A DNA stretch of 64,000 bases. It comes from Myxococcus hansupus. Its GTDB lineage: Bacteria > Myxococcota > Myxococcia > Myxococcales > Myxococcaceae. Shown here piece after piece: positions 1 to 64,000 of this stretch. The stretch covers positions 2,252,501 to 2,316,500 of the forward strand of contig NZ_CP012109.1 of the NCBI RefSeq assembly GCF_000280925.3. Direction: 5' to 3'. How positions within the stretch are numbered: the stretch's first letter is position 1; each line of letters opens with the position of its first letter. The position numbers and the translations under genes are program-made. The notes under the pieces are model-generated. The model saw only the letters and a program-made list of their open reading frames with translations. It had not been told where the DNA came from and made no database searches.

Positions 1-728
1 GCGTTCGCTCGGGCCGCGTGGTGATGTCCGAGGGCCAGGGCTGGTTCGCCTTTCGGCACGGCCTGGTGGTGGATGCCGTCTTCAACGGCGAGCGCGGCAG
101 CCTGGCCTTCCGGCGGATGCTCTGCTTCGGCGGCGGCGACTACGCGTTGGTGCTGGGCCCCGAGCTGCACAAGGGCTCGTTCTCCATGGACCGGCCCTAC
201 CTGTGTGAGACGGTGCTGCAGGGGCTGGAGCGTTTCGACGCGCTGCGTGCGCGAGGCCTGCCGCTGGCGTCGCGGCTGACGGTGGACTTCGCGCGCCTGG
301 CGGAGGTGCTGGCCTCCCTGCCCGAGGACGTGGGCGAGGTGGTGCGCCTCTTCGATGGCCGCCGCACGCTGCGCGCCATGCTGCTGGAGTGCCCGTTCCC
401 GGAGGCGGTGTCCTACGAGGCGTCGACGCGGCTGTTCGCGCTCGGCGTGCTCGTGCCGGCGTGCCTCGTGGAGGAGCGCGAGCGGGCCCGCTGCGGCGCG
501 ACGGTGCCGGGCTTCTTCGAGCCCGAGCCCTCCGTGGAGGCCGTGCCGGTGGATGCAGAGGGTGCCCGCGCACCCGCACCTCGTGTGGATGGTGCCGTCG
601 AACCGTTCACGTTGGTGGGGAGCACGCAGCCGCCCGTCATCCTGGATTTTCCCAAGAAATCCCCAGGTGTTCCGAGCGTCGCGGGTGGGGCGGACGTGGC
701 TGTCCGGTCCGACGACGCGGGCGTTTGA
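1..728 (+). CDS. DUF4388-type protein, 5' truncated
   Basis: The reading frame is open from base 3, so the gene begins before the window; the first in-window ATG (18) is internal. The visible N-terminus (SGRVVMSEGQGWFAF followed by GLVVDAVF) matches the DUF4388 (PATAN) pattern, in which a short beta-rich module ends with a 'G-x-I-V-x-A' turn. DUF4388 proteins are abundant in myxobacteria and often belong to gliding or signalling networks, usually with other modules. About 236 residues are visible; the C-terminal 80 are Pro/Ala-rich and look disordered. No catalytic motif is visible. It lies 86 bp upstream of the YebC gene on the same strand. Family assignment is moderate; the role is unknown. 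Confidence 0.6.
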   Translation, partial: VRSGRVVMSEGQGWFAFRHGLVVDAVFNGERGSLAFRRMLCFGGGDYALVLGPELHKGSFSMDRPYLCETVLQGLERFDALRARGLPLASRLTVDFARLAEVLASLPEDVGEVVRLFDGRRTLRAMLLECPFPEAVSYEASTRLFALGVLVPACLVEERERARCGATVPGFFEPEPSVEAVPVDAEGARAPAPRVDGAVEPFTLVGSTQPPVILDFPKKSPGVPSVAGGADVAVRSDDAGV

Positions 729-813
729 AGGGTTTGACTCGGCGGCCCCCGGTGGGGGACAAGGCCCGGCGCGAGCGCTCCAATCGCTGAGCGCCCTTCG
801 AGGCACACCCACC

Positions 814-1563
814 ATGTCCGGTCATAATCGGTGGTCGAAGATCAAGCGCCAGAAGGCCGCGATGGGCGCGACCAAGGGGCGGCTGTACTCCAAGGTCATC
901 AAGGAAATCACCGTCGCCTCGCGGTTGGGCGGGGGAGAGCCTTCCGGCAATGCGCGCCTGCGGGTGGCGCTGGGCCTGGCCCGTGAAGCCAACATCCCCA
1001 AGGACACCATCGAGCGCGCCATCAAGAAGGGCACCGGTGAGCTGGAAGGGGAGAGCTACGAGGAGGTGACGTACGAGGGCTACGGCCCCGGTGGCGTCGC
1101 CATCCTGGTGGAGTGCCTCACCGACAACCGCAACCGGACCGCGGCCGACATGCGCTCCACCTTCAACGCCTATGGGGGCAACCTGGGCGCCGAGGGCGCG
1201 GTGGCCTGGATGTTCCAGAAGAAGGGCGTCATCAGCGTGAAACACGGCCCCACGGAGGACCAGTTGATGGAGCAGGCCATCGACGCGGGCGCCGAGGATG
1301 TCATCATGCTGGGGGACGAGGGCGCCGAGGTGCGCTGTGCCGCGGCCGACCTGCACACGGTGGGCAGCCGCCTCCAGGAGACGGGCCTGCCGCTGGGGCA
1401 GCAGCGGTGGGTGTTCATCCCGCAGAACACCGTGGCGCTGGACATGGACACCGCGAAGCGGCTCCTGAAGCTGCTGGACGCGCTCGAGGAGAACGACGAC
1501 GTGCAGAACGTGCACGGGAACTACGAGATTGAAGACGCCGTGCTGGAGTCGTTGTTGCAGTAG
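814..1563 (+). CDS. yebC: YebC/PmpR-family transcriptional or translational regulator
   Basis: A 249-residue protein, the normal length for the family. The N-terminus (MSGHNRWSKIKRQKAAMG) is the conserved YebC signature, followed by GNARLRVALGLAREANIP and the central GYGPGGVAILVECLTDN block, then the acidic C-terminus. The ATG at 814 is chosen because it starts exactly at the family's conserved Met-Ser-Gly-His; the open frame continues upstream to 355 without homology. YebC proteins are cytoplasmic; some bind DNA as regulators, others relieve ribosome stalling at proline runs. The gene is followed 24 bp later by ruvC, a pairing seen in many bacteria, and probably forms an operon with ruvC-ruvA. 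Which role applies cannot be told from sequence. Confidence 0.95.
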   Translation: MSGHNRWSKIKRQKAAMGATKGRLYSKVIKEITVASRLGGGEPSGNARLRVALGLAREANIPKDTIERAIKKGTGELEGESYEEVTYEGYGPGGVAILVECLTDNRNRTAADMRSTFNAYGGNLGAEGAVAWMFQKKGVISVKHGPTEDQLMEQAIDAGAEDVIMLGDEGAEVRCAAADLHTVGSRLQETGLPLGQQRWVFIPQNTVALDMDTAKRLLKLLDALEENDDVQNVHGNYEIEDAVLESLLQ

Positions 1564-1587
1564 CGGTGGCCTGGAACGGAGTGGAAC

Positions 1588-2163
1588 GTGCGCGTGCTTG
1601 GCGTTGACCCGGGAAGCCGGTTCATGGGCTTCGGGGTGGTGGAGGAGAAGCGGGGCCGGCTGGTGCACGTGGGCCACGGCGTCATCAAGGGCGACCCGGC
1701 GCTGCCGCTGTCGGACCGCTTGAAGGACCTGCACGGCGCGCTGACGGCGGCCCTGGTGAGCTACCGGCCGGAAGCGGTGGCGGTGGAAGGCGTCTTCACC
1801 TTCCGCAACGCTCGCAGCGCGCTGGTGCTGGGGCACGCGCGGGGTGTCGCGCTGCTGGCCGCGGCGCAGGCGGGGTTGCCCGTCTTCGAGTACGCGCCCG
1901 CGAAGGTGAAGAAGTCGGTGGGGGCGGGCGGCGCGGGCGGCAAGGACGCGGTGGCGCGGATGGTGCGCACGTTCCTGGATTTGGATGCGTCGGTGCTGGA
2001 GCGCGCGGACGCGAGTGATGCGCTGGCGGTGGCGTTGTGCCACCTCAATCATGGACGGGCCGCGGTGCCGGCGGCGTCCGCGGCGGGCAAGAAGCGCAAG
2101 GGCGCGGCGTCGCTGCTGGCGGACCGGCTGGCGCCCGCGTACCGGCGCCCGGAGGCGAGATGA
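1588..2163 (+). CDS. ruvC: Holliday junction endodeoxyribonuclease RuvC
   Basis: RuvC is the resolvase that cuts Holliday junctions symmetrically during recombinational repair, working with RuvAB. The 191-residue product has the RNase H-like fold signature: the first catalytic Asp in VLGVDPGSRFMGFGVV, a Glu in VAVEGVF, and the C-terminal acidic pair in DASDALAVALCHLNH. It uses a GTG start at 1588, placed directly before the conserved first strand, with a purine-rich GGAGTGG upstream. Length is slightly above the usual 160-175 because of a basic Ala/Lys-rich tail. Its stop overlaps the ruvA start by 4 bp (ATGA), implying translational coupling. Confidence 0.96.
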   Translation: MRVLGVDPGSRFMGFGVVEEKRGRLVHVGHGVIKGDPALPLSDRLKDLHGALTAALVSYRPEAVAVEGVFTFRNARSALVLGHARGVALLAAAQAGLPVFEYAPAKVKKSVGAGGAGGKDAVARMVRTFLDLDASVLERADASDALAVALCHLNHGRAAVPAASAAGKKRKGAASLLADRLAPAYRRPEAR

Positions 2164-2768
2164 TTTCGCGGTTGCGCGGGACGGTGCTGGAGAAGGACCT
2201 GGAGGACGCCACCATCGACGTGGGCGGCGTGGGCTACCGGGTGAACTTCTCCACGTTGTCGCTGGGGAAGCTGCCCATGGACGGGCAGCCGGTGGACGTG
2301 CGGGTGCGCACCGTGGTGCGCGAGGATGCCTTCGAGCTCTTCGGCTTCCTGACGAAGGGCGAGGAAGAGGTGTTCCTGCTGCTCAACAGCGTGTCGCGCG
2401 TGGGTCCCCGCCTGTCGCTGATGGTGCTGTCCGGCATGGAGGTGCCGGAGCTCGTGACGGCGCTGGCCCGGGGCGAGGTGGCCCGGCTGGCGAAGATTCA
2501 CGGCGTGGGGAAGAAGACCGCCGAGCGACTGGTGTTGGAGCTCAAGGACAAGGTGAAGACGATTCACCTGGAGGCGGTGTCGCGAGGCACGGTGGCGGCG
2601 GCGCCCAGCGGCGCGCGCGACGACCTGGTCTCCGCGCTGCTCAACCTCGGCTACAAGCAGCCCCAGGCGGAGAAGGCCGCGGACCTGGCCGGCGAACGGC
2701 TGGGCGCGGACGCCAACTTCCAGGCGCTCTTCCGCGAGGCGCTCAAGGCGCTGCGCTCCGGCGGCTGA
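2160..2768 (+). CDS. ruvA: Holliday junction branch migration protein RuvA
   Basis: RuvA binds Holliday junctions as a tetramer and loads the RuvB motor. The 202-residue product has all three expected parts: an N-terminal OB-fold (MISRLRGTVLEKD through VREDAFELFGF), tandem helix-hairpin-helix motifs (SVSRVGPRLSLMVLSG; IHGVGKKTAERLVLELKDK), and a C-terminal domain (DDLVSALLNLGYKQ) that contacts RuvB. The start is the ATG overlapping the ruvC stop. ruvB is not next in line but lies about 3 kb downstream, after an ELWxxDGT lipoprotein and a divergent hydrolase gene. Confidence 0.97.
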   Translation: MISRLRGTVLEKDLEDATIDVGGVGYRVNFSTLSLGKLPMDGQPVDVRVRTVVREDAFELFGFLTKGEEEVFLLLNSVSRVGPRLSLMVLSGMEVPELVTALARGEVARLAKIHGVGKKTAERLVLELKDKVKTIHLEAVSRGTVAAAPSGARDDLVSALLNLGYKQPQAEKAADLAGERLGADANFQALFREALKALRSGG

Positions 2769-2864
2769 TCGCACGGAAATCCGGTGTGACGGCGCTGTGA
2801 CGGCGAAATCCAGCCGGGCCGCCGGTCCGTACTGGGTTCTCTCCTGTTGAGAACTTGAAGGGGT

Positions 2865-2884
2865 CTGGGGCCAGACGGCCCCAG
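2865..2884 (+). terminator. Hairpin after ruvA
   Basis: A perfect 8-bp stem, CTGGGGCC / GGCCCCAG, closes an AGAC tetraloop about 100 bp after the ruvA stop. There is no T-run after it, so it may be a weak intrinsic terminator or simply a structured trailer. It separates the ruvCA operon from the lipoprotein gene at 3040. Confidence 0.4.
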
Positions 2885-3039
2885 TGTCACCCTGTCGGCA
2901 TAAGTCGTCACGCGTCGCGTGATGCCGGACAGCAGACGCGGTTTCCTACCAGGGGCCGACGAAGGGTGTGCGGCGTGGGTGACACTTTCCAGTTCCAGCG
3001 GCGAGGGCCGGCACGGCGCCGAGGACGAGGGTTGGGTTC

Positions 3040-4566
3040 ATGACGTCATGGCGTTCGACGCCCGTGTGGGCGGTGTTGGCCTGCGGGGTCTCGTTGGGGT
3101 GTGAGCCGTCGTTGGAAGACGCTGCGGGCTGGGAGGAAGCGCGCGTCGTTCCGGAGTCGGAGGCTTCTGTCGACGCGGTGACGGAGGGTGACGCGGCGCT
3201 GTCGCCGTGGATCTTCTCCCAGCCGTGGGCCGTCTGCAGCGACACGGCGCAGCGGGTGATGGACATCCGTCCGGGCCCGCTGGGTTCGCAGCCGCAGGGG
3301 CTGGCGCGGGCGGGTGAGGTGCTCGTCTTCAGCGCGGATGATGGCGTGAGCGGCCGTGAGTTGTGGGCGAGCGCGGCCGACGCGCGGAGCATCTCGCGTC
3401 TGCGGGACGTGCGGCCGGGGCCCGCGGGCTCGCAGCCGCGCGACCTGACGCAGGTGGGGCGGTGGGTCTACTTCGTCGCGGACGATGGCCAGCATGGCGC
3501 GGAGCTCTGGCGCACGGACGGCTCGACGGCGGGCACCGCGCTGGTGCGGGACATGCGGCCCGGGCCGGTCGGCTCGGCCCCTGAGTTCCTCACCCACGTG
3601 GACGGCACGTTGTACTTCACGGCGAATGACGGGCAGTCCGGCCGCGAGCTGTGGCGCAGCGACGGCACGGAGCGGGGGACGGTGCGGGTGCACGAGTTCC
3701 TCCCCGGGCCGGGAGACCTCGCCCTGAACCAGCTCACGGCGTGGGACGGGGGCCTGGCGCTGGTGTCGTCCGAGGCGCGGGAGACGGTGGTGTGGTGGGT
3801 GGGCCCCACGGGGGCGCCCCGGCGCGTATTCTCACGGGAAGGCGCGGGCGTGATTTTCGGGCTCACGGCGGCGGGCCGGCACCTCTTCTTCCTGTTGGAT
3901 CCCGGCACGGAGGTGGGCGAGCTCTGGGTGGTGCGGGACACGTCACTGGCCGCGGAGCGGGTGCGCTCGTTCCCCGGCGATTACCCGGCGTACCTCACGC
4001 CCATGGATGACGTGCTGTACTTCATGGCGGGGGCGGCGGACTGGTACGGCAACCCCGGGGACGCCGTGCACGGCGGCGAGCTGTGGCGCAGCGATGGGAG
4101 CACGGCGGGGACGGAGCTCGTCGTGGACCTCCGGCCCGGGGCCCTGGGCTCGATGCCCAAGGACCTGGTCGTCATGGGGGACGCCTTGTACTTCTCCGCG
4201 GATGACGGCGTGCACGGCCGCGAGCTGTGGCGCAGCGATGGGCGCGCGGCGGGGACGGAGCTGGTGAGGGACCTCGAGCCGGGGCCGGTGGGAAGCGCGC
4301 CCGCGGGGCTCACGGTCGAGGAGGGCTGGCTGTTCTTCTCCGCGGAGACGGCGGGCCACGGCCGCGAGGTCTGGTACAGCGCGGGCCGACCCTGGGGAAC
4401 GAGCCGGCTGGCGGACATCGCGCCCGCGGCGGCGTCATCGAACCCGTTCGACTTCGTGCGCGCGGGCTGGCGCCTCTTCTTCGTCGCCTCGGATGGGGCG
4501 CGGGACCAGGAGCTGTACTCGGTGCCGTTCCGGCCCTGGTTCTTGTGTTTCAGCAAGGACTGCTGA
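3040..4566 (+). CDS. ELWxxDGT-repeat lipoprotein
   Basis: A 508-residue secreted protein. The N-terminus has a short signal peptide ending in a plausible lipobox (VSLGC at residues 17-21). The body consists of about eight blocks of roughly 48 residues built on the pattern 'RPGP-x-GS-x-P-x-x-L ... LYF-x-A-x-DG-x-x-G-x-ELWRSDG', the ELWxxDGT repeat common in Myxococcales and probably forming a beta-propeller. No catalytic residues are evident. The ATG at 3040 is the only start that gives a signal peptide. The next gene is convergent and starts 9 bp after its stop. Function is unknown; surface or periplasmic binding is an inference from fold and localisation. Confidence 0.85.
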   Translation: MTSWRSTPVWAVLACGVSLGCEPSLEDAAGWEEARVVPESEASVDAVTEGDAALSPWIFSQPWAVCSDTAQRVMDIRPGPLGSQPQGLARAGEVLVFSADDGVSGRELWASAADARSISRLRDVRPGPAGSQPRDLTQVGRWVYFVADDGQHGAELWRTDGSTAGTALVRDMRPGPVGSAPEFLTHVDGTLYFTANDGQSGRELWRSDGTERGTVRVHEFLPGPGDLALNQLTAWDGGLALVSSEARETVVWWVGPTGAPRRVFSREGAGVIFGLTAAGRHLFFLLDPGTEVGELWVVRDTSLAAERVRSFPGDYPAYLTPMDDVLYFMAGAADWYGNPGDAVHGGELWRSDGSTAGTELVVDLRPGALGSMPKDLVVMGDALYFSADDGVHGRELWRSDGRAAGTELVRDLEPGPVGSAPAGLTVEEGWLFFSAETAGHGREVWYSAGRPWGTSRLADIAPAAASSNPFDFVRAGWRLFFVASDGARDQELYSVPFRPWFLCFSKDC

Positions 4567-4575
4567 ACGTCCGCG

Positions 4576-5655
4576 CTACGCCGCCCGCCGTGAGGCGGGG
4601 GTGGGCCGCACGTCTCCGAAGTTGGGCGCGGGCAGGACGACGGTGGGTGACAGCCCCGGCGCCATGACGTGCGCGGTGAGCTGCGAGGACGGGTGGAAGT
4701 TGACGAACGCGCCGTCCACCGTCGAGGTGCCCGCGAACAGCTTCTCCACGACCATGGAGGAGTACTGCGCCAGGGAGTCTTCGCGCGTGTTGCCGTTGAG
4801 GACCACCTCCCAGCCCATGTGCTCGGCGAAGCGGCGCACGCCGGGGATGGCGGACTGCAGCGGCGTGTAGCTCTCCGTGGCCACGCCGTTTTCACTGGTG
4901 ACGAACACCTCGCGCGAGGTGGCCACCGCCAGCGACATGTTCCCCCGCGTGTGGCCCGGCGTGCTGAGGAGCGCCGCGCCCTGGCCCAGCCAGACGTCTC
5001 CGTCCAGGAGCACCACGCGCTCGCGGGGGATGTCGGCACCGCCGGGGACGAACCACACCGCCTGCATGGGGTGCAGGTCCATCACCACCTCCCATTCGGC
5101 GCGCTGCACCAGCAGCCGGGCCCGGGGGAAGCACGCGGGCATGCCGTCTCCGCCCAACCAGCCCCGCAGGTCCTGGATGTGGAGGTGGTCGAAGGCGAGG
5201 TAGTCCACGTCCGCGGGCGTGAGGCCCAACGCGGCCAGGTGGCTCTGGACGGAGCCATGCCGCGTGGACATCACCTTGTCGGAGACGATGGCGCCGTAGC
5301 GCTCGCGCAGCGCCCGGTAGAAGGGGGCAGAGACGCCGCGCTCGTAGTCGGACGGGTTGAAGAGCAGCGTGCGCCGCGCGCCTTCGCGGTCCACGAACTG
5401 CACCACCTGCATCCGGTTGGTCAGCATGGCGTAGGGCGCGGGCGACAGCGCGGCGCCGCTGAAGGCGAACTGTGCGGGGTAGGGGAAGGTGACGAGGTCA
5501 CACGTGGCCACCGCGGCCACCGGCCCTTCCTTCACGAAGGCTTCCCGCGCGTCCAGCGCCGCCCGGCGGAGCTTCTGCAGCCGGAGTCCAGGGACGGATT
5601 CGGCGCGGGCGCCGGCGAGCGAGGGGAGGGGACGGAACGCTGGGCTCGTGTTCAT
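4576..5655 (-). CDS. Metallo-beta-lactamase-fold hydrolase
   Basis: 359 residues with hallmarks of the MBL superfamily: a His-rich motif on a beta-strand ([15 protein letters not shown]), followed by the highly typical [14 protein letters not shown] motif and a late His (FVNFHPSSQ) that could bind metal. The first motif reads H-x-H-x-x-D instead of the canonical H-x-H-x-D-H, so the second metal site may be altered. No signal peptide is visible, so it is probably cytoplasmic. The ATG at 5655 follows an AGGTGA ribosome site. The gene is divergent from ruvB and convergent with the ELWxxDGT gene. The substrate cannot be predicted; lactonase- or glyoxalase-like chemistry is possible. Confidence 0.8.
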
Positions 5656-5856
5656 GGGGTCACCTGGGCGGAATCTCGCACACGCCGGGAGCACTTCAAT
5701 CGCCTCCGGGTGACTCCGCGGCCAATGTGTTGGAAACGCGAGGGGAGGCGGCCGCCTTCCCCTTCCCGTGCCCGGCTGGCTGGTGGGGCCGGTGGCTCCC
5801 GAGGTATCGCCACCAGATGTGCGGCGACAGGCGCGCCCTTCCTGTATAGGGTCCGG

Positions 5857-6888
5857 ATGGTCATGGCGAGGAAGTCCGACACACTCTCGGAAGACGTCCT
5901 GCCCGAGGACGTCCGGCTCGAGGCCTCCCTGCGTCCGCGCTCGTTCGACGAGTACGTGGGGCAGGGGCCCGTCGTCGAAAAGCTCAAGGTGTACGTGCAG
6001 GCCGCGCGCAGCCGGGGTGAGGCGCTGGACCACTGCCTGTTCTCCGGTCCGCCGGGCCTGGGCAAGACGTCGCTGGCGCACATCATCGCGAACGAGCTGG
6101 GCGTGGGAATCCACGTCACCAGCGGCCCCGCCCTGGAGCGCAAGGGCGACCTGGCGGGCCTGCTCACCAACCTCGACGCGCGGGACGTGCTCTTCATCGA
6201 TGAAATCCACCGCCTCAACGCCGCCGTGGAGGAATACCTCTACCCGGCCATGGAGGACTTCCGGCTGGACATCACCATCGACACCGGGCCCGCCGCCCGG
6301 GCGATGAAGATTGATTTGCCGCCCTTCACCCTGATTGGCGCCACCACGCGCACCGGCCTGCTCACCTCGCCGCTGCGCGACCGCTTCCAGATTCAGGAAC
6401 GGCTGGAGTACTACGACGCCAAAGCATTGGAGAGCATCCTCCACCGTTCGGCGCGCATCCTCGGCATTCCCCTGGAGCGCGACGCGGCGCGCGAGGTGGC
6501 CAGCCGCTCGCGGGGCACGCCGCGCATCACCAACCGGCTGCTGCGCCGCCTGCGTGACTTCGCGCAGGTGGAGGGTGATGGCAGAATCACCCTGGCGCTG
6601 GCGAAGTCGTCGTTGGACCGGCTGGGCGTGGACGCCAGCGGGTTGGACGCCATGGACCGCAAGATCCTGCTGACCATCCTCGACAAGTTCGGCGGCGGCC
6701 CGGTGGGGGTGGAGACCATCGCGGCCAGCGTGGGCGAGCAGCGCGACACCATTGAAGACGTGTACGAGCCCTTCCTGATGCAGGAGGGCTTCCTCCAGCG
6801 CACGCCGCGTGGCCGAATGGCGACGCACCGCACGTACCAGTACTTCAAGAAGCAACCCCCGCCCACGCCGCAGGGCAGCCTCTTCTGA
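5857..6888 (+). CDS. ruvB: Holliday junction branch migration DNA helicase RuvB
   Basis: RuvB is the hexameric AAA+ motor that drives branch migration on RuvA-bound junctions. About 343 residues, normal for the family. Visible motifs are Walker A (GPPGLGKTS), Walker B ([10 protein letters not shown]), sensor I (LIGATTRTG), the arginine-finger region (LRDRF) and the C-terminal winged helix ([20 protein letters not shown]). Two in-frame starts, ATG at 5857 and at 5863, are possible; 5857 is preferred because AGGG sits five bases upstream. The divergent MBL-fold gene starts about 200 bp upstream. A helical protein of unknown function follows after 6 bp. Confidence 0.97.
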
Positions 6889-6894
6889 GATGCC

Positions 6895-8370
6895 ATGAGC
6901 CAGGACACGTCCGCCGCCACGTCCCGCGTCCCCCGCGACTTCTACGCCGACCTGATGCGCGCCTCGCAGGCGTCGCGCGCCGGCTTCCTCGCAGAGCGCG
7001 AGCGCTGGCTGCGGGGCGTCCCGGTGGAGGGGCGTGAGGAGCTGCTCTTCGAGTTCGAGATGCTCCTGCGCGCCGTGGAGCGCTACCTCAACCTGAACAC
7101 GGTGGTGGACGCCCGGGACCGGCCGCTCGTCACCCGGGACTTCCGCGAGGAGCTCGCGGACGTCCGCGACGCCATGGACCGCGCCATCCGCGTCGCGCGC
7201 CATCTTCAGGACCCGGACAGCGACCAGAAGATGGTCTTCCGCAAGTACGTGGAGACCCAGCTCGCGGACGACCGCGTCCGGCGCGCGCTCATCGAGGAGG
7301 AGCTGGACCAGGAGACGCCGCCCGAGAGCCTCTTCGTGTTGCGCGAGGCCTTCGACGCGCTCAAGAACCTGCTGGACCACCTGCTCAAGCTGCCGGCGGC
7401 GAACCTCGGCCTCTTCCAGGACGTGGGCAAGCTGTCGCTGCGGGAAATCGTCCTCAACCGCTACTTCCGTCCCTTCCGCCCCCTGGAGTTCCGCGTCGAG
7501 TACGACCGGCTCCGCTCCGTGCGGCTGTTGGACACGCTGGCCACCTTCCCGGAGGAGCAGCGCGCCGTCTTCACCACCGCGTTCCTCGGTCTCTTCCGGC
7601 TGCTGCACTACCTGGCCTACGTGGACGCCGAGGAGCAGCCGCCCTTCTCCCGGCGGGTGCGGGTGCTGCTGGCGCTGGTGCGCAGCGAGGCCAACTCACT
7701 GGCGTCGTGGATGCACTCGGAGCTGTCCCCGAAGGCTGGCTCCAAGTCGCTGCAGGCCGCCACGTTGCGCGCCGCCCGTGACATCGCGCGGGAGACGGAG
7801 CGCGTGGCGCGCGAGGTGCTCGTCAACCTGGACCGCGACGCGGAGGCCCCGCTGCGCGCCGCGTCCGCCTTCACCACGGTGCTGCGCACGCAGGTGGTGG
7901 TGCTGGTGGAGGCGCTCGCGCCCAACGGTGGCCTGTCGGACGGCGTCTTCGACGAGCTGATGAGCCCCCAGGACGGGGCGCTGCGCCTGCGCAAGGACTT
8001 GTGGGTGTACGCCCAGTTGTGCCGCGCCGCGGAGTCGCACCTGCGCGCCGAGGACGTGTCCGCCGCCGAGCGCGCGCTGGACGCCCTCAAGGTGTTCCTG
8101 GGCTACTTCCACGACGGCAGCTACCAACTGCTGCGCTACGGCGACTACGACGCCTTCGACCGCTTCACCTCGCTGCTGGTGGAGCTGCCGTGGCCGCCGG
8201 AAGGGCCTGGCATCCGCGCCCGGCTGGGAGAGGACCTGCGCCGTTTCATCCAGACGCTGGAGTCCACCTTCCACGCTGTCAGCCGGCGCACCCTCCTCCA
8301 GGGCAGGGGGTTCGATCGCCAGGATGCAGAGGCCCTGCGGGACCGCTTCCTCTCCGCCCCGGCGCGCTGA
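6895..8370 (+). CDS. Conserved helical protein of unknown function
   Basis: A 491-residue, charged, almost wholly alpha-helical protein without signal peptide, membrane segment or recognisable catalytic motif. Runs such as EELADVRDAMDRAIRVAR and long Arg/Glu/Leu-rich stretches suggest helical bundles. It starts only 6 bp after the ruvB stop, so it is almost certainly cotranscribed with ruvB; this suggests, but does not show, a link to DNA repair. I do not recognise the family; it resembles lineage-specific cytoplasmic proteins of myxobacteria. Codon use is typical of the surrounding core genes, so it is an ordinary resident gene. Confidence 0.75.
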   Translation: MSQDTSAATSRVPRDFYADLMRASQASRAGFLAERERWLRGVPVEGREELLFEFEMLLRAVERYLNLNTVVDARDRPLVTRDFREELADVRDAMDRAIRVARHLQDPDSDQKMVFRKYVETQLADDRVRRALIEEELDQETPPESLFVLREAFDALKNLLDHLLKLPAANLGLFQDVGKLSLREIVLNRYFRPFRPLEFRVEYDRLRSVRLLDTLATFPEEQRAVFTTAFLGLFRLLHYLAYVDAEEQPPFSRRVRVLLALVRSEANSLASWMHSELSPKAGSKSLQAATLRAARDIARETERVAREVLVNLDRDAEAPLRAASAFTTVLRTQVVVLVEALAPNGGLSDGVFDELMSPQDGALRLRKDLWVYAQLCRAAESHLRAEDVSAAERALDALKVFLGYFHDGSYQLLRYGDYDAFDRFTSLLVELPWPPEGPGIRARLGEDLRRFIQTLESTFHAVSRRTLLQGRGFDRQDAEALRDRFLSAPAR

Positions 8371-8607
8371 TACAGCCTTTTCGCGTAGCTACTGCCCTCC
8401 CGTGCCGCCAGTCCTCCTGTGAGGGCGGCTTTCACGGGGGGTGTTTGCTTCGTTGGGTTCCTTGCGCTATGGACCCGCCCGTGTTGCATGGAAGACACGG
8501 GTTGGTGGGGATGGGGTGGAGGGGAGGGGGCATCAAGGACGGGGGTGGCGAATCCCCGACATCGGTGTCGCGGTTCGGGAGGGTTTCCGCAGCCCGCTGA
8601 AAAGGGA

Positions 8608-8634
8608 GGGGTGCCTGGCCGGAACCGGCACCCC
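8608..8634 (+). terminator. Hairpin between the ruvB operon and lpxC
   Basis: GGGGTGCC pairs perfectly with GGCACCCC across an 11-base loop that itself contains CCGG pairing potential. No T-tract follows. It lies about 240 bp after the last ruvB-operon stop and 90 bp before the sigma-54 promoter, a position suitable for insulating lpxC from upstream transcription. Confidence 0.45.
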
Positions 8635-8720
8635 TGACGACGCACGAAAAAGCCGAGTGATTCCCAAGGCTTGAAGCATGTTTTGGGGGGCTCGGAGTTG
8701 CAGGGAATGTCACGGGCAAG

Positions 8721-8736
8721 TGGCATGCTGCTTGCT
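8721..8736 (+). promoter_or_regulatory. Sigma-54 (RpoN) -24/-12 promoter for lpxC
   Basis: TGGCATGCTGCTTGCT matches the sigma-54 consensus TGGCACG-N4-TTGCW at all but one base. The invariant GG (8722-8723) and GC (8734-8735) are exactly 10 bases apart. Transcription would start near 8746, giving a leader of about 95 nt before the lpxC ATG. Expression would then need an enhancer-binding activator; no clear dyad for one was found in the short upstream stretch. Confidence 0.7.
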
Positions 8737-8841
8737 CAAATCGCGCGTCGCATCAGACCACTGATGAACGATTCTGACCCCTCCGGCGGGGTCTGGAGCG
8801 GAAGTCCCGCAGTACCGAGCAGCCACGAGGCGACACCCACA

Positions 8842-9786
8842 ATGCGACCGTCCTCCTACAACCAGCGCACCCTTTCGAAGACCGCCTCTCTGCAGGGCGT
8901 CGGGCTCCATTCGGGTGCCCGGGTGACGCTCACCTTGCGGCCCGCGCCCGCGGGCCACGGCATCGTCTTCGTGCGCACGGACCTGGCCCGCCCGGTGAGC
9001 ATCCCCGCGCTGGCCGAGTACGTCGTGGACACGTCGCTGGCCACGACGCTGGGGCGGGACGGCGTTCGCGTGGGCACGGTGGAGCACCTGATGGCGGCGC
9101 TCGCCGGCATGGGCATCGACAACCTCCGGGTGGAGCTGGACGGTCCGGAAGTCCCCATCATGGATGGCAGCGCGGCGCCCTTCGCGGCCCTCATCCAGAG
9201 CGCGGGCGTGCGTGAGCAGGAGGCTCCCAAGGAGCTGCTCGTCATCCGCAAGGCCGTGTCCGTGGTGGACGGCGACAAGCAGGCCTCGCTCACGCCGGCG
9301 CGGCACTTCCGCATCAGTTGCACCATCGACTTCGAGCACCCCGTCATCCAGGGGCAGTCGTTCGACCTGGACTTCGGCGACCGCGACTTCGCTCGTGAGA
9401 TTTCGCGCGCGCGCACCTTCGGCTTCCTGCGCGACGTGGAGAAGCTGAAGCAGCTCGGCCTGGCGCGGGGCGGCTCGCTGGAGAACGCCATCGTCGTGGA
9501 CGAGGTCTCCATCCTCAACCCGGACGGGCTGCGCTTCCCGGACGAGTTCGTGCGCCACAAGATCCTGGATGCCATTGGCGACGTGTCGCTCTTTGGCCGT
9601 CCCGTCATTGGCCACATGACGGCGTACAAGACGGGCCACGCGCTCAACCACAAGCTGGTGCGCAAGGTGATGTCCGACCCGAGCTGCTACGAAATCGTTC
9701 CCGCTCGCCGTCGTGAGCTGGAGGGCATGGGATTGGGCTTCTCTGGACTGGCGGGCGCGCTGGACCTGGAGCCTCTCGTCGCCTGA
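8842..9786 (+). CDS. lpxC: UDP-3-O-acyl-N-acetylglucosamine deacetylase LpxC
   Basis: LpxC catalyses the first committed step of lipid A synthesis, a zinc-dependent deacetylation in the cytoplasm. The 314-residue product has the expected length and motifs: GVGLHSG near residue 18, the zinc/active-site TVEHLMAALAGMGIDN, PIMDGSAAPF, and the second metal motif FVRHKILDAIGD followed by GHALNH with the general-acid His. The ATG at 8842 places the N-terminus at the family's usual point (NQRTLSKTASLQGVGLHSG). Upstream in-frame starts at 8671 and 8707 lie before the sigma-54 promoter. It is followed by a DsbA-like lipoprotein gene 47 bp later. Confidence 0.97.
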   Translation: MRPSSYNQRTLSKTASLQGVGLHSGARVTLTLRPAPAGHGIVFVRTDLARPVSIPALAEYVVDTSLATTLGRDGVRVGTVEHLMAALAGMGIDNLRVELDGPEVPIMDGSAAPFAALIQSAGVREQEAPKELLVIRKAVSVVDGDKQASLTPARHFRISCTIDFEHPVIQGQSFDLDFGDRDFAREISRARTFGFLRDVEKLKQLGLARGGSLENAIVVDEVSILNPDGLRFPDEFVRHKILDAIGDVSLFGRPVIGHMTAYKTGHALNHKLVRKVMSDPSCYEIVPARRRELEGMGLGFSGLAGALDLEPLVA

Positions 9787-9833
9787 CGTCATTAACTTGC
9801 AGGACCGGGAAGGCTCGGCTAAGTCGGCGGGCT

Positions 9834-10916
9834 ATGCTCAACCGTCCCACCCGCGTCATCCTCGCCGCGCTCCTGGCGGCCACCTTCACCGCCGGCTGCA
9901 ACAAGGAGAAGGCGCCGGCCACCGCTCCCGTGGCGCAGCAGGCGGCCGGTGAGCCTTCGCCGGACACCGTCGTCGCCACCTTCGGCGACGGTCAGAAGAT
10001 TACCTACAAGGAACTCAACGAGCGCCTCCAGGAGCCGCTGGCCAACCTGGAGAAGCAGAAGTCGCAGCTCCTGAAGCGTGGCCTGGACGGCATGGTGACG
10101 GAGAAGCTCGTGGATGCCGAGGCCAAGAAGCGCGGCATCACCCAAGAGGCGTACCTGAAGGCGGAGATCGACGACAAGGTCCCCGCGCCCTCCGACGAGC
10201 GCGTCAAGGAAGTCTACGACGGCGCCGCGGGGCAGCTCCCGGAGGGTTCCACCTTCGAGGCGATGAAGCCGCAGATCGTGGAGTTCCTGACGCAGCAGCC
10301 GAAGCAGGAGCGCGCGCAGGCCCTCTTCGAGGAGCTGCGCAAGGCCGCCAACGTCAAGGTGACGCTGCCGGAGCCGCCGCGTCCTCCCGTCGTCCGCAAG
10401 CAGGTGGCCGCCACGGGCGCCGCCAAGGGTGGCCCGGAAGGCTCGCCCATCACCATCGTCGAGTTCAGCGACTTCCAGTGCCCGTTCTGCGGCCGCGCCA
10501 ACCCGGTGCTGGCGCAGGTTCAGCAGGAGTACGGCGACAAGGTCCGCATCGTCTTCCGCCACTTCCCGCTCGACTTCCACAAGGAGGCGCCGAAGGCCTC
10601 CGAGGCCTCGCTGTGCGCGCAGGACCAGGGCAAGTTCTGGGAGATGCACGACCTGCTCTTCGAGAACCAGCAGGCGCTGGGCGTGGACTCGCTCAAGAAG
10701 TACGCCGCCGACCTGAAGCTGGACACGGCGAAGTTCAACGCCTGCCTCGACTCCAACGAGAAGGCCGCCATCGTTTCGAAGGACCTGGCCGACGGCAAGG
10801 CGGCGGGCGTGTCTGGCACCCCGGCCTTCTTCATCAACGGCATCCTGCTGTCCGGCGCGCAGCCCTTCGAGGAGTTCAAGACCATCATCGACGGCGAGCT
10901 GAACGCCAAGAAGTAG
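9834..10916 (+). CDS. DsbA-family thioredoxin-fold lipoprotein with SurA-like N-terminal region
   Basis: 360 residues. A signal peptide with lipobox (FTAGC) indicates a lipid-anchored envelope protein. Residues of about 45-170 resemble the SurA/PpiC-type N-terminal helical region (ITYKELNERLQEPLANLEKQ). Residues of about 200-360 form a DsbA-like thioredoxin domain with redox motif CPFC (DFQCPFCGRAN) and the cis-Pro loop (SGTPAFFINGILL). It probably oxidises or isomerises disulfides in secreted proteins, consistent with the many Cys-rich lipoproteins in this genome. It lies 47 bp after lpxC on the same strand and may be cotranscribed. Confidence 0.9.
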   Translation: MLNRPTRVILAALLAATFTAGCNKEKAPATAPVAQQAAGEPSPDTVVATFGDGQKITYKELNERLQEPLANLEKQKSQLLKRGLDGMVTEKLVDAEAKKRGITQEAYLKAEIDDKVPAPSDERVKEVYDGAAGQLPEGSTFEAMKPQIVEFLTQQPKQERAQALFEELRKAANVKVTLPEPPRPPVVRKQVAATGAAKGGPEGSPITIVEFSDFQCPFCGRANPVLAQVQQEYGDKVRIVFRHFPLDFHKEAPKASEASLCAQDQGKFWEMHDLLFENQQALGVDSLKKYAADLKLDTAKFNACLDSNEKAAIVSKDLADGKAAGVSGTPAFFINGILLSGAQPFEEFKTIIDGELNAKK

Positions 10917-10943
10917 TCACCGTCGTTCCCGGGGAGACGGGCA

Positions 10944-12179
10944 GTGGCGACACGACCCAAGGCCACGCCCCGCCTCGTGGGTGATGCGGCGACGCTCGAA
11001 CTGGAGCTCCCGCTCACCCAGGGCTTGTCCCCATCCCGTCCCCTCCAGGCCTGGTTCAACGGGCCGGAGGGGATGGTGCTCCTCCAGGAGCCGCAAGGCT
11101 TCGCCGGCTTCCTGGCCGGCAGCCTGCGCACCCTGTCGATGGAGGAGGTCTTCGCCAACGTCCTGTCGGGCATCCGCAGCGGGCTGTTGGCCGTGCAGCA
11201 CCCCACCGGCCGCCGCACGGTGTCCTTCCGCGACGGGCAGGTGGTGTTCGCCACCTCCACCGAGCGCTGGGAGCGGCTGGGCTCGGCGCTGCTCCGGCTG
11301 GGCCTCCTGACGCAGGTGCAGCTCACGCAGGCGCTCTCGCGCGTGACGCCGTCGCGGCGCATTGGCCAGGTGTTGACGTCCGAGGGGCTCGTCTCCGAGG
11401 CGAACCTCTACAGCGCCATGACGTACGTGGTGCGCGAGGTGGTGCTCAGCCTCTTTGAATTGGAAGAGGCCAGCTTCATGTTCGTCGAGGGCCCCGCGCC
11501 CATGGCGGACGTGGTGAAGCTGCCCGAGCGCACGAGGGACCTCGTCCTCACCGGCATCAAGCGCTCCGAGGTCGTGGCGCGCCTGCGCCGCCGCTTCCCG
11601 GACGACATGCACGCGGCCGTGGGGCCCGAGGGGGCCCTGCCTGGCGACGAGCGCCTGTTCGCCCGGCTGGCGGATGGGCTGGCCGTGTCCGCCTTGCGTG
11701 GCGCCTATGAGGGCGGACCTCACGCCTTCTACACGTGGCTGGAGGAGGCCGTTCGCGGGGGCAACGTGGCGGTTCATCCCGCGGAGCCGCCTCCCGCGAA
11801 GACGCCCGCCGTGGAAGGCATGGCCTGGGAGCTGCTCTCCGCGGAGGAGCGCTACAACCTCCTGTTGTCGCTGGTGCACCGCGCGCTGCGCGACGCGGGG
11901 AATGACACGGACCTGCTGCGCGGCTTCCTGGACGCGCCGCCGCAGGGGCTCGAGGACGCGTACGCCGGCGTGACGCTGAGCGCGGAGGGCCGCGTGGACG
12001 TGGCGCGGCTGAGGGCCAACCTCTCCTCGGGGGACGAGGCCGTGGGCCGCGCCCTCACGCTGGAGGCGCTGGACGCCTTCGTGTCGTACGCGTTGTTTTC
12101 AGCGCGCAACGTCTTGCCTCCCGACGTGGCGGAGCGCTTGTCCAACACCTACCGCACACTGCAGGGTGGACTGGCCTAG
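10944..12179 (+). CDS. DUF4388 domain protein
   Basis: 411 residues with a GTG start at 10944, 27 bp after the DsbA-like gene. A DUF4388 module is visible at about residues 65-125 (SMEEVFANVLSGIRSGLLAV ... TVSFRDGQVVFAT ... RLGSALLRLGLLT), followed by a helical region like those that follow DUF4388 in other myxobacterial proteins. The rest is Ala/Leu/Arg-rich and helical, without an enzymatic motif or signal peptide, so it is probably cytoplasmic. DUF4388 proteins in myxobacteria are linked to signalling and motility, but nothing here shows that directly. A second member lies at the left end of the window. Confidence 0.75.
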   Translation: MATRPKATPRLVGDAATLELELPLTQGLSPSRPLQAWFNGPEGMVLLQEPQGFAGFLAGSLRTLSMEEVFANVLSGIRSGLLAVQHPTGRRTVSFRDGQVVFATSTERWERLGSALLRLGLLTQVQLTQALSRVTPSRRIGQVLTSEGLVSEANLYSAMTYVVREVVLSLFELEEASFMFVEGPAPMADVVKLPERTRDLVLTGIKRSEVVARLRRRFPDDMHAAVGPEGALPGDERLFARLADGLAVSALRGAYEGGPHAFYTWLEEAVRGGNVAVHPAEPPPAKTPAVEGMAWELLSAEERYNLLLSLVHRALRDAGNDTDLLRGFLDAPPQGLEDAYAGVTLSAEGRVDVARLRANLSSGDEAVGRALTLEALDAFVSYALFSARNVLPPDVAERLSNTYRTLQGGLA

Positions 12180-12233
12180 CCACGGGCCCGTGCCCACGTT
12201 CGTCCCTCTGGCAGTCGGGGGCGGGGAGTGGGC

Positions 12234-12851
12234 ATGGGCGCGATGAGCAGGTGGGCGTGGGGACTCCTGGTGCTGTCGACGGCCTGCGCTGGCTCGCGCG
12301 CGGGAGTGAAGGACGCGGGCACCGGAGGTTCGGGAACGCAGCCGGCGGTGGAGGCCGCGAGCGCGGACAGCCGCTCCACGACACGGCGCTACGTCGACGA
12401 GGACCTCGGCTTCGAAATCGTCCGGCCCACCGCGGACTGGCAGCTCGATGAGACGAACGAGCGCACGCCGGAAGGGCTCGCGATTCCCGTCATCCTCCGC
12501 CACAACATCTCCGGCGCGCAGGTGGTGTTGCAGGTGGCGCCCGCGGTGGCCTCGCCCACGCAGTTCGCCGAGCGCCTCACCGAAGGACTCCGCCAGCACC
12601 CGGGCTTCACGACGTCGGACCCGGCGCCCATCCCGCTGTCGGACAACGCGGTGGGCTTCGACTTCCAGGTGGGGGAGGGCGTGCACGGGAAGGTCGCCGT
12701 GCGCGACGGCAGCCCGGGCCGCGTGCTGATGATGCTGGCCACGTGGCCGGCGCAGGCCGCCGCCGATGTCCCCCGGAGCGTGGACGCCCTCATCCAGGGC
12801 GTCCGTCCGCTCTCCGGCCCGGCCACGGCGTCGCGCACGCCACGGCCGTGA
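12234..12851 (+). CDS. Putative lipoprotein
   Basis: 205 residues. The N-terminus carries a signal sequence with lipobox (VLSTAC) and a Gly/Ala-rich linker; the mature part (about residues 50-185) is a single globular beta-rich domain beginning YVDEDLGFEIVRPTADWQLD. That pattern resembles lipoproteins related to PsbP/'DUF1795-like' folds, but the match is weak. The ATG at 12234 is preferred over 12243 because GGGGAG lies five bases upstream. It follows the DUF4388 gene by 54 bp and ends just before a strong hairpin. Function unknown. Confidence 0.65.
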   Translation: MGAMSRWAWGLLVLSTACAGSRAGVKDAGTGGSGTQPAVEAASADSRSTTRRYVDEDLGFEIVRPTADWQLDETNERTPEGLAIPVILRHNISGAQVVLQVAPAVASPTQFAERLTEGLRQHPGFTTSDPAPIPLSDNAVGFDFQVGEGVHGKVAVRDGSPGRVLMMLATWPAQAAADVPRSVDALIQGVRPLSGPATASRTPRP

Positions 12852-12854
12852 GGT

Positions 12855-12879
12855 GAGGGCGCCTGTCGAAGGCGCCCTC
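12855..12879. terminator. Bidirectional terminator hairpin
   Basis: GAGGGCGCC and GGCGCCCTC form a perfect 9-bp stem with a 7-base loop exactly between the convergent lipoprotein and pepA genes. It can fold in transcripts from either strand; a T-tract is lacking on both sides, as is common at this GC content. Confidence 0.7.
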
Positions 12880-12892
12880 GGTGAGACAGGCG

Positions 12893-14488
12893 TTACTTCG
12901 CGCGCTTCCGGGCCGGCTTCGCCTTGGCCTTCGGAGCGGGAGCTTCCTCGGCGGCGGGCGCGGTGTCCTGCGTCTGCGAGCGCAGCCGGACCCACTCCAC
13001 CAGGGTGCGCACGCCCACGCCGGTGCCGCCCTTGGAGAGGTAGCCGCGCTCCTTGGGGCTGTTGGACGGGCCCGCGATATCCAGGTGGACCCACGGCGTC
13101 TCGCCCACGAACTCGCGGAGGAAGAGCGCGGCGTTGATGGAGCCGCCCCAGCGCTCGCCGGAGTTCTTCATGTCGGCGACCTCGGAGCGCAGCGCGTCCT
13201 TCTGCAGGTCGCTGATGGGCATGCGCCACATCTCCTCGCCCGCGGTGCGCGCGGACTGGAGGACCTGCGCCATCGTGTCCTCGTGCTCGCCGAAGGCGCC
13301 GACGATGTAGTTGCCCAGCGCGACGACGCAGGCGCCGGTGAGCGTCGCCAGGTCGATGATGGCGGACGGCTGGTGCTCGTTGGCCCACGTCAGGATGTCA
13401 CCCAGCACCAGGCGGCCTTCCGCGTCGGTGTTGGTGATTTCCACCGTCTTGCCCAGGCGCGAGGTGAGGATGTCACCCGGCTTGTAGGCGTTGCCCGCGG
13501 GCATGTTCTCGCACGCGCCAATGAAGGCGTGCACGGGGAAGGGCGGCTTGAGGGCGGCGATGACCTTCATGGCGCCCAGCACCGCGGCCGAGCCCGCCAT
13601 GTCCGTCTTCATGTCCACCATGCCGTCCGTCGGCTTGAGCGACAGGCCGCCCGAGTCGAAGGTGACGGCCTTGCCCACCAGCGCCAGCGGCGCGCGCTTG
13701 GCGTCCCGCGCGTTCTTCGGCGTGTACGCCAGGTGGATGAGCCGGGGCTCCTCGGTGCTCCCCGCGGTGACGCCGAGGAACATGCCCATGTCGAGCTTTT
13801 CAATCTCGCGGCGGCCACCGATGGTGACCTTCATTCCGCCTTCCTTCGCGGCCTGACGGGCGGCGTCCGCCAGCACCGTGGGCGTCACCGCGTTGGGCGG
13901 CTCGTTGACCAGATCCCGGGCCCAGTTGGTGGCCTCCGCGACGCGCTGCGCCAGCGTCAGCGCATCATCCAGCTCGCGCGTGCGCTCCGTGCCCTCGGGC
14001 AGCAGCAGCGACACCTTGCCCAGCTTCGGCGCGCCCTTCTTCTCCTCGCGGGCGGACGACTTGTACTTGTCGAAGCGGTAGGCGCCCAGGCCCAGGCCTT
14101 CCACCGCGGCGCGCACCGCGTCGTGCGCGGCGTTCGTGGCGGGCAGGGTGAAGACCAGCGAGGTCACCTTGAGGCGCTGCGCCGTCTTCGCGGCGCGGCC
14201 CGCGGCCAGGCGCAGCACTTCCGGGTGGAACCGGGCGCGGTTGCCCAGGCCCAGCAGCAGCACGCGCTCCGCGGACGTGTGTCCCAGGGTGTGCATCACC
14301 AGGCTCTGGTCGGCCCGCGCCTTGAAACCCTCCTGGGTGGCGGCGCCGCGCAGGCGCCCTTCCAGTGCGCCATCCGCCGCGGTGAGGGAGGACGGAGCGC
14401 TGTCTCCCAGCTCGCCCTCGAAGAGGGGGATGACGAGCAGGTCGCCGCTCGTCCGCGTGGCATCGCCGGAGACGAAGCTGAAGTTCAT
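12893..14488 (-). CDS. pepA: Leucyl aminopeptidase (M17 family)
   Basis: M17 aminopeptidases remove N-terminal residues from peptides using two metal ions in a hexamer. The 531-residue product has the small N-terminal domain and the catalytic domain with the family signature NTDAEGRLVLGD, plus GKAVTFDSGGLSLKP holding the active-site Lys and metal-binding Asp, and DMKTDMAGSAAV. The usual GKG(I/L)TFDSGG is GKAVTFDSGG here, a conservative change. The last 30 residues are a Lys/Ala/Pro-rich tail (AKAKPARKRAK) not typical of the family. There is no signal peptide, so it is cytoplasmic. The ATG at 14488 opens the conserved MNFSFV start. Confidence 0.95.
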   Translation of the reverse strand: MNFSFVSGDATRTSGDLLVIPLFEGELGDSAPSSLTAADGALEGRLRGAATQEGFKARADQSLVMHTLGHTSAERVLLLGLGNRARFHPEVLRLAAGRAAKTAQRLKVTSLVFTLPATNAAHDAVRAAVEGLGLGAYRFDKYKSSAREEKKGAPKLGKVSLLLPEGTERTRELDDALTLAQRVAEATNWARDLVNEPPNAVTPTVLADAARQAAKEGGMKVTIGGRREIEKLDMGMFLGVTAGSTEEPRLIHLAYTPKNARDAKRAPLALVGKAVTFDSGGLSLKPTDGMVDMKTDMAGSAAVLGAMKVIAALKPPFPVHAFIGACENMPAGNAYKPGDILTSRLGKTVEITNTDAEGRLVLGDILTWANEHQPSAIIDLATLTGACVVALGNYIVGAFGEHEDTMAQVLQSARTAGEEMWRMPISDLQKDALRSEVADMKNSGERWGGSINAALFLREFVGETPWVHLDIAGPSNSPKERGYLSKGGTGVGVRTLVEWVRLRSQTQDTAPAAEEAPAPKAKAKPARKRAK

Positions 14489-14623
14489 GGGCCGTGGAAC
14501 TCCTGAACGGAGGTAAGGGCTGCGGAAAGGGCGCGGACTGTAACGCCCGCCCTGTTACGCGCAAAGCGTTGGATTTCATTCGAGCATTGCATTGCTTCGT
14601 TGCACTGGGTAGCAGTGAGGCGA

Positions 14624-15517
14624 ATGCCCACGCTGCTGATGCATCTGACCGCCATTGAACGGATGGCCGCCAACCCGGGGGAGCTGCCGGCGGATTGGGT
14701 GCGTGCGTTGTCAGAGGATCTGCCGTACGCGCGCTTCGGCGCGGCGCTGCCAGACCTGCCGTTGTGCGAAGGACTCCGGGGCGGGCTCTCCGCCTTCCTG
14801 CCGGAGCGGGAGCTGCCGCACTTCGCCCGGCTGTATCACGAGCGCGCGCCGGTGGGCTTCGGCTTGAAGATGGCGGAGCTCGTGGCCTCGGGCGCGCTCG
14901 TGGGCACCGAGCCAGGGCTGGCCGTCCTCGCGGGTTACTTCACGCACCTGTGCCTGGACCGGCGGCTGTATCCGGTGGTGGACAGGCTGGTGGTGCGTCA
15001 CCGCCGCCGGGGCGAGCGGGCCCTGGAGGCGCACCGCGACATCGAATGGGCCCAGACGCTCTTCTACCTGCGCGAGCTGCACGGCATGGACCTGCTGGGG
15101 ACGTCGCGGGTGCGTGAGAAGTGTCAGGTGGTGAAGAGCCCGGGCTTCCCATGGCGAGGCATTGGCGGCGGCCTCTACGAGCTGGTTCGTTTGTCCTCCC
15201 AGGAGCGCGTGGGCCAGGCGCCCAGCAAGGCGGACGTGGATGGCTGGGTGCGCGGCCTGTACGTCTCAGGCCTGTTCCTTTCAAGCCCCGTGGGCAGGGC
15301 GCGCGCGTTGCCAGCCTATGCGCGGCTGTCCTTCCAGGAGCTCTACCGCAACGACGCCTTCGACTTCGCGGCGGAGGTGGAAGGTGCGCTGGAGACCGCG
15401 CGTGGAGTCTTGCGTCGGTTGAATGGTTACATGGCACGAGGCACCTTCACGCCTCGGACGCGGGCCCGCTTCCTGGAAGTCTTCCCGGAAGGGACGCTGG
15501 GCGCGCGAGCGGCGTGA
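14624..15517 (+). CDS. Zinc-dependent phospholipase C-like protein
   Basis: 297 residues. The start (MPTLLMHLTAIERM), the internal LAGYFTHLCLDRRLYPVVD and the AHRDIEW segment resemble the family annotated as zinc-dependent phospholipase C / S1-P1-like helical bundles, in which scattered His and Asp bind zinc. No signal peptide is visible, unlike secreted phospholipases C, so the activity is uncertain. The ATG at 14624 is preferred over the upstream TTG at 14600 because GTGAGG sits three bases before it. The divergent pepA gene begins 135 bp away. Treat the family assignment as tentative. Confidence 0.55.
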   Translation: MPTLLMHLTAIERMAANPGELPADWVRALSEDLPYARFGAALPDLPLCEGLRGGLSAFLPERELPHFARLYHERAPVGFGLKMAELVASGALVGTEPGLAVLAGYFTHLCLDRRLYPVVDRLVVRHRRRGERALEAHRDIEWAQTLFYLRELHGMDLLGTSRVREKCQVVKSPGFPWRGIGGGLYELVRLSSQERVGQAPSKADVDGWVRGLYVSGLFLSSPVGRARALPAYARLSFQELYRNDAFDFAAEVEGALETARGVLRRLNGYMARGTFTPRTRARFLEVFPEGTLGARAA

Positions 15518-15607
15518 CACCCGCAGAGCAGGCGTCCTGGCGAGCCCGGCGCTGCTTGGGGAATGACGCTGTCCGATGCGCGAGGCCGCTCCTATCCTCG
15601 AAGAGGA

Positions 15608-16384
15608 ATGACGGTCCTCCTCCTCATCGCTGTGGGCGCGCTCGCGGGCACTCTGGGCGCGATGCTCGGCATCGGAGGCGGAATCGTGCTGGTGCCCGCG
15701 CTGGTGCTGGGGTTCGACATCCCGCTGGAGCAGGCGATTCCGGCGAGCCTCATGTGCGTGGTGGCCAGCTCGTGTTCCGCCGCCGCGGGTTACGTGCACA
15801 ACCACCTGAGTGACATCCGCCTGGGTCTGTCGCTGGAGCTGGCGACGGTGCTGGGCGCCATCGCTGGCGGCATGGTGGCGGCCATGGTGGCGCCGGCCAT
15901 GGTGGCGGTGGTGTTCGGGCTCTTCACGCTCTACGTGGCGCTGCAGATGCTGCTGCTGCGCTCGCCGCGCCAGGAGCCCGGGGCGCTCGACGACTACGCG
16001 CCCGCCAACTACCCGCTGGGCATCTCCGGCTCGTTCGTGGCGGGCGGCCTGTCCTCCCTGCTGGGCGTGGGCGGAGGGCCGCTCAAGGTGCCGCTGATGA
16101 CGTACGGCATGCACGTGCCCTTCAAGGTGGCGAGCGCGACGAGCAACCTGATGATCGGCGTCACCGGCGCCGCGAGCGTTGCCGCGTACGCGTTGAGGGG
16201 CCATCTCAAACTGGCGCTGGTGTCGCCGCTGGTGGTGGGTGTCCTGGGGGGCGCCTACGTGGGCAGCCGGTTGATGCCGAAGGTACCGACCGTGGTGCTC
16301 AAGCGGCTGTTCGCGGTGGTGCTGCTGGTGGTCGCCGCGCAGATGCTGTGGAAGGGGGGGAGGGATTGTGGCCGAGCATTCTGA
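15608..16384 (+). CDS. TauE/SafE-family sulfite or organosulfonate exporter (DUF81)
   Basis: About 258 residues with seven or eight membrane segments and the internal repeat typical of TauE/SafE proteins: GTLGAMLGIGGGIVLVPAL near the N-terminus and GLSSLLGVGGGPLKVPLM at about residue 150. These proteins move anions such as sulfite or sulfoacetate across the inner membrane; the substrate here is unknown. ATG at 15608 puts the first membrane helix at the N-terminus; an in-frame ATG at 15563 is an alternative. It overlaps the next gene by 17 bp, and that gene encodes the DUF1634 protein often paired with this exporter. Confidence 0.9.
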   Translation: MTVLLLIAVGALAGTLGAMLGIGGGIVLVPALVLGFDIPLEQAIPASLMCVVASSCSAAAGYVHNHLSDIRLGLSLELATVLGAIAGGMVAAMVAPAMVAVVFGLFTLYVALQMLLLRSPRQEPGALDDYAPANYPLGISGSFVAGGLSSLLGVGGGPLKVPLMTYGMHVPFKVASATSNLMIGVTGAASVAAYALRGHLKLALVSPLVVGVLGGAYVGSRLMPKVPTVVLKRLFAVVLLVVAAQMLWKGGRDCGRAF

Positions 16385-16865
16385 AATGAGTGAGCCCGAG
16401 GAAGCGCGAGCGGCACGCACTTCCGTATCCGTGGTGGTGGCGGCGGAACACGCCGGCGCCGTGTCCAACGTGGCGGTCTCGGGAGGGGCCGCCTCGCTGC
16501 GTTCCCAGGAAGGCCAGGCGCCCCCGGACGCGGGCCCCGCGGAGCAGGTGCAACACCATCACCGGGAACGCGCGGTGGCGGGAGACCGGTGGATCGCGCG
16601 GGTGTTGCGAATCGGCGGGGTGGTCAGCGGCGGCATGTTCGTCTTGTCGCTGGGCCTGGAGTCCCTGCCGCAATCCGAGCGTGTCCACGTCGCCATCGAC
16701 TTATTGCGCAAGGGCGCCGCGTCACTGCTGCTGGTGACGCCCGTGGCGCGGCTCGCGGTGTCGGGGACGTTGCTGGGCCTGCGCGGTGAGTGGCGCTACA
16801 CGATGATGGCCGCGGGCGTGCTGGGGCTGCTCGCGCTCGCCGTGGGCGCCGGCATCCAAGCGTAG
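16368..16865 (+). CDS. DUF1634 membrane protein, partner of TauE/SafE
   Basis: 165 residues with a GTG start inside the end of the TauE/SafE gene, preceded by a purine-rich GGGAGGGA site. The first 70 residues are Ala/Gly/Glu-rich and likely disordered; three hydrophobic segments follow (VLRIGGVVSGGMFVLSLGL; LLLVTPVARLAVSGTLLG; TMMAAGVLGLLALAVGAG). This three-helix pattern with the VTPVARL motif is DUF1634, which is repeatedly found next to TauE/SafE exporters, so a joint complex in the inner membrane is a reasonable inference. Confidence 0.85.
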   Translation: MAEHSEMSEPEEARAARTSVSVVVAAEHAGAVSNVAVSGGAASLRSQEGQAPPDAGPAEQVQHHHRERAVAGDRWIARVLRIGGVVSGGMFVLSLGLESLPQSERVHVAIDLLRKGAASLLLVTPVARLAVSGTLLGLRGEWRYTMMAAGVLGLLALAVGAGIQA

Positions 16866-16909
16866 GGAAGCGCGCGTGGGGCGCTCTCCCCTTCGCCTGG
16901 GAAGAGCGC

Positions 16910-17785
16910 TCACACGCCGCGCGCGGTGAAGTGGGCGAGCACGTTCTGCACCTTCGCGACCTCGCCCGTCTGGCCCAGGTCCTCGTAGAGCGGAAGCAGC
17001 GTCTCGAACTGCTTGCGGGCCGCCGCGTAGTCCTGCTGGTAGTAGCAGGACAGGCCCAAATCCCAGCGGGCGCGGGCTTCATACGCGTGGTCGTGCAGCT
17101 CCTGGTACAGCTCCACCGCGCGGAGCAGGTGCGGACGCGCGCCCTCATGGTTCCCCAAGAGGCCTTCCGACTCGCCCAGCAGCAGGTGCCCCAGCGCGAG
17201 CGTCTCCGCGTCGTCGCCCTGCTCCAGCAGCGGCACGGCCTCCAGGAAGCGCTTGCGCGCGGGCTCGTACTCGCCCTTCTCCATGCGGATGTCGCCGATG
17301 TCCAGGAGCAGGCGCGCCACGCGGTCCGGGTTGCGCGTCTGGCGCAGCAGGATGAGGGCCTCCTGGTACTTCTCCTCGGCGCCCTCGGGCTGGCCCAGCG
17401 AGCGCAGGGACTCACCGATGCAGGCGCGGGCCAGGGCCTCGCCCTCGCGGTCCTTGGACTCGTTGAAGAGCATGGCCGAGCGGGCAATCAGCTCGATGGC
17501 GCCGCGGTGATCCTCGAAGTTCGCCTTCACCACGCCCAGGCCCATCAGGGCCTGCGCCTGGCCGGGCTTGTACTTGGCCTCCTGGAACTTCTCGAGCGCC
17601 TCTTCGTAGAACTGCCGGCTGGCGGCGTGGTCCTCCAGCAGGCCGTGCAGCTCGGCCAGGTTCACCAGCCCATGGCCCACGTCGGTGGGCGAGCCGGTGA
17701 TGCGCAGCGGCGCCAGCGCGTTCTTCTGCTTCTGGATGGCGTCGAGGATGTGGGTGCGTTGGGAGTCTTCGGGCGGGTGGTGCAT
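16910..17785 (-). CDS. Tetratricopeptide-repeat protein
   Basis: 291 residues made of about six TPR motifs (for example GLVNLAELHGLLEDHAAS, YKPGQAQALMGLGVVKANFE, ALARACIGESLRSLGQPE). No signal peptide or enzymatic domain, so probably a cytoplasmic scaffold. ATG at 17785 follows GAGG at six bases. It begins only 8 bp after the stop of the XRE/IrrE regulator and is certainly cotranscribed with it; a role as a partner of that regulator is an inference from this arrangement. Confidence 0.85.
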   Translation of the reverse strand: MHHPPEDSQRTHILDAIQKQKNALAPLRITGSPTDVGHGLVNLAELHGLLEDHAASRQFYEEALEKFQEAKYKPGQAQALMGLGVVKANFEDHRGAIELIARSAMLFNESKDREGEALARACIGESLRSLGQPEGAEEKYQEALILLRQTRNPDRVARLLLDIGDIRMEKGEYEPARKRFLEAVPLLEQGDDAETLALGHLLLGESEGLLGNHEGARPHLLRAVELYQELHDHAYEARARWDLGLSCYYQQDYAAARKQFETLLPLYEDLGQTGEVAKVQNVLAHFTARGV

Positions 17786-17793
17786 GTCGAGCC

Positions 17794-19437
17794 TCAGGCG
17801 TCGCCACCCTTGCGGCGGCGGGAGGTCTTGTCCAACGAATCGTCCTTCTCGCTCCCGACAGTCCCGTTGGCGTGCTCGGCGCCGTTTCCGTTGCCGTGGA
17901 CGGCCAGGGCGGGGACCCCGGGGGCCCGCTCCTTCTCCACCTTCTCGGCCTTCTCGTGGACGAGGATGGGCGAGAAGAAGCAGTCCTTCTTCGTGTACTC
18001 GTCGAAGGCGAAGGCGAAGCGGTAGCTGGCCGCCGCGCGCTGGTTGCAGTCGGTGCGCTCGCAGAAGCGGCAGGAGATGCCGGAGGGGATGGCGTCCTTG
18101 CGCAGGTCCGTCGTGGGCAGGCCGTAGGCCAGGTACTTCGCGTTCTCCGCGTGCGTCCCCAGGCCAATGGAGTACGCGGTGCCCTTGACGATGGAGCCTT
18201 CAATCGGCTGGAGCTGCACCTTGGCGAAGCAGAAGTACGAGGTGCCGTCCGGCATGATGGAGTACTGCCGCGTGAGCTGGGACGGGTTGAGGAAGGCCAG
18301 GTGGACGGCCCACTTGGCGCAGCTCCCGCCGCCCGAGGCGAAGCGGATGCCGGTGCCGCTGTAGCGCTTGGAGATGTTGCCGGCGATGTCCGCGCGCAGG
18401 AAGTGGAAGGGCAGCCCGGGCCGCTTCGGGTCCGACAGGTTGCACAGGCGGTGCGCCACCGTCTCGTAGGTGGAACCGAAGATGCTCGACAGAAGCTCCA
18501 CGTCGTAGCGCGTGCGCTGGACCTCCTTGAAGAAGTCCCCGTAGGGCAGCATCAACGCGCCGGCGAAGTAGTTGGCCAGGTTCACCTTGATGAGCCGCTG
18601 CGTTTCGCCGTGGCGCATGCGGCCCGCGTCGAGCACGCGCTCCAGCAGCTTCTCGCGGTCCATCACCAACAGGCCAATGGACGCGGCGATTTGGAACTTC
18701 AGGGGCTGCTCGGTGAGGAAGGGCGACAGCGTCAGCGTCCGCTCCTCGGGGTCCAGGCGCCGCACCACGGACGAACCGGACGGGGACGGGTCGTCGAAGA
18801 GGACGCGGTAGCCGAAGCGCTCCTCCAGGAGCCGGATGAGCTGGCCGCTGGTGAGCTGCCGCTCCAGCCGCACGTCGCGGCGCAGCGCGTCCGCCTGCTC
18901 CTCCAGCTCCGGGAAGTAGTTGCGGTGCTTCTCCAGGAAGTCGCTGACCTCGTCGAAGGGCGAGTAGTCGAAGCGCACGCCCGGCGACATGCCGTGGACC
19001 GTGCCTCCCTGGGCGCGCGTGCGCTCCTCCACGTTGAGCTGCGCCAGCACGTTCTCCAACTGCGTGCGCGTGTTCTTGTAGAGGTTGAAGAGCGCCGCCA
19101 CCGTGCCCGCGAGCTTCGGCTCCGCGGAGAGCGACTGGAGCGACTCCGGGTCGATGTCGAGGCTCTTGAGGAGCGGCTCGTCCAGCAGCTTCGCGAGCGC
19201 TTCATCCACGCGGCCTTCGCCCAGCGTGGACATGAACTGCTCGGGGTCCTGGTCGAAGTAGCGAAGGGCCTTCCAGAGCAGCGGGAAGGGCATCACCCGT
19301 TTGCCCTTCTCGATGAGGTTCAGGTACGCCGGGGAAACGCCCAGGTCCTTGGCTGCGTCCGCTTGCTTGATGTTCCGGGCAAGGCGCAGTCCTCGAAGCT
19401 TCAGGCCCACGTTGGCGTTCAGTGCGTTGTCGTTCAT
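17794..19437 (-). CDS. XRE-family regulator with IrrE/ImmA-like and DUF2083 domains (RamB/ScfR type)
   Basis: 547 residues. An N-terminal helix-turn-helix (KLRGLRLARNIKQADAAKDL ... SPAYLNLIEKGKR, about residues 15-65) is followed by a long region ending in an IrrE/ImmA-like part (LKFQIAASIGLLVMDREKLL) and a C-terminal Cys-bearing DUF2083 domain (CRFCERTDCNQRAAASY). This architecture matches RamB/MceR-type regulators of acetate, propionate and fatty-acid metabolism, which sense acyl-CoA-related signals. ATG at 19437 is used; an upstream GTG at 19455 is possible. A perfect 10-bp inverted repeat lies 67 bp upstream, so autoregulation is likely. Confidence 0.85.
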   Translation of the reverse strand: MNDNALNANVGLKLRGLRLARNIKQADAAKDLGVSPAYLNLIEKGKRVMPFPLLWKALRYFDQDPEQFMSTLGEGRVDEALAKLLDEPLLKSLDIDPESLQSLSAEPKLAGTVAALFNLYKNTRTQLENVLAQLNVEERTRAQGGTVHGMSPGVRFDYSPFDEVSDFLEKHRNYFPELEEQADALRRDVRLERQLTSGQLIRLLEERFGYRVLFDDPSPSGSSVVRRLDPEERTLTLSPFLTEQPLKFQIAASIGLLVMDREKLLERVLDAGRMRHGETQRLIKVNLANYFAGALMLPYGDFFKEVQRTRYDVELLSSIFGSTYETVAHRLCNLSDPKRPGLPFHFLRADIAGNISKRYSGTGIRFASGGGSCAKWAVHLAFLNPSQLTRQYSIMPDGTSYFCFAKVQLQPIEGSIVKGTAYSIGLGTHAENAKYLAYGLPTTDLRKDAIPSGISCRFCERTDCNQRAAASYRFAFAFDEYTKKDCFFSPILVHEKAEKVEKERAPGVPALAVHGNGNGAEHANGTVGSEKDDSLDKTSRRRKGGDA

Positions 19438-19503
19438 GGCCAGATGCAGAGGCACCTTTTGCGATCGCGAATGGCCGCGCGCGCCACGGGTGCCTCACCC
19501 ACT

Positions 19504-19529
19504 TTGCAAATCGATTTACCGATTTGCAA
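19504..19529. promoter_or_regulatory. Perfect 10-bp inverted repeat, likely operator of the XRE/IrrE regulator
   Basis: TTGCAAATCG (19504-19513) and CGATTTGCAA (19520-19529) are exact reverse complements separated by ATTTAC. The element is AT-rich in a GC-rich genome and sits 67 bp upstream of the regulator's ATG. The left half reads ACTTTGCAAA, which as I recall equals the core of the RamB site in actinobacteria. The rest of the 310-bp gap (19438-19747) holds no supported gene; a weaker GTAAAC/GTTTAC repeat lies at 19728-19751, touching the fabF stop. Confidence 0.7.
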
Positions 19530-19747
19530 TGACGGATTTCGGGCCGGGGGACCCCTGTCGGCCCGGCGACGGGCCGGGTGCCCTGGAGGCGGAGAGGGCG
19601 CCTCCGGCCGCGCCAACTCCATGGAATCATTGTCCTTGCGGGCAGCCCATCGGACAGGCGGCCTCGGCGTCGCCGGGTCCTGTCAAGCATTTACTGATGC
19701 GATGCGGCATCCCCGGGTGACACTTCGGTAAACGCGGAAACGGCGGT

Positions 19748-21010
19748 TTACAGACCCGTCACGGGGGCGGGGCGCGATCGGCGGAATATCAGGGACACGT
19801 TCGTTCCGCCAAAGCCGAACGAGTTGTTCATGACGGCGTCCACGTGGGCGGTGCGGGCCACCTGGGGCACGCAATCCAGGTGGATGCGCGGGTCCTTCCG
19901 CTCCAGGTTGATGGTGGGGGGAAGCACGCCCCGGGTCAGGGCCAGCACGCTGATGACGGCCTCCGCGGCGCCGGCCGCGCCGTTCATGTGGCCCGTCATC
20001 GACTTGGTCGAGGACACGGCGACCGTGCGCGCGGCGTCGCCGAAGACGTGGGTGATGCCCTCCATCTCCAGCACGTCGCCAATGTCCGTCGAGGTGCCGT
20101 GGGCGTTGATGTACCCGATGTCCGCGGGGGAGAGCGCCGCGTCGGCCAGGGCCGCCCGCATGCTCCGCTGCGCGCCTTCGTGTCCCGGTGCGGGCTGGGT
20201 GACGTGGTACGCGTCGGAGCTGGCGCCGTACCCGGCGAGCTCGGCGTGGATGTGCGCGCCCCGGGCCTCGGCGTGTTCCCAGGCCTCCAGGACGAGCATG
20301 CCGGCGCCCTCGGCGAGCACGAAGCCATCCCGGTCCTCGTCGAAGGGACGGCTGGCGGCCTGGGGCGCGTCGTTTCGCGTGGACAGGGCCTTCATCGCCG
20401 CGAAGCCGCCCACGCCCAGAAGGGAGATGGGCGCCTCCGCGCCGCCCGCGACGGCCACGTCGAAGTCACCGCGCTGGATGCCGCGCATCGCCTCGCCCAG
20501 GGCGTGGGCGCTGGTGGAGCACGCGGAGTTGGTGGACCAGCTCGGCCCCTTGATGCCGTGGCGCATGGACACGTAACCCGGCGCCAGATTGATGATCATC
20601 TGAAGGATGAAGAAGGGGCTGATGCGGTCCGGCCCTTTCTCCAGCGCGCGGCGGTACGTCTCCTCCATGCTGGAGAGGCCGCCAATGCCCGAGCCGATGA
20701 TGGTCGCCACCCGGTCGGCGTTCTCCGGGGTGATTTTCAGTCCGGAGTCCGCCAGCGCCATGTCCGCCGCCACCACGGCGAACTGCGCGAAGCGGTCCAT
20801 CCGCCGCAGCTCCCGCCGCTCGATGAAGTCCTCGGGCTTGAAGTCGCGCACCTCTCCCGCGATGCGGCAATCCAGCCCGCTCGCATCGAAGAGGGTGATG
20901 GGCCCCACACCGCTCTGTCCGCGGACCAGGGCCTCCCAGCTCTTCTCCACCCCCGTGCCACAGGGGCTGATGAGCCCCAGCCCCGTCACCGCGATTCGCC
21001 GCTTCTGCAT
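19748..21010 (-). CDS. fabF: Beta-ketoacyl-ACP synthase II (FabF-like)
   Basis: FabF-type enzymes extend acyl-ACP by decarboxylative condensation with malonyl-ACP. The 420-residue product has the thiolase fold with catalytic Cys in [14 protein letters not shown], the first His in [12 protein letters not shown] and the second in [12 protein letters not shown]; the usual HGTSTPLND is altered to [12 protein letters not shown] at 21010 follows GGAGG at seven bases and gives the conserved [12 protein letters not shown] start. It is divergent from a thioesterase and a TetR gene, so it may be a specialised, regulated KAS II and not the housekeeping copy in a fab cluster. Confidence 0.92.
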
Positions 21011-21193
21011 GGACGCCTCCCTGTGCGCGCCGCGCGAGACCGGGCGCCGGCCCACACCGCCCTGGCTTCCACTCGCGTTGCGCTGGGGGTGGTATTATGG
21101 TCATCATTCAAAAGAGGCAACACATCCTGATGGGCACGATTCATCCATGGATTCATGGGATGACAGCCATCATTCATTGGCGGAGGCGCGGCG
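21011..21193. promoter_or_regulatory. Divergent promoter region between fabF and the thioesterase-TetR genes
   Basis: A 183-bp region notably richer in A/T than its surroundings. It holds TATTAT, a direct repeat ATTCAT-CCATGG-ATTCAT containing the 10-bp palindrome ATCCATGGAT (21143-21152), and two copies of CATCATTCA (about 21101 and 21168). These are plausible binding sites for the TetR regulator encoded at 21734 and/or divergent promoters. No exact promoter is assigned. Confidence 0.4.
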
Positions 21194-21718
21194 ATGCGTG
21201 AAGAGGCAGGTGGGCAGCGGACCCGGACGGTGACGTGGAAGGACACCCGGGAGGGCGTGGCCGCGGCGAAGTCGTTGTCCGGGCTGGAGTATCTGCGCGC
21301 CATCCTGCGAGGCGAGGTGCCGGGGGCGCCCATCGCGGCGGTGCTGGGCTTCGCGCCCGTGGAGGTCTCCGAGGGGCGGGCGGTGTTCGAGGTCCAGCCC
21401 GCCGAGTACCACTACAACCCCATTGGCACGGTGCACGGGGGCCTGGCCGCGACGGTGATGGACTCGGCGCTGGGGTGCGCGGTGCACACCACGTTGCCCG
21501 CGGGGGCGGGGTACACCACGCTGGAGCTTCACGTGAACATGGTGCGCGCCATCACCCAGGACTCAGGGCCGCTGACGTGCACCGGCGAGGTGATTCACGT
21601 GGGCGCTCGCACGGCCACCGCCCAGGCGAAGCTGACGGACGCCAGCGGGAAGCTGTATGCGCACGGCACGACGACGTGCATGCTGTTCCGGCCGCCCGGA
21701 GCGGGAGGCCGTGAGTAG
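21194..21718 (+). CDS. PaaI-family acyl-CoA thioesterase
   Basis: 174 residues with the hotdog fold of the PaaI/4HBT group: NPIGTVHGGLAATVMDSALG carries the conserved HGG and the catalytic Asp, followed by TTLELHVNMVRAI and a final strand pair. Such enzymes hydrolyse acyl- or aryl-CoA esters in the cytoplasm; the substrate is unknown. ATG at 21194 is preceded by GGAGGCG. It is 15 bp upstream of a TetR regulator and divergent from a KAS II gene, a context pointing to regulated fatty-acid or acyl-CoA metabolism. Confidence 0.9.
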   Translation: MREEAGGQRTRTVTWKDTREGVAAAKSLSGLEYLRAILRGEVPGAPIAAVLGFAPVEVSEGRAVFEVQPAEYHYNPIGTVHGGLAATVMDSALGCAVHTTLPAGAGYTTLELHVNMVRAITQDSGPLTCTGEVIHVGARTATAQAKLTDASGKLYAHGTTTCMLFRPPGAGGRE

Positions 21719-21733
21719 GAGAAGGCGGAGACG

Positions 21734-22354
21734 ATGCGGTACGGACCCGAGCACAAGCAGGCCACGCGAGAGCGCATCCTGGCGGCGGCGGAGACGCTGT
21801 TCCGCAAGGAGGGCTTCGCGGGCGCGAGCGTGGAGCGCGTGATGCGCGCGGCGGGGCTGACGGTGGGGGGCTTCTACTCCCATTTCGGCTCCAAGGACGT
21901 GTTGGTCGCGGAGTCCGTGCGTTCGTTCTTCCAGCGGCAGCAGGACCGGTGGCTCGGCGGTCTCGAGGGACTGCGCGGCGGGGAGTGGCTGAGCCACTTC
22001 GTCCGCCGCTACCTCAACCACCACGTCCGGGACAACCCGGAGACGGGCTGCATCCTCCCCTCGGTGCTCTCGGACCTGACGACGCGGGGCCCTCCAGAGG
22101 CCCGTGGCTCCTTCAGTGAGGGCGTGGAGGCCTTGGTGGCGGAGATGGGCGCGCGCGTGCCGGGGGAGGGTGGGGTGACGGCCCGCAAGCGCGCGCTGGC
22201 GACGCTGGCGTTGCTCTTCGGTGCCATGACCCTGGCCCGCGCGACGCGTCCGTTGCCGCTCTCCGATGAGATTCTGGAGGCCGCGCGAGAGTTCCTGCTG
22301 GCGGGCGAGGAAGGGGGCTCGGCGCCGGCCCCGGCTCGGAAGAAGGCGCGCTGA
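21734..22354 (+). CDS. TetR/AcrR-family transcriptional regulator
   Basis: 206 residues. The N-terminal helix-turn-helix is typical of TetR repressors (RERILAAAETLFRKEGFAGA ... VERVMRAAGLTVGGFYSHFG SKD, residues 12-55); the remaining helical domain would bind ligand and dimerise. It is cotranscribed with the thioesterase (15 bp apart). The AT-rich repeats between fabF and the thioesterase are the obvious candidate operator, implying control of the divergent pair and of itself. The Ala/Lys-rich C-terminus appears unstructured. Confidence 0.92.
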   Translation: MRYGPEHKQATRERILAAAETLFRKEGFAGASVERVMRAAGLTVGGFYSHFGSKDVLVAESVRSFFQRQQDRWLGGLEGLRGGEWLSHFVRRYLNHHVRDNPETGCILPSVLSDLTTRGPPEARGSFSEGVEALVAEMGARVPGEGGVTARKRALATLALLFGAMTLARATRPLPLSDEILEAAREFLLAGEEGGSAPAPARKKAR

Positions 22355-22460
22355 ACCCGTGCGCGGCTTGCCCCGCCGTGCCGTCGAGTGTGGGGTACCG
22401 CCGGACAAGTGTTGGTCCCTCTCCCGGCGGAGCGCGGGCGGGGTTCTCGTCCGGGCCGCC

Positions 22461-23894
22461 ATGCGTCACGCTGTCACGCCTATGAAGGCTGCGTTCGCCG
22501 TCCTGCTGCTCGGCCTGACGCTGGTGTCCTGTCAGGCGTCGGTGCGCCCGCGTCGCGCGGAGGACCTGACGGCGCTCCGCTACCGCCTCACCTACGTCCG
22601 CGTGCCCGAGCATGCGGTGGACGTGGAGGTCGTGCTCGTTCGTGACGCGCCTCGGGAGTTCCTCTTCAGCCAGCCCGGCGCGGTGACGACGGTGGCCGTG
22701 CACACGGAGGAGGGCGGGGTCCACCCGGTGGCCGTGCGGGAGGGGCGCGTGTCGCTGCCCAAGGGCACCCGCCTGCTGCGCTACCGGTATGCGCTGGATG
22801 CCGTCATCCGGGAGCAGGGGCCGGACTTCTTCCAAGGCGCGGGGGATGGCGACGCGCGCCACGTCGCGGGCCGCGCGTACCTCATCCGGCCGCTGACGGT
22901 GAAGCCGGGCATGCGGGTGGAGCTCGCGGTGTCGGGGGCCGACGTGTTGTTGCCCTGGCAGGCCGATGAAGATGGCGTGTACCGGCTGCGCGGCGAGGAC
23001 CTGGTGGACTCGGGCTTCCACGGCTTCGGCGGGCGCCGGTGCCAGGTGCGGTTGCCGGACGCCGTGCTCGACGTGGCGATTCTGGGGCGCTTCACGCACT
23101 TGAGCGACGCGGCGGTGTGTACGTGGCTGGGCAAGGCCGCGGAGGAGGTCCGCACCGTGCGGCGCGCCTTCCCGCATCCGCGCATCACCGTGCGCGTGAT
23201 TCCCGCACCGGGACATCCGGGCCCGAGCGTCTTCGGCATGGTGCGGTGGAGCTCGCCCCCCAGCATCTCCATCAGCGTGGGACAGGACGCGGTGGCCGCG
23301 GACTTCGCGCGGGACTGGGTGGCCGTGCACGAGATGTTGCACCTGACGCACCCCGTGTTCGTTCCCCGCGTGCCGTGGCTGTCGGAAGGGCTGGCCACCT
23401 ACTACACGGAAGTCGCGCGAGCCCGTTCCGGACGGCAGGACGCGCTACAGGCCTGGACGGAGCTGGTGGACGGCTTCGCCCGTGCGCGCGAAGGCCAGGA
23501 ATCGCGCTCCATGCAGGAGGCTGTGTCTCAAGACGGCTTCTCGCTCGCTGTCTATTGGACGGGAGCGCTGTTCGCGTTGCATCTCGACGTGGAATTGCGC
23601 CGTATCACTGGAAACACGCGAGGTCTGGATGACGTGCTGGAGTTGCTCGCGCGGCGCGGGAGTTCTTCCACCTTGGGTGCGTTCGGCGCGGCGGTGGATG
23701 CCATTGCCGGACAGCCGCTGTTCAATGCTCTGTTGGAGCGGCACTTGTCGCGGCCTGCTTTTGTGGAACAGGCGGGTCTGCTAGAAGCGCTGGGTGTCCA
23801 GAACGGACCCAACGGCGTCTCGCTGGTACCCGCCCGAGACAGTCTGTTGCGTGATTCGGTGGTCGGTCGGCGCAGCCACGGCGAAACACCCTGA
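22461..23894 (+). CDS. HExxH metallopeptidase-like lipoprotein (M61/gluzincin type)
   Basis: About 477 residues. A signal peptide with lipobox (LTLVSC) indicates a lipoprotein; starts at 22461 and 22482 are both possible and give the same mature protein. At about residue 290 the zinc motif HEMLHLTHPVF is followed by WLSEGLATYYTE, supplying the third ligand Glu, the arrangement found in M1/M61 gluzincins. An N-terminal beta-rich region precedes it, as in M61 glycyl aminopeptidases. It probably acts in the periplasm or at the surface; the substrate is unknown. It ends 54 bp before the MNIO operon and may supply or share its transcription. Confidence 0.8.
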   Translation: MRHAVTPMKAAFAVLLLGLTLVSCQASVRPRRAEDLTALRYRLTYVRVPEHAVDVEVVLVRDAPREFLFSQPGAVTTVAVHTEEGGVHPVAVREGRVSLPKGTRLLRYRYALDAVIREQGPDFFQGAGDGDARHVAGRAYLIRPLTVKPGMRVELAVSGADVLLPWQADEDGVYRLRGEDLVDSGFHGFGGRRCQVRLPDAVLDVAILGRFTHLSDAAVCTWLGKAAEEVRTVRRAFPHPRITVRVIPAPGHPGPSVFGMVRWSSPPSISISVGQDAVAADFARDWVAVHEMLHLTHPVFVPRVPWLSEGLATYYTEVARARSGRQDALQAWTELVDGFARAREGQESRSMQEAVSQDGFSLAVYWTGALFALHLDVELRRITGNTRGLDDVLELLARRGSSSTLGAFGAAVDAIAGQPLFNALLERHLSRPAFVEQAGLLEALGVQNGPNGVSLVPARDSLLRDSVVGRRSHGETP

Positions 23895-23948
23895 ATGCAC
23901 CCGCGACCTCCGCACCCCCCACGCAGTACCGAAAGGAAGTAGGCAGCC

Positions 23949-24194
23949 ATGAACGTCAAGGCTCTCGCAGCGGTTGTCGGCACCCTGTCCCTGGCCTCGC
24001 TCGCGACGGGTTGTGCCACCAAGAAGTCGGCGGAAGTCGAGCCGGCCACCACGGAGGAGACGGGCGCCGAGAGCAGCGGCGCGACCGAGGCGCAGGAGGG
24101 CGCTCCCGCCGCGACCGAGGAGAAGGGCGCCGAGGGAAGCTGTGGCGCCGGCTCGTGCGGCGCGGGCTCCTGCAACGGTCAGAAGAAGGAGTAG
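23949..24194 (+). CDS. Cys-repeat lipoprotein, candidate bufferin/HvfA-type RiPP precursor
   Basis: 81 residues. A signal peptide with lipobox LATGC puts the mature Cys at residue 22. A 40-residue Glu/Ala/Thr-rich linker follows, and then the C-terminal repeat EGSCGAGSCGAGSCNG, with Cys at 65, 70 and 75 in a strict five-residue period. Known MNIO substrates (bufferins, HvfA) carry EGKCG-type motifs whose Cys is oxidised to thiooxazole or oxazolone/thioamide and binds copper; EGSCG is the same motif with Ser. The next two genes encode exactly the expected enzyme and partner. The lipobox, in place of a plain Sec signal, is unusual. AAAGGAAG precedes the ATG. Confidence 0.8.
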   Translation: MNVKALAAVVGTLSLASLATGCATKKSAEVEPATTEETGAESSGATEAQEGAPAATEEKGAEGSCGAGSCGAGSCNGQKKE

Positions 24195-24219
24195 TTCCTT
24201 CCGCTGGGCCCGAAGTGCT

Positions 24220-24251
24220 CCGGGCGGTCGGAGCGTCGCACCGCCGCCCGG
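24220..24251 (+). terminator. Attenuator-like hairpin between precursor and MNIO genes
   Basis: CCGGGCGG (24220-24227) pairs with CCGCCCGG (24244-24251); an alternative GGGCGGT/ACCGCC pairing exists inside. It is followed by GTTGTTTCC, a mildly T-rich tail. Placed 26 bp after the precursor stop and 32 bp before the MNIO start, it would let most transcripts end after the precursor, giving more peptide than enzyme. Confidence 0.5.
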
Positions 24252-24283
24252 GTTGTTTCCTGCTCCTGGAGAGGTTCCCCGCC

Positions 24284-25132
24284 GTGGCCGTGACGTATGC
24301 ACAGCGACATGGGTTGAAGCCGCTGGGAGCGGGCATTGGACTGCGAAGGAGTTTCTACGGTGAGTTGCCGCGCACGGAGCGCGCGCTCGACTGGGTGGAG
24401 ATCATCCCGGAGAACTTCCTGACGTTGGGTGGGCGCTCGCAGCGGGCCGTGGAGGCCTGCAAGGAGCGCTGGCCCGTGTTGCCCCACGGCGTGGGGTTGA
24501 ACATCGGCGGACCGGACGCGCTGGATGAGGACTACGTCCGCGGACTGACGGCCCTGGTGAAGCGGGTGGATGCGCCCTTCTTCTCGGACCACCTCTGCTA
24601 TTCGCGGCTGGACGGTGTGTATCTGCATGACCTGCTGCCGCTGCCCTTCAGCGAGGCGGCGGTGGAGCACGTGGTGCCCCGCGTGCGCGAGGTGATGGAC
24701 CGGGTGGGGCGCCCCTTCCTGTTGGAGAACCCCAGCTACTACGCGCGCATGCCCGGCGGCACGCTCCAGGAAGCGGACTTCCTTCGTCACGTCGTCGAGC
24801 AGGCGGACTGTGGGCTGCTCCTGGACGTGAACAACGTCTACGTCAACGCGCTCAACCACGGCTACGACGCGCGCGCGTTCATCGACGCCCTGCCGCTGGA
24901 GCGCGTGGTGCAGATTCACCTGGCGGGCCATACGCGCTACCCGGACGTCATCGTGGACACTCACGGAGACCGGGTTTGCGACGACGTCTGGTCGCTGTAC
25001 CGCCATGTGCTGGCGCGCACCGGACCCGTCGCGACGCTCATCGAATGGGACCAGGACATCCCTTCCCTGGACGCGGTGCTCGACGAAGCGGACGCGGCGC
25101 GCACGGTGCTGCGGGAGGCGCCGGGACGATGA
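24284..25132 (+). CDS. MNIO-family (DUF692) peptide-modifying enzyme
   Basis: 282 residues, the family norm. MNIO enzymes have a TIM-barrel with two or three non-haem irons and oxidise Cys in precursor peptides. Conserved metal-ligand strands are visible in order: WVEIIPENF, HGVGLNIGG, FFSDHLCYS, LLLDVNNVYVNALNHGYD, VQIHLAGH, VDTHGDRV and LIEWDQDIP. GTG at 24284 is chosen because GGAGAGG lies nine bases upstream; GTG at 24290 is an alternative. No signal peptide, so modification would occur in the cytoplasm before export. The stop overlaps the next start (ATGA). Confidence 0.93.
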   Translation: MAVTYAQRHGLKPLGAGIGLRRSFYGELPRTERALDWVEIIPENFLTLGGRSQRAVEACKERWPVLPHGVGLNIGGPDALDEDYVRGLTALVKRVDAPFFSDHLCYSRLDGVYLHDLLPLPFSEAAVEHVVPRVREVMDRVGRPFLLENPSYYARMPGGTLQEADFLRHVVEQADCGLLLDVNNVYVNALNHGYDARAFIDALPLERVVQIHLAGHTRYPDVIVDTHGDRVCDDVWSLYRHVLARTGPVATLIEWDQDIPSLDAVLDEADAARTVLREAPGR

Positions 25133-25863
25133 AGCCGTCGCTGCGGGCGTTCTTCGACAGCATGGGGGCCTATCTCTCCGAGCCCGGGACGGCGTCGCTC
25201 GACGCGCTGTACGCCCGGCACCCGGAGTGGGACGCGCCGCGCGAGCGGGTCTCGCTCTATGGGGACTTCGTGCGTGGCCATGTCCGCGCGGCGCTGGAGA
25301 AGGTGTTCCCGTTGACGCGCGACGCGGTGGGGCAGGATGCGTGGGGCGCGCTGGTGCGGGACTTCACGAGGACCCGGCCCGCGCGGCACCACGAGCTCAA
25401 CCATCTGTGCGAGGGCTTTCCCGCGTTCCTCGCGGACGCCACGGCTTCGCTGGGACTGGCGCCTTTCGCCGCGCCCCTGGCCCGCTTCGAGTGGACGGAC
25501 TTCGCGGTGTACGCCGCCGAGGACGCGAGCCCCACGTCCGTGGCGCGACTGACGGCCAATCCCACCCTGGTGGTGTTGGAGCACGACTTCCAGCTCTGCG
25601 CCTACGTGCGTGCGCGGGGCGCCCTCGCGGCGCCCGAGCCCGGGGCGGAGCTGGCGCTGTTGTGGCGGCACCCGGGGCTGTTGAAGACGTACTTCATGGC
25701 CGCGACGTCGCCCGCGCTGCTGGTGCTGAAGATGGCGGTGGAGGGGCTCTCCCTGGCGGAGGTGTCGACGGCCACGGGGATGTCCCAGGCGGAGCTGCGG
25801 GCGACGGTGATGCTTCAGGCCCGGGAGGGACTGGTGCTCCTGCCCACCGACGGAGAAGGGTGA
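25129..25863 (+). CDS. DUF2063 partner protein of the MNIO enzyme
   Basis: 244 residues. The N-terminal helical domain is DUF2063 (LRAFFDSMGAYLSEPG ... RVSLYGDFVRGHVRAALEKV), with a later winged-helix-like region (LSLAEVSTATGMSQAELRAT) that in this family works as an RRE-like peptide binder. It forms a complex with the MNIO protein and presents the precursor. ATGA overlap with the MNIO gene indicates tight coupling and equal dosage. No DoxX-type BufD gene follows, because the next gene is convergent. Confidence 0.9.
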   Translation: MKPSLRAFFDSMGAYLSEPGTASLDALYARHPEWDAPRERVSLYGDFVRGHVRAALEKVFPLTRDAVGQDAWGALVRDFTRTRPARHHELNHLCEGFPAFLADATASLGLAPFAAPLARFEWTDFAVYAAEDASPTSVARLTANPTLVVLEHDFQLCAYVRARGALAAPEPGAELALLWRHPGLLKTYFMAATSPALLVLKMAVEGLSLAEVSTATGMSQAELRATVMLQAREGLVLLPTDGEG

Positions 25864-25883
25864 GCGCGCGCCTTCGCGTGCTC
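25862..25883. terminator. Bidirectional terminator at the DUF2063 / lipoprotein junction
   Basis: GAGCGCGCG and CGCGTGCTC form a 9-bp stem (one G-T wobble) around a CCTT loop. It spans the stop codons of both convergent genes, so it can stop transcription of the MNIO operon and of the five-gene minus-strand operon. Confidence 0.55.
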
Positions 25884-28671
25884 AGTGCCAGGGGGACGTC
25901 ACGAGGCCCTGGGCGGTGCCCACGTAGCGAAGCTGCTCCGACGCCACGTGCAGCGTGCTCACGTCCGGGTCTGGCAGGCCTTCGTTCGCGCCGAAGTGGC
26001 TGACGATGTCCGCCGTCAAGTCGTAGCGCACCAGCCCTCCCTTCGTGCCGGCCCAGAGGATGTCTCGGGACACGCCGTCCCCGGGGTGCTGCCGTTCGAA
26101 GTGGAGCGCGCGAACCTCCTCATCCTGCAGTCCCCAGGGCGCGTCTCGCAGGGCGGGGCCGGGCTGTCCCAGCGCGCTGAACCCCATCCGCGTGCCCACG
26201 AAGACCTGTCCCTCGGGGCCCACGGCGACGGACAGGACGTCATCGTCGAGGACGGCGGGCGGCGTATGAAACACCACCGTGACGGTGGCGAGCCCGGGCT
26301 CAAAGTCCTCTTCATCCCAGAAGGTGATTTCCGCCAGTCCTCCGGAGGTGGCGGCCCAGGCCGTCACGTGCAGCGGCGTGGACACGGGGGAGATGACGAG
26401 CTGCCGCACCTCGCGGCCTTCCAGCAGGCGGCGCCCTCCGACGGTGCCCTCGCGTCCTCCGGCCGACGGGTCGCTCGCGCGGGTGAGGACGAGCCCATGC
26501 CGGGTGCCCAGCAGCAGCACGTCTGGTGTCGCCCAGGCGGCCACGGCGGTGACGGCCGCGCTCAGCATCGCCCCCGCGTGGCGTGTGCAGGTGCCGCGCA
26601 CGCAGCGGTGGAGGGTGCCTCCCTCCGTGCCGACGAACAGCGTCTCATCCTCCCCGTTTCGGAGGGTGAACAGCGAGCGCGCTGGCGCATCCACCTCCAG
26701 CCGGGGGACGGTGCTGGACGCCGCATACACCCAAGGCGATGCGCCGTCCGCGTAGCGGAGGCCGTCGGCCGTGAGCGCCATCGCGACCACGGGCCGCTGC
26801 GCGCCAGGCACCGCGCTCAACAACTGCGAGTGGCCAGGGGGTAGCACCGTGAAGGAGGTCGCGGCTCTGCCCACCGCGCCTTGTGAGTCCCTGGCCGTCA
26901 AGACGGTTGTATGTCGCCCGGAGCTCGGGACGGAGAGCGTCGCGGCGGGGAGCGGCGGCACCGTGAAGGTGAGCAGGGGGCCCGACAGATTGTCGAGCCA
27001 GCTCAACTCGGTGATGCTGCTCGAGGTGGCCGCTGCTCTGGCGGAGCCGGTGAGCAGCACGGCCTGTCCCTCGACGCAGGGGCCTCGGCTGCAATCGAGG
27101 AGGCCTTGCGTCACGCTCTCGATTCGCACCTCGGGCGCGCCATTCACATTCACGGCCACGGTGGCGGCGCAGGCGAGGCCCCACGGGTCCGTCGCGGTGA
27201 GCGTCAGCACATGGCGTCCCGGCATGGACAGGCGCTTCGTGGACGTGTTCGGGCCCTGGGCCAGCGCGCCGTCCCGGGAGGACACCCACGTGTAGCGCAG
27301 GCTCGCCCGAGCGTCCTCGGCGTCCGCCGCGGAGCCCACCAGCAAAAGCGGCACGCCCGCGTTCAGGACCGCATCGGGCAGCGGGGACTGGATGGCGCAG
27401 TCGTTGGGTGACGTGTTGACGATGACGCGCACGGGCCGCTCCACGCAGCCTCGCAGTGAGGGGTCCTCGGGGTCCACCGCGCAGGCGGACAGCACCTGGG
27501 CGCCCGCCACGGACAGCACCGCGTTGATTGTCTCTCCCGCGCCCAGGGGCGTGGGCTCCACGTTGGTGGTCCAGATGGGGGCCAGCCACCGCTCCGTCTC
27601 CGGGTCGACGCAGGTCGCGCGCAGCGTGCTCGGAACGCCTTGCCGCAGCCGGGGGCTTTCGCTGGTGGGCAGCTCCATCTCACAGCGCGGCGGGAGGTTG
27701 GTGACCAGCCGCACCCGCACGCTGTCCACCGCGGCGTATCCCTGTCCGTCGACCACGCGCGCCGTCACCGCGTAGTCCCCGGGCGTGGTGAAGGTGTGCG
27801 TCAGCGCCGGGCCTCGCCCCAGGAGCCGGCCGGAGGGTGCCAGCGCCCACTCCACGACGTCGTCCAGGTTTCCCGGGCCGCCTTCGGCTTGGAAGTCCTG
27901 GGCGGTGGCGTGGAAGCGGACGGCCGCGCCATGCGGTGGGGCCTCGCCCTGCTTCACGAAGACCTCGTGGGACTCGGGCTGGGTGATGCGCACGGTGGGG
28001 GCCCGGGTGGCGCGCACCGTGACGCGCACGGTGGCGGAGGCGGAGACGCCGGTGTCCGGGTCCACCGCGGTGCAGCGGAGCGTGTCCTCTCCCGCGACGG
28101 ACAGCGTCGCCCGCACCACGTCACCCGCGGGCAGCGGGCCGGACAGGACGGAGGCCCACTGCACCGCGCGGCCTCTCAGGCGCACGCCCTGCTCCGTCAG
28201 CGCCACGCATTCCAGCCCCAGCACCTCGCCCAGGTTGAACACGCTGCCCGGCGCGGGCCGCGCCACGGTGGCCACGGGGGCGCCCCTCGCGCGGACGTTC
28301 AAGGCCAGGGACGCGCTGGCGGCCAGCCCGCCGGTGTCCATGACGGACGCCGTCAGCAGTTGCTCACCCGGCTCCTGGAAGACGAGGGTGGCCCGCGCGC
28401 CGCGAGCGAGCTGGCCCTCGACGGACGTCACCCACAGCACGCTCGCGTTCAGCGCGGCGCCATCTTCCGCGTCCTCGACGACGGCCTCGACGTCCACGGG
28501 CTGGCCCACGCGCAGCGCGGTGATGTCCGAGGTGACGTGGAGCGACAGATGCGGGGCGGTGTTGGTGGGGGAGACTGGGGGCGGACGTCGCCGCGGCTCA
28601 CAACCCCACACCGAAACGGCACAGAGGGCCACCAGGACGAGCCGCAGCTTCGAGGTGGCGCGATGTGCCAC
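25882..28671 (-). CDS. Large lipoprotein with Ig/PKD-like repeats and a C-terminal propeller-like region
   Basis: 929 residues. GTG at 28671 gives a signal peptide with lipobox (VSVWGC). Residues of about 35-640 hold six or so Ig/PKD-like beta domains, each around 90 residues, with recurring phrases such as TFTTPGDYAVTARVVDGQG and MPGRHVLTLTATDPWGLAC. The last 290 residues contain propeller-like repeats (ETLFVGTEGGTLHRC, DVLLLGTRHGLVLTR, GQVFVGTRMGFSALG, DILWAGTKGGLVRYD, QLRYVGTAQGLV), as in two-component-regulator propellers but without a kinase. It starts 4 bp after the preceding gene's stop and is the last gene of the sigma/anti-sigma/caspase operon. Probably a surface-exposed binding protein. 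Confidence 0.82.
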   Translation of the reverse strand: MAHRATSKLRLVLVALCAVSVWGCEPRRRPPPVSPTNTAPHLSLHVTSDITALRVGQPVDVEAVVEDAEDGAALNASVLWVTSVEGQLARGARATLVFQEPGEQLLTASVMDTGGLAASASLALNVRARGAPVATVARPAPGSVFNLGEVLGLECVALTEQGVRLRGRAVQWASVLSGPLPAGDVVRATLSVAGEDTLRCTAVDPDTGVSASATVRVTVRATRAPTVRITQPESHEVFVKQGEAPPHGAAVRFHATAQDFQAEGGPGNLDDVVEWALAPSGRLLGRGPALTHTFTTPGDYAVTARVVDGQGYAAVDSVRVRLVTNLPPRCEMELPTSESPRLRQGVPSTLRATCVDPETERWLAPIWTTNVEPTPLGAGETINAVLSVAGAQVLSACAVDPEDPSLRGCVERPVRVIVNTSPNDCAIQSPLPDAVLNAGVPLLLVGSAADAEDARASLRYTWVSSRDGALAQGPNTSTKRLSMPGRHVLTLTATDPWGLACAATVAVNVNGAPEVRIESVTQGLLDCSRGPCVEGQAVLLTGSARAAATSSSITELSWLDNLSGPLLTFTVPPLPAATLSVPSSGRHTTVLTARDSQGAVGRAATSFTVLPPGHSQLLSAVPGAQRPVVAMALTADGLRYADGASPWVYAASSTVPRLEVDAPARSLFTLRNGEDETLFVGTEGGTLHRCVRGTCTRHAGAMLSAAVTAVAAWATPDVLLLGTRHGLVLTRASDPSAGGREGTVGGRRLLEGREVRQLVISPVSTPLHVTAWAATSGGLAEITFWDEEDFEPGLATVTVVFHTPPAVLDDDVLSVAVGPEGQVFVGTRMGFSALGQPGPALRDAPWGLQDEEVRALHFERQHPGDGVSRDILWAGTKGGLVRYDLTADIVSHFGANEGLPDPDVSTLHVASEQLRYVGTAQGLVTSPWH

Positions 28672-28675
28672 GGCG

Positions 28676-29800
28676 TTACATCCTTGGCAGGCAGACGCGG
28701 CCCGCCGGCGAAGTCCCACAGCGGCGTTGGCTTGGGCAGTCGCTGTCGGTCGAACACGTCACCGTGCAGGCGCCGCGGAGGCAGATGCCTTCCATCAGGC
28801 CCAGCTCGTGGCAGCCCGCGTTGCTGGTGCAGGGCGTGTCGAGCCTGCGCACGGCATGGCAACCCGCGAAGCGCGCGGCATCCGGCAGGCACCGCCCCGT
28901 CTGGCACGTGAATCCCGGCGCGCAGTGGGCCGCGCAATCCTCGTCTGGCGCGGCATGGGCCGCGGGGCGGCCATCGTCGTCGGAGCTGCACCGGGCAACG
29001 CAGGCGGCGGTGCCTTCGGGCAGGACTTCGCAGTGGCTCCCGGGGGCGCATTGCCAGTCGCCGGTGCACGGCGCGCAGAGCGGACCAGGTCCTTCGCAGC
29101 GGTTGCCCCTGCACGACAGGCCCGGGGCGCAGTGCGAGTTGCCGAAGCATTCGAGGCACTTCGAGTTGGGAGCGCACACCAGCCCCTCCTCGCAGCCGAC
29201 CTCCTCGCAACCCAGGTTGAGGAGCTCCTCGTCCACCTCCAGGTCGACCTTGAGCTCCTTGCGCTCACCCGGTCCCGCGCAGGCCTCGGCGCGGGTGGCC
29301 GGGAAGCCCGTGGCCGACACATTCACCGTGTAGCAGCCGTCTGGCAGGGGGCCCACGCGCAGCCGGCCCTTCGCGTCCAGCAGGAGGCGCTGGAAGGGGG
29401 TGCCCTCCACGGAGACCTCGGCCGCCGACAGGCGAAAGCCGTTGGTCGTCTTCACCCGCATGTCGAAGAAGCCCGCGGGCGTGGGCGCCACCGGTTGCAC
29501 CTGGATGGCCTGGCCGCCCATCACGTCCACGCGGACGCGCGCGGCCTTGTCGGCGGTGGCGACGATGAACAGCTCGGCGGGGCCCGCGGGGACGTTCTCC
29601 AGCGTGAAGCGGCCATCCTCTTCCACATGGCTGCTCATGCCGGGCTGGTCCACCAGGGACACCATGGCCACGGACGCGTCGCTCTCCGTGAGCTGCCCAT
29701 GCACGGTGCCCACGCGGAAGGGCGCGTTCTCCAGGTTGCCGCAGGCCACGACACCTGACAGCAGCAGGGCGGTCCAGGCGATTTGAAACATCGAGCGCAT
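28676..29800 (-). CDS. Cys-rich lipoprotein with carboxypeptidase-regulatory-like domain
   Basis: 374 residues. The signal peptide ends in lipobox GVVAC. Residues of about 40-190 are a beta-rich region of the carboxypeptidase-regulatory/'carbohydrate-binding-like' type (VHGQLTESDASVAMVSLV; GRFTLENVPAGPAELFIV). The C-terminal half is a Cys-rich array of short modules (ECFGNSHCAPGLSCRGNRC, CTGDWQCAPGSHC, CTSNAGCHELG) typical of myxobacterial surface proteins. The start overlaps the caspase gene's stop by one base (TGATG), so translation is coupled. It probably displays disulfide-stabilised modules on the cell surface. Confidence 0.82.
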   Translation of the reverse strand: MRSMFQIAWTALLLSGVVACGNLENAPFRVGTVHGQLTESDASVAMVSLVDQPGMSSHVEEDGRFTLENVPAGPAELFIVATADKAARVRVDVMGGQAIQVQPVAPTPAGFFDMRVKTTNGFRLSAAEVSVEGTPFQRLLLDAKGRLRVGPLPDGCYTVNVSATGFPATRAEACAGPGERKELKVDLEVDEELLNLGCEEVGCEEGLVCAPNSKCLECFGNSHCAPGLSCRGNRCEGPGPLCAPCTGDWQCAPGSHCEVLPEGTAACVARCSSDDDGRPAAHAAPDEDCAAHCAPGFTCQTGRCLPDAARFAGCHAVRRLDTPCTSNAGCHELGLMEGICLRGACTVTCSTDSDCPSQRRCGTSPAGRVCLPRM

Positions 29801-31440
29801 CAGAAGCGGTATCCCGCGCCGGCCCATCCACCCGTGAAACCCACGGCCTGCCCCTGCCCGTCCACGACGACATACGTCAACATGAGCTGCGCCTGGGACA
29901 TCAGCTCCAGCCGCTCACCCACGCGCCACACGATTCCGCCCACCACGCCGGGGCTGACGGTGAAATACCGCTGCCCTCGGGTGGCTGCCTCTACGTCAAA
30001 GGACCGCCCCAGGTACAGGCCGGCCACACGCGGCCCCGCGAACAGCGTCAGCCGCTCCCAACGCCAGAGGTAGGGCAGGGCGGCGCCCGCGGAGAACGTG
30101 GTGTAGCGGAACGGCACCTCGCTCGACGGGGTGAGACGCAGCTCCCGTCTGCCGGTGCTGAAGGCCGCGTCGAAGAGCAGGGCGAAGTCCTGGAGTGGTT
30201 GGTCCTCCAAGCGCAGGGACAGCGCCACCTCGGGGGCCACGGGCAGCAATTCGGCGCGGCTGTTCGCGTCCACGAAGGAGAACATCCCGCCCAGCAGCGA
30301 CAGGGAGCGCCGTGGGAAGGCCTCCGCCAGCAGCCGCTCCAGGGGCAGCCGGTCGCCCACGGCCACGTCCACGTCGCGCCGCATGAGCAGCGAGTCGCCC
30401 TTGGTCAGCTCCACCGTGCGCTTGCCGGGCGTCACCGCGGCGCCACCGGGCAGCTCGGTGCGCGGCTCGCCGTCCACCTTCAACGTGAAGCCGTCCAGGC
30501 GCGGGTTGTAGGAGAACAGCTCCGGGCGGCCGGTCCGGGTGATGCTGCCGGAGAGCACCACCGGGTCCGCGCCCACCTCCAGGATTTCCGCCGACGGACG
30601 CTGTCGTCCTTCCGTGAAGGCGAAGGTGCGGCGGCGTGCGTGGTCATGGGCCTCGGTGGCGGTGACGGCGCCGTCGCCGTTGCGGTCCGCGGCGCCGCTC
30701 AAGCCGTCGATGAGGAAGTGGGTGTAGATGTCGTTGCGCAGGCCCTCGTCCTCGCGCGCCGTCTCCCCCCAGTCGCAGGCGGCGAACACCATGGACGCGC
30801 GCGACGACTCCTCCAGGGGGCGTGCGTAGAAGCCGGCCTTGATGCCCGCCAGCTCCGCCTTCAGCTCCTTGGGCAGCAGGGACTTGCCGCTGCCGCTGTG
30901 GCACGTGGCCAGCACCAGCATGCGCCTGCGGCTGGCCAGCCCGTCGAACTCCGCCTTCAGCGCGTCCATGCTCAGCGCCGTCTGGGGGATGTTGCGGTAC
31001 GACGCGTCCCGCGTGACGAGGTAGCGCCGCAGCTCGCCCTTCGCGTCGCGCGCCAGCGTGCCGTGCGCGGAGAAGTAGACGACCACCACGTCGTCGGGCC
31101 GGTTCGCTTCCTTCTTGAGCTGCCGGAGCGCGGCGAGGATGGCCTCGCGTGTGGTGTCCTCGCGGCGCGTGAGCACGCGCACCTGGTCGAACTTGCCGCG
31201 CGCCGGGTCCTTGAGCGCCGCGCCGAGGTCCCTCGCGTCCTTGCCGGTGTAGCGCAGCCCCTGCCAGCGGGGGTCGTCGAACGAGGCGATGCCCACCAGC
31301 AGGGCCATCCGGCGCGGCTGATAGGCGCTGGACAGCGCGGACTCATCGAGCTTGAGCGGCACCATGCCGCCCTTCACACCCGAAGAGGGCGCCGCGCACG
31401 CGACCAGGCACGTCAGGAGGATGGGAAGGAGTCGCCTCAC
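29800..31440 (-). CDS. Caspase-family (C14) lipoprotein with possible C-terminal outer-membrane beta-barrel
   Basis: 546 residues. The lipobox LVAC follows a short signal peptide. The peptidase C14 domain spans about residues 40-290, with the catalytic dyad His126 (VVYFSAHGT) and Cys180 (LVLATCHSGSG). An EF-hand-like DRNGDGAVTATEAHD follows. The C-terminal 180 residues alternate hydrophobic strands (SLSLLGGMFSFVD, RLTLFAGPRVAGLYLG, GGIVWRVGERLELMS) and end in GAGYRF with a terminal Phe, the pattern of outer-membrane barrels. It is third in the operon after the ECF sigma and anti-sigma genes. Protease substrates are unknown; a cell-surface or periplasmic death or processing role is only an inference. 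Confidence 0.85.
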   Translation of the reverse strand: MRRLLPILLTCLVACAAPSSGVKGGMVPLKLDESALSSAYQPRRMALLVGIASFDDPRWQGLRYTGKDARDLGAALKDPARGKFDQVRVLTRREDTTREAILAALRQLKKEANRPDDVVVVYFSAHGTLARDAKGELRRYLVTRDASYRNIPQTALSMDALKAEFDGLASRRRMLVLATCHSGSGKSLLPKELKAELAGIKAGFYARPLEESSRASMVFAACDWGETAREDEGLRNDIYTHFLIDGLSGAADRNGDGAVTATEAHDHARRRTFAFTEGRQRPSAEILEVGADPVVLSGSITRTGRPELFSYNPRLDGFTLKVDGEPRTELPGGAAVTPGKRTVELTKGDSLLMRRDVDVAVGDRLPLERLLAEAFPRRSLSLLGGMFSFVDANSRAELLPVAPEVALSLRLEDQPLQDFALLFDAAFSTGRRELRLTPSSEVPFRYTTFSAGAALPYLWRWERLTLFAGPRVAGLYLGRSFDVEAATRGQRYFTVSPGVVGGIVWRVGERLELMSQAQLMLTYVVVDGQGQAVGFTGGWAGAGYRF

Positions 31441-31450
31441 GAGGAACCGT

Positions 31451-32254
31451 TCAGGGACGATTCTGGCCGCTTCGGACCCGCACGTCGAACCGGATGATGG
31501 CCAGTTCGGAGCGCTCCCACGCCGGGTTTTCGCCCTCCAACAGTTCCCTGACGGCCTCCGCCGGAGGCGGCCGTCCCGCGGACCCGACCAGCCACAGCGT
31601 CACCGGCCCGGTTTCTCCCGCGAGGCTCACGCCCGCCAGGCCCTGAGGCCCTTGCAGGTCGTGCGTTCCCGCCACCAGCGGGAACTCGCCCAGCAGCTCC
31701 GGACGTTCGCCCTCCCGTTGTTCGAAGAGGAGGGCGGTGCCCGCTTCGGTGGCGTGGTAGCGCAGCAGCAGCACGTCCGAGTCCAGCACCGGGCCGCTCG
31801 GGTCCAGGCGCCGGAGCCCTCCACTCTGGTCGCGCGCCACCACGGACAGCTCCAGCGCGATGCGCGCCGCGCCGCCCTTCTGTCCCGTCCAGTTCGCGGA
31901 CGAATCCTCCGAGCTGGCCACCCGCATGCGCGGGAGCAGGACCAGGGCGAGGACACAGGCCGCGAGGCCTCCCGCCACCAGGCCCCAGCGCCGGAGGCCG
32001 GGCCGCTGGGTGTGCAGCGCGCGGCGCACCCGGGCCAGGCCCACCTCGTCCAGCGGCGCCTCCGCGGCCGCGCGAGGGGCCAGTCCCAGAAGCAGCGCAT
32101 CCACCTGTCCGTCGAGCAGCCCCGGGCCCGCGTGGGCGGCGAGGAACGCCTCGCAGGTGTCGCACGGGTGGGCCAGGTGCTCCGCGAAGTACCTCACGGT
32201 TTCGGCGTCCCGGTGGGCCAGGGCGAGCATCGCGCCGTCATCCAGGTGTCTCAT
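31451..32254 (-). CDS. Anti-sigma factor (membrane-anchored)
   Basis: 267 residues. The N-terminal 50 residues contain a His/Cys cluster (EHLAHPCDTC) like the zinc-binding anti-sigma motif, although spacing differs from HxxxCxxC. One transmembrane helix (LVAGGLAACVLALVLLP, about residues 93-110) separates it from a periplasmic beta-rich domain of about 150 residues. It begins 6 bp after the ECF sigma stop, the usual sigma/anti-sigma pairing. It would hold the sigma factor at the membrane until an envelope signal releases it. Confidence 0.8.
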   Translation of the reverse strand: MRHLDDGAMLALAHRDAETVRYFAEHLAHPCDTCEAFLAAHAGPGLLDGQVDALLLGLAPRAAAEAPLDEVGLARVRRALHTQRPGLRRWGLVAGGLAACVLALVLLPRMRVASSEDSSANWTGQKGGAARIALELSVVARDQSGGLRRLDPSGPVLDSDVLLLRYHATEAGTALLFEQREGERPELLGEFPLVAGTHDLQGPQGLAGVSLAGETGPVTLWLVGSAGRPPPAEAVRELLEGENPAWERSELAIIRFDVRVRSGQNRP

Positions 32255-32260
32255 GAGGAC

Positions 32261-32836
32261 TCACTCCCACCGGCCGGCGAGGACTCGCCGCAGCAGCTCG
32301 CGCTTGATGCGAGACCGGAACCGCTCCAGCCGCATCGTCACCGCGCTTTTTCCCACGCCCAGCTTCTCGGCAATCTCCCGCGCGGACAGTTCACCCTCAA
32401 TGTAGAAGAGGTGCACCGTCCGTTTCTCTTCGCCCTCCGGCAGCTCCGCGATGAGCTGCCGCACCACCTCGATGTCGCGCTCCAGTTGGAGGGCCTCGGG
32501 AAGGTGGGGGACCGTCTCCGGCTCCGGGTCCGCCACGTCCTCCTCCAGCCGCCGGGTGTTCGACTTCCGCTCCAGTCGCGTCCGGGCCCGGTTGCGGGCA
32601 ATGGACAGCAGCCATGACTCGAAGGCCCCGGGCTCCTTCAGCCGAGGGAGCGCCCGGAATGCCCGGACGAACGTCTCCTGGATGACGTCTTCCACCTCAT
32701 CCGGGTCCAGTGGAGCGAAGCCCCCCACCAGCCGCGCCACCTGTGGACGCGTGCGCCGGTAGAGCTCGCTGAAGGCAGACGCCTGCCCCAGCGATGCCCG
32801 CCGTACCCACTCCGTCAGTCCCTCCGACGCACCCAC
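32261..32836 (-). CDS. ECF-family RNA polymerase sigma factor
   Basis: 191 residues with both ECF regions: sigma-2 ([20 protein letters not shown] ... [17 protein letters not shown]) and sigma-4 ([39 protein letters not shown]). The GTG at 32836 is preferred because a GGAGG site lies four bases upstream; a GTG at 32872 would add 12 residues but has no ribosome site. It heads the operon that continues with an anti-sigma factor and three lipoproteins. ECF factors usually drive their own operon, so this sigma probably controls the caspase lipoprotein gene. It is divergent from serC. Confidence 0.93.
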
Positions 32837-32994
32837 CTGTCCTCCAGACCCCCGCGAACAGCCTCCGGCCACAGCACCGGTGGGCGCCGCCGCTTCCCCG
32901 GAAGCAGGCAGGCAGCCTTCTTCTCGCTGGCACCGAGGGGGGCGCTGGGGGAAGAATGTCTCCGCGGCCGTTCATTTCAAAAAGGGACACTGCC

Positions 32995-34083
32995 ATGCGC
33001 ATCATCAACTTCAACGCCGGCCCGGCCGGTCTGCCACTGCCCGCCCTCGAGCGCGCTCGCGACGAGCTGCTCGACTTCCAGGGCTCCGGCATGTCGGTGA
33101 TGGAGCACAGCCACCGCGGCCGGGAATACGAAGCCGTTCACGAGGAAGCCATCTCCTTGTTGACCCGGCTGTTGGGCATTCCCGACACCCACCAGGTCCT
33201 CTTCCTCACCGGAGGCGCTTCCCAGCAGTTCGCCCAGGTGCCAATGAACTTCCTGTCTCCGGGCACCTCCGCCGACTACCTCATGACGGGGGTGTGGAGC
33301 GAGAAGGCGTTCGACGAGGCGAAGTATTACGGCACGCCGCGCGTCGCGGTGAGCACGGCGCAGCCCGACAAGCGCTACACGCGCGTGCCGCGCCAGGACG
33401 AGCTGCGCCTGGACCCGAACGCCGCGTACGTCCACCTCACCAGCAACAACACCCTCTTCGGCACGCAGTGGCACACGTTCCCGGACGTGGGCGGCGTGCC
33501 GCTGGTGGCGGACATGAGCTCGGACTTCCTGTGGAAGGGCATCGACGTCAGCCGCTTCGGGCTCATCTACGCGGGCGCGCAGAAGAACCTCGGGCCGTCG
33601 GGCGTCACGCTGGTGGTGGCGGACAAGGCGTTCATCGCTCGCGGTCGCAAGGACATCCCGAAAATCTTCCGCTACAGCACGCACGCGGAGAACAACTCGC
33701 TCTACAACACGCCGCCCACCCTCGCGATCTACCTGGTGCGCAACGTGCTGGCCTGGGTGGAGTCCGTGGGCGGCCTCGCGCGGCTGGAGGAGTGGAATCG
33801 GGAAAAAGCCGCGCTGCTCTATGGTGCCATCGACCGGCACGCGGACTTCTTCCGCGGACCGGTGGAGCGCGATTCCCGTTCAGTGATGAACGTCGTCTTC
33901 CAGCTCCCCTCCGAAGCGTTGGATGCGGCCTTCGTCGCTGACGCAAAGCAGCAAGGAATGGTGGGGCTCAAGGGGCACCGCACGGCCGGAGGAATCCGCG
34001 TTTCCATGTACAACGCGGTGAGCGTGGAGAATGTGAGGACCTTGGTGTCCTTCATGGACCACTTCGTGAAGACACGCGGCTAG
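32995..34083 (+). CDS. serC: Phosphoserine aminotransferase
   Basis: SerC transfers an amino group from glutamate to 3-phosphohydroxypyruvate in serine synthesis (and a related step in PLP synthesis), in the cytoplasm. 362 residues, typical. The start [14 protein letters not shown] is the family hallmark; the PLP-binding Lys lies in [15 protein letters not shown], and the [10 protein letters not shown] and [11 protein letters not shown] blocks are intact. ATG at 32995 is preceded by GGGACAC. It is followed 41 bp later by a chalcone isomerase-like gene. Confidence 0.96.
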
Positions 34084-34124
34084 GCTGCGTCCAATCGCAC
34101 GGATTACCCACACCCGGAGGATTC

Positions 34125-34682
34125 ATGAAAACGACGCTGACCACTGTCGCGCTGTCCCTGCTGCTCGCCGTCCCGGCCTTCGCCAAGGATGTCGCGGGGG
34201 TGAAGTACCCGGAAACGGCCACCGTTGACGGCAAGGAGCTGAAGCTCAACGGCGTGGGCTTGCGCAAGAAGGTGGTGTTCAAGGTCTACACCGCGGGGCT
34301 CTACCTGGAGACGCCGTCGAAGGACGGCGCGGCCATCATCAGCTCCGATCAGATCAAGCGCGTGCGCATGTACATGCTGCGCGACCTGGACAAGAAGACC
34401 ATCGTCGAGGCCATTGGTGACGGCTTCAAGAAGAACGCGGGCAGCAAGCTCGCGGAGCTCCAGCCCAAGCTGGACACCTTCAACGCGGCCATCCCGGACG
34501 TGAAGAGTGGTGACGAGCTCATCCTCACGTACATCCCCGGCAAGGGCACGCAGGTGTCCAGCAAGACGGGCAAGGAAATCTCCGTCGAGGGCAAGGACTT
34601 CTCCGACGCGCTCTTCTCCGTCTTCGTCGGGAAGAACCCGGTGGATGGCAGCCTGCGCGACGGGATGCTCGGCAAGGACTGA
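34125..34682 (+). CDS. Chalcone isomerase-like periplasmic protein
   Basis: 185 residues with a Sec signal peptide cleaved after AFA (VPAFA-K). The mature protein matches the chalcone isomerase-like fold family (GKELKLNGVGLRKKVVFKVY ... GLYLET; LRDLDKKTIVEAIGDGF; LTYIPGKGTQVSSKTG). Bacterial members are periplasmic, probably bind fatty acids or other hydrophobic ligands, and lack proven isomerase activity. An AGGATT purine site precedes the ATG. It is followed by a strong terminator, so it ends the serC transcript if cotranscribed. Confidence 0.88.
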   Translation: MKTTLTTVALSLLLAVPAFAKDVAGVKYPETATVDGKELKLNGVGLRKKVVFKVYTAGLYLETPSKDGAAIISSDQIKRVRMYMLRDLDKKTIVEAIGDGFKKNAGSKLAELQPKLDTFNAAIPDVKSGDELILTYIPGKGTQVSSKTGKEISVEGKDFSDALFSVFVGKNPVDGSLRDGMLGKD

Positions 34683-34710
34683 GTGACGCGCGCGCCTGAC
34701 GCGCCGTGGG

Positions 34711-34742
34711 CGCCCCGTGTCTCCTGGTCGAGGCACGGGGCG
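34711..34742 (+). terminator. Terminator after the chalcone isomerase-like gene
   Basis: CGCCCCGTG (34711-34719) pairs perfectly with CACGGGGCG (34734-34742), with extra CTC/GAG pairing inside the loop. The tail TCGTCGTTTC is T-rich for this genome. Confidence 0.75.
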
Positions 34743-34862
34743 TCGTCGTTTCAGGAGGCCGGGTGCAATGGGGCGGGCGCCCGTTCGTAGGCAAGGGTGA
34801 CGGCCGCCGCTGCACGTGGGCGGGAGGTCTGATAGCAACCGGAGGGTTCGAAGGAGGTCGTC

Positions 34863-35111
34863 ATGGGAATCTGTTCGTGGCTGATACTGGGCGGAATCGC
34901 GGGTTGGCTGGCCAGCATCATCAAGGGCACCAACGCGCGCATGGGCCTGTTCGCCAACATCGCCACCGGCATCGTCGGGAGCATGCTGGGTGGTTTCATC
35001 TTCAACCTGATGGGCGGCTCGGGTGTGACGGGCTTCAACCTCTGGTCGCTGCTGGTGGCGACGGTGGGCTCCGTCATCCTCATCAGCATCGTCCAGGCCA
35101 TCCGGAAATGA
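34863..35111 (+). CDS. GlsB/YeaQ/YmgE-type small membrane protein
   Basis: 82 residues with three hydrophobic segments and the characteristic Gly pattern (SWLILGGIAGWLASIIKG; GLFANIATGIVGSMLGGFIF; LLVATVGSVILISIVQAI). These 'transglycosylase-associated' proteins are small inner-membrane proteins, often stress-induced; their role is unclear. A strong site GAAGGAGG lies four bases or so before the ATG. It stands alone between a terminator and a convergent radical SAM gene. Confidence 0.92.
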   Translation: MGICSWLILGGIAGWLASIIKGTNARMGLFANIATGIVGSMLGGFIFNLMGGSGVTGFNLWSLLVATVGSVILISIVQAIRK

Positions 35112-35132
35112 CGCCCGCCGCCGCGCCCCTGC

Positions 35133-36170
35133 TCAGAAGAGGCTAAGCTGGGGTGTGGGCGGCGGCTTCCGCTCCGGGCGCCGGAAGGTGTCCGGGGCCG
35201 TTTCGGTGACCCACGACGCGCGCAGGCCCACCTTCCGGGCCGCCGCGTCGAAGAGGCGGTGGATGGTCTCCGCGTAGAGGCCGTCCCCGCGCATCCGGTG
35301 TTTGAAGCGGCTGTCGTTGAGCTCGCCGCCGCGCGTTTCGCGGATGCGGTGGAGCACGCGCTCGGCGCGCAGCGGCAGCTTCGCGCGCAGGCGCTCCGCG
35401 AAGACGTCCTTCACTGGCCCGGGCAGTCGCACCAGGGTGTGGTGCGCGCGTTTCGCGCCGGCCTCTTTCGCCGCGGCCAGCACGCGGTGGATGTCCTCGT
35501 CGTTGAGGCCGGGGATGATGGGCGCCACCGACACCGCCACGTCGATGCCGGCCTCGGTGAGCCGCTGGATGGTGAGCAGCCTCCGCTGGGGGGAGGCGAC
35601 GTAGGGCTCCATGGCCCGGGCCAGCTCCGCGTTGTGGAAGGGGAGGCTGATGCTCACCCACAGGCGCGCGTCGCGTGCGAGCCGCTGGAGCACGTCCAGG
35701 TCGCGCTCCACGAGCACGCCCTTGGTGATGATGCCCACCGGGTTGCGGTACTCCGCGCAGACCTCCAGGCAGCCGCGCGTCAGGCGCAGGGACGCCTCCA
35801 GCGGCTGGTAGCAGTCGGTGACGCCGCTGAAGACGACCGTCTCGCCCTTCCAGGAGGGTTTCTCGAAGGCCTCGCGCAGCAGCTCCGGCGCGCGGGGCTT
35901 CACCACCAGCTTCGTTTCGAAGTCGGTGCCCGCGCCCAGGTCCAGGTACTGGTGCGTGGGCCGCGCGTAGCAGTACGCGCAGGCGTGGAGACAGCCCCGG
36001 TACGGGTTGACGCTCCAGTTGAAGCCCACGTCCGGGCTGTCGTTGTGTGACAGCACCTGTCGGCTGTGGTCCTCGAGGACCTCCAGCTTCGACGGTGGGA
36101 TTTCGTCCAGGTACTCCACCGCGGTGCTCGCCCACGGGTTGGGCGGATTGTCGATGGGGCGTGCCTTCAC
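35133..36170 (-). CDS. Radical SAM protein (PA0069/SplB-like)
   Basis: 345 residues. The radical SAM cluster motif appears as CLHACAYC at about residues 60-67 in the context NPYRGCLHACAYCYARPTHQ, characteristic of the PA0069 group related to spore photoproduct lyase; VVFSGVTDCYQPLE and IITKGVLVERDLDVL follow. The protein binds a [4Fe-4S] cluster and SAM; the substrate is unknown. GTG start at 36170. The C-terminus ends in TPQLSLF, similar to the ruvB C-terminus (TPQGSLF), probably a coincidence of linker composition. Convergent with the GlsB-like gene. Confidence 0.9.
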   Translation of the reverse strand: MKARPIDNPPNPWASTAVEYLDEIPPSKLEVLEDHSRQVLSHNDSPDVGFNWSVNPYRGCLHACAYCYARPTHQYLDLGAGTDFETKLVVKPRAPELLREAFEKPSWKGETVVFSGVTDCYQPLEASLRLTRGCLEVCAEYRNPVGIITKGVLVERDLDVLQRLARDARLWVSISLPFHNAELARAMEPYVASPQRRLLTIQRLTEAGIDVAVSVAPIIPGLNDEDIHRVLAAAKEAGAKRAHHTLVRLPGPVKDVFAERLRAKLPLRAERVLHRIRETRGGELNDSRFKHRMRGDGLYAETIHRLFDAAARKVGLRASWVTETAPDTFRRPERKPPPTPQLSLF

Positions 36171-36221
36171 ACGCCTACCGTGGGCCTGAAAGCACGTTCA
36201 GTCAAGGGCCCGCGCACAATG

Positions 36222-36251
36222 AAAAGGGGAACCCCCTGCAGAGGGTTCCCC
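36222..36251 (-). terminator. Intrinsic terminator of the 36.3-36.7 kb lipoprotein gene
   Basis: On the minus strand GGGGAACCC and GGGTTCCCC form a 9-bp perfect stem with an 8-base loop, followed directly by TTTT. This is the clearest textbook rho-independent terminator in the window. Confidence 0.85.
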
Positions 36252-36292
36252 GATGACGCCATCCGGATGGCGGTGCGGCTGGGTTCGACGGC

Positions 36293-36688
36293 TTACCAGG
36301 TGCGGACGAGGAGCTTCTGGACGCCGACCGACGTGCCATTGTTACGCACGTACAGCCGCGCACCGAGCCACGCGCAGTTGAGGTTCATGTTGTTGTGCGA
36401 ACCGTTGGCGGGGACGGTGCCACTGAGGCTGTTGCCGCCGCAGTAGGCGGTGTACGGCGTTGCAACGGACGACGGGTTCTCGATGGTGAACGGGGTGGTG
36501 CCAAACAGCCACGCCGAAAAGTCCCGCGTCTGCCCCGCGTCGACGTAGGCGGACTCAGCGGCCTGCGCCACATCCCCCAGCTCCGGCTGCTGCATCGCCT
36601 GCTCTTCCTCCGGCGTGTACTCCCCACCGCAACCCACGACCGCCAGAGACAGCAGACCCACAACTCCCAACGTATTGAACTTCTTCAT
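36293..36688 (-). CDS. Small secreted lipoprotein
   Basis: 131 residues. Signal peptide with lipobox (AVVGC), then a Glu/Gln-rich linker (EYTPEEEQAMQQPELGDV) and a domain of about 75 residues with two Cys, probably disulfide-bonded (YCGGNSLSG; NMNLNCAWLG). The ATG at 36688 is preceded by GAGGGGGAAG. No family is recognised; the pattern resembles the many small secreted lipoproteins of myxobacteria. A 6-bp hairpin (GTCCCC-GATTT-GGGGAC, 36711-36727) lies 23 bp upstream and could be an operator; a strong terminator follows the gene. Confidence 0.7.
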   Translation of the reverse strand: MKKFNTLGVVGLLSLAVVGCGGEYTPEEEQAMQQPELGDVAQAAESAYVDAGQTRDFSAWLFGTTPFTIENPSSVATPYTAYCGGNSLSGTVPANGSHNNMNLNCAWLGARLYVRNNGTSVGVQKLLVRTW

Positions 36689-36997
36689 GACTTCCCCCTC
36701 ATTGCGAGTTGTCCCCGATTTGGGGACGCGCGCTGTGTATGGGGGTTTTCACGTATTGTAAATGGTGTGTTTCTGACACCGGGTGGGGTGAGATTGATTG
36801 CGGGGGGCGGTGCATTGAGACGTCAAACATCCCGGCGTGTTGTCGACGGAGGCATCCCCACCGGCTGGTGAAACCCGTCGCCATCGATCTTGGCGACGCG
36901 AATTCGCTCACGTTGTCACGGTGCCCGCTCAGCGCCGCCTTGGGGTATGTTCGCCCCGCGCTCGGGCCGGTGTGCGTGTCCCAGGGGGATTGAATCG
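36689..36997. other. AT-richer divergent intergenic region
   Basis: 309 bp between the divergent lipoprotein and beta-barrel genes. It holds the GTCCCC/GGGGAC inverted repeat at 36711-36727 and a relatively AT-rich stretch around 36745-36800 (for example CGTATTGTAAATGG) likely to contain promoters for one or both genes. No coding frame is convincing and no exact promoter is assigned. Confidence 0.5.
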
Positions 36998-37606
36998 ATG
37001 CCTGTGCGCTGGATGCCGTTAGCCCTATTGCTCAGCCAACTGTTACCTGTGCTTGCGAGCGCGGAGCCATTGCCGTCGCCAGGGTGGGGGCTGCTGCTCT
37101 CTGGCGGAGGAGGTCTTTTCGCTGGCAGGAACGAAAACACGCGTGGCGCACTTCTGAGCGCCCACCTGCTCGTGGAGACGCCCCTGGGCCTGGAGGTCGG
37201 GCTCGCGTTGCAGTGGGGACGCAGATTCAGGACAACCCTGGCCGTGGATTCGGTCACGTCCACGCAAGACGAACCCCGGGAGCGCCCGTGGGCTTCGTTC
37301 CGGGGGATTGCTGGAGAGGCTCGCTACCGTTTCTTCCGGGACCGGCGCGTCTCGCCCTGGGTGGCACTGCGCGTGGGACGCAGCACCTCTAGCAAGATCA
37401 ACACGGACTCGCATCCCCCCTACCAATACACCAACTCGCACCTGGCCCTGGCCGCGGGCGGCGGCCTGGAGTTCCGAATCCATGGCCTGCTAGGCCTCAC
37501 CTTGGCCGGGTATTTCCAAAGCTGTGACATCAACACCCGGCCCCATGACAACATCTGTACGGGGGCGGGGCCGACGGTGGTGCTCAGCCCGCATCTGCGC
37601 TTCTGA
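36998..37606 (+). CDS. Putative outer-membrane beta-barrel protein
   Basis: 202 residues. A signal peptide (LALLLSQLLPVLASAEP) is followed by alternating amphipathic strands (GWGLLLSGGGGLFAG, AHLLVETPLGLEVGLALQWG, VSPWVALRVGRSTS) ending in VVLSPHLRF with a C-terminal Phe, as in small outer-membrane barrels. Two Cys near the C-terminus may pair. ATG at 36998 is chosen because AGGGGGA sits nine bases upstream. Function unknown; localisation is the only safe inference. Confidence 0.7.
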   Translation: MPVRWMPLALLLSQLLPVLASAEPLPSPGWGLLLSGGGGLFAGRNENTRGALLSAHLLVETPLGLEVGLALQWGRRFRTTLAVDSVTSTQDEPRERPWASFRGIAGEARYRFFRDRRVSPWVALRVGRSTSSKINTDSHPPYQYTNSHLALAAGGGLEFRIHGLLGLTLAGYFQSCDINTRPHDNICTGAGPTVVLSPHLRF

Positions 37607-37658
37607 CAAGGCCCTGGCGTCTCACGGCAGCAGGAGTCTCCATGCTCGGTGATGCCGC

Positions 37659-37693
37659 GGCCTCCGGCACGAGACGCGCTCGTGCCGGAGGCC
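37659..37693. terminator. Long perfect bidirectional terminator hairpin
   Basis: GGCCTCCGGCACGAG and CTCGTGCCGGAGGCC form a perfect 15-bp stem around ACGCG, midway between two convergent genes (stops at 37606 and 37703). It would fold in either transcript; no T-tract follows. Confidence 0.75.
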
Positions 37694-37702
37694 CGTCCGG
37701 AG

Positions 37703-37996
37703 TTACATGTTCGAGGTGGGGCGTGCGCACGGGGAGCAGTTCCCGCATGAGAACGAGCCGTCCGAATGAATCACACAGTCGTAGCAGCTCCAGCATGACT
37801 GGGCCGAAACGTCCACACGAACACCGGACGGGTCCGTCATCACGCCGGACGTGCAGTCCTGCACCACCCCATCGTGATGCAGCGTCATTGCGCCATCATC
37901 CTGACGCTCGATGCGAAACTCGGTGTTCACGGCGTCCCCGCAGCCCAGCAACGTTGCGATGCACAGGGCTGCGGCGGGCAAGAGAAGTCGCTTCAT
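37703..37996 (-). CDS. Small Cys-rich lipoprotein
   Basis: 97 residues. Signal peptide with lipobox (TLLGC), a short beta-rich part, and a Cys-rich C-terminus with the pattern CWSCYDC ... CGNCSPC, six Cys in about 20 residues that could form disulfides or bind metal. ATG at 37996 has an AGGAG site eight bases upstream, which fixes the start; the frame is open further upstream but without a ribosome site. Convergent with the barrel gene and divergent from the DUF2314-like gene. Function unknown. Confidence 0.75.
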   Translation of the reverse strand: MKRLLLPAAALCIATLLGCGDAVNTEFRIERQDDGAMTLHHDGVVQDCTSGVMTDPSGVRVDVSAQSCWSCYDCVIHSDGSFSCGNCSPCARPTSNM

Positions 37997-38072
37997 GGTT
38001 TGAACTCCTGGGGTGTAGGGAAGGCATGCCACTGTGGCACAACTGGATTTGAGCCGCGAGGGCAGGTCGTTT

Positions 38073-38116
38073 CGATGTTTGTCCTTGCGAGGGCGTTGTC
38101 GCTCGAACAAACATCG
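38073..38116. promoter_or_regulatory. Inverted repeat in a divergent promoter region
   Basis: CGATGTTTGT (38073-38082) and ACAAACATCG (38107-38116) are exact reverse complements 24 bp apart; partial GCGAG/CTCG pairing extends the arms inward. It lies 51 bp upstream of the gene starting at 38167 and 77 bp upstream of the divergent lipoprotein. It could be an operator for a dimeric regulator or a long hairpin. Confidence 0.5.
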
Positions 38117-38166
38117 CAGATGAGGTGCCCTGGCATTGAGCTGGCGTTCCTCCCGTAGGGAGTCGC

Positions 38167-39150
38167 ATGTCCTTTCGATTCGTCGCCGTAGGTCTTCTCG
38201 TCTCCTTCCTGGGAGTCTTTGGCTGTGCCCACACGCCGTCATCCGCTGTCGAGACGTCGTCGCCGGCGGGCTCACCTTGGGATCGGGAGTGGGTGGTCTG
38301 GGCGGAGGAGGATGCGGTCCGCATCGCCGCGTGGCGGGGGCATCCCCGGATGGAGGGGCGCTTTCACGAGGAGGCCGCCGACGACATCCAGGCCTTCTTC
38401 CAGCATCCCGAGTCGAACGACCCCATGCACAACGAGGTGATGTGGGTGACCGTCATCGCCCACGACGCGGCGAGTGACTCCTTCCTGGGCATCCTGCTCA
38501 ACGCACCTCGACACCTGAAGGACGTGCAGGAGGGAGACAACGTCGTCATCCATCTGCCGGCGGAGGCGGAGTTGCCGTTCGCCCGTGACGCGGGGAAGGG
38601 CCGGTTGGGGTGGCCTGTCGCCGCGGCGGGGTCATTCTCCGAGACACTCATCCGCGGCGTCCGGAGCTACCGTCAGGGCCGCTTCGGCCACCATCCGCCA
38701 GGCATCCAGGCGTGTATCGAGACCTTGGGGCCCGTCCTGGAGCCCGCGCCTCAGTCCGAGCCCGCGAACCTGCGCGCCTTGGGGCACTTCGTTCTCGCAC
38801 GCTGCCTGGCGGAGCAATACGAGACGGTGCGCGCCATCCACCATTTCGAGCAGGTCCTGCGTCTCACGCCCGAAGATGAATACGCCCGGTTGGGCCTGCT
38901 CGCGGAGTTGTCCCTCCTGGCGCATATGCGCCAGGACGCTCTGCCGTCAGGGACCGAGCAGGAATGGGAAAGCCGTTATCTCGCGCAGGTGGCCGTGGCT
39001 CGGGAGCGTCTCCAGAACCGCCAGGCGCTGGAGCTGCTCGACGTCATCTTCAGCCAGCAGGAGATTGAAAGCGGGGATGAGCTCACGCCCGAGCAGTTGG
39101 AGAAGCGGCGTCGCGTGGGGGCCGGGGCGTTTCGCTACAAGGCGCGCTGA
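38167..39150 (+). CDS. Lipoprotein with DUF2314-like domain
   Basis: 327 residues. Signal peptide with lipobox (LGVFGC). At about residues 65-145 there is a DUF2314-like segment (VTVIAHDAASDSFLGILLNAPRHLKDVQEGDNVVIHLP), a beta-barrel domain of unknown function. The rest is helical and TPR-like (LGHFVLARCLAEQYETVRAI HHFEQVLRLTPEDEYARLGL). TAGGGAG lies close upstream of the ATG. Possibly cotranscribed with the large membrane protein that starts 39 bp later. Function unknown. Confidence 0.7.
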   Translation: MSFRFVAVGLLVSFLGVFGCAHTPSSAVETSSPAGSPWDREWVVWAEEDAVRIAAWRGHPRMEGRFHEEAADDIQAFFQHPESNDPMHNEVMWVTVIAHDAASDSFLGILLNAPRHLKDVQEGDNVVIHLPAEAELPFARDAGKGRLGWPVAAAGSFSETLIRGVRSYRQGRFGHHPPGIQACIETLGPVLEPAPQSEPANLRALGHFVLARCLAEQYETVRAIHHFEQVLRLTPEDEYARLGLLAELSLLAHMRQDALPSGTEQEWESRYLAQVAVARERLQNRQALELLDVIFSQQEIESGDELTPEQLEKRRRVGAGAFRYKAR

Positions 39151-39189
39151 GTGCGCGTTCGGGGTGCGTTGGGGATATGCTGACGCATC

Positions 39190-42100
39190 ATGATCTGCCA
39201 AGTCTGTGCGCGGCTCCGCGACGTGGCCACGGCCGCCACGTGCCCGGAGTGTGGGGCGCCGCTCGTCCCCGCCACCGAACTCCATCTCGAAGCGCTCGTG
39301 AAGGAGTCGCTGCGGCGACACATCGAAGGCTGGCAGGCCCGCGCGCTCATTGATGTCGATACGGCGACGCGGCTCACCCTGTCCCTCGCTCCGGAGTCGA
39401 ACGACGGCGGCGGCGTAGCGCCCGAGGAGCCGGCGTCCACGCTGGATTCCGCCGACGCAGTGGTGATCTCCACCGTGGATTCGGCCACCCGCGCGGAGGC
39501 CTGGGCTGATGGGCTCTCGACCTCCCTTCGCGAAGGGAGTGGCTGGCGCCTGTGGGGCTGGGGCGCGGCGCTCGCGCGCTCGTTGGACGAAGCCGCGAAG
39601 GCGGAGCGGGCGCAGAAGGCGCGCGGACGCCGAGGCCCACGGGAAGGGGATTCAGAGGCGGGCGAGGATGACCTGGGCGCGGCGCTGGGCTCCGGCGAGG
39701 CGTTCTTCGCCAGGGATGTCTCGGGTCCGCTCAGCGGAGGGCTCGAGGCCGTCGTGGCGCTCGACGCACGGCCGGAGAGCACGCCCCGGTTCCAGGAGTT
39801 CATCTGGTGGTTTCTGGGCGCGGTGTTGGTGCTGGGCGGCTCGCTGATGGGCGTGCGCGAGGCCTGGAATGCGCTCGGCGGCGTTCCTCGGCAGTTGCTC
39901 GTCACGGGCGCGTTGTGGGGCTACCACGCGGGGTTCGTCGGGCTCGGCGTGTTCTTGTCCCGCCGCTCGATGCCGGTGGGGCGCGTCCTTTCGGGCATCG
40001 GCCTCGCGTTGCTTCCCGTGGCCTTCATCGCGATGTCGTCGCTGTTCGAGCTGTCATCGGGGCTCGGTGTCGCGGTGGCGCTCGGTGTCGCCGCGCTGGG
40101 CATGGTGCCGCTGAGGTCGGCGGGAAGGCTGCTGCATGGCACCTCCGCCACGGCGCTGGCGGTGGCGCTCCTGCCTTCCCTGTTCGCCGGGCTTCCGTTG
40201 ATGTCGCTCGACGACGCGCCGTGGTCGCGCGCGCTCTGCGCCGGCGTGGGCGTGGTGGCCCTGGCGGCCACGGCATGGCGCGCGCGCAAGACGACGTCGG
40301 GGAGCACTGCGCTCGTGAGCGCGAGCGCCGCGCTCTATGGCGCGCTGTGGCTCGCTGTCTTCTGCGTGGCGAGCGCGCCGTCGGGCTTCGACGCGCTGGA
40401 GCCGGGCAGCCCGCTGTTCGCGGGCCTCACGTTGTGGGCCCAGGCCCTGGCGGTTGTCATCGCCGTGTCCGCGACCACCGATTCCATGCGCGAGGCACAT
40501 CCTCGCGCGAGCCCGGTGCTCGAAGTGGTGGCCTACGCGGTGCTGGCCAGCGGCGCGCTCGCGGGGGCGCTCGGCGCGTTCTCCGTCGCGGCGGGAGATG
40601 ACTTCCAGGTCGACTTCGCTTCGGCGCTCGCGCCAGGCGTCGCGGCGGGAGTCTTCTTCCTGTTGGAGCCGCGCCGGCGGGCCTTGGTCCACCTCGTGGC
40701 GTTGACGGCGCTCCTCGGCGGCGCCCTGGTCGCACGCACGCAGGCTCCCGCGGACCCGGGGTGGTGGGTGTTGGGCGGCACGGTGGCGGCGTCGGGGTTG
40801 ATGCTCCTGGCGCGGTGGAGTGCCTCGCCGGGGCTGCGCATCCGGTTGCTCGCATGGAGCATCGTCGGGTCGCTGGCGTCGCTGCCCCTGGTGAGCCATT
40901 TCGGCCTCGCTGACGCTCCCTGGGCCAGGGTGCTGACGGGGCTGGTCATCGCGGGGGGCGCGCACCTCGCGGGGGGCTGGCGCTGGCGAGGTCTTCACTA
41001 CCTGGGCGGCGTGGGCCTGCTCTTCGGTGTGCTCGCCTTCGCCACGGGGACCCCTGGGTTGGAGGGGCGCTGGGCGCCGCTGGCCGTCTTCGCGCTGATG
41101 AGCGGGCTCTATGGCGCCGTGGGGCTCGTGCAGGCGGCCTGGGCTCAGCCCGCGTCACGGCGGGACGGGCTGCTCCCCCTGGACGACCTGTCGCTCTGTC
41201 TGGCGGCGGCGGGCGTCATCATGGTCGTGGACGCCGCCCCCGTGGCTCCGGGGTTCCTCGTGTCGGCAGGGGGCCTTCCTGGAGGCGTGCTCGCCGCGCT
41301 TCCCACGGCCGTGGTCACCACGTGGCTGTTGCTGCGGGTCCGGCGCGATGGGAGCCGGCTCGTCGCGTTCCTGGCGGCCTCGGGGATGGCGCTCACCGTG
41401 TCCCAGGTGATGGGCACGGTGTCGGACTTCTCGTCCCCGCGAGCGGCCCTGGTCGCGGCGTCACTGTCGCTGGGCTTCGCTGTCTTCTCGGCGTTGCGTG
41501 GCCGTACGCCCCCGCCGGCGGATGCCACGGGCACTCCAGCCCCCAGGCCTGAGGGCCGGAAGATGGTCGACCTCTTCCGGTTGCCGCTGGGAGCGCAGGG
41601 GATGCCGCTCTTCACGGACGGCTTCGCCACGGCGGCGTTGGTGCAACTCCTCATCGCGGCCTTCACGCTCACGGGCTGGCTGTCCCGGCCCACGGATGCC
41701 GAGCGCGCCACCGGGCTGCTCGCGTGTGGGTTGTTGCTCCTGACCGTGCTCGTGGCCTTTGTCTCCCGCGGCTTCGTGGCTTGCCGGTTGCGAGGCTCGG
41801 TGGTGACGCTCGCTTTGCTGGGAGGGCTCATCGCGCTCACGGCCCTGGTGAACCGCGCGGGCCGTCCGTCGCCACCGGATGTCGTCGCCCTGCGGCTCCC
41901 GCTCGTCGGCATCGCGCTCTGGGGGCTCGCGTTGGCGACACGGCGCTTCGGCCCATGGGTCGCAAAGCAGTTGGAGCGACCGCGTCACGGCAAGGTCTAC
42001 CACTGGGTTCCCCACGTCGGCGTGGCCGTGCTGGTCTGCGTGCTTCTGAAAGGCGCGGTCCTGGTCGGGTTGCCCACGCCTTCCCGGGCGCTGGGCATCA

Positions 42101-44199
42101 TTCCGCCGCTGATGTTGTTGGGCCCCGCGGTGTTGATGGGGCTGCTCGCGGTGTCCGCCCGGTCGGTGCGCCTCGCGAGCATGGGGCTTTACCTCGGGCA
42201 TGCGGGCGCGGCGCTCTGGGCCGCGAGGCAGTCCCTGCTCGGGCCTCGGCTCGTGTCGCTGCGGCCTTTGGAAGGCGAGTGGGTGCGCACGGGCGCCGAG
42301 TCCTTGCACTGGCTCCAGGATGGCGCCTGGCTGGCGCCCGGAGACTCCGTGTTCCTGCTGTGGCAGCGGGCCTTCGCGGGGATCTCCGCCGCCGGGCTCG
42401 TCTATGCCGCCGCGTCGCTTCGAGGGCTGCCCGAACGTTTCCAGCAGCTCTTGCGACACCATGCTGGCATCAGCGTGGGCCTCGTCTTCCTCGCGGCGCT
42501 CTTTCAACCCGGGCTCACCGCGGCGGGCCTCGTCCTCGCGACAGGGCTGGTGCTGTTCGTCGGCGGAGCGAAGGCGCAGGGGCGTCTCGTCCTGGGCGCG
42601 AGCATCCTCTTGCTCGTCCATGCCTTGGCGCACCGTGTGGGCATCTTCGAGATGTGGCCCGGGCCGGTGTTCGCGCTGGTGGGGCTCGCGGTGGTGAGCC
42701 TGGGGCCGTGGCTCGTCCGGCGCAGGGGACTTTCGGAGAGCGCGGCTCGCGTTCGCATCCATCAGGCCACGGCCATCTATGCGCTGGCCGCGACGGTGTA
42801 CGCGCTGGCGACGAACGGCACGTCGTCGTCGACGCTCGCCGCGCTCAACCTCCTGGCGGAGGCGGGCATGAGCCTGGGGGGCACCTGGATGGTCTCCCCC
42901 GCGTTGCCGGTGACGATGGCGCTCATCGCCGCATCGCTGTTCGTGGCGGCGTTCCAGTGGAAGGGCACGCTCGCTTCGCTCGTCGCGACGCTGGGCGCTT
43001 GGATGCTGGGCGCCACGTTCGTCGCCTCGCTCATGGCCTTCCTGTCGATTCAGGCGAGCCTGACCGGGCCTTGGTTGCGCTATGGCCCGCTCTTCCGTGC
43101 TCACGGCGCGGCCCTGGCCCTGGCCGCGGCGGTGGGCGTGGTGGTCCTCCATGTCGCGCAGGCGTGGGCACGCAGGCGCCGGGCAGACGTCGCGGGCGGC
43201 CTGTCCTGGGGGCGCGACACGGGGATGGTGGTCAGCGGGGTGATGCTGGCGGTCCTGGCCATGGGGGGCTTCGCCTCGGAAGAGGCCCTGCCGCGGGCCA
43301 TTGCCTCCATGGGAATCCTGGTGCTGGTGGCGCTGCACTGCGCCTGGAGTCAGCACACCGGGCGGCACGTCTACTTCGTGCAGCTCTCGGTCGTGGGCGC
43401 CTATGTCCTGGTGCGCAATCTGTATGCACCGGGCCTGCGCGCCGAGCACGACGCACTGTTCGCGTTGGCGCTGGGGTTCATCTTGGTGGGCGTGACGGTG
43501 CTGGCGAGACGGGCGGGCGTACAGCCCGTGGAGGCGGCCACGCGGCGTTTCGCCGCGCTGCTGCCCCTGGGCGTGGCGTTGATGTTGCCGGGCGAGGCGA
43601 CGCGAGAAGCGGCGCTGCTCGCGGGGGGCTCGGGGCTGCTGTACGCGACGCTGGGCGCGGTGGAGCGCAGCCGGTTGTTTGGCGCGTTCGCGGCGGCGGC
43701 GTGCAACTTCGCGCTGCTCATCGCCGCGCTGGCGTTTGGCCTGGAGGGCCTGGAAATCTATCTGGCGCCCCTGGGCCTCTTGTTGCTGATGCTCGGTCAG
43801 CTTTTCTCGGGGAGCCTGCCGCAGGCCGCGCGCAACACCGTGCGGATTCTCGGCGGCCTGCTGTTGTACGTGCCGGCGGCCGCGAAGATGGCGGTCCAGG
43901 TGGGCCAGTCGCCCGACGGCATGTACGCGCTCGTCTTCGGAGGGGTGTGCCTGCTGGGCGTGGTGGCGGGAATGGTGTTCCAGATTCGCGCATACCTCGC
44001 CTTGGGCACGCTGTTTCTCACCCTGGACGTCGCGGCCACGCTGCTCGACGCCGGGTTGAAAGACCACCGCGTCGGCTTCCTCGTGATGACACTCACAGGG
44101 CTCACCCTCATTGGGGGACGTGTCCTCACGACGTTGAAACGCCAGGAGTGGGAGCTGCTCGTGCGGCGCGTCCGCGTCCAGCTTCGCGGTTGGGATTGA
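39190..44199 (+). CDS. Giant polytopic membrane protein with N-terminal zinc ribbon
   Basis: 1669 residues. The first 25 residues hold a zinc-ribbon pattern (MICQVCARL ... CPECG), then a soluble, partly disordered stretch to about residue 195, followed by roughly 40 hydrophobic helices to the C-terminus. Composition and layout resemble the very long DUF2157/DUF2339-like membrane proteins of Bacteroidetes and myxobacteria, whose function is unknown. No transporter signature, ATPase or glycosyltransferase motif was recognised. Third-position GC is high throughout, and the antisense frames are shadows. ATG at 39190 follows the previous gene after 39 bp. Confidence 0.8.
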   Translation: MICQVCARLRDVATAATCPECGAPLVPATELHLEALVKESLRRHIEGWQARALIDVDTATRLTLSLAPESNDGGGVAPEEPASTLDSADAVVISTVDSATRAEAWADGLSTSLREGSGWRLWGWGAALARSLDEAAKAERAQKARGRRGPREGDSEAGEDDLGAALGSGEAFFARDVSGPLSGGLEAVVALDARPESTPRFQEFIWWFLGAVLVLGGSLMGVREAWNALGGVPRQLLVTGALWGYHAGFVGLGVFLSRRSMPVGRVLSGIGLALLPVAFIAMSSLFELSSGLGVAVALGVAALGMVPLRSAGRLLHGTSATALAVALLPSLFAGLPLMSLDDAPWSRALCAGVGVVALAATAWRARKTTSGSTALVSASAALYGALWLAVFCVASAPSGFDALEPGSPLFAGLTLWAQALAVVIAVSATTDSMREAHPRASPVLEVVAYAVLASGALAGALGAFSVAAGDDFQVDFASALAPGVAAGVFFLLEPRRRALVHLVALTALLGGALVARTQAPADPGWWVLGGTVAASGLMLLARWSASPGLRIRLLAWSIVGSLASLPLVSHFGLADAPWARVLTGLVIAGGAHLAGGWRWRGLHYLGGVGLLFGVLAFATGTPGLEGRWAPLAVFALMSGLYGAVGLVQAAWAQPASRRDGLLPLDDLSLCLAAAGVIMVVDAAPVAPGFLVSAGGLPGGVLAALPTAVVTTWLLLRVRRDGSRLVAFLAASGMALTVSQVMGTVSDFSSPRAALVAASLSLGFAVFSALRGRTPPPADATGTPAPRPEGRKMVDLFRLPLGAQGMPLFTDGFATAALVQLLIAAFTLTGWLSRPTDAERATGLLACGLLLLTVLVAFVSRGFVACRLRGSVVTLALLGGLIALTALVNRAGRPSPPDVVALRLPLVGIALWGLALATRRFGPWVAKQLERPRHGKVYHWVPHVGVAVLVCVLLKGAVLVGLPTPSRALGIIPPLMLLGPAVLMGLLAVSARSVRLASMGLYLGHAGAALWAARQSLLGPRLVSLRPLEGEWVRTGAESLHWLQDGAWLAPGDSVFLLWQRAFAGISAAGLVYAAASLRGLPERFQQLLRHHAGISVGLVFLAALFQPGLTAAGLVLATGLVLFVGGAKAQGRLVLGASILLLVHALAHRVGIFEMWPGPVFALVGLAVVSLGPWLVRRRGLSESAARVRIHQATAIYALAATVYALATNGTSSSTLAALNLLAEAGMSLGGTWMVSPALPVTMALIAASLFVAAFQWKGTLASLVATLGAWMLGATFVASLMAFLSIQASLTGPWLRYGPLFRAHGAALALAAAVGVVVLHVAQAWARRRRADVAGGLSWGRDTGMVVSGVMLAVLAMGGFASEEALPRAIASMGILVLVALHCAWSQHTGRHVYFVQLSVVGAYVLVRNLYAPGLRAEHDALFALALGFILVGVTVLARRAGVQPVEAATRRFAALLPLGVALMLPGEATREAALLAGGSGLLYATLGAVERSRLFGAFAAAACNFALLIAALAFGLEGLEIYLAPLGLLLLMLGQLFSGSLPQAARNTVRILGGLLLYVPAAAKMAVQVGQSPDGMYALVFGGVCLLGVVAGMVFQIRAYLALGTLFLTLDVAATLLDAGLKDHRVGFLVMTLTGLTLIGGRVLTTLKRQEWELLVRRVRVQLRGWD

Positions 44200-44223
44200 G
44201 CGTCCGCTCCCGCGAATCCAGAG

Positions 44224-44691
44224 TCAGTCCGCGCCCAGGTAGGCCAGCATGACGCTCTTGTCACCTGTCGCCAGCACATAGGGGGCGTCTGGTGAAATGA
44301 CGCCAGGGCGTGACGCGACGCCGTGCACCGCGTCCTGGGCATGGGTGAGCTGCATGCCGGCTCCGCCTCCTCCGATGACGAGCGGCGCGCCCATCTTGAG
44401 GTCCAGCACCACCACCGCGCGTCGCGTGAGCCGGGGCTCCGCCATGTTGACGACGACGAAGTCTCCCGCGAACCGGCGCTGGTCGCATCGGAAGACCCAC
44501 AGGTTGCGTTTGCGCCCGAGAAGCTCCTTCACGAAGGGTTTCTCGTCGCTCTTCAGCGCGTAGCGTTCGGAGAGCAGGGCGGCGACGGCGGAGGAGTAGC
44601 CCGCCTCCTTCGCGAGCAGCAGCGCCCACGGATTCGCATGCCGCAGCAGCGGCAGCGAGACGGGCAGGACGATGGGGGGCTCGCGAGGCAT
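44224..44691 (-). CDS. Hypothetical cytoplasmic protein
   Basis: 155 residues. A compact soluble protein without signal peptide or known motif; it contains strands such as RNLWVFRCDQRRFAGDFVVV and RRAVVVLDLKMGAPLVIGG and a Gly run GGGGAGMQ. Codon use fits the neighbourhood. Convergent with the 1669-residue membrane protein (25 bp). No ribosome site is obvious before the ATG at 44691. I do not recognise the family. Confidence 0.55.
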   Translation of the reverse strand: MPREPPIVLPVSLPLLRHANPWALLLAKEAGYSSAVAALLSERYALKSDEKPFVKELLGRKRNLWVFRCDQRRFAGDFVVVNMAEPRLTRRAVVVLDLKMGAPLVIGGGGAGMQLTHAQDAVHGVASRPGVISPDAPYVLATGDKSVMLAYLGAD

Positions 44692-45029
44692 GTGTGGGTG
44701 TGCTCGACGCGCGAAGCGCGCGTGTCGGACGAAGATTCGACCACGTCATTGTTCCCATTTCACGCCTCTTCACTCCCGAGAATCGAGAGCGCGGGGGCGT
44801 GCTGGGACGTGGGTCGCAGCCTTGATGGCCAGGGTGGGTGTCTCCTGGCGTTCGTCGCGGCGATATCCGGCGAGATACATGTCCAATGGCATACGCGGCC
44901 CGGTATCGCGATGCGTGTGTTTAAAGCCTGAGCGGGTCGGCGTGCGTTATGGATGTGTGGCGGCGCTTCGTTGTGAATGTCTCCCTGCCAGGCCGCCATC
45001 CCCGATTCCCAGTGGAATGGAGCAACACA
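44692..45029. other. Intergenic region before the EGF-domain lipoprotein
   Basis: 338 bp without a supported gene. An ACGCGCG-AAG-CGCGCGT hairpin (44707-44723) lies 16 bp upstream of the divergent hypothetical gene. The part near 44870-44940 is more AT-rich (for example TGTTTAAAGCC) and probably carries the promoter for the gene at 45030; no exact promoter is assigned. Confidence 0.45.
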
Positions 45030-46112
45030 ATGAATGGCAGTCAAATGGCCCCCATGTGGCGATGCCTGAGCGCGACGCTGGCGCTCGGAATGTTGAGTGC
45101 GTGTGGCCCTGAGTTGGAGCAGGGGCAGGAGCACGAACCGTTCGTGACCGATGAGACGCTGGCGGAGGGGGAGGCGTCATCGGAAACGGTGACCGCGATG
45201 CAGGCGGGGGACCGTTACGCCAACGCCGTCGTCCAGAGCGGTGTCATCGCCGTCATCAACCCGAACGCCGCCGTGGGTCCGCCGGATGGCAACGTCGCGA
45301 CGTTCCTCGGGCTTTTGGGCGGCTCGCTGGTGCTGGACATGGGGCGGGGCGAAGAGGGCACGGGGCCCCTGCGCATCTACTACCGGGGGCTCTCGCTCGC
45401 GGTGATTGCCCAGGTGGAGTTCCTGCGCTCGGACATGAGCATCATCAGCACGGCGCAGGCGAACCTGCTGGACCTGGGCCTGGGGACGCACTCCACGCTG
45501 GTGCCCTTCAGCAGCGCCACGCCGTACCGCTATGTGAGGTTGGGCGGCGGTCTCGCCTCGCTGTTCGGTCTGGACGCCATCGAGGACACGGGCGGCGGTG
45601 TCGGCTCCGTCTGTGGTGATGGCCGGGTGTCCGCCGGGGAGCAGTGTGATGATGGCAACCGGATGTCCGGTGATGGCTGTAGCAGCGCCTGCCAACTGGA
45701 GCCGGGTTTCAACTGTCAGGGCACGCAGCCCTCCGTTTGCAACGACGTCAATGAATGCACCAATGGCACCGCGCAGTGCTCGGTGAATGCCTTCTGTGTG
45801 AACACGCCGGGCAGCTACACCTGCGTGTGCCGGCTTGGCTACTGGGGCAATGGCTGGACGTGCAATGACATCGACGAGTGCGCGAACGGAACGCACACGT
45901 GCCAGCCGAATCAGCAGTGCGTGAATACGCCGGGTGGTTTCGAATGCGTGGGTGGCGCGTGTACGCCTCCCCGGCAGCAGTGTGGTTCGCAGTGCACGGA
46001 CGTGACGGCTGACAGGTTCAACTGCGGTGCCTGTGGCGTGGTCTGCCCCTCGAGCAAGCGGTGCTCGGTGGGGGTCTGCGTGCCCGGGGTTGGCGAGGAG
46101 CCAACGCTGTAG
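45030..46112 (+). CDS. Secreted lipoprotein with DUF4215 and calcium-binding EGF modules
   Basis: 360 residues. Signal peptide with lipobox (GMLSAC). Residues of about 45-180 are a beta-rich domain; then a DUF4215-type Cys module ([16 protein letters not shown] ... GDGCSSACQ), two calcium-binding EGF repeats ([38 protein letters not shown]) and a final Cys-rich module ([18 protein letters not shown]). EGF modules of this kind are rare in bacteria but recurrent in myxobacteria, suggesting surface adhesion. ATG at 45030 has GGAG about eight bases upstream; the frame is open from 44949. Confidence 0.85.
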
Positions 46113-46182
46113 CGCGCCACGACGCGGGGGCGTGACGGCGATGGCGACCTCGAGTTGATGCGGTGAGTTGAAGGACCCCTGG

Positions 46183-46212
46183 CCCTCGCGGAGCCGCAGG
46201 TCTCCGCGGGGG
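46183..46212 (+). terminator. Terminator of the EGF-domain lipoprotein gene
   Basis: CCCTCGCGGAG pairs with CTCCGCGGGGG over 11 bp with one T-G wobble that only works in the plus-strand transcript. It lies 70 bp after the stop, before a convergent gene. Confidence 0.6.
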
Positions 46213-46218
46213 CTGGAC

Positions 46219-47100
46219 TCAAATCATCCCGTCCCAGCCGGTGTCGTTCCGACGAAATGCGTCGCGAATGGCTTCCACGAAGTCCGAAGGCAGCGGTCCT
46301 TCCTCCCATGCCCGGAGGTTGCGCCGCAGGTTCTCCAGTCGCCGGGTGCCCACGATGCAGGTGGAGACGCCAGGGACATGCGCGGCGAAGCGCAGGGCCA
46401 CGTCGCTCCAGTCCATCCCCCTCGTGTCGAGCGACAGGGCCCGCATCCGGTTCCAGTACTCACCGAGGTCATGTGCCTCGGGGCGTTCCGCGAAGCGCCA
46501 GGGCGCGTTTCCCAGAGGCCGCTTCGCGATGACGCCCATGCCCCGTCCCTGGGCCCACGCGACACCCCGGTCGATGGCGCGCTGGTCGAAGAGGTTGACG
46601 GAGGTCTGGACCGCGGCGAACGCCCCGGTGCCGATGGCGTACTCCAGCGAGGCGTTGTCGCCGGAGTAGGCGGCGGCGCGGACCTTTCCCGCCTCCACCG
46701 CGCGGACCAGTGCCTCCACCAGGCCGGGCCGCTGAAGCACCTCGAGCGGGCACGAGTGGAAATGCACCACGTCGAGCACGTCGGTGTGAAGGCGGCTGAG
46801 GGCCTGGTCGACGCCGCGGGTGATGCATTCGGGCGTCCAGTCCTCCACGCCCGGTACGCCGTAGCCGCATTTGGTGGAGAGGACGTATTCGGAGCGGCGT
46901 CCCCGCAGGTGCCGGCCGATGCGCTCTTCCGACGCCCCGTAGCCGGGCGCGGTGTCGATGAGGTTGATGCCCGCGTCCAGGACACCGTGCAACAACGCGG
47001 CGGCCTCCGACTCCGAGAGCTCCGAACCCCCCACGTGCCCGGCACCAAAGCCCAGCGCGGACACCTGCAGGCCCGTCTTTCCCAAGGGACGACGCTCCAT
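46219..47100 (-). CDS. Aldo/keto reductase
   Basis: 293 residues of the AKR fold (NADPH-dependent carbonyl reduction, cytoplasm). The catalytic set is visible: Asp in NLIDTAPGYG with the Tyr of the same loop, Lys in VLSTKCGYG, His in VVHFHSCPL. C-terminal cofactor-binding motifs (GVIAKRPLGNAP; CIVGTRRLENL) are present. ATG at 47100 follows a near-perfect AGGAGGG ribosome site; the frame extends upstream to 47157 without homology. The physiological substrate is unknown. Probably a single-gene unit. Confidence 0.93.
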   Translation of the reverse strand: MERRPLGKTGLQVSALGFGAGHVGGSELSESEAAALLHGVLDAGINLIDTAPGYGASEERIGRHLRGRRSEYVLSTKCGYGVPGVEDWTPECITRGVDQALSRLHTDVLDVVHFHSCPLEVLQRPGLVEALVRAVEAGKVRAAAYSGDNASLEYAIGTGAFAAVQTSVNLFDQRAIDRGVAWAQGRGMGVIAKRPLGNAPWRFAERPEAHDLGEYWNRMRALSLDTRGMDWSDVALRFAAHVPGVSTCIVGTRRLENLRRNLRAWEEGPLPSDFVEAIRDAFRRNDTGWDGMI

Positions 47101-47246
47101 GGACCCTCCTCGCCTGGCCGGCGGGCCACGCGTCAGTTGGAGGCCAGAGCATGACACACGGCCCGCGGTGCGAAGGGGAGGGGCTCTACCCGGGCTCGAG
47201 ACGTGAGCGGCGGGGAGCGCGGAAGCACACGGGGCTGCGAAACGGC

Positions 47247-47277
47247 GGGCGCGGGTGCCAGAAGGTCACCCGCGCCC
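47247..47277 (-). terminator. Terminator of the secreted protease gene
   Basis: GGGCGCGGGTG and CACCCGCGCCC form a perfect 11-bp stem with a 9-base loop, 17 bp beyond the protease stop on the minus strand. No T-run follows. Confidence 0.7.
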
Positions 47278-47293
47278 AGACTTCACATCCGAA

Positions 47294-48988
47294 CTACTGG
47301 ATGGTCCACACCACGTTGCCGACGCACCGGCCGCTGCCGTAGCAGCCTCCGCGCAGTTGCACGGTGGTGGCCGCGGTGGCGGTGTACGTCACGCGGGAAC
47401 CTCCGCCGATGCCGCACGCGTCGTCGTTCTCCGCGACTTCATCGGCGCCGACGTAGAGCCGCAGGTAGGTGTCACCCACGACGCTCGCGCCCGGCACGCC
47501 GCACGTGGCGACGGTGAGGACCTGGCCCGCGGTGAGGGCGAACTCGTGGGCGACGTAGTTGCGCATCGCGCTGTTGGTGGTGCGCGCGCGGTAGGTGAAC
47601 GTGCCCGTCTCCGGATCCGGCTCGGGCTCGGGGTCCGGGTCATTGCCACCGGTGATGGTCCAGGCGACGGAGCCCGAGCAGGTGCCAGAGGAGAAGCAGC
47701 CCGCCGCGATGATGTAGTCGCCGGTGACGGCGGCGGTGAACATGATGCTGGAGCCACGGCCACCGCAGGCGTCGTCGTTGGCGGCCACTTCCGAGCCGTA
47801 GGCGTTGCGCAGGCGCAGGTACGTGTCACCCGTGAAGTTCGCGCCCGGCAGACCGCAGGTGGCGATGGTCAGCGTCTGACCCTGCTCCAGCGCGATGGTG
47901 TAGTTGGTGGTGTTCGTCTGGGCGCTGTTGGTGGCGGTGGCGTTGTAGGTGAACGGGTTGCTCGGCGGGGCCGGGGGCGGCGGCGGCGGCGGGGGCGGCT
48001 CGGACCGACCGCACAGGCGCATGCTGCCGGCGATGGCGCAGTAGCCTTCCACGGCGGGGCGCACGTAGGTGATGTCCTCACCGCGGCAACCCGTGTCCGT
48101 GCACTGGTTCACGACGTTGCAGCTACCGCGCGCGACGTAGTCCGTCGCGCCACGCACCAGGATACCGGCGACCGTGAAGGTGTCGTTCTCGTAGACACCC
48201 GAGCCCGAGTTGCCGCCGAAGGTGTCCGTGTTGGCGACGAAGAAGTCCAGCGTGCTGGCGCGGGCGTCACGCACCCAGCCACCGTCGTCGATCTTGAACG
48301 GGACGCCGCTGCCGGAGCCGATGACGGTCACGCCGGTGTTCAGCGGAAGGGCCTCGTTGCCCGGACGGATGGGCGCGGGCTCGAAGCGCGGCGCGGCGGG
48401 ACGGTCCAGCCGGACGATGGCCCAGTCCAGGTTGCGGCCGTTCACGACACCTTCCTGGCGCGCGACGATGGCCTGGCAGGAGTAGATGTCGTCCGTCGTC
48501 ACCGTCTGCAGCCCGGTCTCCGACGTGCGGTAGAAGTTGAAGACGAAGCGCGTGCCCGCGCAGGCCGCCGCGGTCCTGAGGCAGTGGCCGGCGGTGAGCA
48601 CCAGGTCGTCATCAATGAGCGTACCCGAGCACCAGGCCGGCGTGGGGTCCTGGAGGAAGCGCTGGTCCGAGCAGAGATTGAAGTAGGACTGCAGCGTGGG
48701 CGCGTTGAAGATGACGTTGCTCGGGTCGGACGCGTCGATGTCCACCGCATCCATCAGCGCCACCGTCGACCGCTCCGCCCGCTCGCGCATCGCCGGGATC
48801 GCCGTGTACGCGTAGACATCCGTGCGGTGGTCTTCGCCGTAGATGACGTCCTGTCCGGTCGTCCCCACATCCGGAGACTTCTCGTCCGCGGACTCCATTT
48901 CGGGAGCCGGGGCACAGGCCGCGACCGACACGGAAAACAACAGTGCGCCGAACACGTTTCGGCGGAAGGGACTACGGGGGATACGCAT
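47294..48988 (-). CDS. Secreted trypsin-like serine protease with two C-terminal PPC-type domains
   Basis: 564 residues. A signal peptide with a possible lipobox (SVAAC) is followed by a trypsin (S1) domain with the full triad: His in VLTAGHCL, Asp in LDWAIVRLD, Ser in FGGNSGSGV. A Pro-rich linker of nine consecutive Pro (about residue 338) leads to two PPC-like beta domains, each ending in the motif CxxxxCxGxVxWTI (CFSSGTCSGSVAWTI; CYGSGRCVGNVVWTI). Architecture fits an exported predatory or matrix-degrading protease. A 7-bp hairpin (ACTCCAA/TTGGAGT, 49104-49125) lies about 120 bp upstream. Confidence 0.92.
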   Translation of the reverse strand: MRIPRSPFRRNVFGALLFSVSVAACAPAPEMESADEKSPDVGTTGQDVIYGEDHRTDVYAYTAIPAMRERAERSTVALMDAVDIDASDPSNVIFNAPTLQSYFNLCSDQRFLQDPTPAWCSGTLIDDDLVLTAGHCLRTAAACAGTRFVFNFYRTSETGLQTVTTDDIYSCQAIVARQEGVVNGRNLDWAIVRLDRPAAPRFEPAPIRPGNEALPLNTGVTVIGSGSGVPFKIDDGGWVRDARASTLDFFVANTDTFGGNSGSGVYENDTFTVAGILVRGATDYVARGSCNVVNQCTDTGCRGEDITYVRPAVEGYCAIAGSMRLCGRSEPPPPPPPPPAPPSNPFTYNATATNSAQTNTTNYTIALEQGQTLTIATCGLPGANFTGDTYLRLRNAYGSEVAANDDACGGRGSSIMFTAAVTGDYIIAAGCFSSGTCSGSVAWTITGGNDPDPEPEPDPETGTFTYRARTTNSAMRNYVAHEFALTAGQVLTVATCGVPGASVVGDTYLRLYVGADEVAENDDACGIGGGSRVTYTATAATTVQLRGGCYGSGRCVGNVVWTIQ

Positions 48989-49377
48989 AGGCGACCACTC
49001 CTGAGGATGCAGTGCCAGCCGGGACAGGCGGGCGAAGCCGGATTAGGGCTGCCCCGACAGTATTTCGAGTAAGCCGGTGGAAACAAGAACAGCGAGACAT
49101 AAATACTCCAATGCCCCTGTTGGAGTTTGTCCCCCAACGGGAGCCGGCAGGGTTGTGCCGAGCCCGCCGTGTCTCGGGCCGAGCGCTGCCCATGTCGATG
49201 ACCGGTCCGGGCACTGTCAGCGTCCACGCGCGAGCAGCCGCTTCACCTTCAAGGCGGGGTCGCTCATGACGCCACGGCTCTTAGCCGTCGAGAGAGCGCC
49301 GTCGGCTGTGGGCGCCTCCTCGGTCCGGGCATCGCGGTTGGGGCCGGCGCCTCGGGCGGAGGTGGGGAGCCCTACGA

Positions 49378-49825
49378 ATGGCCTCCTCGCTCGAACACGG
49401 ACTCCACGAGACACTTCTTGGTCCTTCGCTTCTCGACTCGCTCGATGTTTCGAGGCGGGAGGGCTGGTTTCTCGACGTGTGGAAATGCGACGCGCCGATA
49501 CGGCTCGAACTGCTCGCCCTTCATGTCTACGTGCTGGCACGCCGCGCCTTGGCCTCCTCGCTGCGAACGAGGTGCAGGTTCGTCTGGCCAATGGACTGTG
49601 TTGCGCGAGGCGCGCCGGGTCGAAAATGCCCTTGAGACGCAAAATGCAACGCTTCGGCGGCACATCTCCCTGGCGGAGAGTCGCCTGCTGGTGAACGGGC
49701 ACCGCGACTACCAGGAGGTGCCCGCGCTCGCGCGGGAGACTGAGCGCGCTGCCCACATCGACCTCCCATGCGCCTTTGTCCGCTTCGCGGGGCCGCGCCA
49801 GGTGTGGACTGAAGCGTACGCGTGA
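49378..49825 (+). pseudogene. Frameshifted gene remnant
   Basis: Coding-like sequence with high third-position GC passes through three frames: an ATG at 49378 opens REGWFLDVWKCDAPIRLELL ALHVYVLARR; then LAANEVQVRLANG appears in another frame; then SLAESRLLVNGHRDYQEVPA LARETERAAHIDLPCAFVRF continues in a third frame to a TGA at 49825. The last 80 codons keep strong G/C in third positions, which suggests real former coding sequence with at least two frameshifts. The protein family is not recognised. Confidence 0.4.
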
Positions 49826-49849
49826 GCCCGTTGGACAACGCCTGCATTC

Positions 49850-50215
49850 TCGAACGGATGGGACGACGTTCGAGCCGTGGCGTGAGTCGGACCGCACGGT
49901 GTGCGGCTGTTCACGGCGCTACCCAGGAGCGGAGCGGCTCTGGGGTGTTGCACTGAAGCGTTTCGTCGCGCTCGAACGGAAGCCACATCAGTGGTGGATG
50001 ATCGATGCGTCGGATTCGAAGTGTCAGCCTGGGCACCGGAGGATTCTGGGGCCGCCTTCGGCCACTGGTGTCTGCTCGCTCAGGGGCCTGAACACCTCCT
50101 GCTTGTCACGCACCAGAAGTCCTTCCGCCGCATCGCTGTCGCAGGAGGTCCTTCGTCGAAGCGGGGCAGGCCCGCGTCACGATGGACGTGCATGGGGAGG
50201 GCCGGGGTACGCTGA
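49850..50215 (+). pseudogene. Second frameshifted gene remnant
   Basis: One frame gives RLWGVALKRFVALERKPHQW up to about 49990, and another then gives CVGFEVSAWAPEDSGAAFGH followed by LLLVTHQKSFRRIAVAG to a TGA at 50215. The second part has strong third-position GC. The two halves together read like a single protein of about 110 residues interrupted by one frameshift. Unrecognised; it lies just upstream of the unknown gene at 50250. Confidence 0.35.
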
Positions 50216-50249
50216 TTCCGACCCGGCGTGGAAGAAGAGAACCCATTCA

Positions 50250-50975
50250 ATGAGACTGCTCGACTGGACAGACCCGGACGATGACACACGCGGCTACTGG
50301 GCGACTTTCTTTCCCAGGAGCGTGAAGAAGGAAGTGATGGCTGACGCCGAAGCCAGGATCATCTCGGGCGATGATGCGGATCGCATTCTCTGCGAGATGC
50401 CCATTGCCGCACTGGACCAGGCCGCCAGGGACACGGGATACAAGCGCCTCGACGAGGCTCTGAACGACCGCAAGTTCACGGCCATGTTGCCGCTGTTCGT
50501 CGGAGACGCGGAGGCCGTGCTTCGCTTTCGCAAGCGCTGCGTCCCGAGGTGGATGCAGCTCGTCCACCGTGAGGCGAAAGGCGCGTCTTGGGACGTGTCG
50601 CGAATGCATGCGCGGCGTGCGATGAAAACGCCGCTGGGCACCTCGTCCGTCGACGACATCCGCCTTCCGAAAACGTCCCTTCATTTTCGCGTCCAGCCCG
50701 AGTCGGCGCTGGCGTCTCCCGACAAGGAACAGCACGCCCCCGTCACCGATGTCCTCGTCGTCGAGGAGCCCGCGCCACGGAGACTCTGGCGCATCGCGGT
50801 CGAGTCTGGCTCGGCCGTCGGCAACACCAGCGCCCTCATCACGTCACTGGACCTGCCGAGCGGTGCGACGTTGGACACGGTGCTTGAACAGCACGCTGCT
50901 CAGGTCGCCACGGGCGAGGACTGGCGAAGCCTGTTGGCCTGGGTTGTCAGCATGCTCTTGCTGTCGCGCACCTGA
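50250..50975 (+). CDS. Unknown protein upstream of the YcaO cluster
   Basis: 241 residues, soluble, no signal peptide. The N-terminal half is helical (ATFFPRSVKKEVMADAEARI; YKRLDEALNDRKFTAMLPLF), the C-terminal half beta-rich (DVLVVEEPAPRRLWRIAVES) with an ending of hydrophobic residues (LLAWVVSMLLLSRT). No motif recognised. It is on the same strand as, and 120 bp upstream of, a short RiPP precursor gene and could belong to that cluster, although the precursor has its own promoter. GC at third positions is a little lower than in core genes, consistent with an accessory origin. Confidence 0.6.
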   Translation: MRLLDWTDPDDDTRGYWATFFPRSVKKEVMADAEARIISGDDADRILCEMPIAALDQAARDTGYKRLDEALNDRKFTAMLPLFVGDAEAVLRFRKRCVPRWMQLVHREAKGASWDVSRMHARRAMKTPLGTSSVDDIRLPKTSLHFRVQPESALASPDKEQHAPVTDVLVVEEPAPRRLWRIAVESGSAVGNTSALITSLDLPSGATLDTVLEQHAAQVATGEDWRSLLAWVVSMLLLSRT

Positions 50976-51040
50976 TGGAGATTCCTCGCCAGCCAGGCGA
51001 AAAAGCTGAAACGTGAGACGATGCGTCATCGCGCCTGTTG

Positions 51041-51070
51041 TTGACTTGAAGTGTGGCCTGTGAAGACAAT
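51041..51070 (+). promoter_or_regulatory. Sigma-70-type promoter of the RiPP precursor gene
   Basis: TTGACT (51041-51046; five of six to the -35 consensus) and GACAAT (51065-51070; four of six to the -10) are separated by 18 bp. Transcription would start near 51077, leaving a leader of about 20 nt that contains the AGGGAGG ribosome site. This is the best -35/-10 pair noticed in the window and lies directly before the 43-codon gene. Confidence 0.6.
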
Positions 51071-51095
51071 TCGGACTCACTCAGGGAGGCCGAAC

Positions 51096-51227
51096 ATGAA
51101 GAAGCCTGCTCGTACGAAGCGCGCAAAGACTCTCAAGGTCACGGTTCGCGTTCTGAAGGGGGCTGCGCTCAAGTCGTTCGAAACCAACAGGTGCAGCTCC
51201 TCCAACATCTCCCACCTCTCGAAATAA
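51096..51227 (+). CDS. 43-residue candidate RiPP precursor peptide (YcaO substrate)
   Basis: The peptide starts MKKPARTKRAKTLKVTVRVL and ends NRCSSSNISHLSK. The first 30 residues are basic and amphipathic like a leader; the last 13 hold one Cys and five Ser, the residues a YcaO cyclodehydratase would turn into thiazoline and oxazolines. A strong AGGGAGG site six bases before the ATG and a good promoter support real expression. The YcaO gene starts 21 bp after its stop on the same strand. No double-Gly site is visible, so leader cleavage is unclear. Position, composition and signals together make the call; no homologue can be checked here. Confidence 0.75.
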   Translation: MKKPARTKRAKTLKVTVRVLKGAALKSFETNRCSSSNISHLSK

Positions 51228-51248
51228 CAGCAGCAGTCCGAGCACGAC

Positions 51249-53234
51249 ATGGGACTTCAGTCAGGTGTCGTGCTCCTCGAAATGGGCAAGGGCGTCTCCA
51301 TCCTTCAGACCCGCAAGGCGCTGATGGAGATTCGGGGCCTGCCCTTTGCCCGTCTCGTTTCCCTCCTCGAAAGCATTGGCCGTGGAGGGAAGGCCGCACT
51401 CGTTCGTGCGCTGGTGAAGGCGGGGGTCGACCCTGACAGCGCCGCTGAGCTCGGAGCACGGTTCGAAGAGGAAGAGGCATTGGGGCGTGGCGGTCCACGT
51501 TTGTGGGACGCACAAGCCCTCCGCAAAACATGCGGCATCACGGGCGGGCTTCGACTGGGCCCCCTGCGCACGGTCGACATTGCCGAGAAGGGCGAATCGC
51601 TCATCCAACTGAGCGCCACCCGATGGCGCCGCGCTGGCCGTGTCGGATGCCTCTCCTGTGGCCTGCTGTGGGAGGTCCAGAGCGCGGATTCGCCCGCGGA
51701 GGCTGCCGCGGTCGCGAATGCGCTCCCACGCCGCGCGGTGATTGCCCTGGGCGCCGCCGATGTGAAGGCCCTCCGGGCCGTCATGAAGCATCCCTGCTTC
51801 GATACGGAGGGTTGGGCCGAGGGCACGTATGGGCAGGCCCTCGCTCGCCGCACGCGGCCGAGGCCGTCGGCGGGATGCGAGTGCTCCTCGTCCTTGCGCG
51901 CGGTGAAACACATCGGGAGGCTGGAAGGCTCACGGATGGCAGGTGCCGCGCTGGGCCGCGTGGGCGTCGCGACAAAAGAGTCCACCGTGCGTGGCAAGCG
52001 GGGAGCGCCTTCCATCGTGACCTTGGTCTGGGGCGCGGCCACGCTGCGTGCTCGAAGGCGAGGACGTCCCGTGGTGTCAGGCCATCACCAAGCCCAGGTG
52101 GGGGTCGGTAGCTCCCTGGAGGAGCGGCGATTGACGGCTCGCGCGGAGGCCATCGAGCGCGCCTCGTCCCTTCTTCGTGTGCCTGATGTCCTCGCGACGC
52201 CTGCGCGTGCCCTCGAGCGCCCCTTCCTGCCCCTGCGTCAGTGGGACCTCTACACGCCGGCGCAGTACGCGAGCCCCGGGTTTCCCTACGCGCCTGTGAC
52301 GCAGGACACGCCGTTGGATTGGGTCATGGCCACGGACGCGAAGACGGGTGAGCAATTGCTCGTTCCGGCCGCCTTCACGACGTCTGAACAGCTCGTGGAG
52401 CCGCGCTTCTTGTGCGCTTCGTCGAATGGCGTCGCGACGCATACGAGCCATGAAGCCGCGCTGCGGTCCGCGCTCTTGGAGGTGGTCGAGCGAGACGCAC
52501 TTCAGCTCGCCTGGTACCGCGGTGAAGGCGCGAGGCGCATCGACCCGGCCACGCTCGATGTCGACGCCGCGGAGTCGCGCCATTTCGAGGAGGCGGGCTG
52601 GGGGCTCCACTTCGCGTACCTGCCCGGCCGTGCGGGCCTCCACGTCGTCGCGCTCATCGCGGTGGCGACAGGGGAGGGCATGTTTCCCCAGGGCGGGACG
52701 TTGCTCACGGCGGCGGCGGCGGGTGACCCTGCGGTGGCCGTGAAACGCGCGCTCCGCGAAATGCGGATGGTGACGGAGGCGCTGACGCTTCAACGCGAGC
52801 TGTCGATTGATTTCGAGGCGCTCCGGCGGCCCCCGGTCCTGGAGAGCACCTGGCTCAGTGATTCGCTTCTCGACATCACGTTGCTCTACTTGAATCCGGC
52901 GATGCGCAGCGCTGTCGACCTGCTCCTGCAGGGACCTCCCGTGGCACTTCCCCGTGTTCGTGTCTCCGACACGGCGGAGGACCTCGTTTCGAGGTTTCAC
53001 CAGAGTGGGCTCCGGACCCTGGTCATTGAGCTCACGCTGGATGCTGCCGCGCCGTTCCGGACCTGCCAGGCACTGGTGCTTGGAACGCAGCCCATGGCGT
53101 TCTGTCCGGGCTTGTTGCGCCTCGGGAGCGGATTGCTGCCGCGTCGCCTCCCGCCGAAGAATCCCCAGCTCCCCACATCACCTCTCAAGCTCCGGCGAGG
53201 GCAGTTGAACCCCTACGTGCTTCCGTTGGCGTGA
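51249..53234 (+). CDS. YcaO cyclodehydratase fused to an N-terminal RRE-like domain
   Basis: 661 residues. Residues 1-80 resemble an RRE/ocin-ThiF-like winged helix (SGVVLLEMGKGVSILQTRKA, then FARLVSLLESIGRGGKAALV). A middle part has CLSC (about 135-138) and CEC (about 210-212), possible zinc ligands. The YcaO domain covers about 275-661 with ATP-binding motifs RAEAIERASSLLR, AALRSALLEVVERDALQLAW and VKRALREMRMVTE. The C-terminus NPYVLPLA is a degenerate PxPxP. It would activate backbone amides of the adjacent 43-residue peptide with ATP and form azolines. Start at 51249 has only a weak ribosome site; coupling to the precursor is likely. Confidence 0.87.
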   Translation: MGLQSGVVLLEMGKGVSILQTRKALMEIRGLPFARLVSLLESIGRGGKAALVRALVKAGVDPDSAAELGARFEEEEALGRGGPRLWDAQALRKTCGITGGLRLGPLRTVDIAEKGESLIQLSATRWRRAGRVGCLSCGLLWEVQSADSPAEAAAVANALPRRAVIALGAADVKALRAVMKHPCFDTEGWAEGTYGQALARRTRPRPSAGCECSSSLRAVKHIGRLEGSRMAGAALGRVGVATKESTVRGKRGAPSIVTLVWGAATLRARRRGRPVVSGHHQAQVGVGSSLEERRLTARAEAIERASSLLRVPDVLATPARALERPFLPLRQWDLYTPAQYASPGFPYAPVTQDTPLDWVMATDAKTGEQLLVPAAFTTSEQLVEPRFLCASSNGVATHTSHEAALRSALLEVVERDALQLAWYRGEGARRIDPATLDVDAAESRHFEEAGWGLHFAYLPGRAGLHVVALIAVATGEGMFPQGGTLLTAAAAGDPAVAVKRALREMRMVTEALTLQRELSIDFEALRRPPVLESTWLSDSLLDITLLYLNPAMRSAVDLLLQGPPVALPRVRVSDTAEDLVSRFHQSGLRTLVIELTLDAAAPFRTCQALVLGTQPMAFCPGLLRLGSGLLPRRLPPKNPQLPTSPLKLRRGQLNPYVLPLA

Positions 53235-53247
53235 CGTGACGGTTCGA

Positions 53248-54627
53248 ATGCGCGAACGCACCATCATCCTGGGCGCCGGCCTCGCGGGGCTGGCGGCGGC
53301 ATACGAGCTGGTCCTCGCGGGACAGGATGTCATCGTTCTCGAGGCGCGCTCTCGCGTCGGTGGCCGTGTTTTGACTCTGCGAGAGCCGTTCTCCGATGGG
53401 ATGTATGCAGAGGCCGGTGGAAAGTATGTCCTCAGCGGGCACTCGGCGCTTCTGGAGCATGCGAAGACCTTCGGCCTGGAGCTCGACTCGCTGCCAGTCC
53501 CTCACATGTCGGCCCTGCGGCCCTTTCACCTTCAGGGAAGGCGCATCCTGGCTCCCTTCGGTGATGACTCGGGCTTGCCGTACATTCTGCGGGCGGATGA
53601 ACGACAGCTCGGCCTGGCGGGCCTCTACCGGCGATACCTGTTCCCCCTGCTGGAGGCCGTGGGCGATCCGCTCCACCCCTCCTGGCCTGGGCCCGATGCG
53701 AGCGAACTCGATGGCCTGACGCTGCGTGAAGCACTCGCGGAGCGTGGAGCCTCTTCGGGCGCCATCGATGTCTTGAGTCTGGGGCGGTTCGACCTCGTGG
53801 GCGACGGCATCGACGCGAGTTCGGCGCTCGGGGTTCTTCGTCGGGAGTTGCTGACCGTCGGTAGAGGGGGCGTGAGCGCCTACACCTTGAGGGGAGGGAG
53901 TGAGCGGCTTCCCTTGGCTCTGGCGGGAGCGCTGGGTGACAGGGTTCGGTTCGGGTGGGCCGCGATGCGCATCGAGCAGACCCCGGGGACTGTCAGCGTG
54001 TGTTGCCGTGGCGACTCGGGTGAGCACAGGACGTTCACCGCGGAGCGGCTGGTGTGTGCCATTCCGTTCTCGGTCCTGCGAGGCATTGAAGGGGGCTCCA
54101 CCTTCTCGGCGGAGAAGCTGCGGGCGATTCGTGAACTCGAGCACACGTCCGTCGTGCGCACTTTCATCCAGTGTCGGCGCCGGCTCTGGTCGGAGTGGGG
54201 GTGGACGGAGGATTGGCTGACGGACCTCCCCATGATGCACGTCATGGATGCGGCACCGACGCAGCCGCAGGCCGCTGGCATCCTCGAAGCGTACATGGCG
54301 GGCCCGAGGGCCCGCGCCGCGAGTCTTCTCTCCGATGAGGCGCGCATCGCCATGGTGACGGACGGAATGAGCCAGGTCGCTTCGGGGCTCTCCTCCGAAG
54401 TGCTTCGTGGCGCCTCGTACGCGTGGGACCTGGACCCGTGGGCCCGGGGCGCCTTCGCGTGGTTCCGGCCGAGGCAACTCACGCAGTGGGGAAGGGCGCT
54501 CGCCATCCGAGAGGGCCGCATTCACTTCGCGGGAGACCAAACCTCTCCCATGCCCGGATGGATGGAGGGAGCGCTCCGGTCCGGTCGGCGCGCCGCCCTC
54601 GAAATTCTCTCCGGAGCACTTGCGTAA
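53248..54627 (+). CDS. FAD-dependent amine oxidase-like enzyme of the RiPP cluster
   Basis: 459 residues. The N-terminal Rossmann fold binds FAD (IILGAGLAGLAAAYELVLAG, then VLEARSRVGGRVLTL); the C-terminus has the amine-oxidase seal HFAGDQTSPMPGWMEGALRS. Members include monoamine oxidases, phytoene desaturases and tryptophan oxidases. In this cluster it could dehydrogenate azolines to azoles, replacing the usual FMN-dependent dehydrogenase, or oxidise a side chain; this is inference. The ATG at 53248 is used; a GTG at 53236, two bases after the YcaO stop, is an alternative. Tight spacing shows cotranscription with YcaO. Confidence 0.87.
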   Translation: MRERTIILGAGLAGLAAAYELVLAGQDVIVLEARSRVGGRVLTLREPFSDGMYAEAGGKYVLSGHSALLEHAKTFGLELDSLPVPHMSALRPFHLQGRRILAPFGDDSGLPYILRADERQLGLAGLYRRYLFPLLEAVGDPLHPSWPGPDASELDGLTLREALAERGASSGAIDVLSLGRFDLVGDGIDASSALGVLRRELLTVGRGGVSAYTLRGGSERLPLALAGALGDRVRFGWAAMRIEQTPGTVSVCCRGDSGEHRTFTAERLVCAIPFSVLRGIEGGSTFSAEKLRAIRELEHTSVVRTFIQCRRRLWSEWGWTEDWLTDLPMMHVMDAAPTQPQAAGILEAYMAGPRARAASLLSDEARIAMVTDGMSQVASGLSSEVLRGASYAWDLDPWARGAFAWFRPRQLTQWGRALAIREGRIHFAGDQTSPMPGWMEGALRSGRRAALEILSGALA

Positions 54628-54808
54628 GTTCGCTCCGGGGACCCTTCATCGCATTACCGGGGAATGCTGCACGGGAGCGTCCTGTAGACCACGGGAGAGG
54701 CGGCACCTCACTCAGCTCCTCAGCCGCCCCCGAGGGCTGAATGGGGCCATGCCGTTCCACGTCATCGCTACGAGCGACGCGCGCGCGTAGACATGCTACC
54801 CCTGGGCC

Positions 54809-55966
54809 ATGTCCCGCGATCCCCGACCCGACGTCCCGCCCCAGGGGCCGCTCCCCTCCGAAGCTTCGTCCGAGACGCCGTCGGATGCCGCCTTCACCTG
54901 GCACTCCGAGAGCGCGGTCCCCGCGCCTGCCCGCTTGTCCCCTGTGAATGACCGGCTCAGCGCGGACACGGCGCTCAAGCGGGTGAAGCGAGGCGAGTTC
55001 CTGCTTTACTCTGGAGACTTTCACAACGCGAAGCAGCTCATCGGCGCGCTGAGCCGACGGCTGCCGCAGCCGGCGAAGGCGCGCTCGCCGCTGGAGGCCT
55101 TCCGTGCGGAGCGCCGGGCACGGCAGCTCGAACACGAGACGCTGTCGCGCATCGTGGTGTCCCTTGACCGCGATTACAGGCTCGGGCTCGCACGGGCCCC
55201 GGACACGTCCCTGACGTGTCTGCAGGTCTGGGGCGCGCCAACGATGGACACCACCGTGGTCCCGCTCAAGCAGCTCCTCGGCATGCTCGGTGCGGCGGAG
55301 TGGCGGCGCAAGGGGCTCGCCGTTCCTGGCCTCACGGGTCTGCTTCACCCTCACTACGGCGTCTACCTTCCGACGCGCACGGATTATGTGGAGCTGCTGC
55401 TGTCGCTCACGGAGGTGAAGGGCAAGCGGGTGTTCGACATCGGCACGGGGACCGGCGTGCTCTCGTTCCTCCTCCTCCAGCGCGGCGCGGCCTCCGTGCA
55501 GGCGACCGACTGTGATTCGCGCGCCGTGGCCTGTTCCCGAGAGAACGCGGTGCAGCTCGGACTTGGAAAGCGCTTCCAGGTGGCCGAGGCCGACTTGTTT
55601 CCGAAGGGCACGGCGGACATCGTGGTGTGCAATCCCCCTTGGATTCCCGAACCGCCCAAGAACCGGGTGGACCGCGCGGTGTTCGATGAGGACAGCGAGT
55701 TCCTGAAGCGCTTTCTCGAAGGGCTCTCTGCTTCGCTCGCGCCCGGAGGCGTGGGACTGCTGCTCCTGTCGGACCTCGCGGTGCTGCTGGGGCTGCGTCC
55801 ACAGGGGTGGCTCGAAGCGCAGTTCGAGCGTTGCGGCCTCGCGGTGCAGTGGGCGCGGTCGACTCCGGCGCGGCACTCGAAGGCGAAGGACAAGTCGGAC
55901 CCGCTGCACATGGCGCGCTCTCGCGAGAGCACCACGCTCTACTGTTTGAAGCCGGTGAGTCCGTAG
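54809..55966 (+). CDS. SAM-dependent methyltransferase (N5-Gln/HemK-like motif)
   Basis: 385 residues. The catalytic domain (about 190-340) has motif I VFDIGTGTGVLSFLLLQRG and motif IV IVVCNPPWIPEP; NPPW at the NPPY position marks amide- or amine-nitrogen methyltransferases. The N-terminal 180 residues are partly disordered, then helical (LKRVKRGEFLLYSGDFHNAK). It lies 181 bp after the flavoenzyme on the same strand and probably is a tailoring enzyme of the YcaO product, although N-methylation of other targets is possible. The gap before it has a small TCAGCC/GGCTGA hairpin but no clear terminator. Confidence 0.82.
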   Translation: MSRDPRPDVPPQGPLPSEASSETPSDAAFTWHSESAVPAPARLSPVNDRLSADTALKRVKRGEFLLYSGDFHNAKQLIGALSRRLPQPAKARSPLEAFRAERRARQLEHETLSRIVVSLDRDYRLGLARAPDTSLTCLQVWGAPTMDTTVVPLKQLLGMLGAAEWRRKGLAVPGLTGLLHPHYGVYLPTRTDYVELLLSLTEVKGKRVFDIGTGTGVLSFLLLQRGAASVQATDCDSRAVACSRENAVQLGLGKRFQVAEADLFPKGTADIVVCNPPWIPEPPKNRVDRAVFDEDSEFLKRFLEGLSASLAPGGVGLLLLSDLAVLLGLRPQGWLEAQFERCGLAVQWARSTPARHSKAKDKSDPLHMARSRESTTLYCLKPVSP

Positions 55967-55996
55967 GCTGTCGGCGCTGCTGGGCCTCGACGGGGG

Positions 55997-56773
55997 CTAC
56001 CGCCGAGGCTCTTGAGCGGCCCTGTCGAGCGCAGCGATCATCTGAGGCCCGGTCGCGTAGCCACTGGCGAGGACCTTCGTTCCCGCGTCGCTGCGATACA
56101 ACACTGTTGGGAACGCGCTGACGCCCAGTCCTCGGGCTTCTCTGAACTCCTGGGCCGTCGCTGCCTTGGCGTCCGCGTGCTCGAATCGGGGAAGGAACGA
56201 TTCGAAGGCAACGCCGACGTCAGCACAGATGCTTTCGTAGAAGGAGGGGGCGGTCGGGTCCTCGCCCTGCGCATAGAACTTCTGCTGAACGGCGGCGAAT
56301 GCGTCGTAGCGCCGTGTCGAGGGCGCGCGCGTCTCATGCAACATGGCTCGGAGCACGACGAACGCGCGGCACGCGGGCTCGGTGTCGTAGTTGAACGACG
56401 CGCGCTCCAGCAGCCGGTAGGTGAAGGGTTGCCCGGTGCGGGCGGCAATCTCTTCCCAGTGGTGACGCAGAAAGGCCTTGAAACCCGCGTTCCACGCGTC
56501 ACCGCCTCCGGGACGAAGCCCGCCCACCCAGATGTGGAACGGGATGCCCAAACGGTGCGCGTGGGCTTCCAACTGCCGAAGGCCCGGCGATATCCCCCAG
56601 CACCAGGAACACATCGGGTCACCCACGTAGATCAGCGTGGGGCCGGGCTTTTCCGCAGGTTGCTGCCTGGGCGGCTCCTCTGGTGCATCCGAGACGGTGC
56701 AAACCCCGGTTTCGGTATCGCAGGAGGGGAGGTCGTTATTGCCTGGGGCCGTTCCATGGGGGGCGTTGTTCAA
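55997..56773 (-). CDS. DsbA-family protein (FrnE-like)
   Basis: 258 residues. After a 40-residue Pro/Glu-rich N-terminus comes a thioredoxin fold with active site CSWC in the phrase IYVGDPMCSWCWGISPG, characteristic of the FrnE/protein-disulfide isomerase-like group, and a cis-Pro loop GVSAFPTVLYRSD. There is no signal peptide, so it is likely cytoplasmic. The only plausible start is TTG at 56773 with CGGAG four bases upstream, so the exact N-terminus is unsure. It is convergent with the methyltransferase; a link to the RiPP cluster is possible but not shown. Confidence 0.82.
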   Translation of the reverse strand: MNNAPHGTAPGNNDLPSCDTETGVCTVSDAPEEPPRQQPAEKPGPTLIYVGDPMCSWCWGISPGLRQLEAHAHRLGIPFHIWVGGLRPGGGDAWNAGFKAFLRHHWEEIAARTGQPFTYRLLERASFNYDTEPACRAFVVLRAMLHETRAPSTRRYDAFAAVQQKFYAQGEDPTAPSFYESICADVGVAFESFLPRFEHADAKAATAQEFREARGLGVSAFPTVLYRSDAGTKVLASGYATGPQMIAALDRAAQEPRR

Positions 56774-56805
56774 GGTGCTCCGCAGGTAACCCAGGTCCGG
56801 GCTGA

Positions 56806-56860
56806 GGGGGCAGGATTCGAACGCCCGACCCCGAGCTTGGGAAGCTCGGCCACGACCCGT
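56806..56860 (-). pseudogene. Broken 3' part of a tRNA-Gly gene
   Basis: Bases 56813-56848 match 56989-57024 of the intact tRNA-Gly at 34 of 36 positions, covering the anticodon arm (loop TTCCCAA) and the TTCGAAT T-loop. The D-arm and matching 5' acceptor strand are missing and the T-stem is mispaired, so it cannot be a functional tRNA. It lies 118 bp beyond the 3' end of the intact gene, on the same strand. Confidence 0.75.
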
Positions 56861-56936
56861 TCAGGCGTTAGAAGCAACCGTGTCCGATTGGGAGGGGGCT
56901 CCGATACTGGCTTCGTGGCCTAGGCCCGAAAAGACG

Positions 56937-56969
56937 AAGGCCGGCGGTCCTCTTGGGACCACCGGCCTT
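56937..56969 (-). terminator. Terminator of tRNA-Gly
   Basis: On the minus strand AAGGCCGGTGGTCC and GGACCGCCGGCCTT form a 14-bp stem with one G-U wobble (which would be a C-A mismatch in the opposite transcript), followed by CGTCTTTTC. It starts nine bases after the tRNA. Confidence 0.85.
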
Positions 56970-56977
56970 TATCTGTG

Positions 56978-57050
56978 AGCGGCGGAAGGGATTCGAACCC
57001 TCGACCCCGAGCTTGGGAAGCTCGTGCTCTACCAACTGAGCTACCACCGC
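56978..57050 (-). tRNA. tRNA-Gly (anticodon CCC)
   Basis: 73 nt folding into a full cloverleaf: acceptor GCGGTGG / CCGCCGC with one G-U pair, D-arm AGCTCAGTTGGTAGAGC, anticodon stem CGAGC/GCTCG with loop TTCCCAA giving anticodon CCC (57015-57017), and T-arm GAGGGTTCGAATCCCTT. The CCA end is not encoded. It reads GGG codons. A strong terminator follows, and a broken copy of its 3' half lies further downstream. Confidence 0.97.
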
Positions 57051-57109
57051 AGGCGAAGCAGGGCGCAAAGTACGGGTCGCCCTGCGGCTTGTCAACGGGA
57101 AGTGAGGCG

Positions 57110-59353
57110 CTACTCCGTCTCCTCGACGGTGAGCTGGTACGAGTCCTGGAAGTTGGACTCGCGGTTGCGCGCGTCCCGGACCTCGAAGAAGTAGACGCCC
57201 GGCTCGGCGCTGTAGCGGATGCTCTCCGGCTGGTCGCCCTTGGCCCGGTCAGCCGTCTGCACGAGCGACAGCTTCCCGTCCGGTTGCATGCGGTGCAGGT
57301 ACAGGCCCACGTCGACCTTCAGGATGCCCAGCAACGTGGCTCGGATGGGCGTGCGCACGGGCCGGTCCGACAGGTCCAGCCGGAAGAAGTCGGTGTCCTT
57401 CACCGGATACACCGTGCCGCGCACCGGCTGCCCCAGCGTCAGGTCCTGCGCCCGTTCCGCGGTGTTGTTGGGCTCGCGCTCCTCGGTGCCGTTGTCCGGG
57501 ACGGTGGTGATGGTGATTCGGTAGGGCTGCTCGGCGTTCTCGAAGTCCTTCACCCACTTGCCGTCCACCTTGCGCGACGCCCCCTCCACCCGGAAGTAGC
57601 AGGTGCCATTGCAGGCGACGTTGTTGAGGCGCTCGGGCTCCTTGATGGCGCCGTCATTGGCGCGCAGCAGCACCGTCTCCTTGCCCGACTCGCCCTCCGG
57701 CGGCTCCACCATGGAGAGCACCAGGTCCAGCCGGTCCACACCCGTCAGCTCCACCTTCGCGAGCACCGGCTCGGAGGTCTTCAGGACGAAGTGGTCCACG
57801 TCGCCCTTGGGGGCCAGGAAGCCTTGGCGGTAGCCACCGGCCGTAATCGGAGTGGCCTTGTGGAGCTCGTCGTTGGGCTCCAGCTCGGCGCTGGCGCCTG
57901 CCTCCTCCTGCGACACGGTCAGCGTGTAGGGCATGGTGGCGTTGAAGGTGCGGCGCGCGTTCTTCCCGGTGCCTACCCAGCTCGTCTTCACCACCACGTA
58001 GACGACCCGGTCGGTGGCGCGCACGCCGATGTTGCGCAGCGACAGCGTCTCGCCTTCCTTGCCCCGCAGGGAGAACAGCGGGGCTTCCGCGGCGGACAGC
58101 ACCGAGAGCTCCGGGCTCACGCCGTCCACGCCGGTGAGCTCGATTTTCAGGGCCACGGAAGGCGGCTCCGGCGGTACCGCGGGCACGCCAGCGTCCAGCG
58201 CACGCGCGATGGCCGCGCCCACCGCCGCGCTGCCCACGGCCGGCGGCTCGCTGCCGCCGAAGGTTCCTTCGAGGGTAGGGGAGGGGGCGTCCTGCTCGCG
58301 CCCGAAGGTGTCCGTGTCCTCCTGGCCTCGCTGCGCCGCGAGGCCCTGGCCGTCCTGGCCCTCGCGTCCGGGGGCGGTGTCGCTTTGGCCCTGCTGCGTG
58401 CCGAAGCCGCCCGCGCCGGTGTTGCCCTCGCCGTCCTGGTCGGCGAATCCCTCCGCCTCGTTGGTGCCCTGACCTTGCTGCGCCGTGAGCCCGTCTGCAC
58501 CGCTGTTGCCCGAGCCCTGCTGAGCGCCGAAGCCACCGGCGCCGTTGCCACCCTGGCCCTGCTGCGCCCCGAAGCCACCGGCGCCGTTGCCACCTTGGCC
58601 CTGCTGTGCCCCGAAGCCACCAGCGCCATTGCCACCCTGGCCCTGCTGACCGCCCTGGCCCTGCGGCTGGCCAGTCCCGTCCTGGCCGGAGCCTTCCTCG
58701 GGAGCTCCCTGGACGCCAGACGGCATGGTGCCATCCCCGCCGGCCGGCTGCGACGGGTCGGGCAGTTCGATGCGGTACCAGTCCTCGTCACCCGCGTGAC
58801 CCAGGAACGCGGTCACCGTCTGGCCGAGCGGCAGATTCACCGCGTCCACGGCCCGGTCATTGGGCTCGCGCTCCTCGCCGTCCTCGGGCACGCGCATGCG
58901 GACCTCGAGCGTGTACGCCCCGCCCACGCCCTTGCGCGCGGGCACCACGCGGAGGAAGCGCTCCCCGTCGACGTAGAGGTTCGGGAAGCGCTCCGGCTTG
59001 CCCTCGCCCTCGCTGTTGACGCCCACCAGCCGGTTGCGGTCGCGGTCGTACACCTCGAAGGTGATGTCGCCCCCGGGCAGGCCGGACACGGAGACCTCGA
59101 CGATCCGCGGAGAGGAGGGCGCCAGCCGGTACCAGTCCTCATCCGCCTTGTTCGGCTGCGCCGTCAGCTCCGCCGACACCGTGCTGTTCCGGGTGATGTC
59201 GAGCGCCTGGTCGGGCCTGTCGTTGGGCTCCTTCTCCGTGAGGGCGGACGGGCCCGTCTCCACCGGCCCCGCGTCCGGAACTTCCGGCGCCTTGTCTTCC
59301 TTGCAGGCGGCCATCATCAGCCCCAGCACACAGACCCACCCCCAACGTCGCAT
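57110..59353 (-). CDS. PPC-domain lipoprotein with Gly/Gln-rich repeat region
   Basis: 747 residues. Signal peptide with lipobox (LMMAAC); ATG at 59353 has GGAGGA upstream. Four PPC-type domains are marked by the phrase 'EPND/EPNN ... A' at about residues 40, 160, 475 and 640 (for example EKEPNDRPDQALDITRN; EREPNNTAERAQDLTLG) and 'DEDWYRIELPD' strands. Between the second and third lies a low-complexity segment of about 160 residues built on GQGGNGAGGFGAQQ, probably extended and flexible. A surface or matrix protein is likely; no enzymatic motif. It follows the tRNA gene by 59 bp on the same strand direction. Confidence 0.85.
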   Translation of the reverse strand: MRRWGWVCVLGLMMAACKEDKAPEVPDAGPVETGPSALTEKEPNDRPDQALDITRNSTVSAELTAQPNKADEDWYRLAPSSPRIVEVSVSGLPGGDITFEVYDRDRNRLVGVNSEGEGKPERFPNLYVDGERFLRVVPARKGVGGAYTLEVRMRVPEDGEEREPNDRAVDAVNLPLGQTVTAFLGHAGDEDWYRIELPDPSQPAGGDGTMPSGVQGAPEEGSGQDGTGQPQGQGGQQGQGGNGAGGFGAQQGQGGNGAGGFGAQQGQGGNGAGGFGAQQGSGNSGADGLTAQQGQGTNEAEGFADQDGEGNTGAGGFGTQQGQSDTAPGREGQDGQGLAAQRGQEDTDTFGREQDAPSPTLEGTFGGSEPPAVGSAAVGAAIARALDAGVPAVPPEPPSVALKIELTGVDGVSPELSVLSAAEAPLFSLRGKEGETLSLRNIGVRATDRVVYVVVKTSWVGTGKNARRTFNATMPYTLTVSQEEAGASAELEPNDELHKATPITAGGYRQGFLAPKGDVDHFVLKTSEPVLAKVELTGVDRLDLVLSMVEPPEGESGKETVLLRANDGAIKEPERLNNVACNGTCYFRVEGASRKVDGKWVKDFENAEQPYRITITTVPDNGTEEREPNNTAERAQDLTLGQPVRGTVYPVKDTDFFRLDLSDRPVRTPIRATLLGILKVDVGLYLHRMQPDGKLSLVQTADRAKGDQPESIRYSAEPGVYFFEVRDARNRESNFQDSYQLTVEETE
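58517..58642 (-). repeat. Three 42-bp tandem repeats inside the PPC lipoprotein gene
   Basis: Units start at 58517, 58559 and 58601 and differ by a few bases each. They encode the 14-residue unit GQGGNGAGGFGAQQ; more diverged copies continue on both sides. Such near-identical tandem units can expand or contract by slippage, so the linker length may vary between strains. Confidence 0.9.
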
Positions 59354-59509
59354 CACGGTCTCCTCCAGAACAGGCCACATCCTTCCCGTAGGCCATGGCG
59401 TGTCAAGCACCCCAACACCCTCGCGGGTGCTTTCATCCGGGCGGCCCCGACCTCTCGGTGAATTCATGGACTGGAGCCCCGTGCGCGAGGCGATCAAAGA
59501 TGGGGGCGC

Positions 59510-60346
59510 ATGCGACGCCTGCTCCTCGCCCCCCTCCTGCTCGTCACCGCGGCCCACGCCGCTCCCAACGTCCCCCCCGGCTACGTCCAGACCGACGACT
59601 GGCTGGAGCGCAACAGCCAGCCGGAGCGCTACGGGCCCCTGAACGTGCTCGACGGCCGCGACACCACCGTCTGGTGCGTCAACGGCGAGGCCCCGGCCTT
59701 CACCTTCGGCTTCAAGGAAATCGTCACCATCGACGAGGTGCGCGTCTACACGGGGGACGGGTCGGACCGGGCTGCGTTCAAGGCCCGTGCCCGCGCGCGC
59801 AAACTGACTGTCACCGGCGTGAAGGAGGCCCGCAGCGTCAGCGTGGAGGACAAACGCGGGCTCCAGGCGGTCCCGCTCAAGCCTGCGCTGCGAGGGGCCC
59901 GCTTCACCCTGGAGGTGTCGGACCGCTTCCGGGGCGCGAATGACGACGCGCCCGTGTGCGTCACCGACATCGTCTTCTACTCAGGGGGCAAGGCGCTCAA
60001 CGGGACGTGGCTGGCGCCGAAGCTGAAGTACAACGCCCGGCTCGCGCCGCTGCTGGGCACCTGGTTCGGAGGCCTGAAGGGCGCTCCGCACCGGTTCCTG
60101 TCGTTCTACCTGGATGGGACGTACAGCTTCACCGAGGAGCCACTGGAGGGGGAGGTGTCCTCCACCGTCAGCGGCGCCTACACGCTGTCCGGGGACAAGC
60201 TGTCCCTGGAGGTGCCTTCGGTCGGCCGGGTGACCGCGCGCTTCCCGAAGGGAGACGCGGAGGGAACGCGCGCGCCCGACGCGGCGCTCGAGTTCGACGG
60301 CCCCGTCACCGAGGCCTGGGGACGCGAGTTCCGCAGTCAGCGCTGA
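59510..60346 (+). CDS. Secreted protein with discoidin-like (F5/8 type C) domain
   Basis: 278 residues. A clean Sec signal peptide (LLLAPLLLVTAAHAAP) precedes a galactose-binding/discoidin-like domain at about residues 25-165 (NVLDGRDTTVWCVNGEAPAF ... VTIDEVRVYTGDGSDRAAF KARARARKLTV), which in related proteins binds sugars. The C-terminal 110 residues are a small beta-barrel (YLDGTYSFTEEPLEGEVSST; GAYTLSGDKLSLEVPSVGRV). Periplasmic or secreted. Divergent from the PPC lipoprotein (156 bp). Function unknown beyond possible glycan binding. Confidence 0.78.
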   Translation: MRRLLLAPLLLVTAAHAAPNVPPGYVQTDDWLERNSQPERYGPLNVLDGRDTTVWCVNGEAPAFTFGFKEIVTIDEVRVYTGDGSDRAAFKARARARKLTVTGVKEARSVSVEDKRGLQAVPLKPALRGARFTLEVSDRFRGANDDAPVCVTDIVFYSGGKALNGTWLAPKLKYNARLAPLLGTWFGGLKGAPHRFLSFYLDGTYSFTEEPLEGEVSSTVSGAYTLSGDKLSLEVPSVGRVTARFPKGDAEGTRAPDAALEFDGPVTEAWGREFRSQR

Positions 60347-60404
60347 GGTGACGGGCTGGCCGCCGCCCGCCTGCCTTCTCGGGCCGCGGCGGTCCGCCTC
60401 AGCG
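60341..60404. terminator. Hairpin between convergent genes
   Basis: Outer arms CGCTGAGG (60341-60348) and CCTCAGCG (60397-60404) and inner arms CCGCCGC (60360-60366) and GCGGCGG (60386-60392) form a nested stem filling the gap between the discoidin-like gene and the zinc-ribbon gene. It probably terminates both transcripts. Confidence 0.5.
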
Positions 60405-60406
60405 CC

Positions 60407-60796
60407 TCAGAGCGCGGCCATCTTCCGCTTCGCGCCGAAGTGGCGGAAGAACACGATGATTTCCTCGACGGCCACCTTTACGTCGGTGGCGTCCTGGAAC
60501 TCCGATTCCAGGAAGATGCCGCCGCAGGACTCGCAGGTGTCGTAGTGGAGGGGGTGCTGGCGGTCGCCGCCGTCGACGCGGACGAGGTCGACCTGGCACT
60601 CGGGGCACTGACCGGTCAGCGCCTCCGCATCCACCTTACCGCCCTGGCTCTCCAGCCCGGGGAGGTTGTTGTGGAGCAGGACCCGGTTGAGGTCCGCGAC
60701 GTCAATCCACAGCCCGCCGCAATCTCCACACTTTCGCAACGTCTGATCATCCCCCTCGAGATCCGACATCTCGACGTTGCAGCTGGGGCAATCCAT
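60407..60796 (-). CDS. TFIIB-type zinc-ribbon protein
   Basis: 129 residues. Two zinc-ribbon units of the 'zf-TFIIB' family: CPSCNVEM ... LRKCGDCGGLWIDVADL, and CPECQVDLVRVDGGD ... YDTCESCGGIFLESEFQD. Each has two CxxC pairs and the GGxW/F-x-D/E motif typical of this family of small bacterial proteins of unknown function. ATG at 60796 begins at the first Cys pair; the frame is open further upstream without homology. It lies downstream of murA on the same strand, 145 bp away. Confidence 0.85.
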   Translation of the reverse strand: MDCPSCNVEMSDLEGDDQTLRKCGDCGGLWIDVADLNRVLLHNNLPGLESQGGKVDAEALTGQCPECQVDLVRVDGGDRQHPLHYDTCESCGGIFLESEFQDATDVKVAVEEIIVFFRHFGAKRKMAAL

Positions 60797-60941
60797 GGGC
60801 CGGTTCCATTCTCCTGTTAGGGGGGAGTGGTGTTCTCCCCAGTCGATTGGAGAATGATAGGTCGCGCGAAAATTCGGATGCAACCCGCCTCGCGCCTTCT
60901 GTTGGCAACGCGCCGTCTCGTCGCCCCCTGGCCCCTCGGGC

Positions 60942-62204
60942 CTACGCCTTTTCGCGGCGGATGTCCGCGCCCAGGCCGCGCAGCTTGCTCTCCAGGCGCT
61001 CGTAGCCCCGGTCCAGGTGGTAGACGCGGCTGACGTCGGTGCGGCCCTCCGCTCGGAGCCCCGCGAGGATGAGCGAGGCGCTCGCCCTCAGGTCCGTGGC
61101 CATGACGGGCGCGCCGCTCAGGCCCTTCACGCCCTTCACCACCGCGGTGTGCCCCTGGATGGAGATGTCCGCGCCGAGCCGGTCCAGCTCCGGCACGTGC
61201 ATGAAGCGGTTCTCGAAGATGTTTTCGCTGATGACGGACGTTCCCTGACTGACAGACATGAGCGCCATCAACTGGGCCTGCATGTCGGTGGGGAAGCCCG
61301 GGTACTCCGTGGTGGTGATGTTCACCGCCTCGAGCCGCTGGGGGGCCTGGCAGCGCAGCCCGCCGGCCTCGGCGGTAATCGTGCACCCGGTTTCGCGCAG
61401 CTTCTCCACCACCGCGTCCAGGTGCTCGGGCACCACGCGTTTGACGAGCACGTTGCCGCCGGAGATGGCCGCCGCCACCAGCAGGGTGCCCGCCTCGATG
61501 CGGTCGGGGAGGATGGCGTGCTCCACCGGCTTGAGCCCGTCCACGCCCTCAATCGTGATGATGGAGGTGCCCGCGCCCTCGATGCGCGCGCCCATCTTGT
61601 TGAGCACCTTGGCCAGCTCCTCGACCTCGGGCTCGCGGGCGCAGTTCTCCATCACCGTGCGGCCCTTGGCCAGCACCGCCGCCATCATCACGTTCTCCGT
61701 GCCGGTGACGGTGATGACGTCGAAGTTGACCGTGCCGCCCTTGAGCTGCTTCGCGGTGGCTTCCACGTAGCCTTCGGTGAGGTGGATTTCCGCGCCCAGC
61801 GCCTTCAGGCCCTTGAGGTGCTGGTCAATGGGGCGCGCGCCAATGGCGCAGCCGCCCGGCATGGACACGCGCGCCCGTCCGAAGCGGGCCACCAGCGGCC
61901 CCAGGACCACCACGCTGGCGCGCATCGTCTTCACCAGGTCGTACGGCGCCTCCGGGGTGATGTGGCCGTTGACGCCGATGCGGCAGACGTCCGTGGTGTC
62001 GCCGTCGCGCTCGGTGTCACAGCCCATGGTGCGCAGCACCTTGAGCATGGTGGCGACGTCCGCCAGGTCCGGCACGTTGCGGTAGGTGGAGGTGCCGTCC
62101 GCCAGCAGCGCCGAGGCGAGAATGGGCAGCGCCGCGTTCTTCGCGCCCGAGACCTGCACCTCGCCGTGCAGCGCCTGGCCGCCCTTGATGACAATCTTGT
62201 CCAT
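60942..62204 (-). CDS. murA: UDP-N-acetylglucosamine 1-carboxyvinyltransferase
   Basis: MurA transfers enolpyruvate from PEP to UDP-GlcNAc, the first committed step of peptidoglycan synthesis, in the cytoplasm. 420 residues, as expected. The N-terminal [20 protein letters not shown], the catalytic loop [12 protein letters not shown] with Cys119 (target of fosfomycin) and the late [12 protein letters not shown] are all intact. ATG at 62204 has AGGGG four bases upstream. It starts 14 bp after the prmC stop, so prfA-prmC-murA probably form one operon. Confidence 0.97.
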
Positions 62205-62218
62205 GGTCCCCTGCGTCT

Positions 62219-63100
62219 TCAGCCCTGTGGCCCGCTGGCCACGGGCTGTGTCCCAAAAGCCATTCGCTCCCGCCGCTCCAGGTCCTTCTCCACTCTGACG
62301 TCCGCGTAGCCCGCGGCCCGCAGGAGCTCCAGGAGGGCAGGGCCCTGGTCCTCGCCAATCTCCATTGCAAGGAGCCCGCCAGGCTCCAACCACTGGCGCG
62401 CACCCGTCACCACCCGCCGCACGGCCACCAGTCCGTCCGGGCCGCCGTCGAGCGCCAGCTTCGGCTCGCGGCGCACCTCGGCGGACAGGCCCGGGATGTC
62501 CCCGGAGGCGATGTACGGCGGGTTGGACACCACCACCTGGAAGCGCGCGTCCGCCGGCACCGGGGCGAAGAGGTCGCCTTGCAGCACCGTCACCCGGTCC
62601 GCCACGCCCAGCGCCTGGGCGTTCTCCTGGGCCAGGGCGCAGGCGTCCGGCGACAGGTCCGTGGCGATGACGGTGGCCTGGGGCCGCTCGGCCGCGAGGC
62701 TGATGGCGATGCAGCCCGAGCCGGTGCACACGTCCAGCGCGCGTCCGGGCGCGTCCTTGGGAAGCATGCGCAGCGCCGCCTCCACCAGGAGCTCCGTCTC
62801 CGGCCGCGGAATCAGCACCCGGGCGTCCACCTTGAAGGGGCGGTTGTAGAACTCACGCACGCCCGTCAGGTACTGCGTGGGCTCGCCCGCCATGCGCCGC
62901 TCGATGAGGGCACGGTAGGCGCCCAGCTCCTCCTTGGAGAGCGGGCGGTCCAGGTCCACGTACAGCCGGACGCGGCTGAGCTTGAGCACGAACGACAGGA
63001 GGATTTCCGCGGTGAGACGCGGCGCGTCCACCTGTCGCTTCTCGAAGTGCTGGGTCGTCCAGGTGAGGACCTTGCGGATGGTCCAGGGCTCGCTGCTCAT
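62219..63100 (-). CDS. prmC: Peptide chain release factor N5-glutamine methyltransferase
   Basis: PrmC methylates the Gln of the GGQ motif in release factors, here presumably the product of the overlapping prfA gene. 293 residues. N-terminal helical substrate domain ([20 protein letters not shown]), motif [17 protein letters not shown] (Cys replaces the usual Gly in LDLGTGSG) and the catalytic NPPY in [15 protein letters not shown] at 63100 overlaps the prfA stop by 4 bp, so translation is coupled. Confidence 0.95.
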
Positions 63101-64000
63101 GCGGAGGGCTTCGAGCCGCCAGCCGTCTGCGCCTTGAGCGCCTCGGCCTGATAGTAGGTCCGGCAGGCGGTGAGGATGTCTTCCACGTCCCCCGCCATGA
63201 CGCCCGGCAGGTTGTGCACCGTGAGGCCGATGCGGTGGTCCGTCAGGCGGTCCTGCGGGAAGTTGTAGGTGCGAATCTTCTCGCTGCGGTCGCCCGTGCC
63301 CACCTGCGCGCGGCGGGCGGAGTCGCGCTCGTTGCGGATGCGCTCCTGCTCGATTTCGTAGAGCTTCGCCCGCAGCATGCGCATGGCCATGGTGCGGTTC
63401 TTCAACTGGCTCTTCTCCTGCTGGCACTTCACCACGATGCCCGTCGGGTGGTGGATGAGGCGCACCGCGGAGTCCGTGGTGTTGACGCTCTGGCCGCCCG
63501 AGCCCGTGGAGCGCATCACCTGCATCTCGATGTCCGCCGGGTTCACCTGCACGTCCACGTCCTCCGCCTCCGGCATCACCGACACGGTGATGGTGGACGT
63601 GTGGATGCGGCCCTGCGTCTCCGTGGCCGGCACGCGCTGCACGCGGTGGACGCCGGACTCGTACTTCATGTTGCTGAACACCGCGTCGCCGGACAGCGTC
63701 ACGGTGGCGTCCTTCACGCCGCCCGCGTTGCCCGGGCTCATGTCCAGGATGTCCGCCTTCCAACCCCGGCGGTCCGCGTAGCGGAGGTACATCTGCATGA
63801 CCTCCTCGGCGAAGAGGGCGGCCTCGTCCCCACCCGCGCCCGCGCGGATTTCCAGGATGACGTTCTTTTCGTCATTCGGGTCCTTGGGCAGGAGGAGAAT
63901 CTTGAGGCTGGCCTCCATCTCCTCGCGCTGCTCCTTGAGGCCGGGGAGGGACTCGCGGGCGAAGGCCTTCTCGTCGGCGTCGCCGCTGCCGAGCCAGGTC
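63097..64000 (-). CDS. prfA: Peptide chain release factor 1, 5' truncated by the window end
   Basis: RF1 reads UAA and UAG stop codons. The frame is open to the right edge (base 63999), so the N-terminal domain start lies outside the window; about 300 residues are visible. The anticodon-like tripeptide reads PAT in [16 protein letters not shown], which marks RF1 and excludes RF2 (SPF). The GGQ motif lies in [20 protein letters not shown]. Its stop overlaps prmC, whose product methylates this Gln. Confidence 0.97.

Follow-up and report, generated by a model that had tools for sequence, protein, structure and literature searches.

In a 64,000-nucleotide stretch of Myxococcus hansupus DNA, the whole of which is called the window below, a short open reading frame (ORF) precedes a gene for a YcaO protein, which in turn is followed by a gene for a flavin amine-oxidase-like protein (FAO). 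This arrangement raised the question whether the three genes encode a RiPP pathway and, if so, which group the flavoenzyme would oxidize. An initial annotation had proposed a precursor peptide, an RRE-YcaO fusion, a flavin amine oxidase, and a methyltransferase. Its 43-codon precursor ORF was confirmed, with AGGGAGG six bases before the ATG and the C-terminus NRCSSSNISHLSK, as was the 21-bp gap between this ORF and the YcaO ORF.

Layout and conservation of the cassette

The initial observation largely holds: the precursor, YcaO, and FAO genes (Table 1) form a conserved three-gene unit in the Myxococcus group of soil predators. A YcaO search of 195 Myxococcota genomes, in which scoring was limited to the top six first-look candidates of each genome, yielded the complete cassette in eight genomes, including that of the window (seven Myxococcus, one Archangium). 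Gene order was identical in all eight, with the precursor gene directly upstream and the FAO gene directly downstream of the YcaO gene. Cassette loci occupied at least three chromosomal settings (the window-type region, that of G017 and G018, and that of G088), and the cassette genes therefore stay together while their flanks change. Both enzyme genes are under purifying selection, with dN/dS values over six pairs of 0.24–0.30 for the YcaO protein and 0.19–0.32 for FAO. Two narrow peptide patterns, used to scan the genome collection, matched 25 stretches, of which three were relatives, all from Myxococcus or Archangium. None of 13 plasmid records covered 80% of the YcaO query, the 10 listed matching only residues 276–618, and no match was found in phages. 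YcaO homologues with similar scores occurred outside the genus in G183 and G038.

Table 1. Features of the cassette region, in positions of the window.
Feature	Position	Strand	Basis and remarks
Promoter-like element TTGACT-18-GACAAT	51041..51070	+	Upstream alignment; putative function, suggested by conservation
Ribosome-binding site AGGGAGG of the precursor gene	51083..51089	+	Sequence; GGAGG kept in 9/9 aligned loci
Precursor peptide gene, 43 aa	51096..51227	+	Also found in 8 other genomes
Predicted core NRC-SSS-NIS-HLS-K	51186..51224	+	Six distinct cores compared; predicted boundary
Inverted repeat GCACGAC...GTCGTGC, YcaO start codon inside	51241..51274	+	Possible translational control hairpin
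YcaO protein, 661 aa	51249..53234	+	ORF, Pfam match, orthologue comparison
FAO	53248..54627	+	PF01593; alternative GTG start at 53236

In the upstream-region alignment, TTGACT was identical in all nine loci and the second hexamer was variable. The 7-bp arms of the inverted repeat were also identical in 9/9 aligned loci, with z-scores ranging from -0.45 to -3.58 over the nine; because the arms are invariant among these loci, they show no covariation. For FAO, the ATG is a likelier start than the GTG, since the first residue of the orthologues corresponds to M5. Neither a protease nor a transporter is encoded among the three cassette genes, so that leader removal and any export would depend on other host proteins.

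Two neighboring genes were considered as further members and rejected. The methyltransferase gene (54809–55966), which the initial annotation had placed in the cluster and linked to methyl tailoring, occurred in 19 of 27 genus genomes (E ≤ 1e-40), in 13 of the 27 without a complete cassette. It was absent from G017, which carries the cassette, and lay approximately 5–6 kb from FAO in G022, G023, and G024. The methyltransferase is thus an independent neighbor, which leaves methyl tailoring unsupported. A close copy of the ORF at 50250–50975 is adjacent in just two genomes, that of the window and G013 (69%). Some match to this ORF was found in 19 of 27 genus genomes, at no more than 40% apart from the window and G013, and Pfam and NCBIfam gave only sub-threshold matches.

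Precursor peptide and predicted core

In nine of the ten loci that have the YcaO start, from two genera, the precursor gene precedes it by 16–21 bp, which argues that the ORF did not arise by chance; the tenth locus, G013, is a deletion remnant without a precursor gene. By the terms of the initial annotation, its reading would fail if homologous YcaO genes had no conserved short peptide next to them; all eight complete YcaO orthologues have one. Precursors are 40–43 residues long and, like LAP/TOMM precursors, combine a leader with a C-terminal core rich in C/S/T. The leader (approximately residues 1–30) is basic, with 22 of 30 positions identical in 9/9 precursors. Over the whole peptide, dN/dS values of 0.17–0.76 indicated partial constraint only.

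The cores can be read as three or four triplets x-x-[C/S/T] followed by K or KK, and their lengths vary by whole triplets. Across six distinct cores, C/S/T occupied phase 3 in 20/20 positions, compared with 6/20 at phase 1 and 3/20 at phase 2, although the sequences are related and, for single cores, the phasing is weak against shuffles, 3 to 68% of which reached it. C, S, and T were each found at phase 3; Cys is not conserved and is absent from four of the six distinct cores.

These features suggest that the cassette very probably encodes a RiPP pathway. If instead the short ORF encoded a conserved protein of regulatory or basic type, with a different protein as the target of the enzymes, conservation at the DNA level (9/9 loci agree in their first 26 coding bases) would be accommodated, as would locus G018, which keeps an intact peptide gene despite a cut YcaO gene and in which no FAO was found. 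Such an explanation appears very improbable: position, size, a variable C/S/T-rich C-terminus, and a fixed link to YcaO typically mark a precursor, and the peptides of G018 and G017 differ at one position only, as expected if decay at G018 is recent.

YcaO protein

The Pfam YcaO domain (PF02624) matched residues 285–610 of 661 (E 4.8e-44), and the ATP-site motifs (ATP/Mg) were largely retained. We regard it as probable that this protein uses ATP to cyclodehydrate each triplet at its third residue; the resulting rings (oxazoline, methyloxazoline, or thiazoline) would be spaced three residues apart.

Several features of the protein depart from this pattern and are compatible with another backbone modification (amidine, thioamide, or ATP-driven cleavage), whose product FAO would then tailor. 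The Q of RALxExxQ is replaced by Met507, invariant in 8/8 orthologues. A C-terminal PxPxP is a feature of azoline-forming YcaO proteins, and the C-terminus here, NPYVLPLA or NPYLLPLA, has the incomplete form PxxxP. Moreover, the match to TIGR03604 (SagD-type cyclodehydratase) reached 149.1 bits, below the cut-off of 219.25. Other YcaO chemistry is described for the MusD peptidase (PMC10885120) and for an amidine-containing RiPP (PMC8442711). Against a modification of this kind, which we consider distinctly unlikely, the core varies among C, S, and T, the very residues on which YcaO cyclodehydratases act, at a fixed phase, and a scan of eight window proteins encoded near the YcaO gene gave no TfuA match. 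In addition, region 1–284 of the protein contains the four invariant cysteines of C134xxC137 and C210xC212, a pattern that presumably resembles that of cyclodehydratase partners.

Of the RRE-YcaO fusion proposed by the initial annotation, the YcaO domain stood, but neither sequence nor model confirmed the RRE label. The N-terminus showed no Pfam or NCBIfam match at E ≤ 0.1, and its hhalign alignment with 15 Myxococcota cyclodehydratase N-termini was no better than a control alignment with FAO. AlphaFold2 gave a mean pLDDT of 31 for the whole protein and 58 for residues 1–100, in which the confident part contained helices 33–43, 48–57, and 62–74. With the model of residues 1–100, the top three Foldseek matches were MarR/ArsR winged helices (E 1.9–2.4, none significant). 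VIA-align 2 returned 82 chains with Z of 2 or more (best Z 4.9), and no RRE or cyclodehydratase was among the 50 of these 82 matches that were listed. A YcaO profile search against solved structures gave no match at E ≤ 0.001, and Pfam and NCBIfam gave no match to an E1-like partner for the YcaO protein.

FAO and its possible substrates

The flavin amine oxidase placed beside YcaO by the initial annotation proved to be an adjoining protein of the Pfam Amino_oxidase family (PF01593, E 3.6e-55, profile positions 1–443 of 443), and the FAD-binding motif was present. Most members of PF01593 oxidize amines or amino acids, and we know of no azoline oxidase in this family. In a profile search of the PDB, the nearest solved relatives of FAO were L-amino acid oxidases (LAAOs), followed by MAO-B.

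If the cassette encodes a RiPP pathway and its YcaO protein cyclodehydrates the core, it is roughly an even question whether FAO then oxidizes the rings to azoles and so replaces an FMN-dependent SagB-type dehydrogenase. To our knowledge, all azoline-to-azole oxidations in RiPPs use SagB/McbC-type FMN dehydrogenases. The cassette contains no such enzyme, and TIGR03605 (SagB-type dehydrogenase) gave no match above cut-off in any of the seven cassette-bearing Myxococcus genomes, that of the window included; at E ≤ 0.01, six of the seven were without a match and G025 had one sub-threshold match. The Archangium cassette genome does have a SagB-type gene, which lies near another YcaO gene.

Alternatively, the target of FAO may be a peptide amine. 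The likeliest site would be the conserved C-terminal Lys, at its side chain (or alpha carbon), with an aldehyde/allysine or a cyclized product as the outcome and the azolines left unoxidized. A C-terminal Lys in 9/9 precursors (KK in Archangium) points in this direction, as do the family of FAO and its nearest solved relatives. The FAO profile aligned over its full length with LAAOs (ancestral LAAO 9qs1, E 2e-58), but two positions differed. All eight FAOs have Tyr64 at the position aligned with an Arg that we take to be the substrate-carboxylate-binding Arg of LAAOs. PF01593 oxidases have a conserved Lys near flavin N5, and this is replaced by Arg308 in 8/8 FAOs, compared with Lys in 17, Arg in two, and Gln in two of 21 other relatives. 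Since LAAO-like relatives in G026 and G004 share Arg at this position, Arg308 is not decisive against amine oxidation. On balance, oxidation of the peptide amine seems unlikely.

It is also conceivable, but decidedly improbable, that FAO is tied to the precursor and YcaO genes by co-regulation alone, its own role being to make a separate small molecule or to modify an N-terminal amine once the leader has been removed. Relatives of 37–40% identity in G026, G111, and G004 showed no YcaO-protein match in their fetched surroundings, which fits such independence. However, FAO orthologues (≥ 70% identity) directly follow the YcaO gene in 8/8 cases; among 96 family genomes, identity of at least 70% was found in the same eight that carry the cassette, and other relatives reached at most 40%. 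The assignment of a substrate, whether azoline ring, C-terminal lysine, or another group, is a matter of interpretation.

Comparison with known systems

We regard a LAP/TOMM-like pathway with FAO in place of a SagB-type dehydrogenase as the best reading, if a tentative one. The complete chain of RiPP biosynthesis, YcaO cyclodehydration, and ring oxidation by FAO to azoles is in our view possible rather than probable. The cassette resembles LAP/TOMM systems in two respects: its YcaO gene adjoins a gene for a short precursor whose C-terminal core is rich in C/S/T, and its YcaO domain carries a fused N-terminal extension. It differs in having an amine-oxidase-type flavoprotein instead of a SagB-type dehydrogenase and no recognizable ThiF/E1-like partner, in its triplet-like core, and in a YcaO protein that scores below the TIGR03604 cut-off. 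A SagB-type dehydrogenase in the cluster is described as common but not universal in LAP/TOMM, and so is an E1-like/RRE partner (C protein), separate or fused (PMC4603692).

TOMM-type clusters of the same genus (L030 in G004, L031 in G007, and L032 in G001) contain the nearest YcaO paralogues in the genus, with 30–33% identity over the YcaO domain. Unlike the cassette, they have nitroreductase/SagB-type genes adjoining the YcaO gene, and carry ThiF-family genes; these were confirmed by Pfam in L030, scored below cut-off in L032, and were assigned in L031 by sequence likeness only. The second YcaO of the window genome (G000:C1:5795546) represents YcaO-TfuA thioamidation; it belongs to the same family but has an adjacent TfuA (PF07812, 1.8e-43). 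As far as their cluster description goes, streptamidine-type clusters resemble the cassette in that a YcaO gene (amiD) is clustered with a flavin-dependent dehydrogenase gene (amiE), and differ by an added hydrolase and transporters (PMC8442711). The initial annotation had found the pairing of YcaO with an amine-oxidase-type flavoenzyme unlike known RiPP classes, and we likewise found no described class with this pair in our searches of the open-access literature.

Implications

The cassette may, though this is doubtful, represent a distinct RiPP family in which a MAO/LAAO-type FAD enzyme with a Lys-to-Arg replacement aromatizes YcaO-made azolines three residues apart. Azoline oxidation would then have been solved independently in evolution, within a self-contained unit of three genes that occurs in different chromosomal settings. 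With three genes and a substrate of 40–43 residues, the proposal is directly testable by co-expression, for which the natural cores of varying triplet number offer ready-made substrates. If confirmed, the partnership of YcaO with an amine-oxidase-like protein would be an unusual combination. It would add to azoline oxidation a second, unrelated flavoenzyme family, or else show that a YcaO-modified peptide can undergo a new kind of amine oxidation. Either outcome would give peptide engineering an additional tool and genome mining a new handle.

Cassette Organization and Conservation

The 1-contig genome that contains the window comprises 9,490,432 bases. Translation of its short precursor ORF yielded MKKPARTKRAKTLKVTVRVLKGAALKSFET followed by NRCSSSNISHLSK, and genes encoding a YcaO protein and a flavin amine-oxidase-like protein (FAO) lie downstream. 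For FAO, the ATG at 53248 is a likelier start than that of the listed ORF, since orthologues begin at the residue equivalent to Met5 of the latter.

Coordinates of the cassette, neighboring features and related loci
Feature	Location	Strand	Description
Trypsin-like protease	window 47294-48988	-	Pre-peptidase C-terminal domains
Upstream ORF	window 50250-50975		
Precursor gene	window 51096-51227	+	Short ORF; AGGGAGG 6 bases 5' of ATG
Invariant coding bases	window 51096-51121	+	First 26 coding bases of precursor
Inverted repeat	window 51241-51274		Intergenic GCACGAC, early-coding GTCGTGC
YcaO gene	window 51249-53234	+	Starts 21 bp after precursor gene; 661 aa; YcaO domain residues 285-610, E 4.8e-44
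FAO gene	window 53248-54627	+	Next after YcaO gene; PF01593 flavin amine-oxidase-like, E 3.6e-55
Methyltransferase	window 54809-55966		
Other YcaO and TfuA genes	L001, G000:C1:5794046-5798038		Window genome
Cassette remnant	L028 9418-9644		Myxococcus G013
Truncated cassette	L029 8074-9564		Myxococcus G018
TOMM-like cluster	L030 8992-12505		Myxococcus G004
YcaO fusion and small ORF	L066 6785-9350		Another Myxococcota genome

Full-length YcaO protein was found in 7 of 27 genus genomes, the window counted, with 76-79% identity to the window protein in the other six; remaining genus matches were partial or of the YcaO-domain type (26-40% identity). A phylum search, in which the best six candidates were scored in each of 195 genomes, recovered the same seven Myxococcus genomes and one of another genus (Archangium G088, 67%). 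Named carriers include Myxococcus sp. CA023, M. xanthus AM003 and Archangium lansinium. In all eight cases an FAO gene directly followed the YcaO gene and, as anticipated in the initial annotation, a precursor gene (40, 42 or 43 aa) directly preceded it.

With a precursor-only profile, hits (E <= 0.1) came from 10 of the 145 genomes searched in the order: the eight cassette genomes and G018 at E 4.1e-16 or better, and weakly G148 (E 0.002; profile positions 2-19 within a long frame). FAO at >=70% identity occurred in 8 of 96 family genomes, exactly the cassette carriers. The next relatives showed 40% identity or below, and the stretches examined around the three best of these held no YcaO-protein match. 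Over six pairs, dN/dS ranged from 0.24 to 0.30 for YcaO and from 0.19 to 0.32 for FAO, whereas the short precursor spanned 0.17-0.76.

Three chromosomal settings were distinguished: flanking gene families common to the window and five other Myxococcus genomes (G012, G022-G025), different flanks common to G017 and G018, and those of the Archangium genome, distinct from both. The three genes thus stay linked as their surroundings change. Two natural losses were also observed. In G013, an internal deletion left a YcaO remnant of 36-37 residues (92% identity) and a 46-residue FAO stretch, and no precursor was found at this locus. In G018 the precursor is intact and the YcaO gene ends after about 35 residues (80% identity; extendable to residue 93 at 45% by reading through a stop), followed by Mutator-family transposase fragments; no FAO match was detected at E <= 1e-25.

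Two further genes within the span of the initial annotation were not retained. The methyltransferase occurs in 19 of 27 genus genomes (E <= 1e-40), 13 of which lack a complete cassette, and was not found in cassette-bearing G017. A close copy of the upstream ORF adjoins the locus only in the window and G013. The nearby trypsin-like protease also lies near the deleted cassette of G013 (93% identity).

Precursor Core and Upstream DNA

Six distinct cores follow an invariant ET: NRC SSS NIS HLS K (window), NVS NIS HIS K, NVS SIS HIS K, TVS SIS HIS K, GVS HVS SIS NYS K and NTC TIT HTS KK. Read in threes, Cys, Ser or Thr occupied the third position in 20 of 20 triplets, the first in 6 and the second in 3. 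Core lengths ahead of the Lys tail vary by whole triplets, and Thr30, immediately preceding the core and invariant in 9 of 9, keeps the phase. When single cores were shuffled, 3 to 68% of the shuffles attained full phasing in one frame or another. The pattern therefore depends on its recurrence over related lineages, which strongly suggests, short of proof, a core of repeated x-x-[C/S/T] triplets. As four of the six cores lack Cys, the predicted rings would be mainly oxazolines.

TTGACT and a GGAGG site upstream of the precursor gene were conserved in all nine aligned loci. The first 26 precursor coding bases, including three successive T-ending codons, were identical in nine loci of two genera, which suggests that the nucleic acid itself, DNA or RNA, is under constraint. 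Both arms of the inverted repeat were likewise identical in 9/9 loci, and paired around the YcaO start codon in 9/9 predicted folds (z-scores -0.45 to -3.58; one A-U pair at the start codon is lost in G025 and G018). We suggest that this hairpin may control the ratio of the products, so that less enzyme than precursor is made.

YcaO Protein

The ATP-site motifs were mostly retained, with Met507 replacing the Gln of the third motif. In two respects the protein differs from LAP/TOMM systems: its TIGR03604 match (149 bits) falls below the cut-off of 219, and its C-terminal tail reads PxxxP rather than PxPxP. For residues 1-284, neither Pfam nor NCBIfam gave a family match at E <= 0.1, and the hhalign signal was no higher than the control. 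Over three pairs this region evolved faster than the rest (dN/dS 0.34-0.39 versus 0.15-0.21). It contains four invariant Cys (C134xxC137, C210xC212), a pattern that we take to be reminiscent of a cyclodehydratase zinc site. For the putative RRE of the initial annotation, a model of residues 1-100 showed three helices at moderate confidence, and its top Foldseek matches were non-significant winged helices.

It is believed that at least two YcaO proteins function without a C protein (PMC4603692). The window genome held one further YcaO match (E <= 0.001), adjacent to a TfuA gene in a separate thioamidation-type system. At L066, a YcaO fusion precedes a small ORF whose leader resembles KTLKLQVKKLE and which may belong to an unrelated RiPP.

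Flavin Amine-Oxidase-Like Protein

By profile, the closest solved relatives of FAO were L-amino acid oxidases (LAAO), followed by MAO-B. The carboxylate-site Arg of LAAO aligns with Tyr64 of FAO, and Arg308 is present in 8/8 FAOs where 17 of 21 non-orthologues have Lys, 2 Arg and 2 Gln; both positions presumably hold functional residues in LAAO/MAO. With these replacements, FAO is less likely to be an amino-acid oxidase of the ordinary kind; the main options left are oxidation of azolines or of an amine on the peptide.

According to PMC4603692, an FMN-dependent dehydrogenase, shown to oxidize select azolines, is encoded in a considerable share of TOMM clusters. The SagB-type dehydrogenase model TIGR03605, run on 11 genomes, gave no match at E <= 0.01 in six of the seven cassette-bearing Myxococcus genomes and a sub-threshold match in the seventh (G025). 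As none exceeded the cut-off, FAO is the sole candidate ring oxidase identified in the Myxococcus hosts. The Archangium genome had one match above cut-off; in contig coordinates this lies 3.2 Mb from the cassette, close to a different YcaO gene. In G004, G007 and G001, which carry the nearest genus YcaO paralogues, a SagB-type gene adjoins the YcaO gene. At L030, the TOMM-like cluster contains YcaO, genes of the SagB and ThiF types, and a small ORF rich in Cys at regular spacing.

Classification

A full-text search of mainly open-access literature, a limited negative, returned no description of a YcaO-PF01593 pair; within that coverage, the earlier impression that this pairing matches no described RiPP class held. 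Since the TIGR03604 and PxPxP markers were not reached and any partner domain is putative, the cassette was not filed as a proven LAP/TOMM member. It is a real, conserved three-gene RiPP-like cassette with a proposed chemistry, which in our reading would work like a LAP/TOMM pathway.
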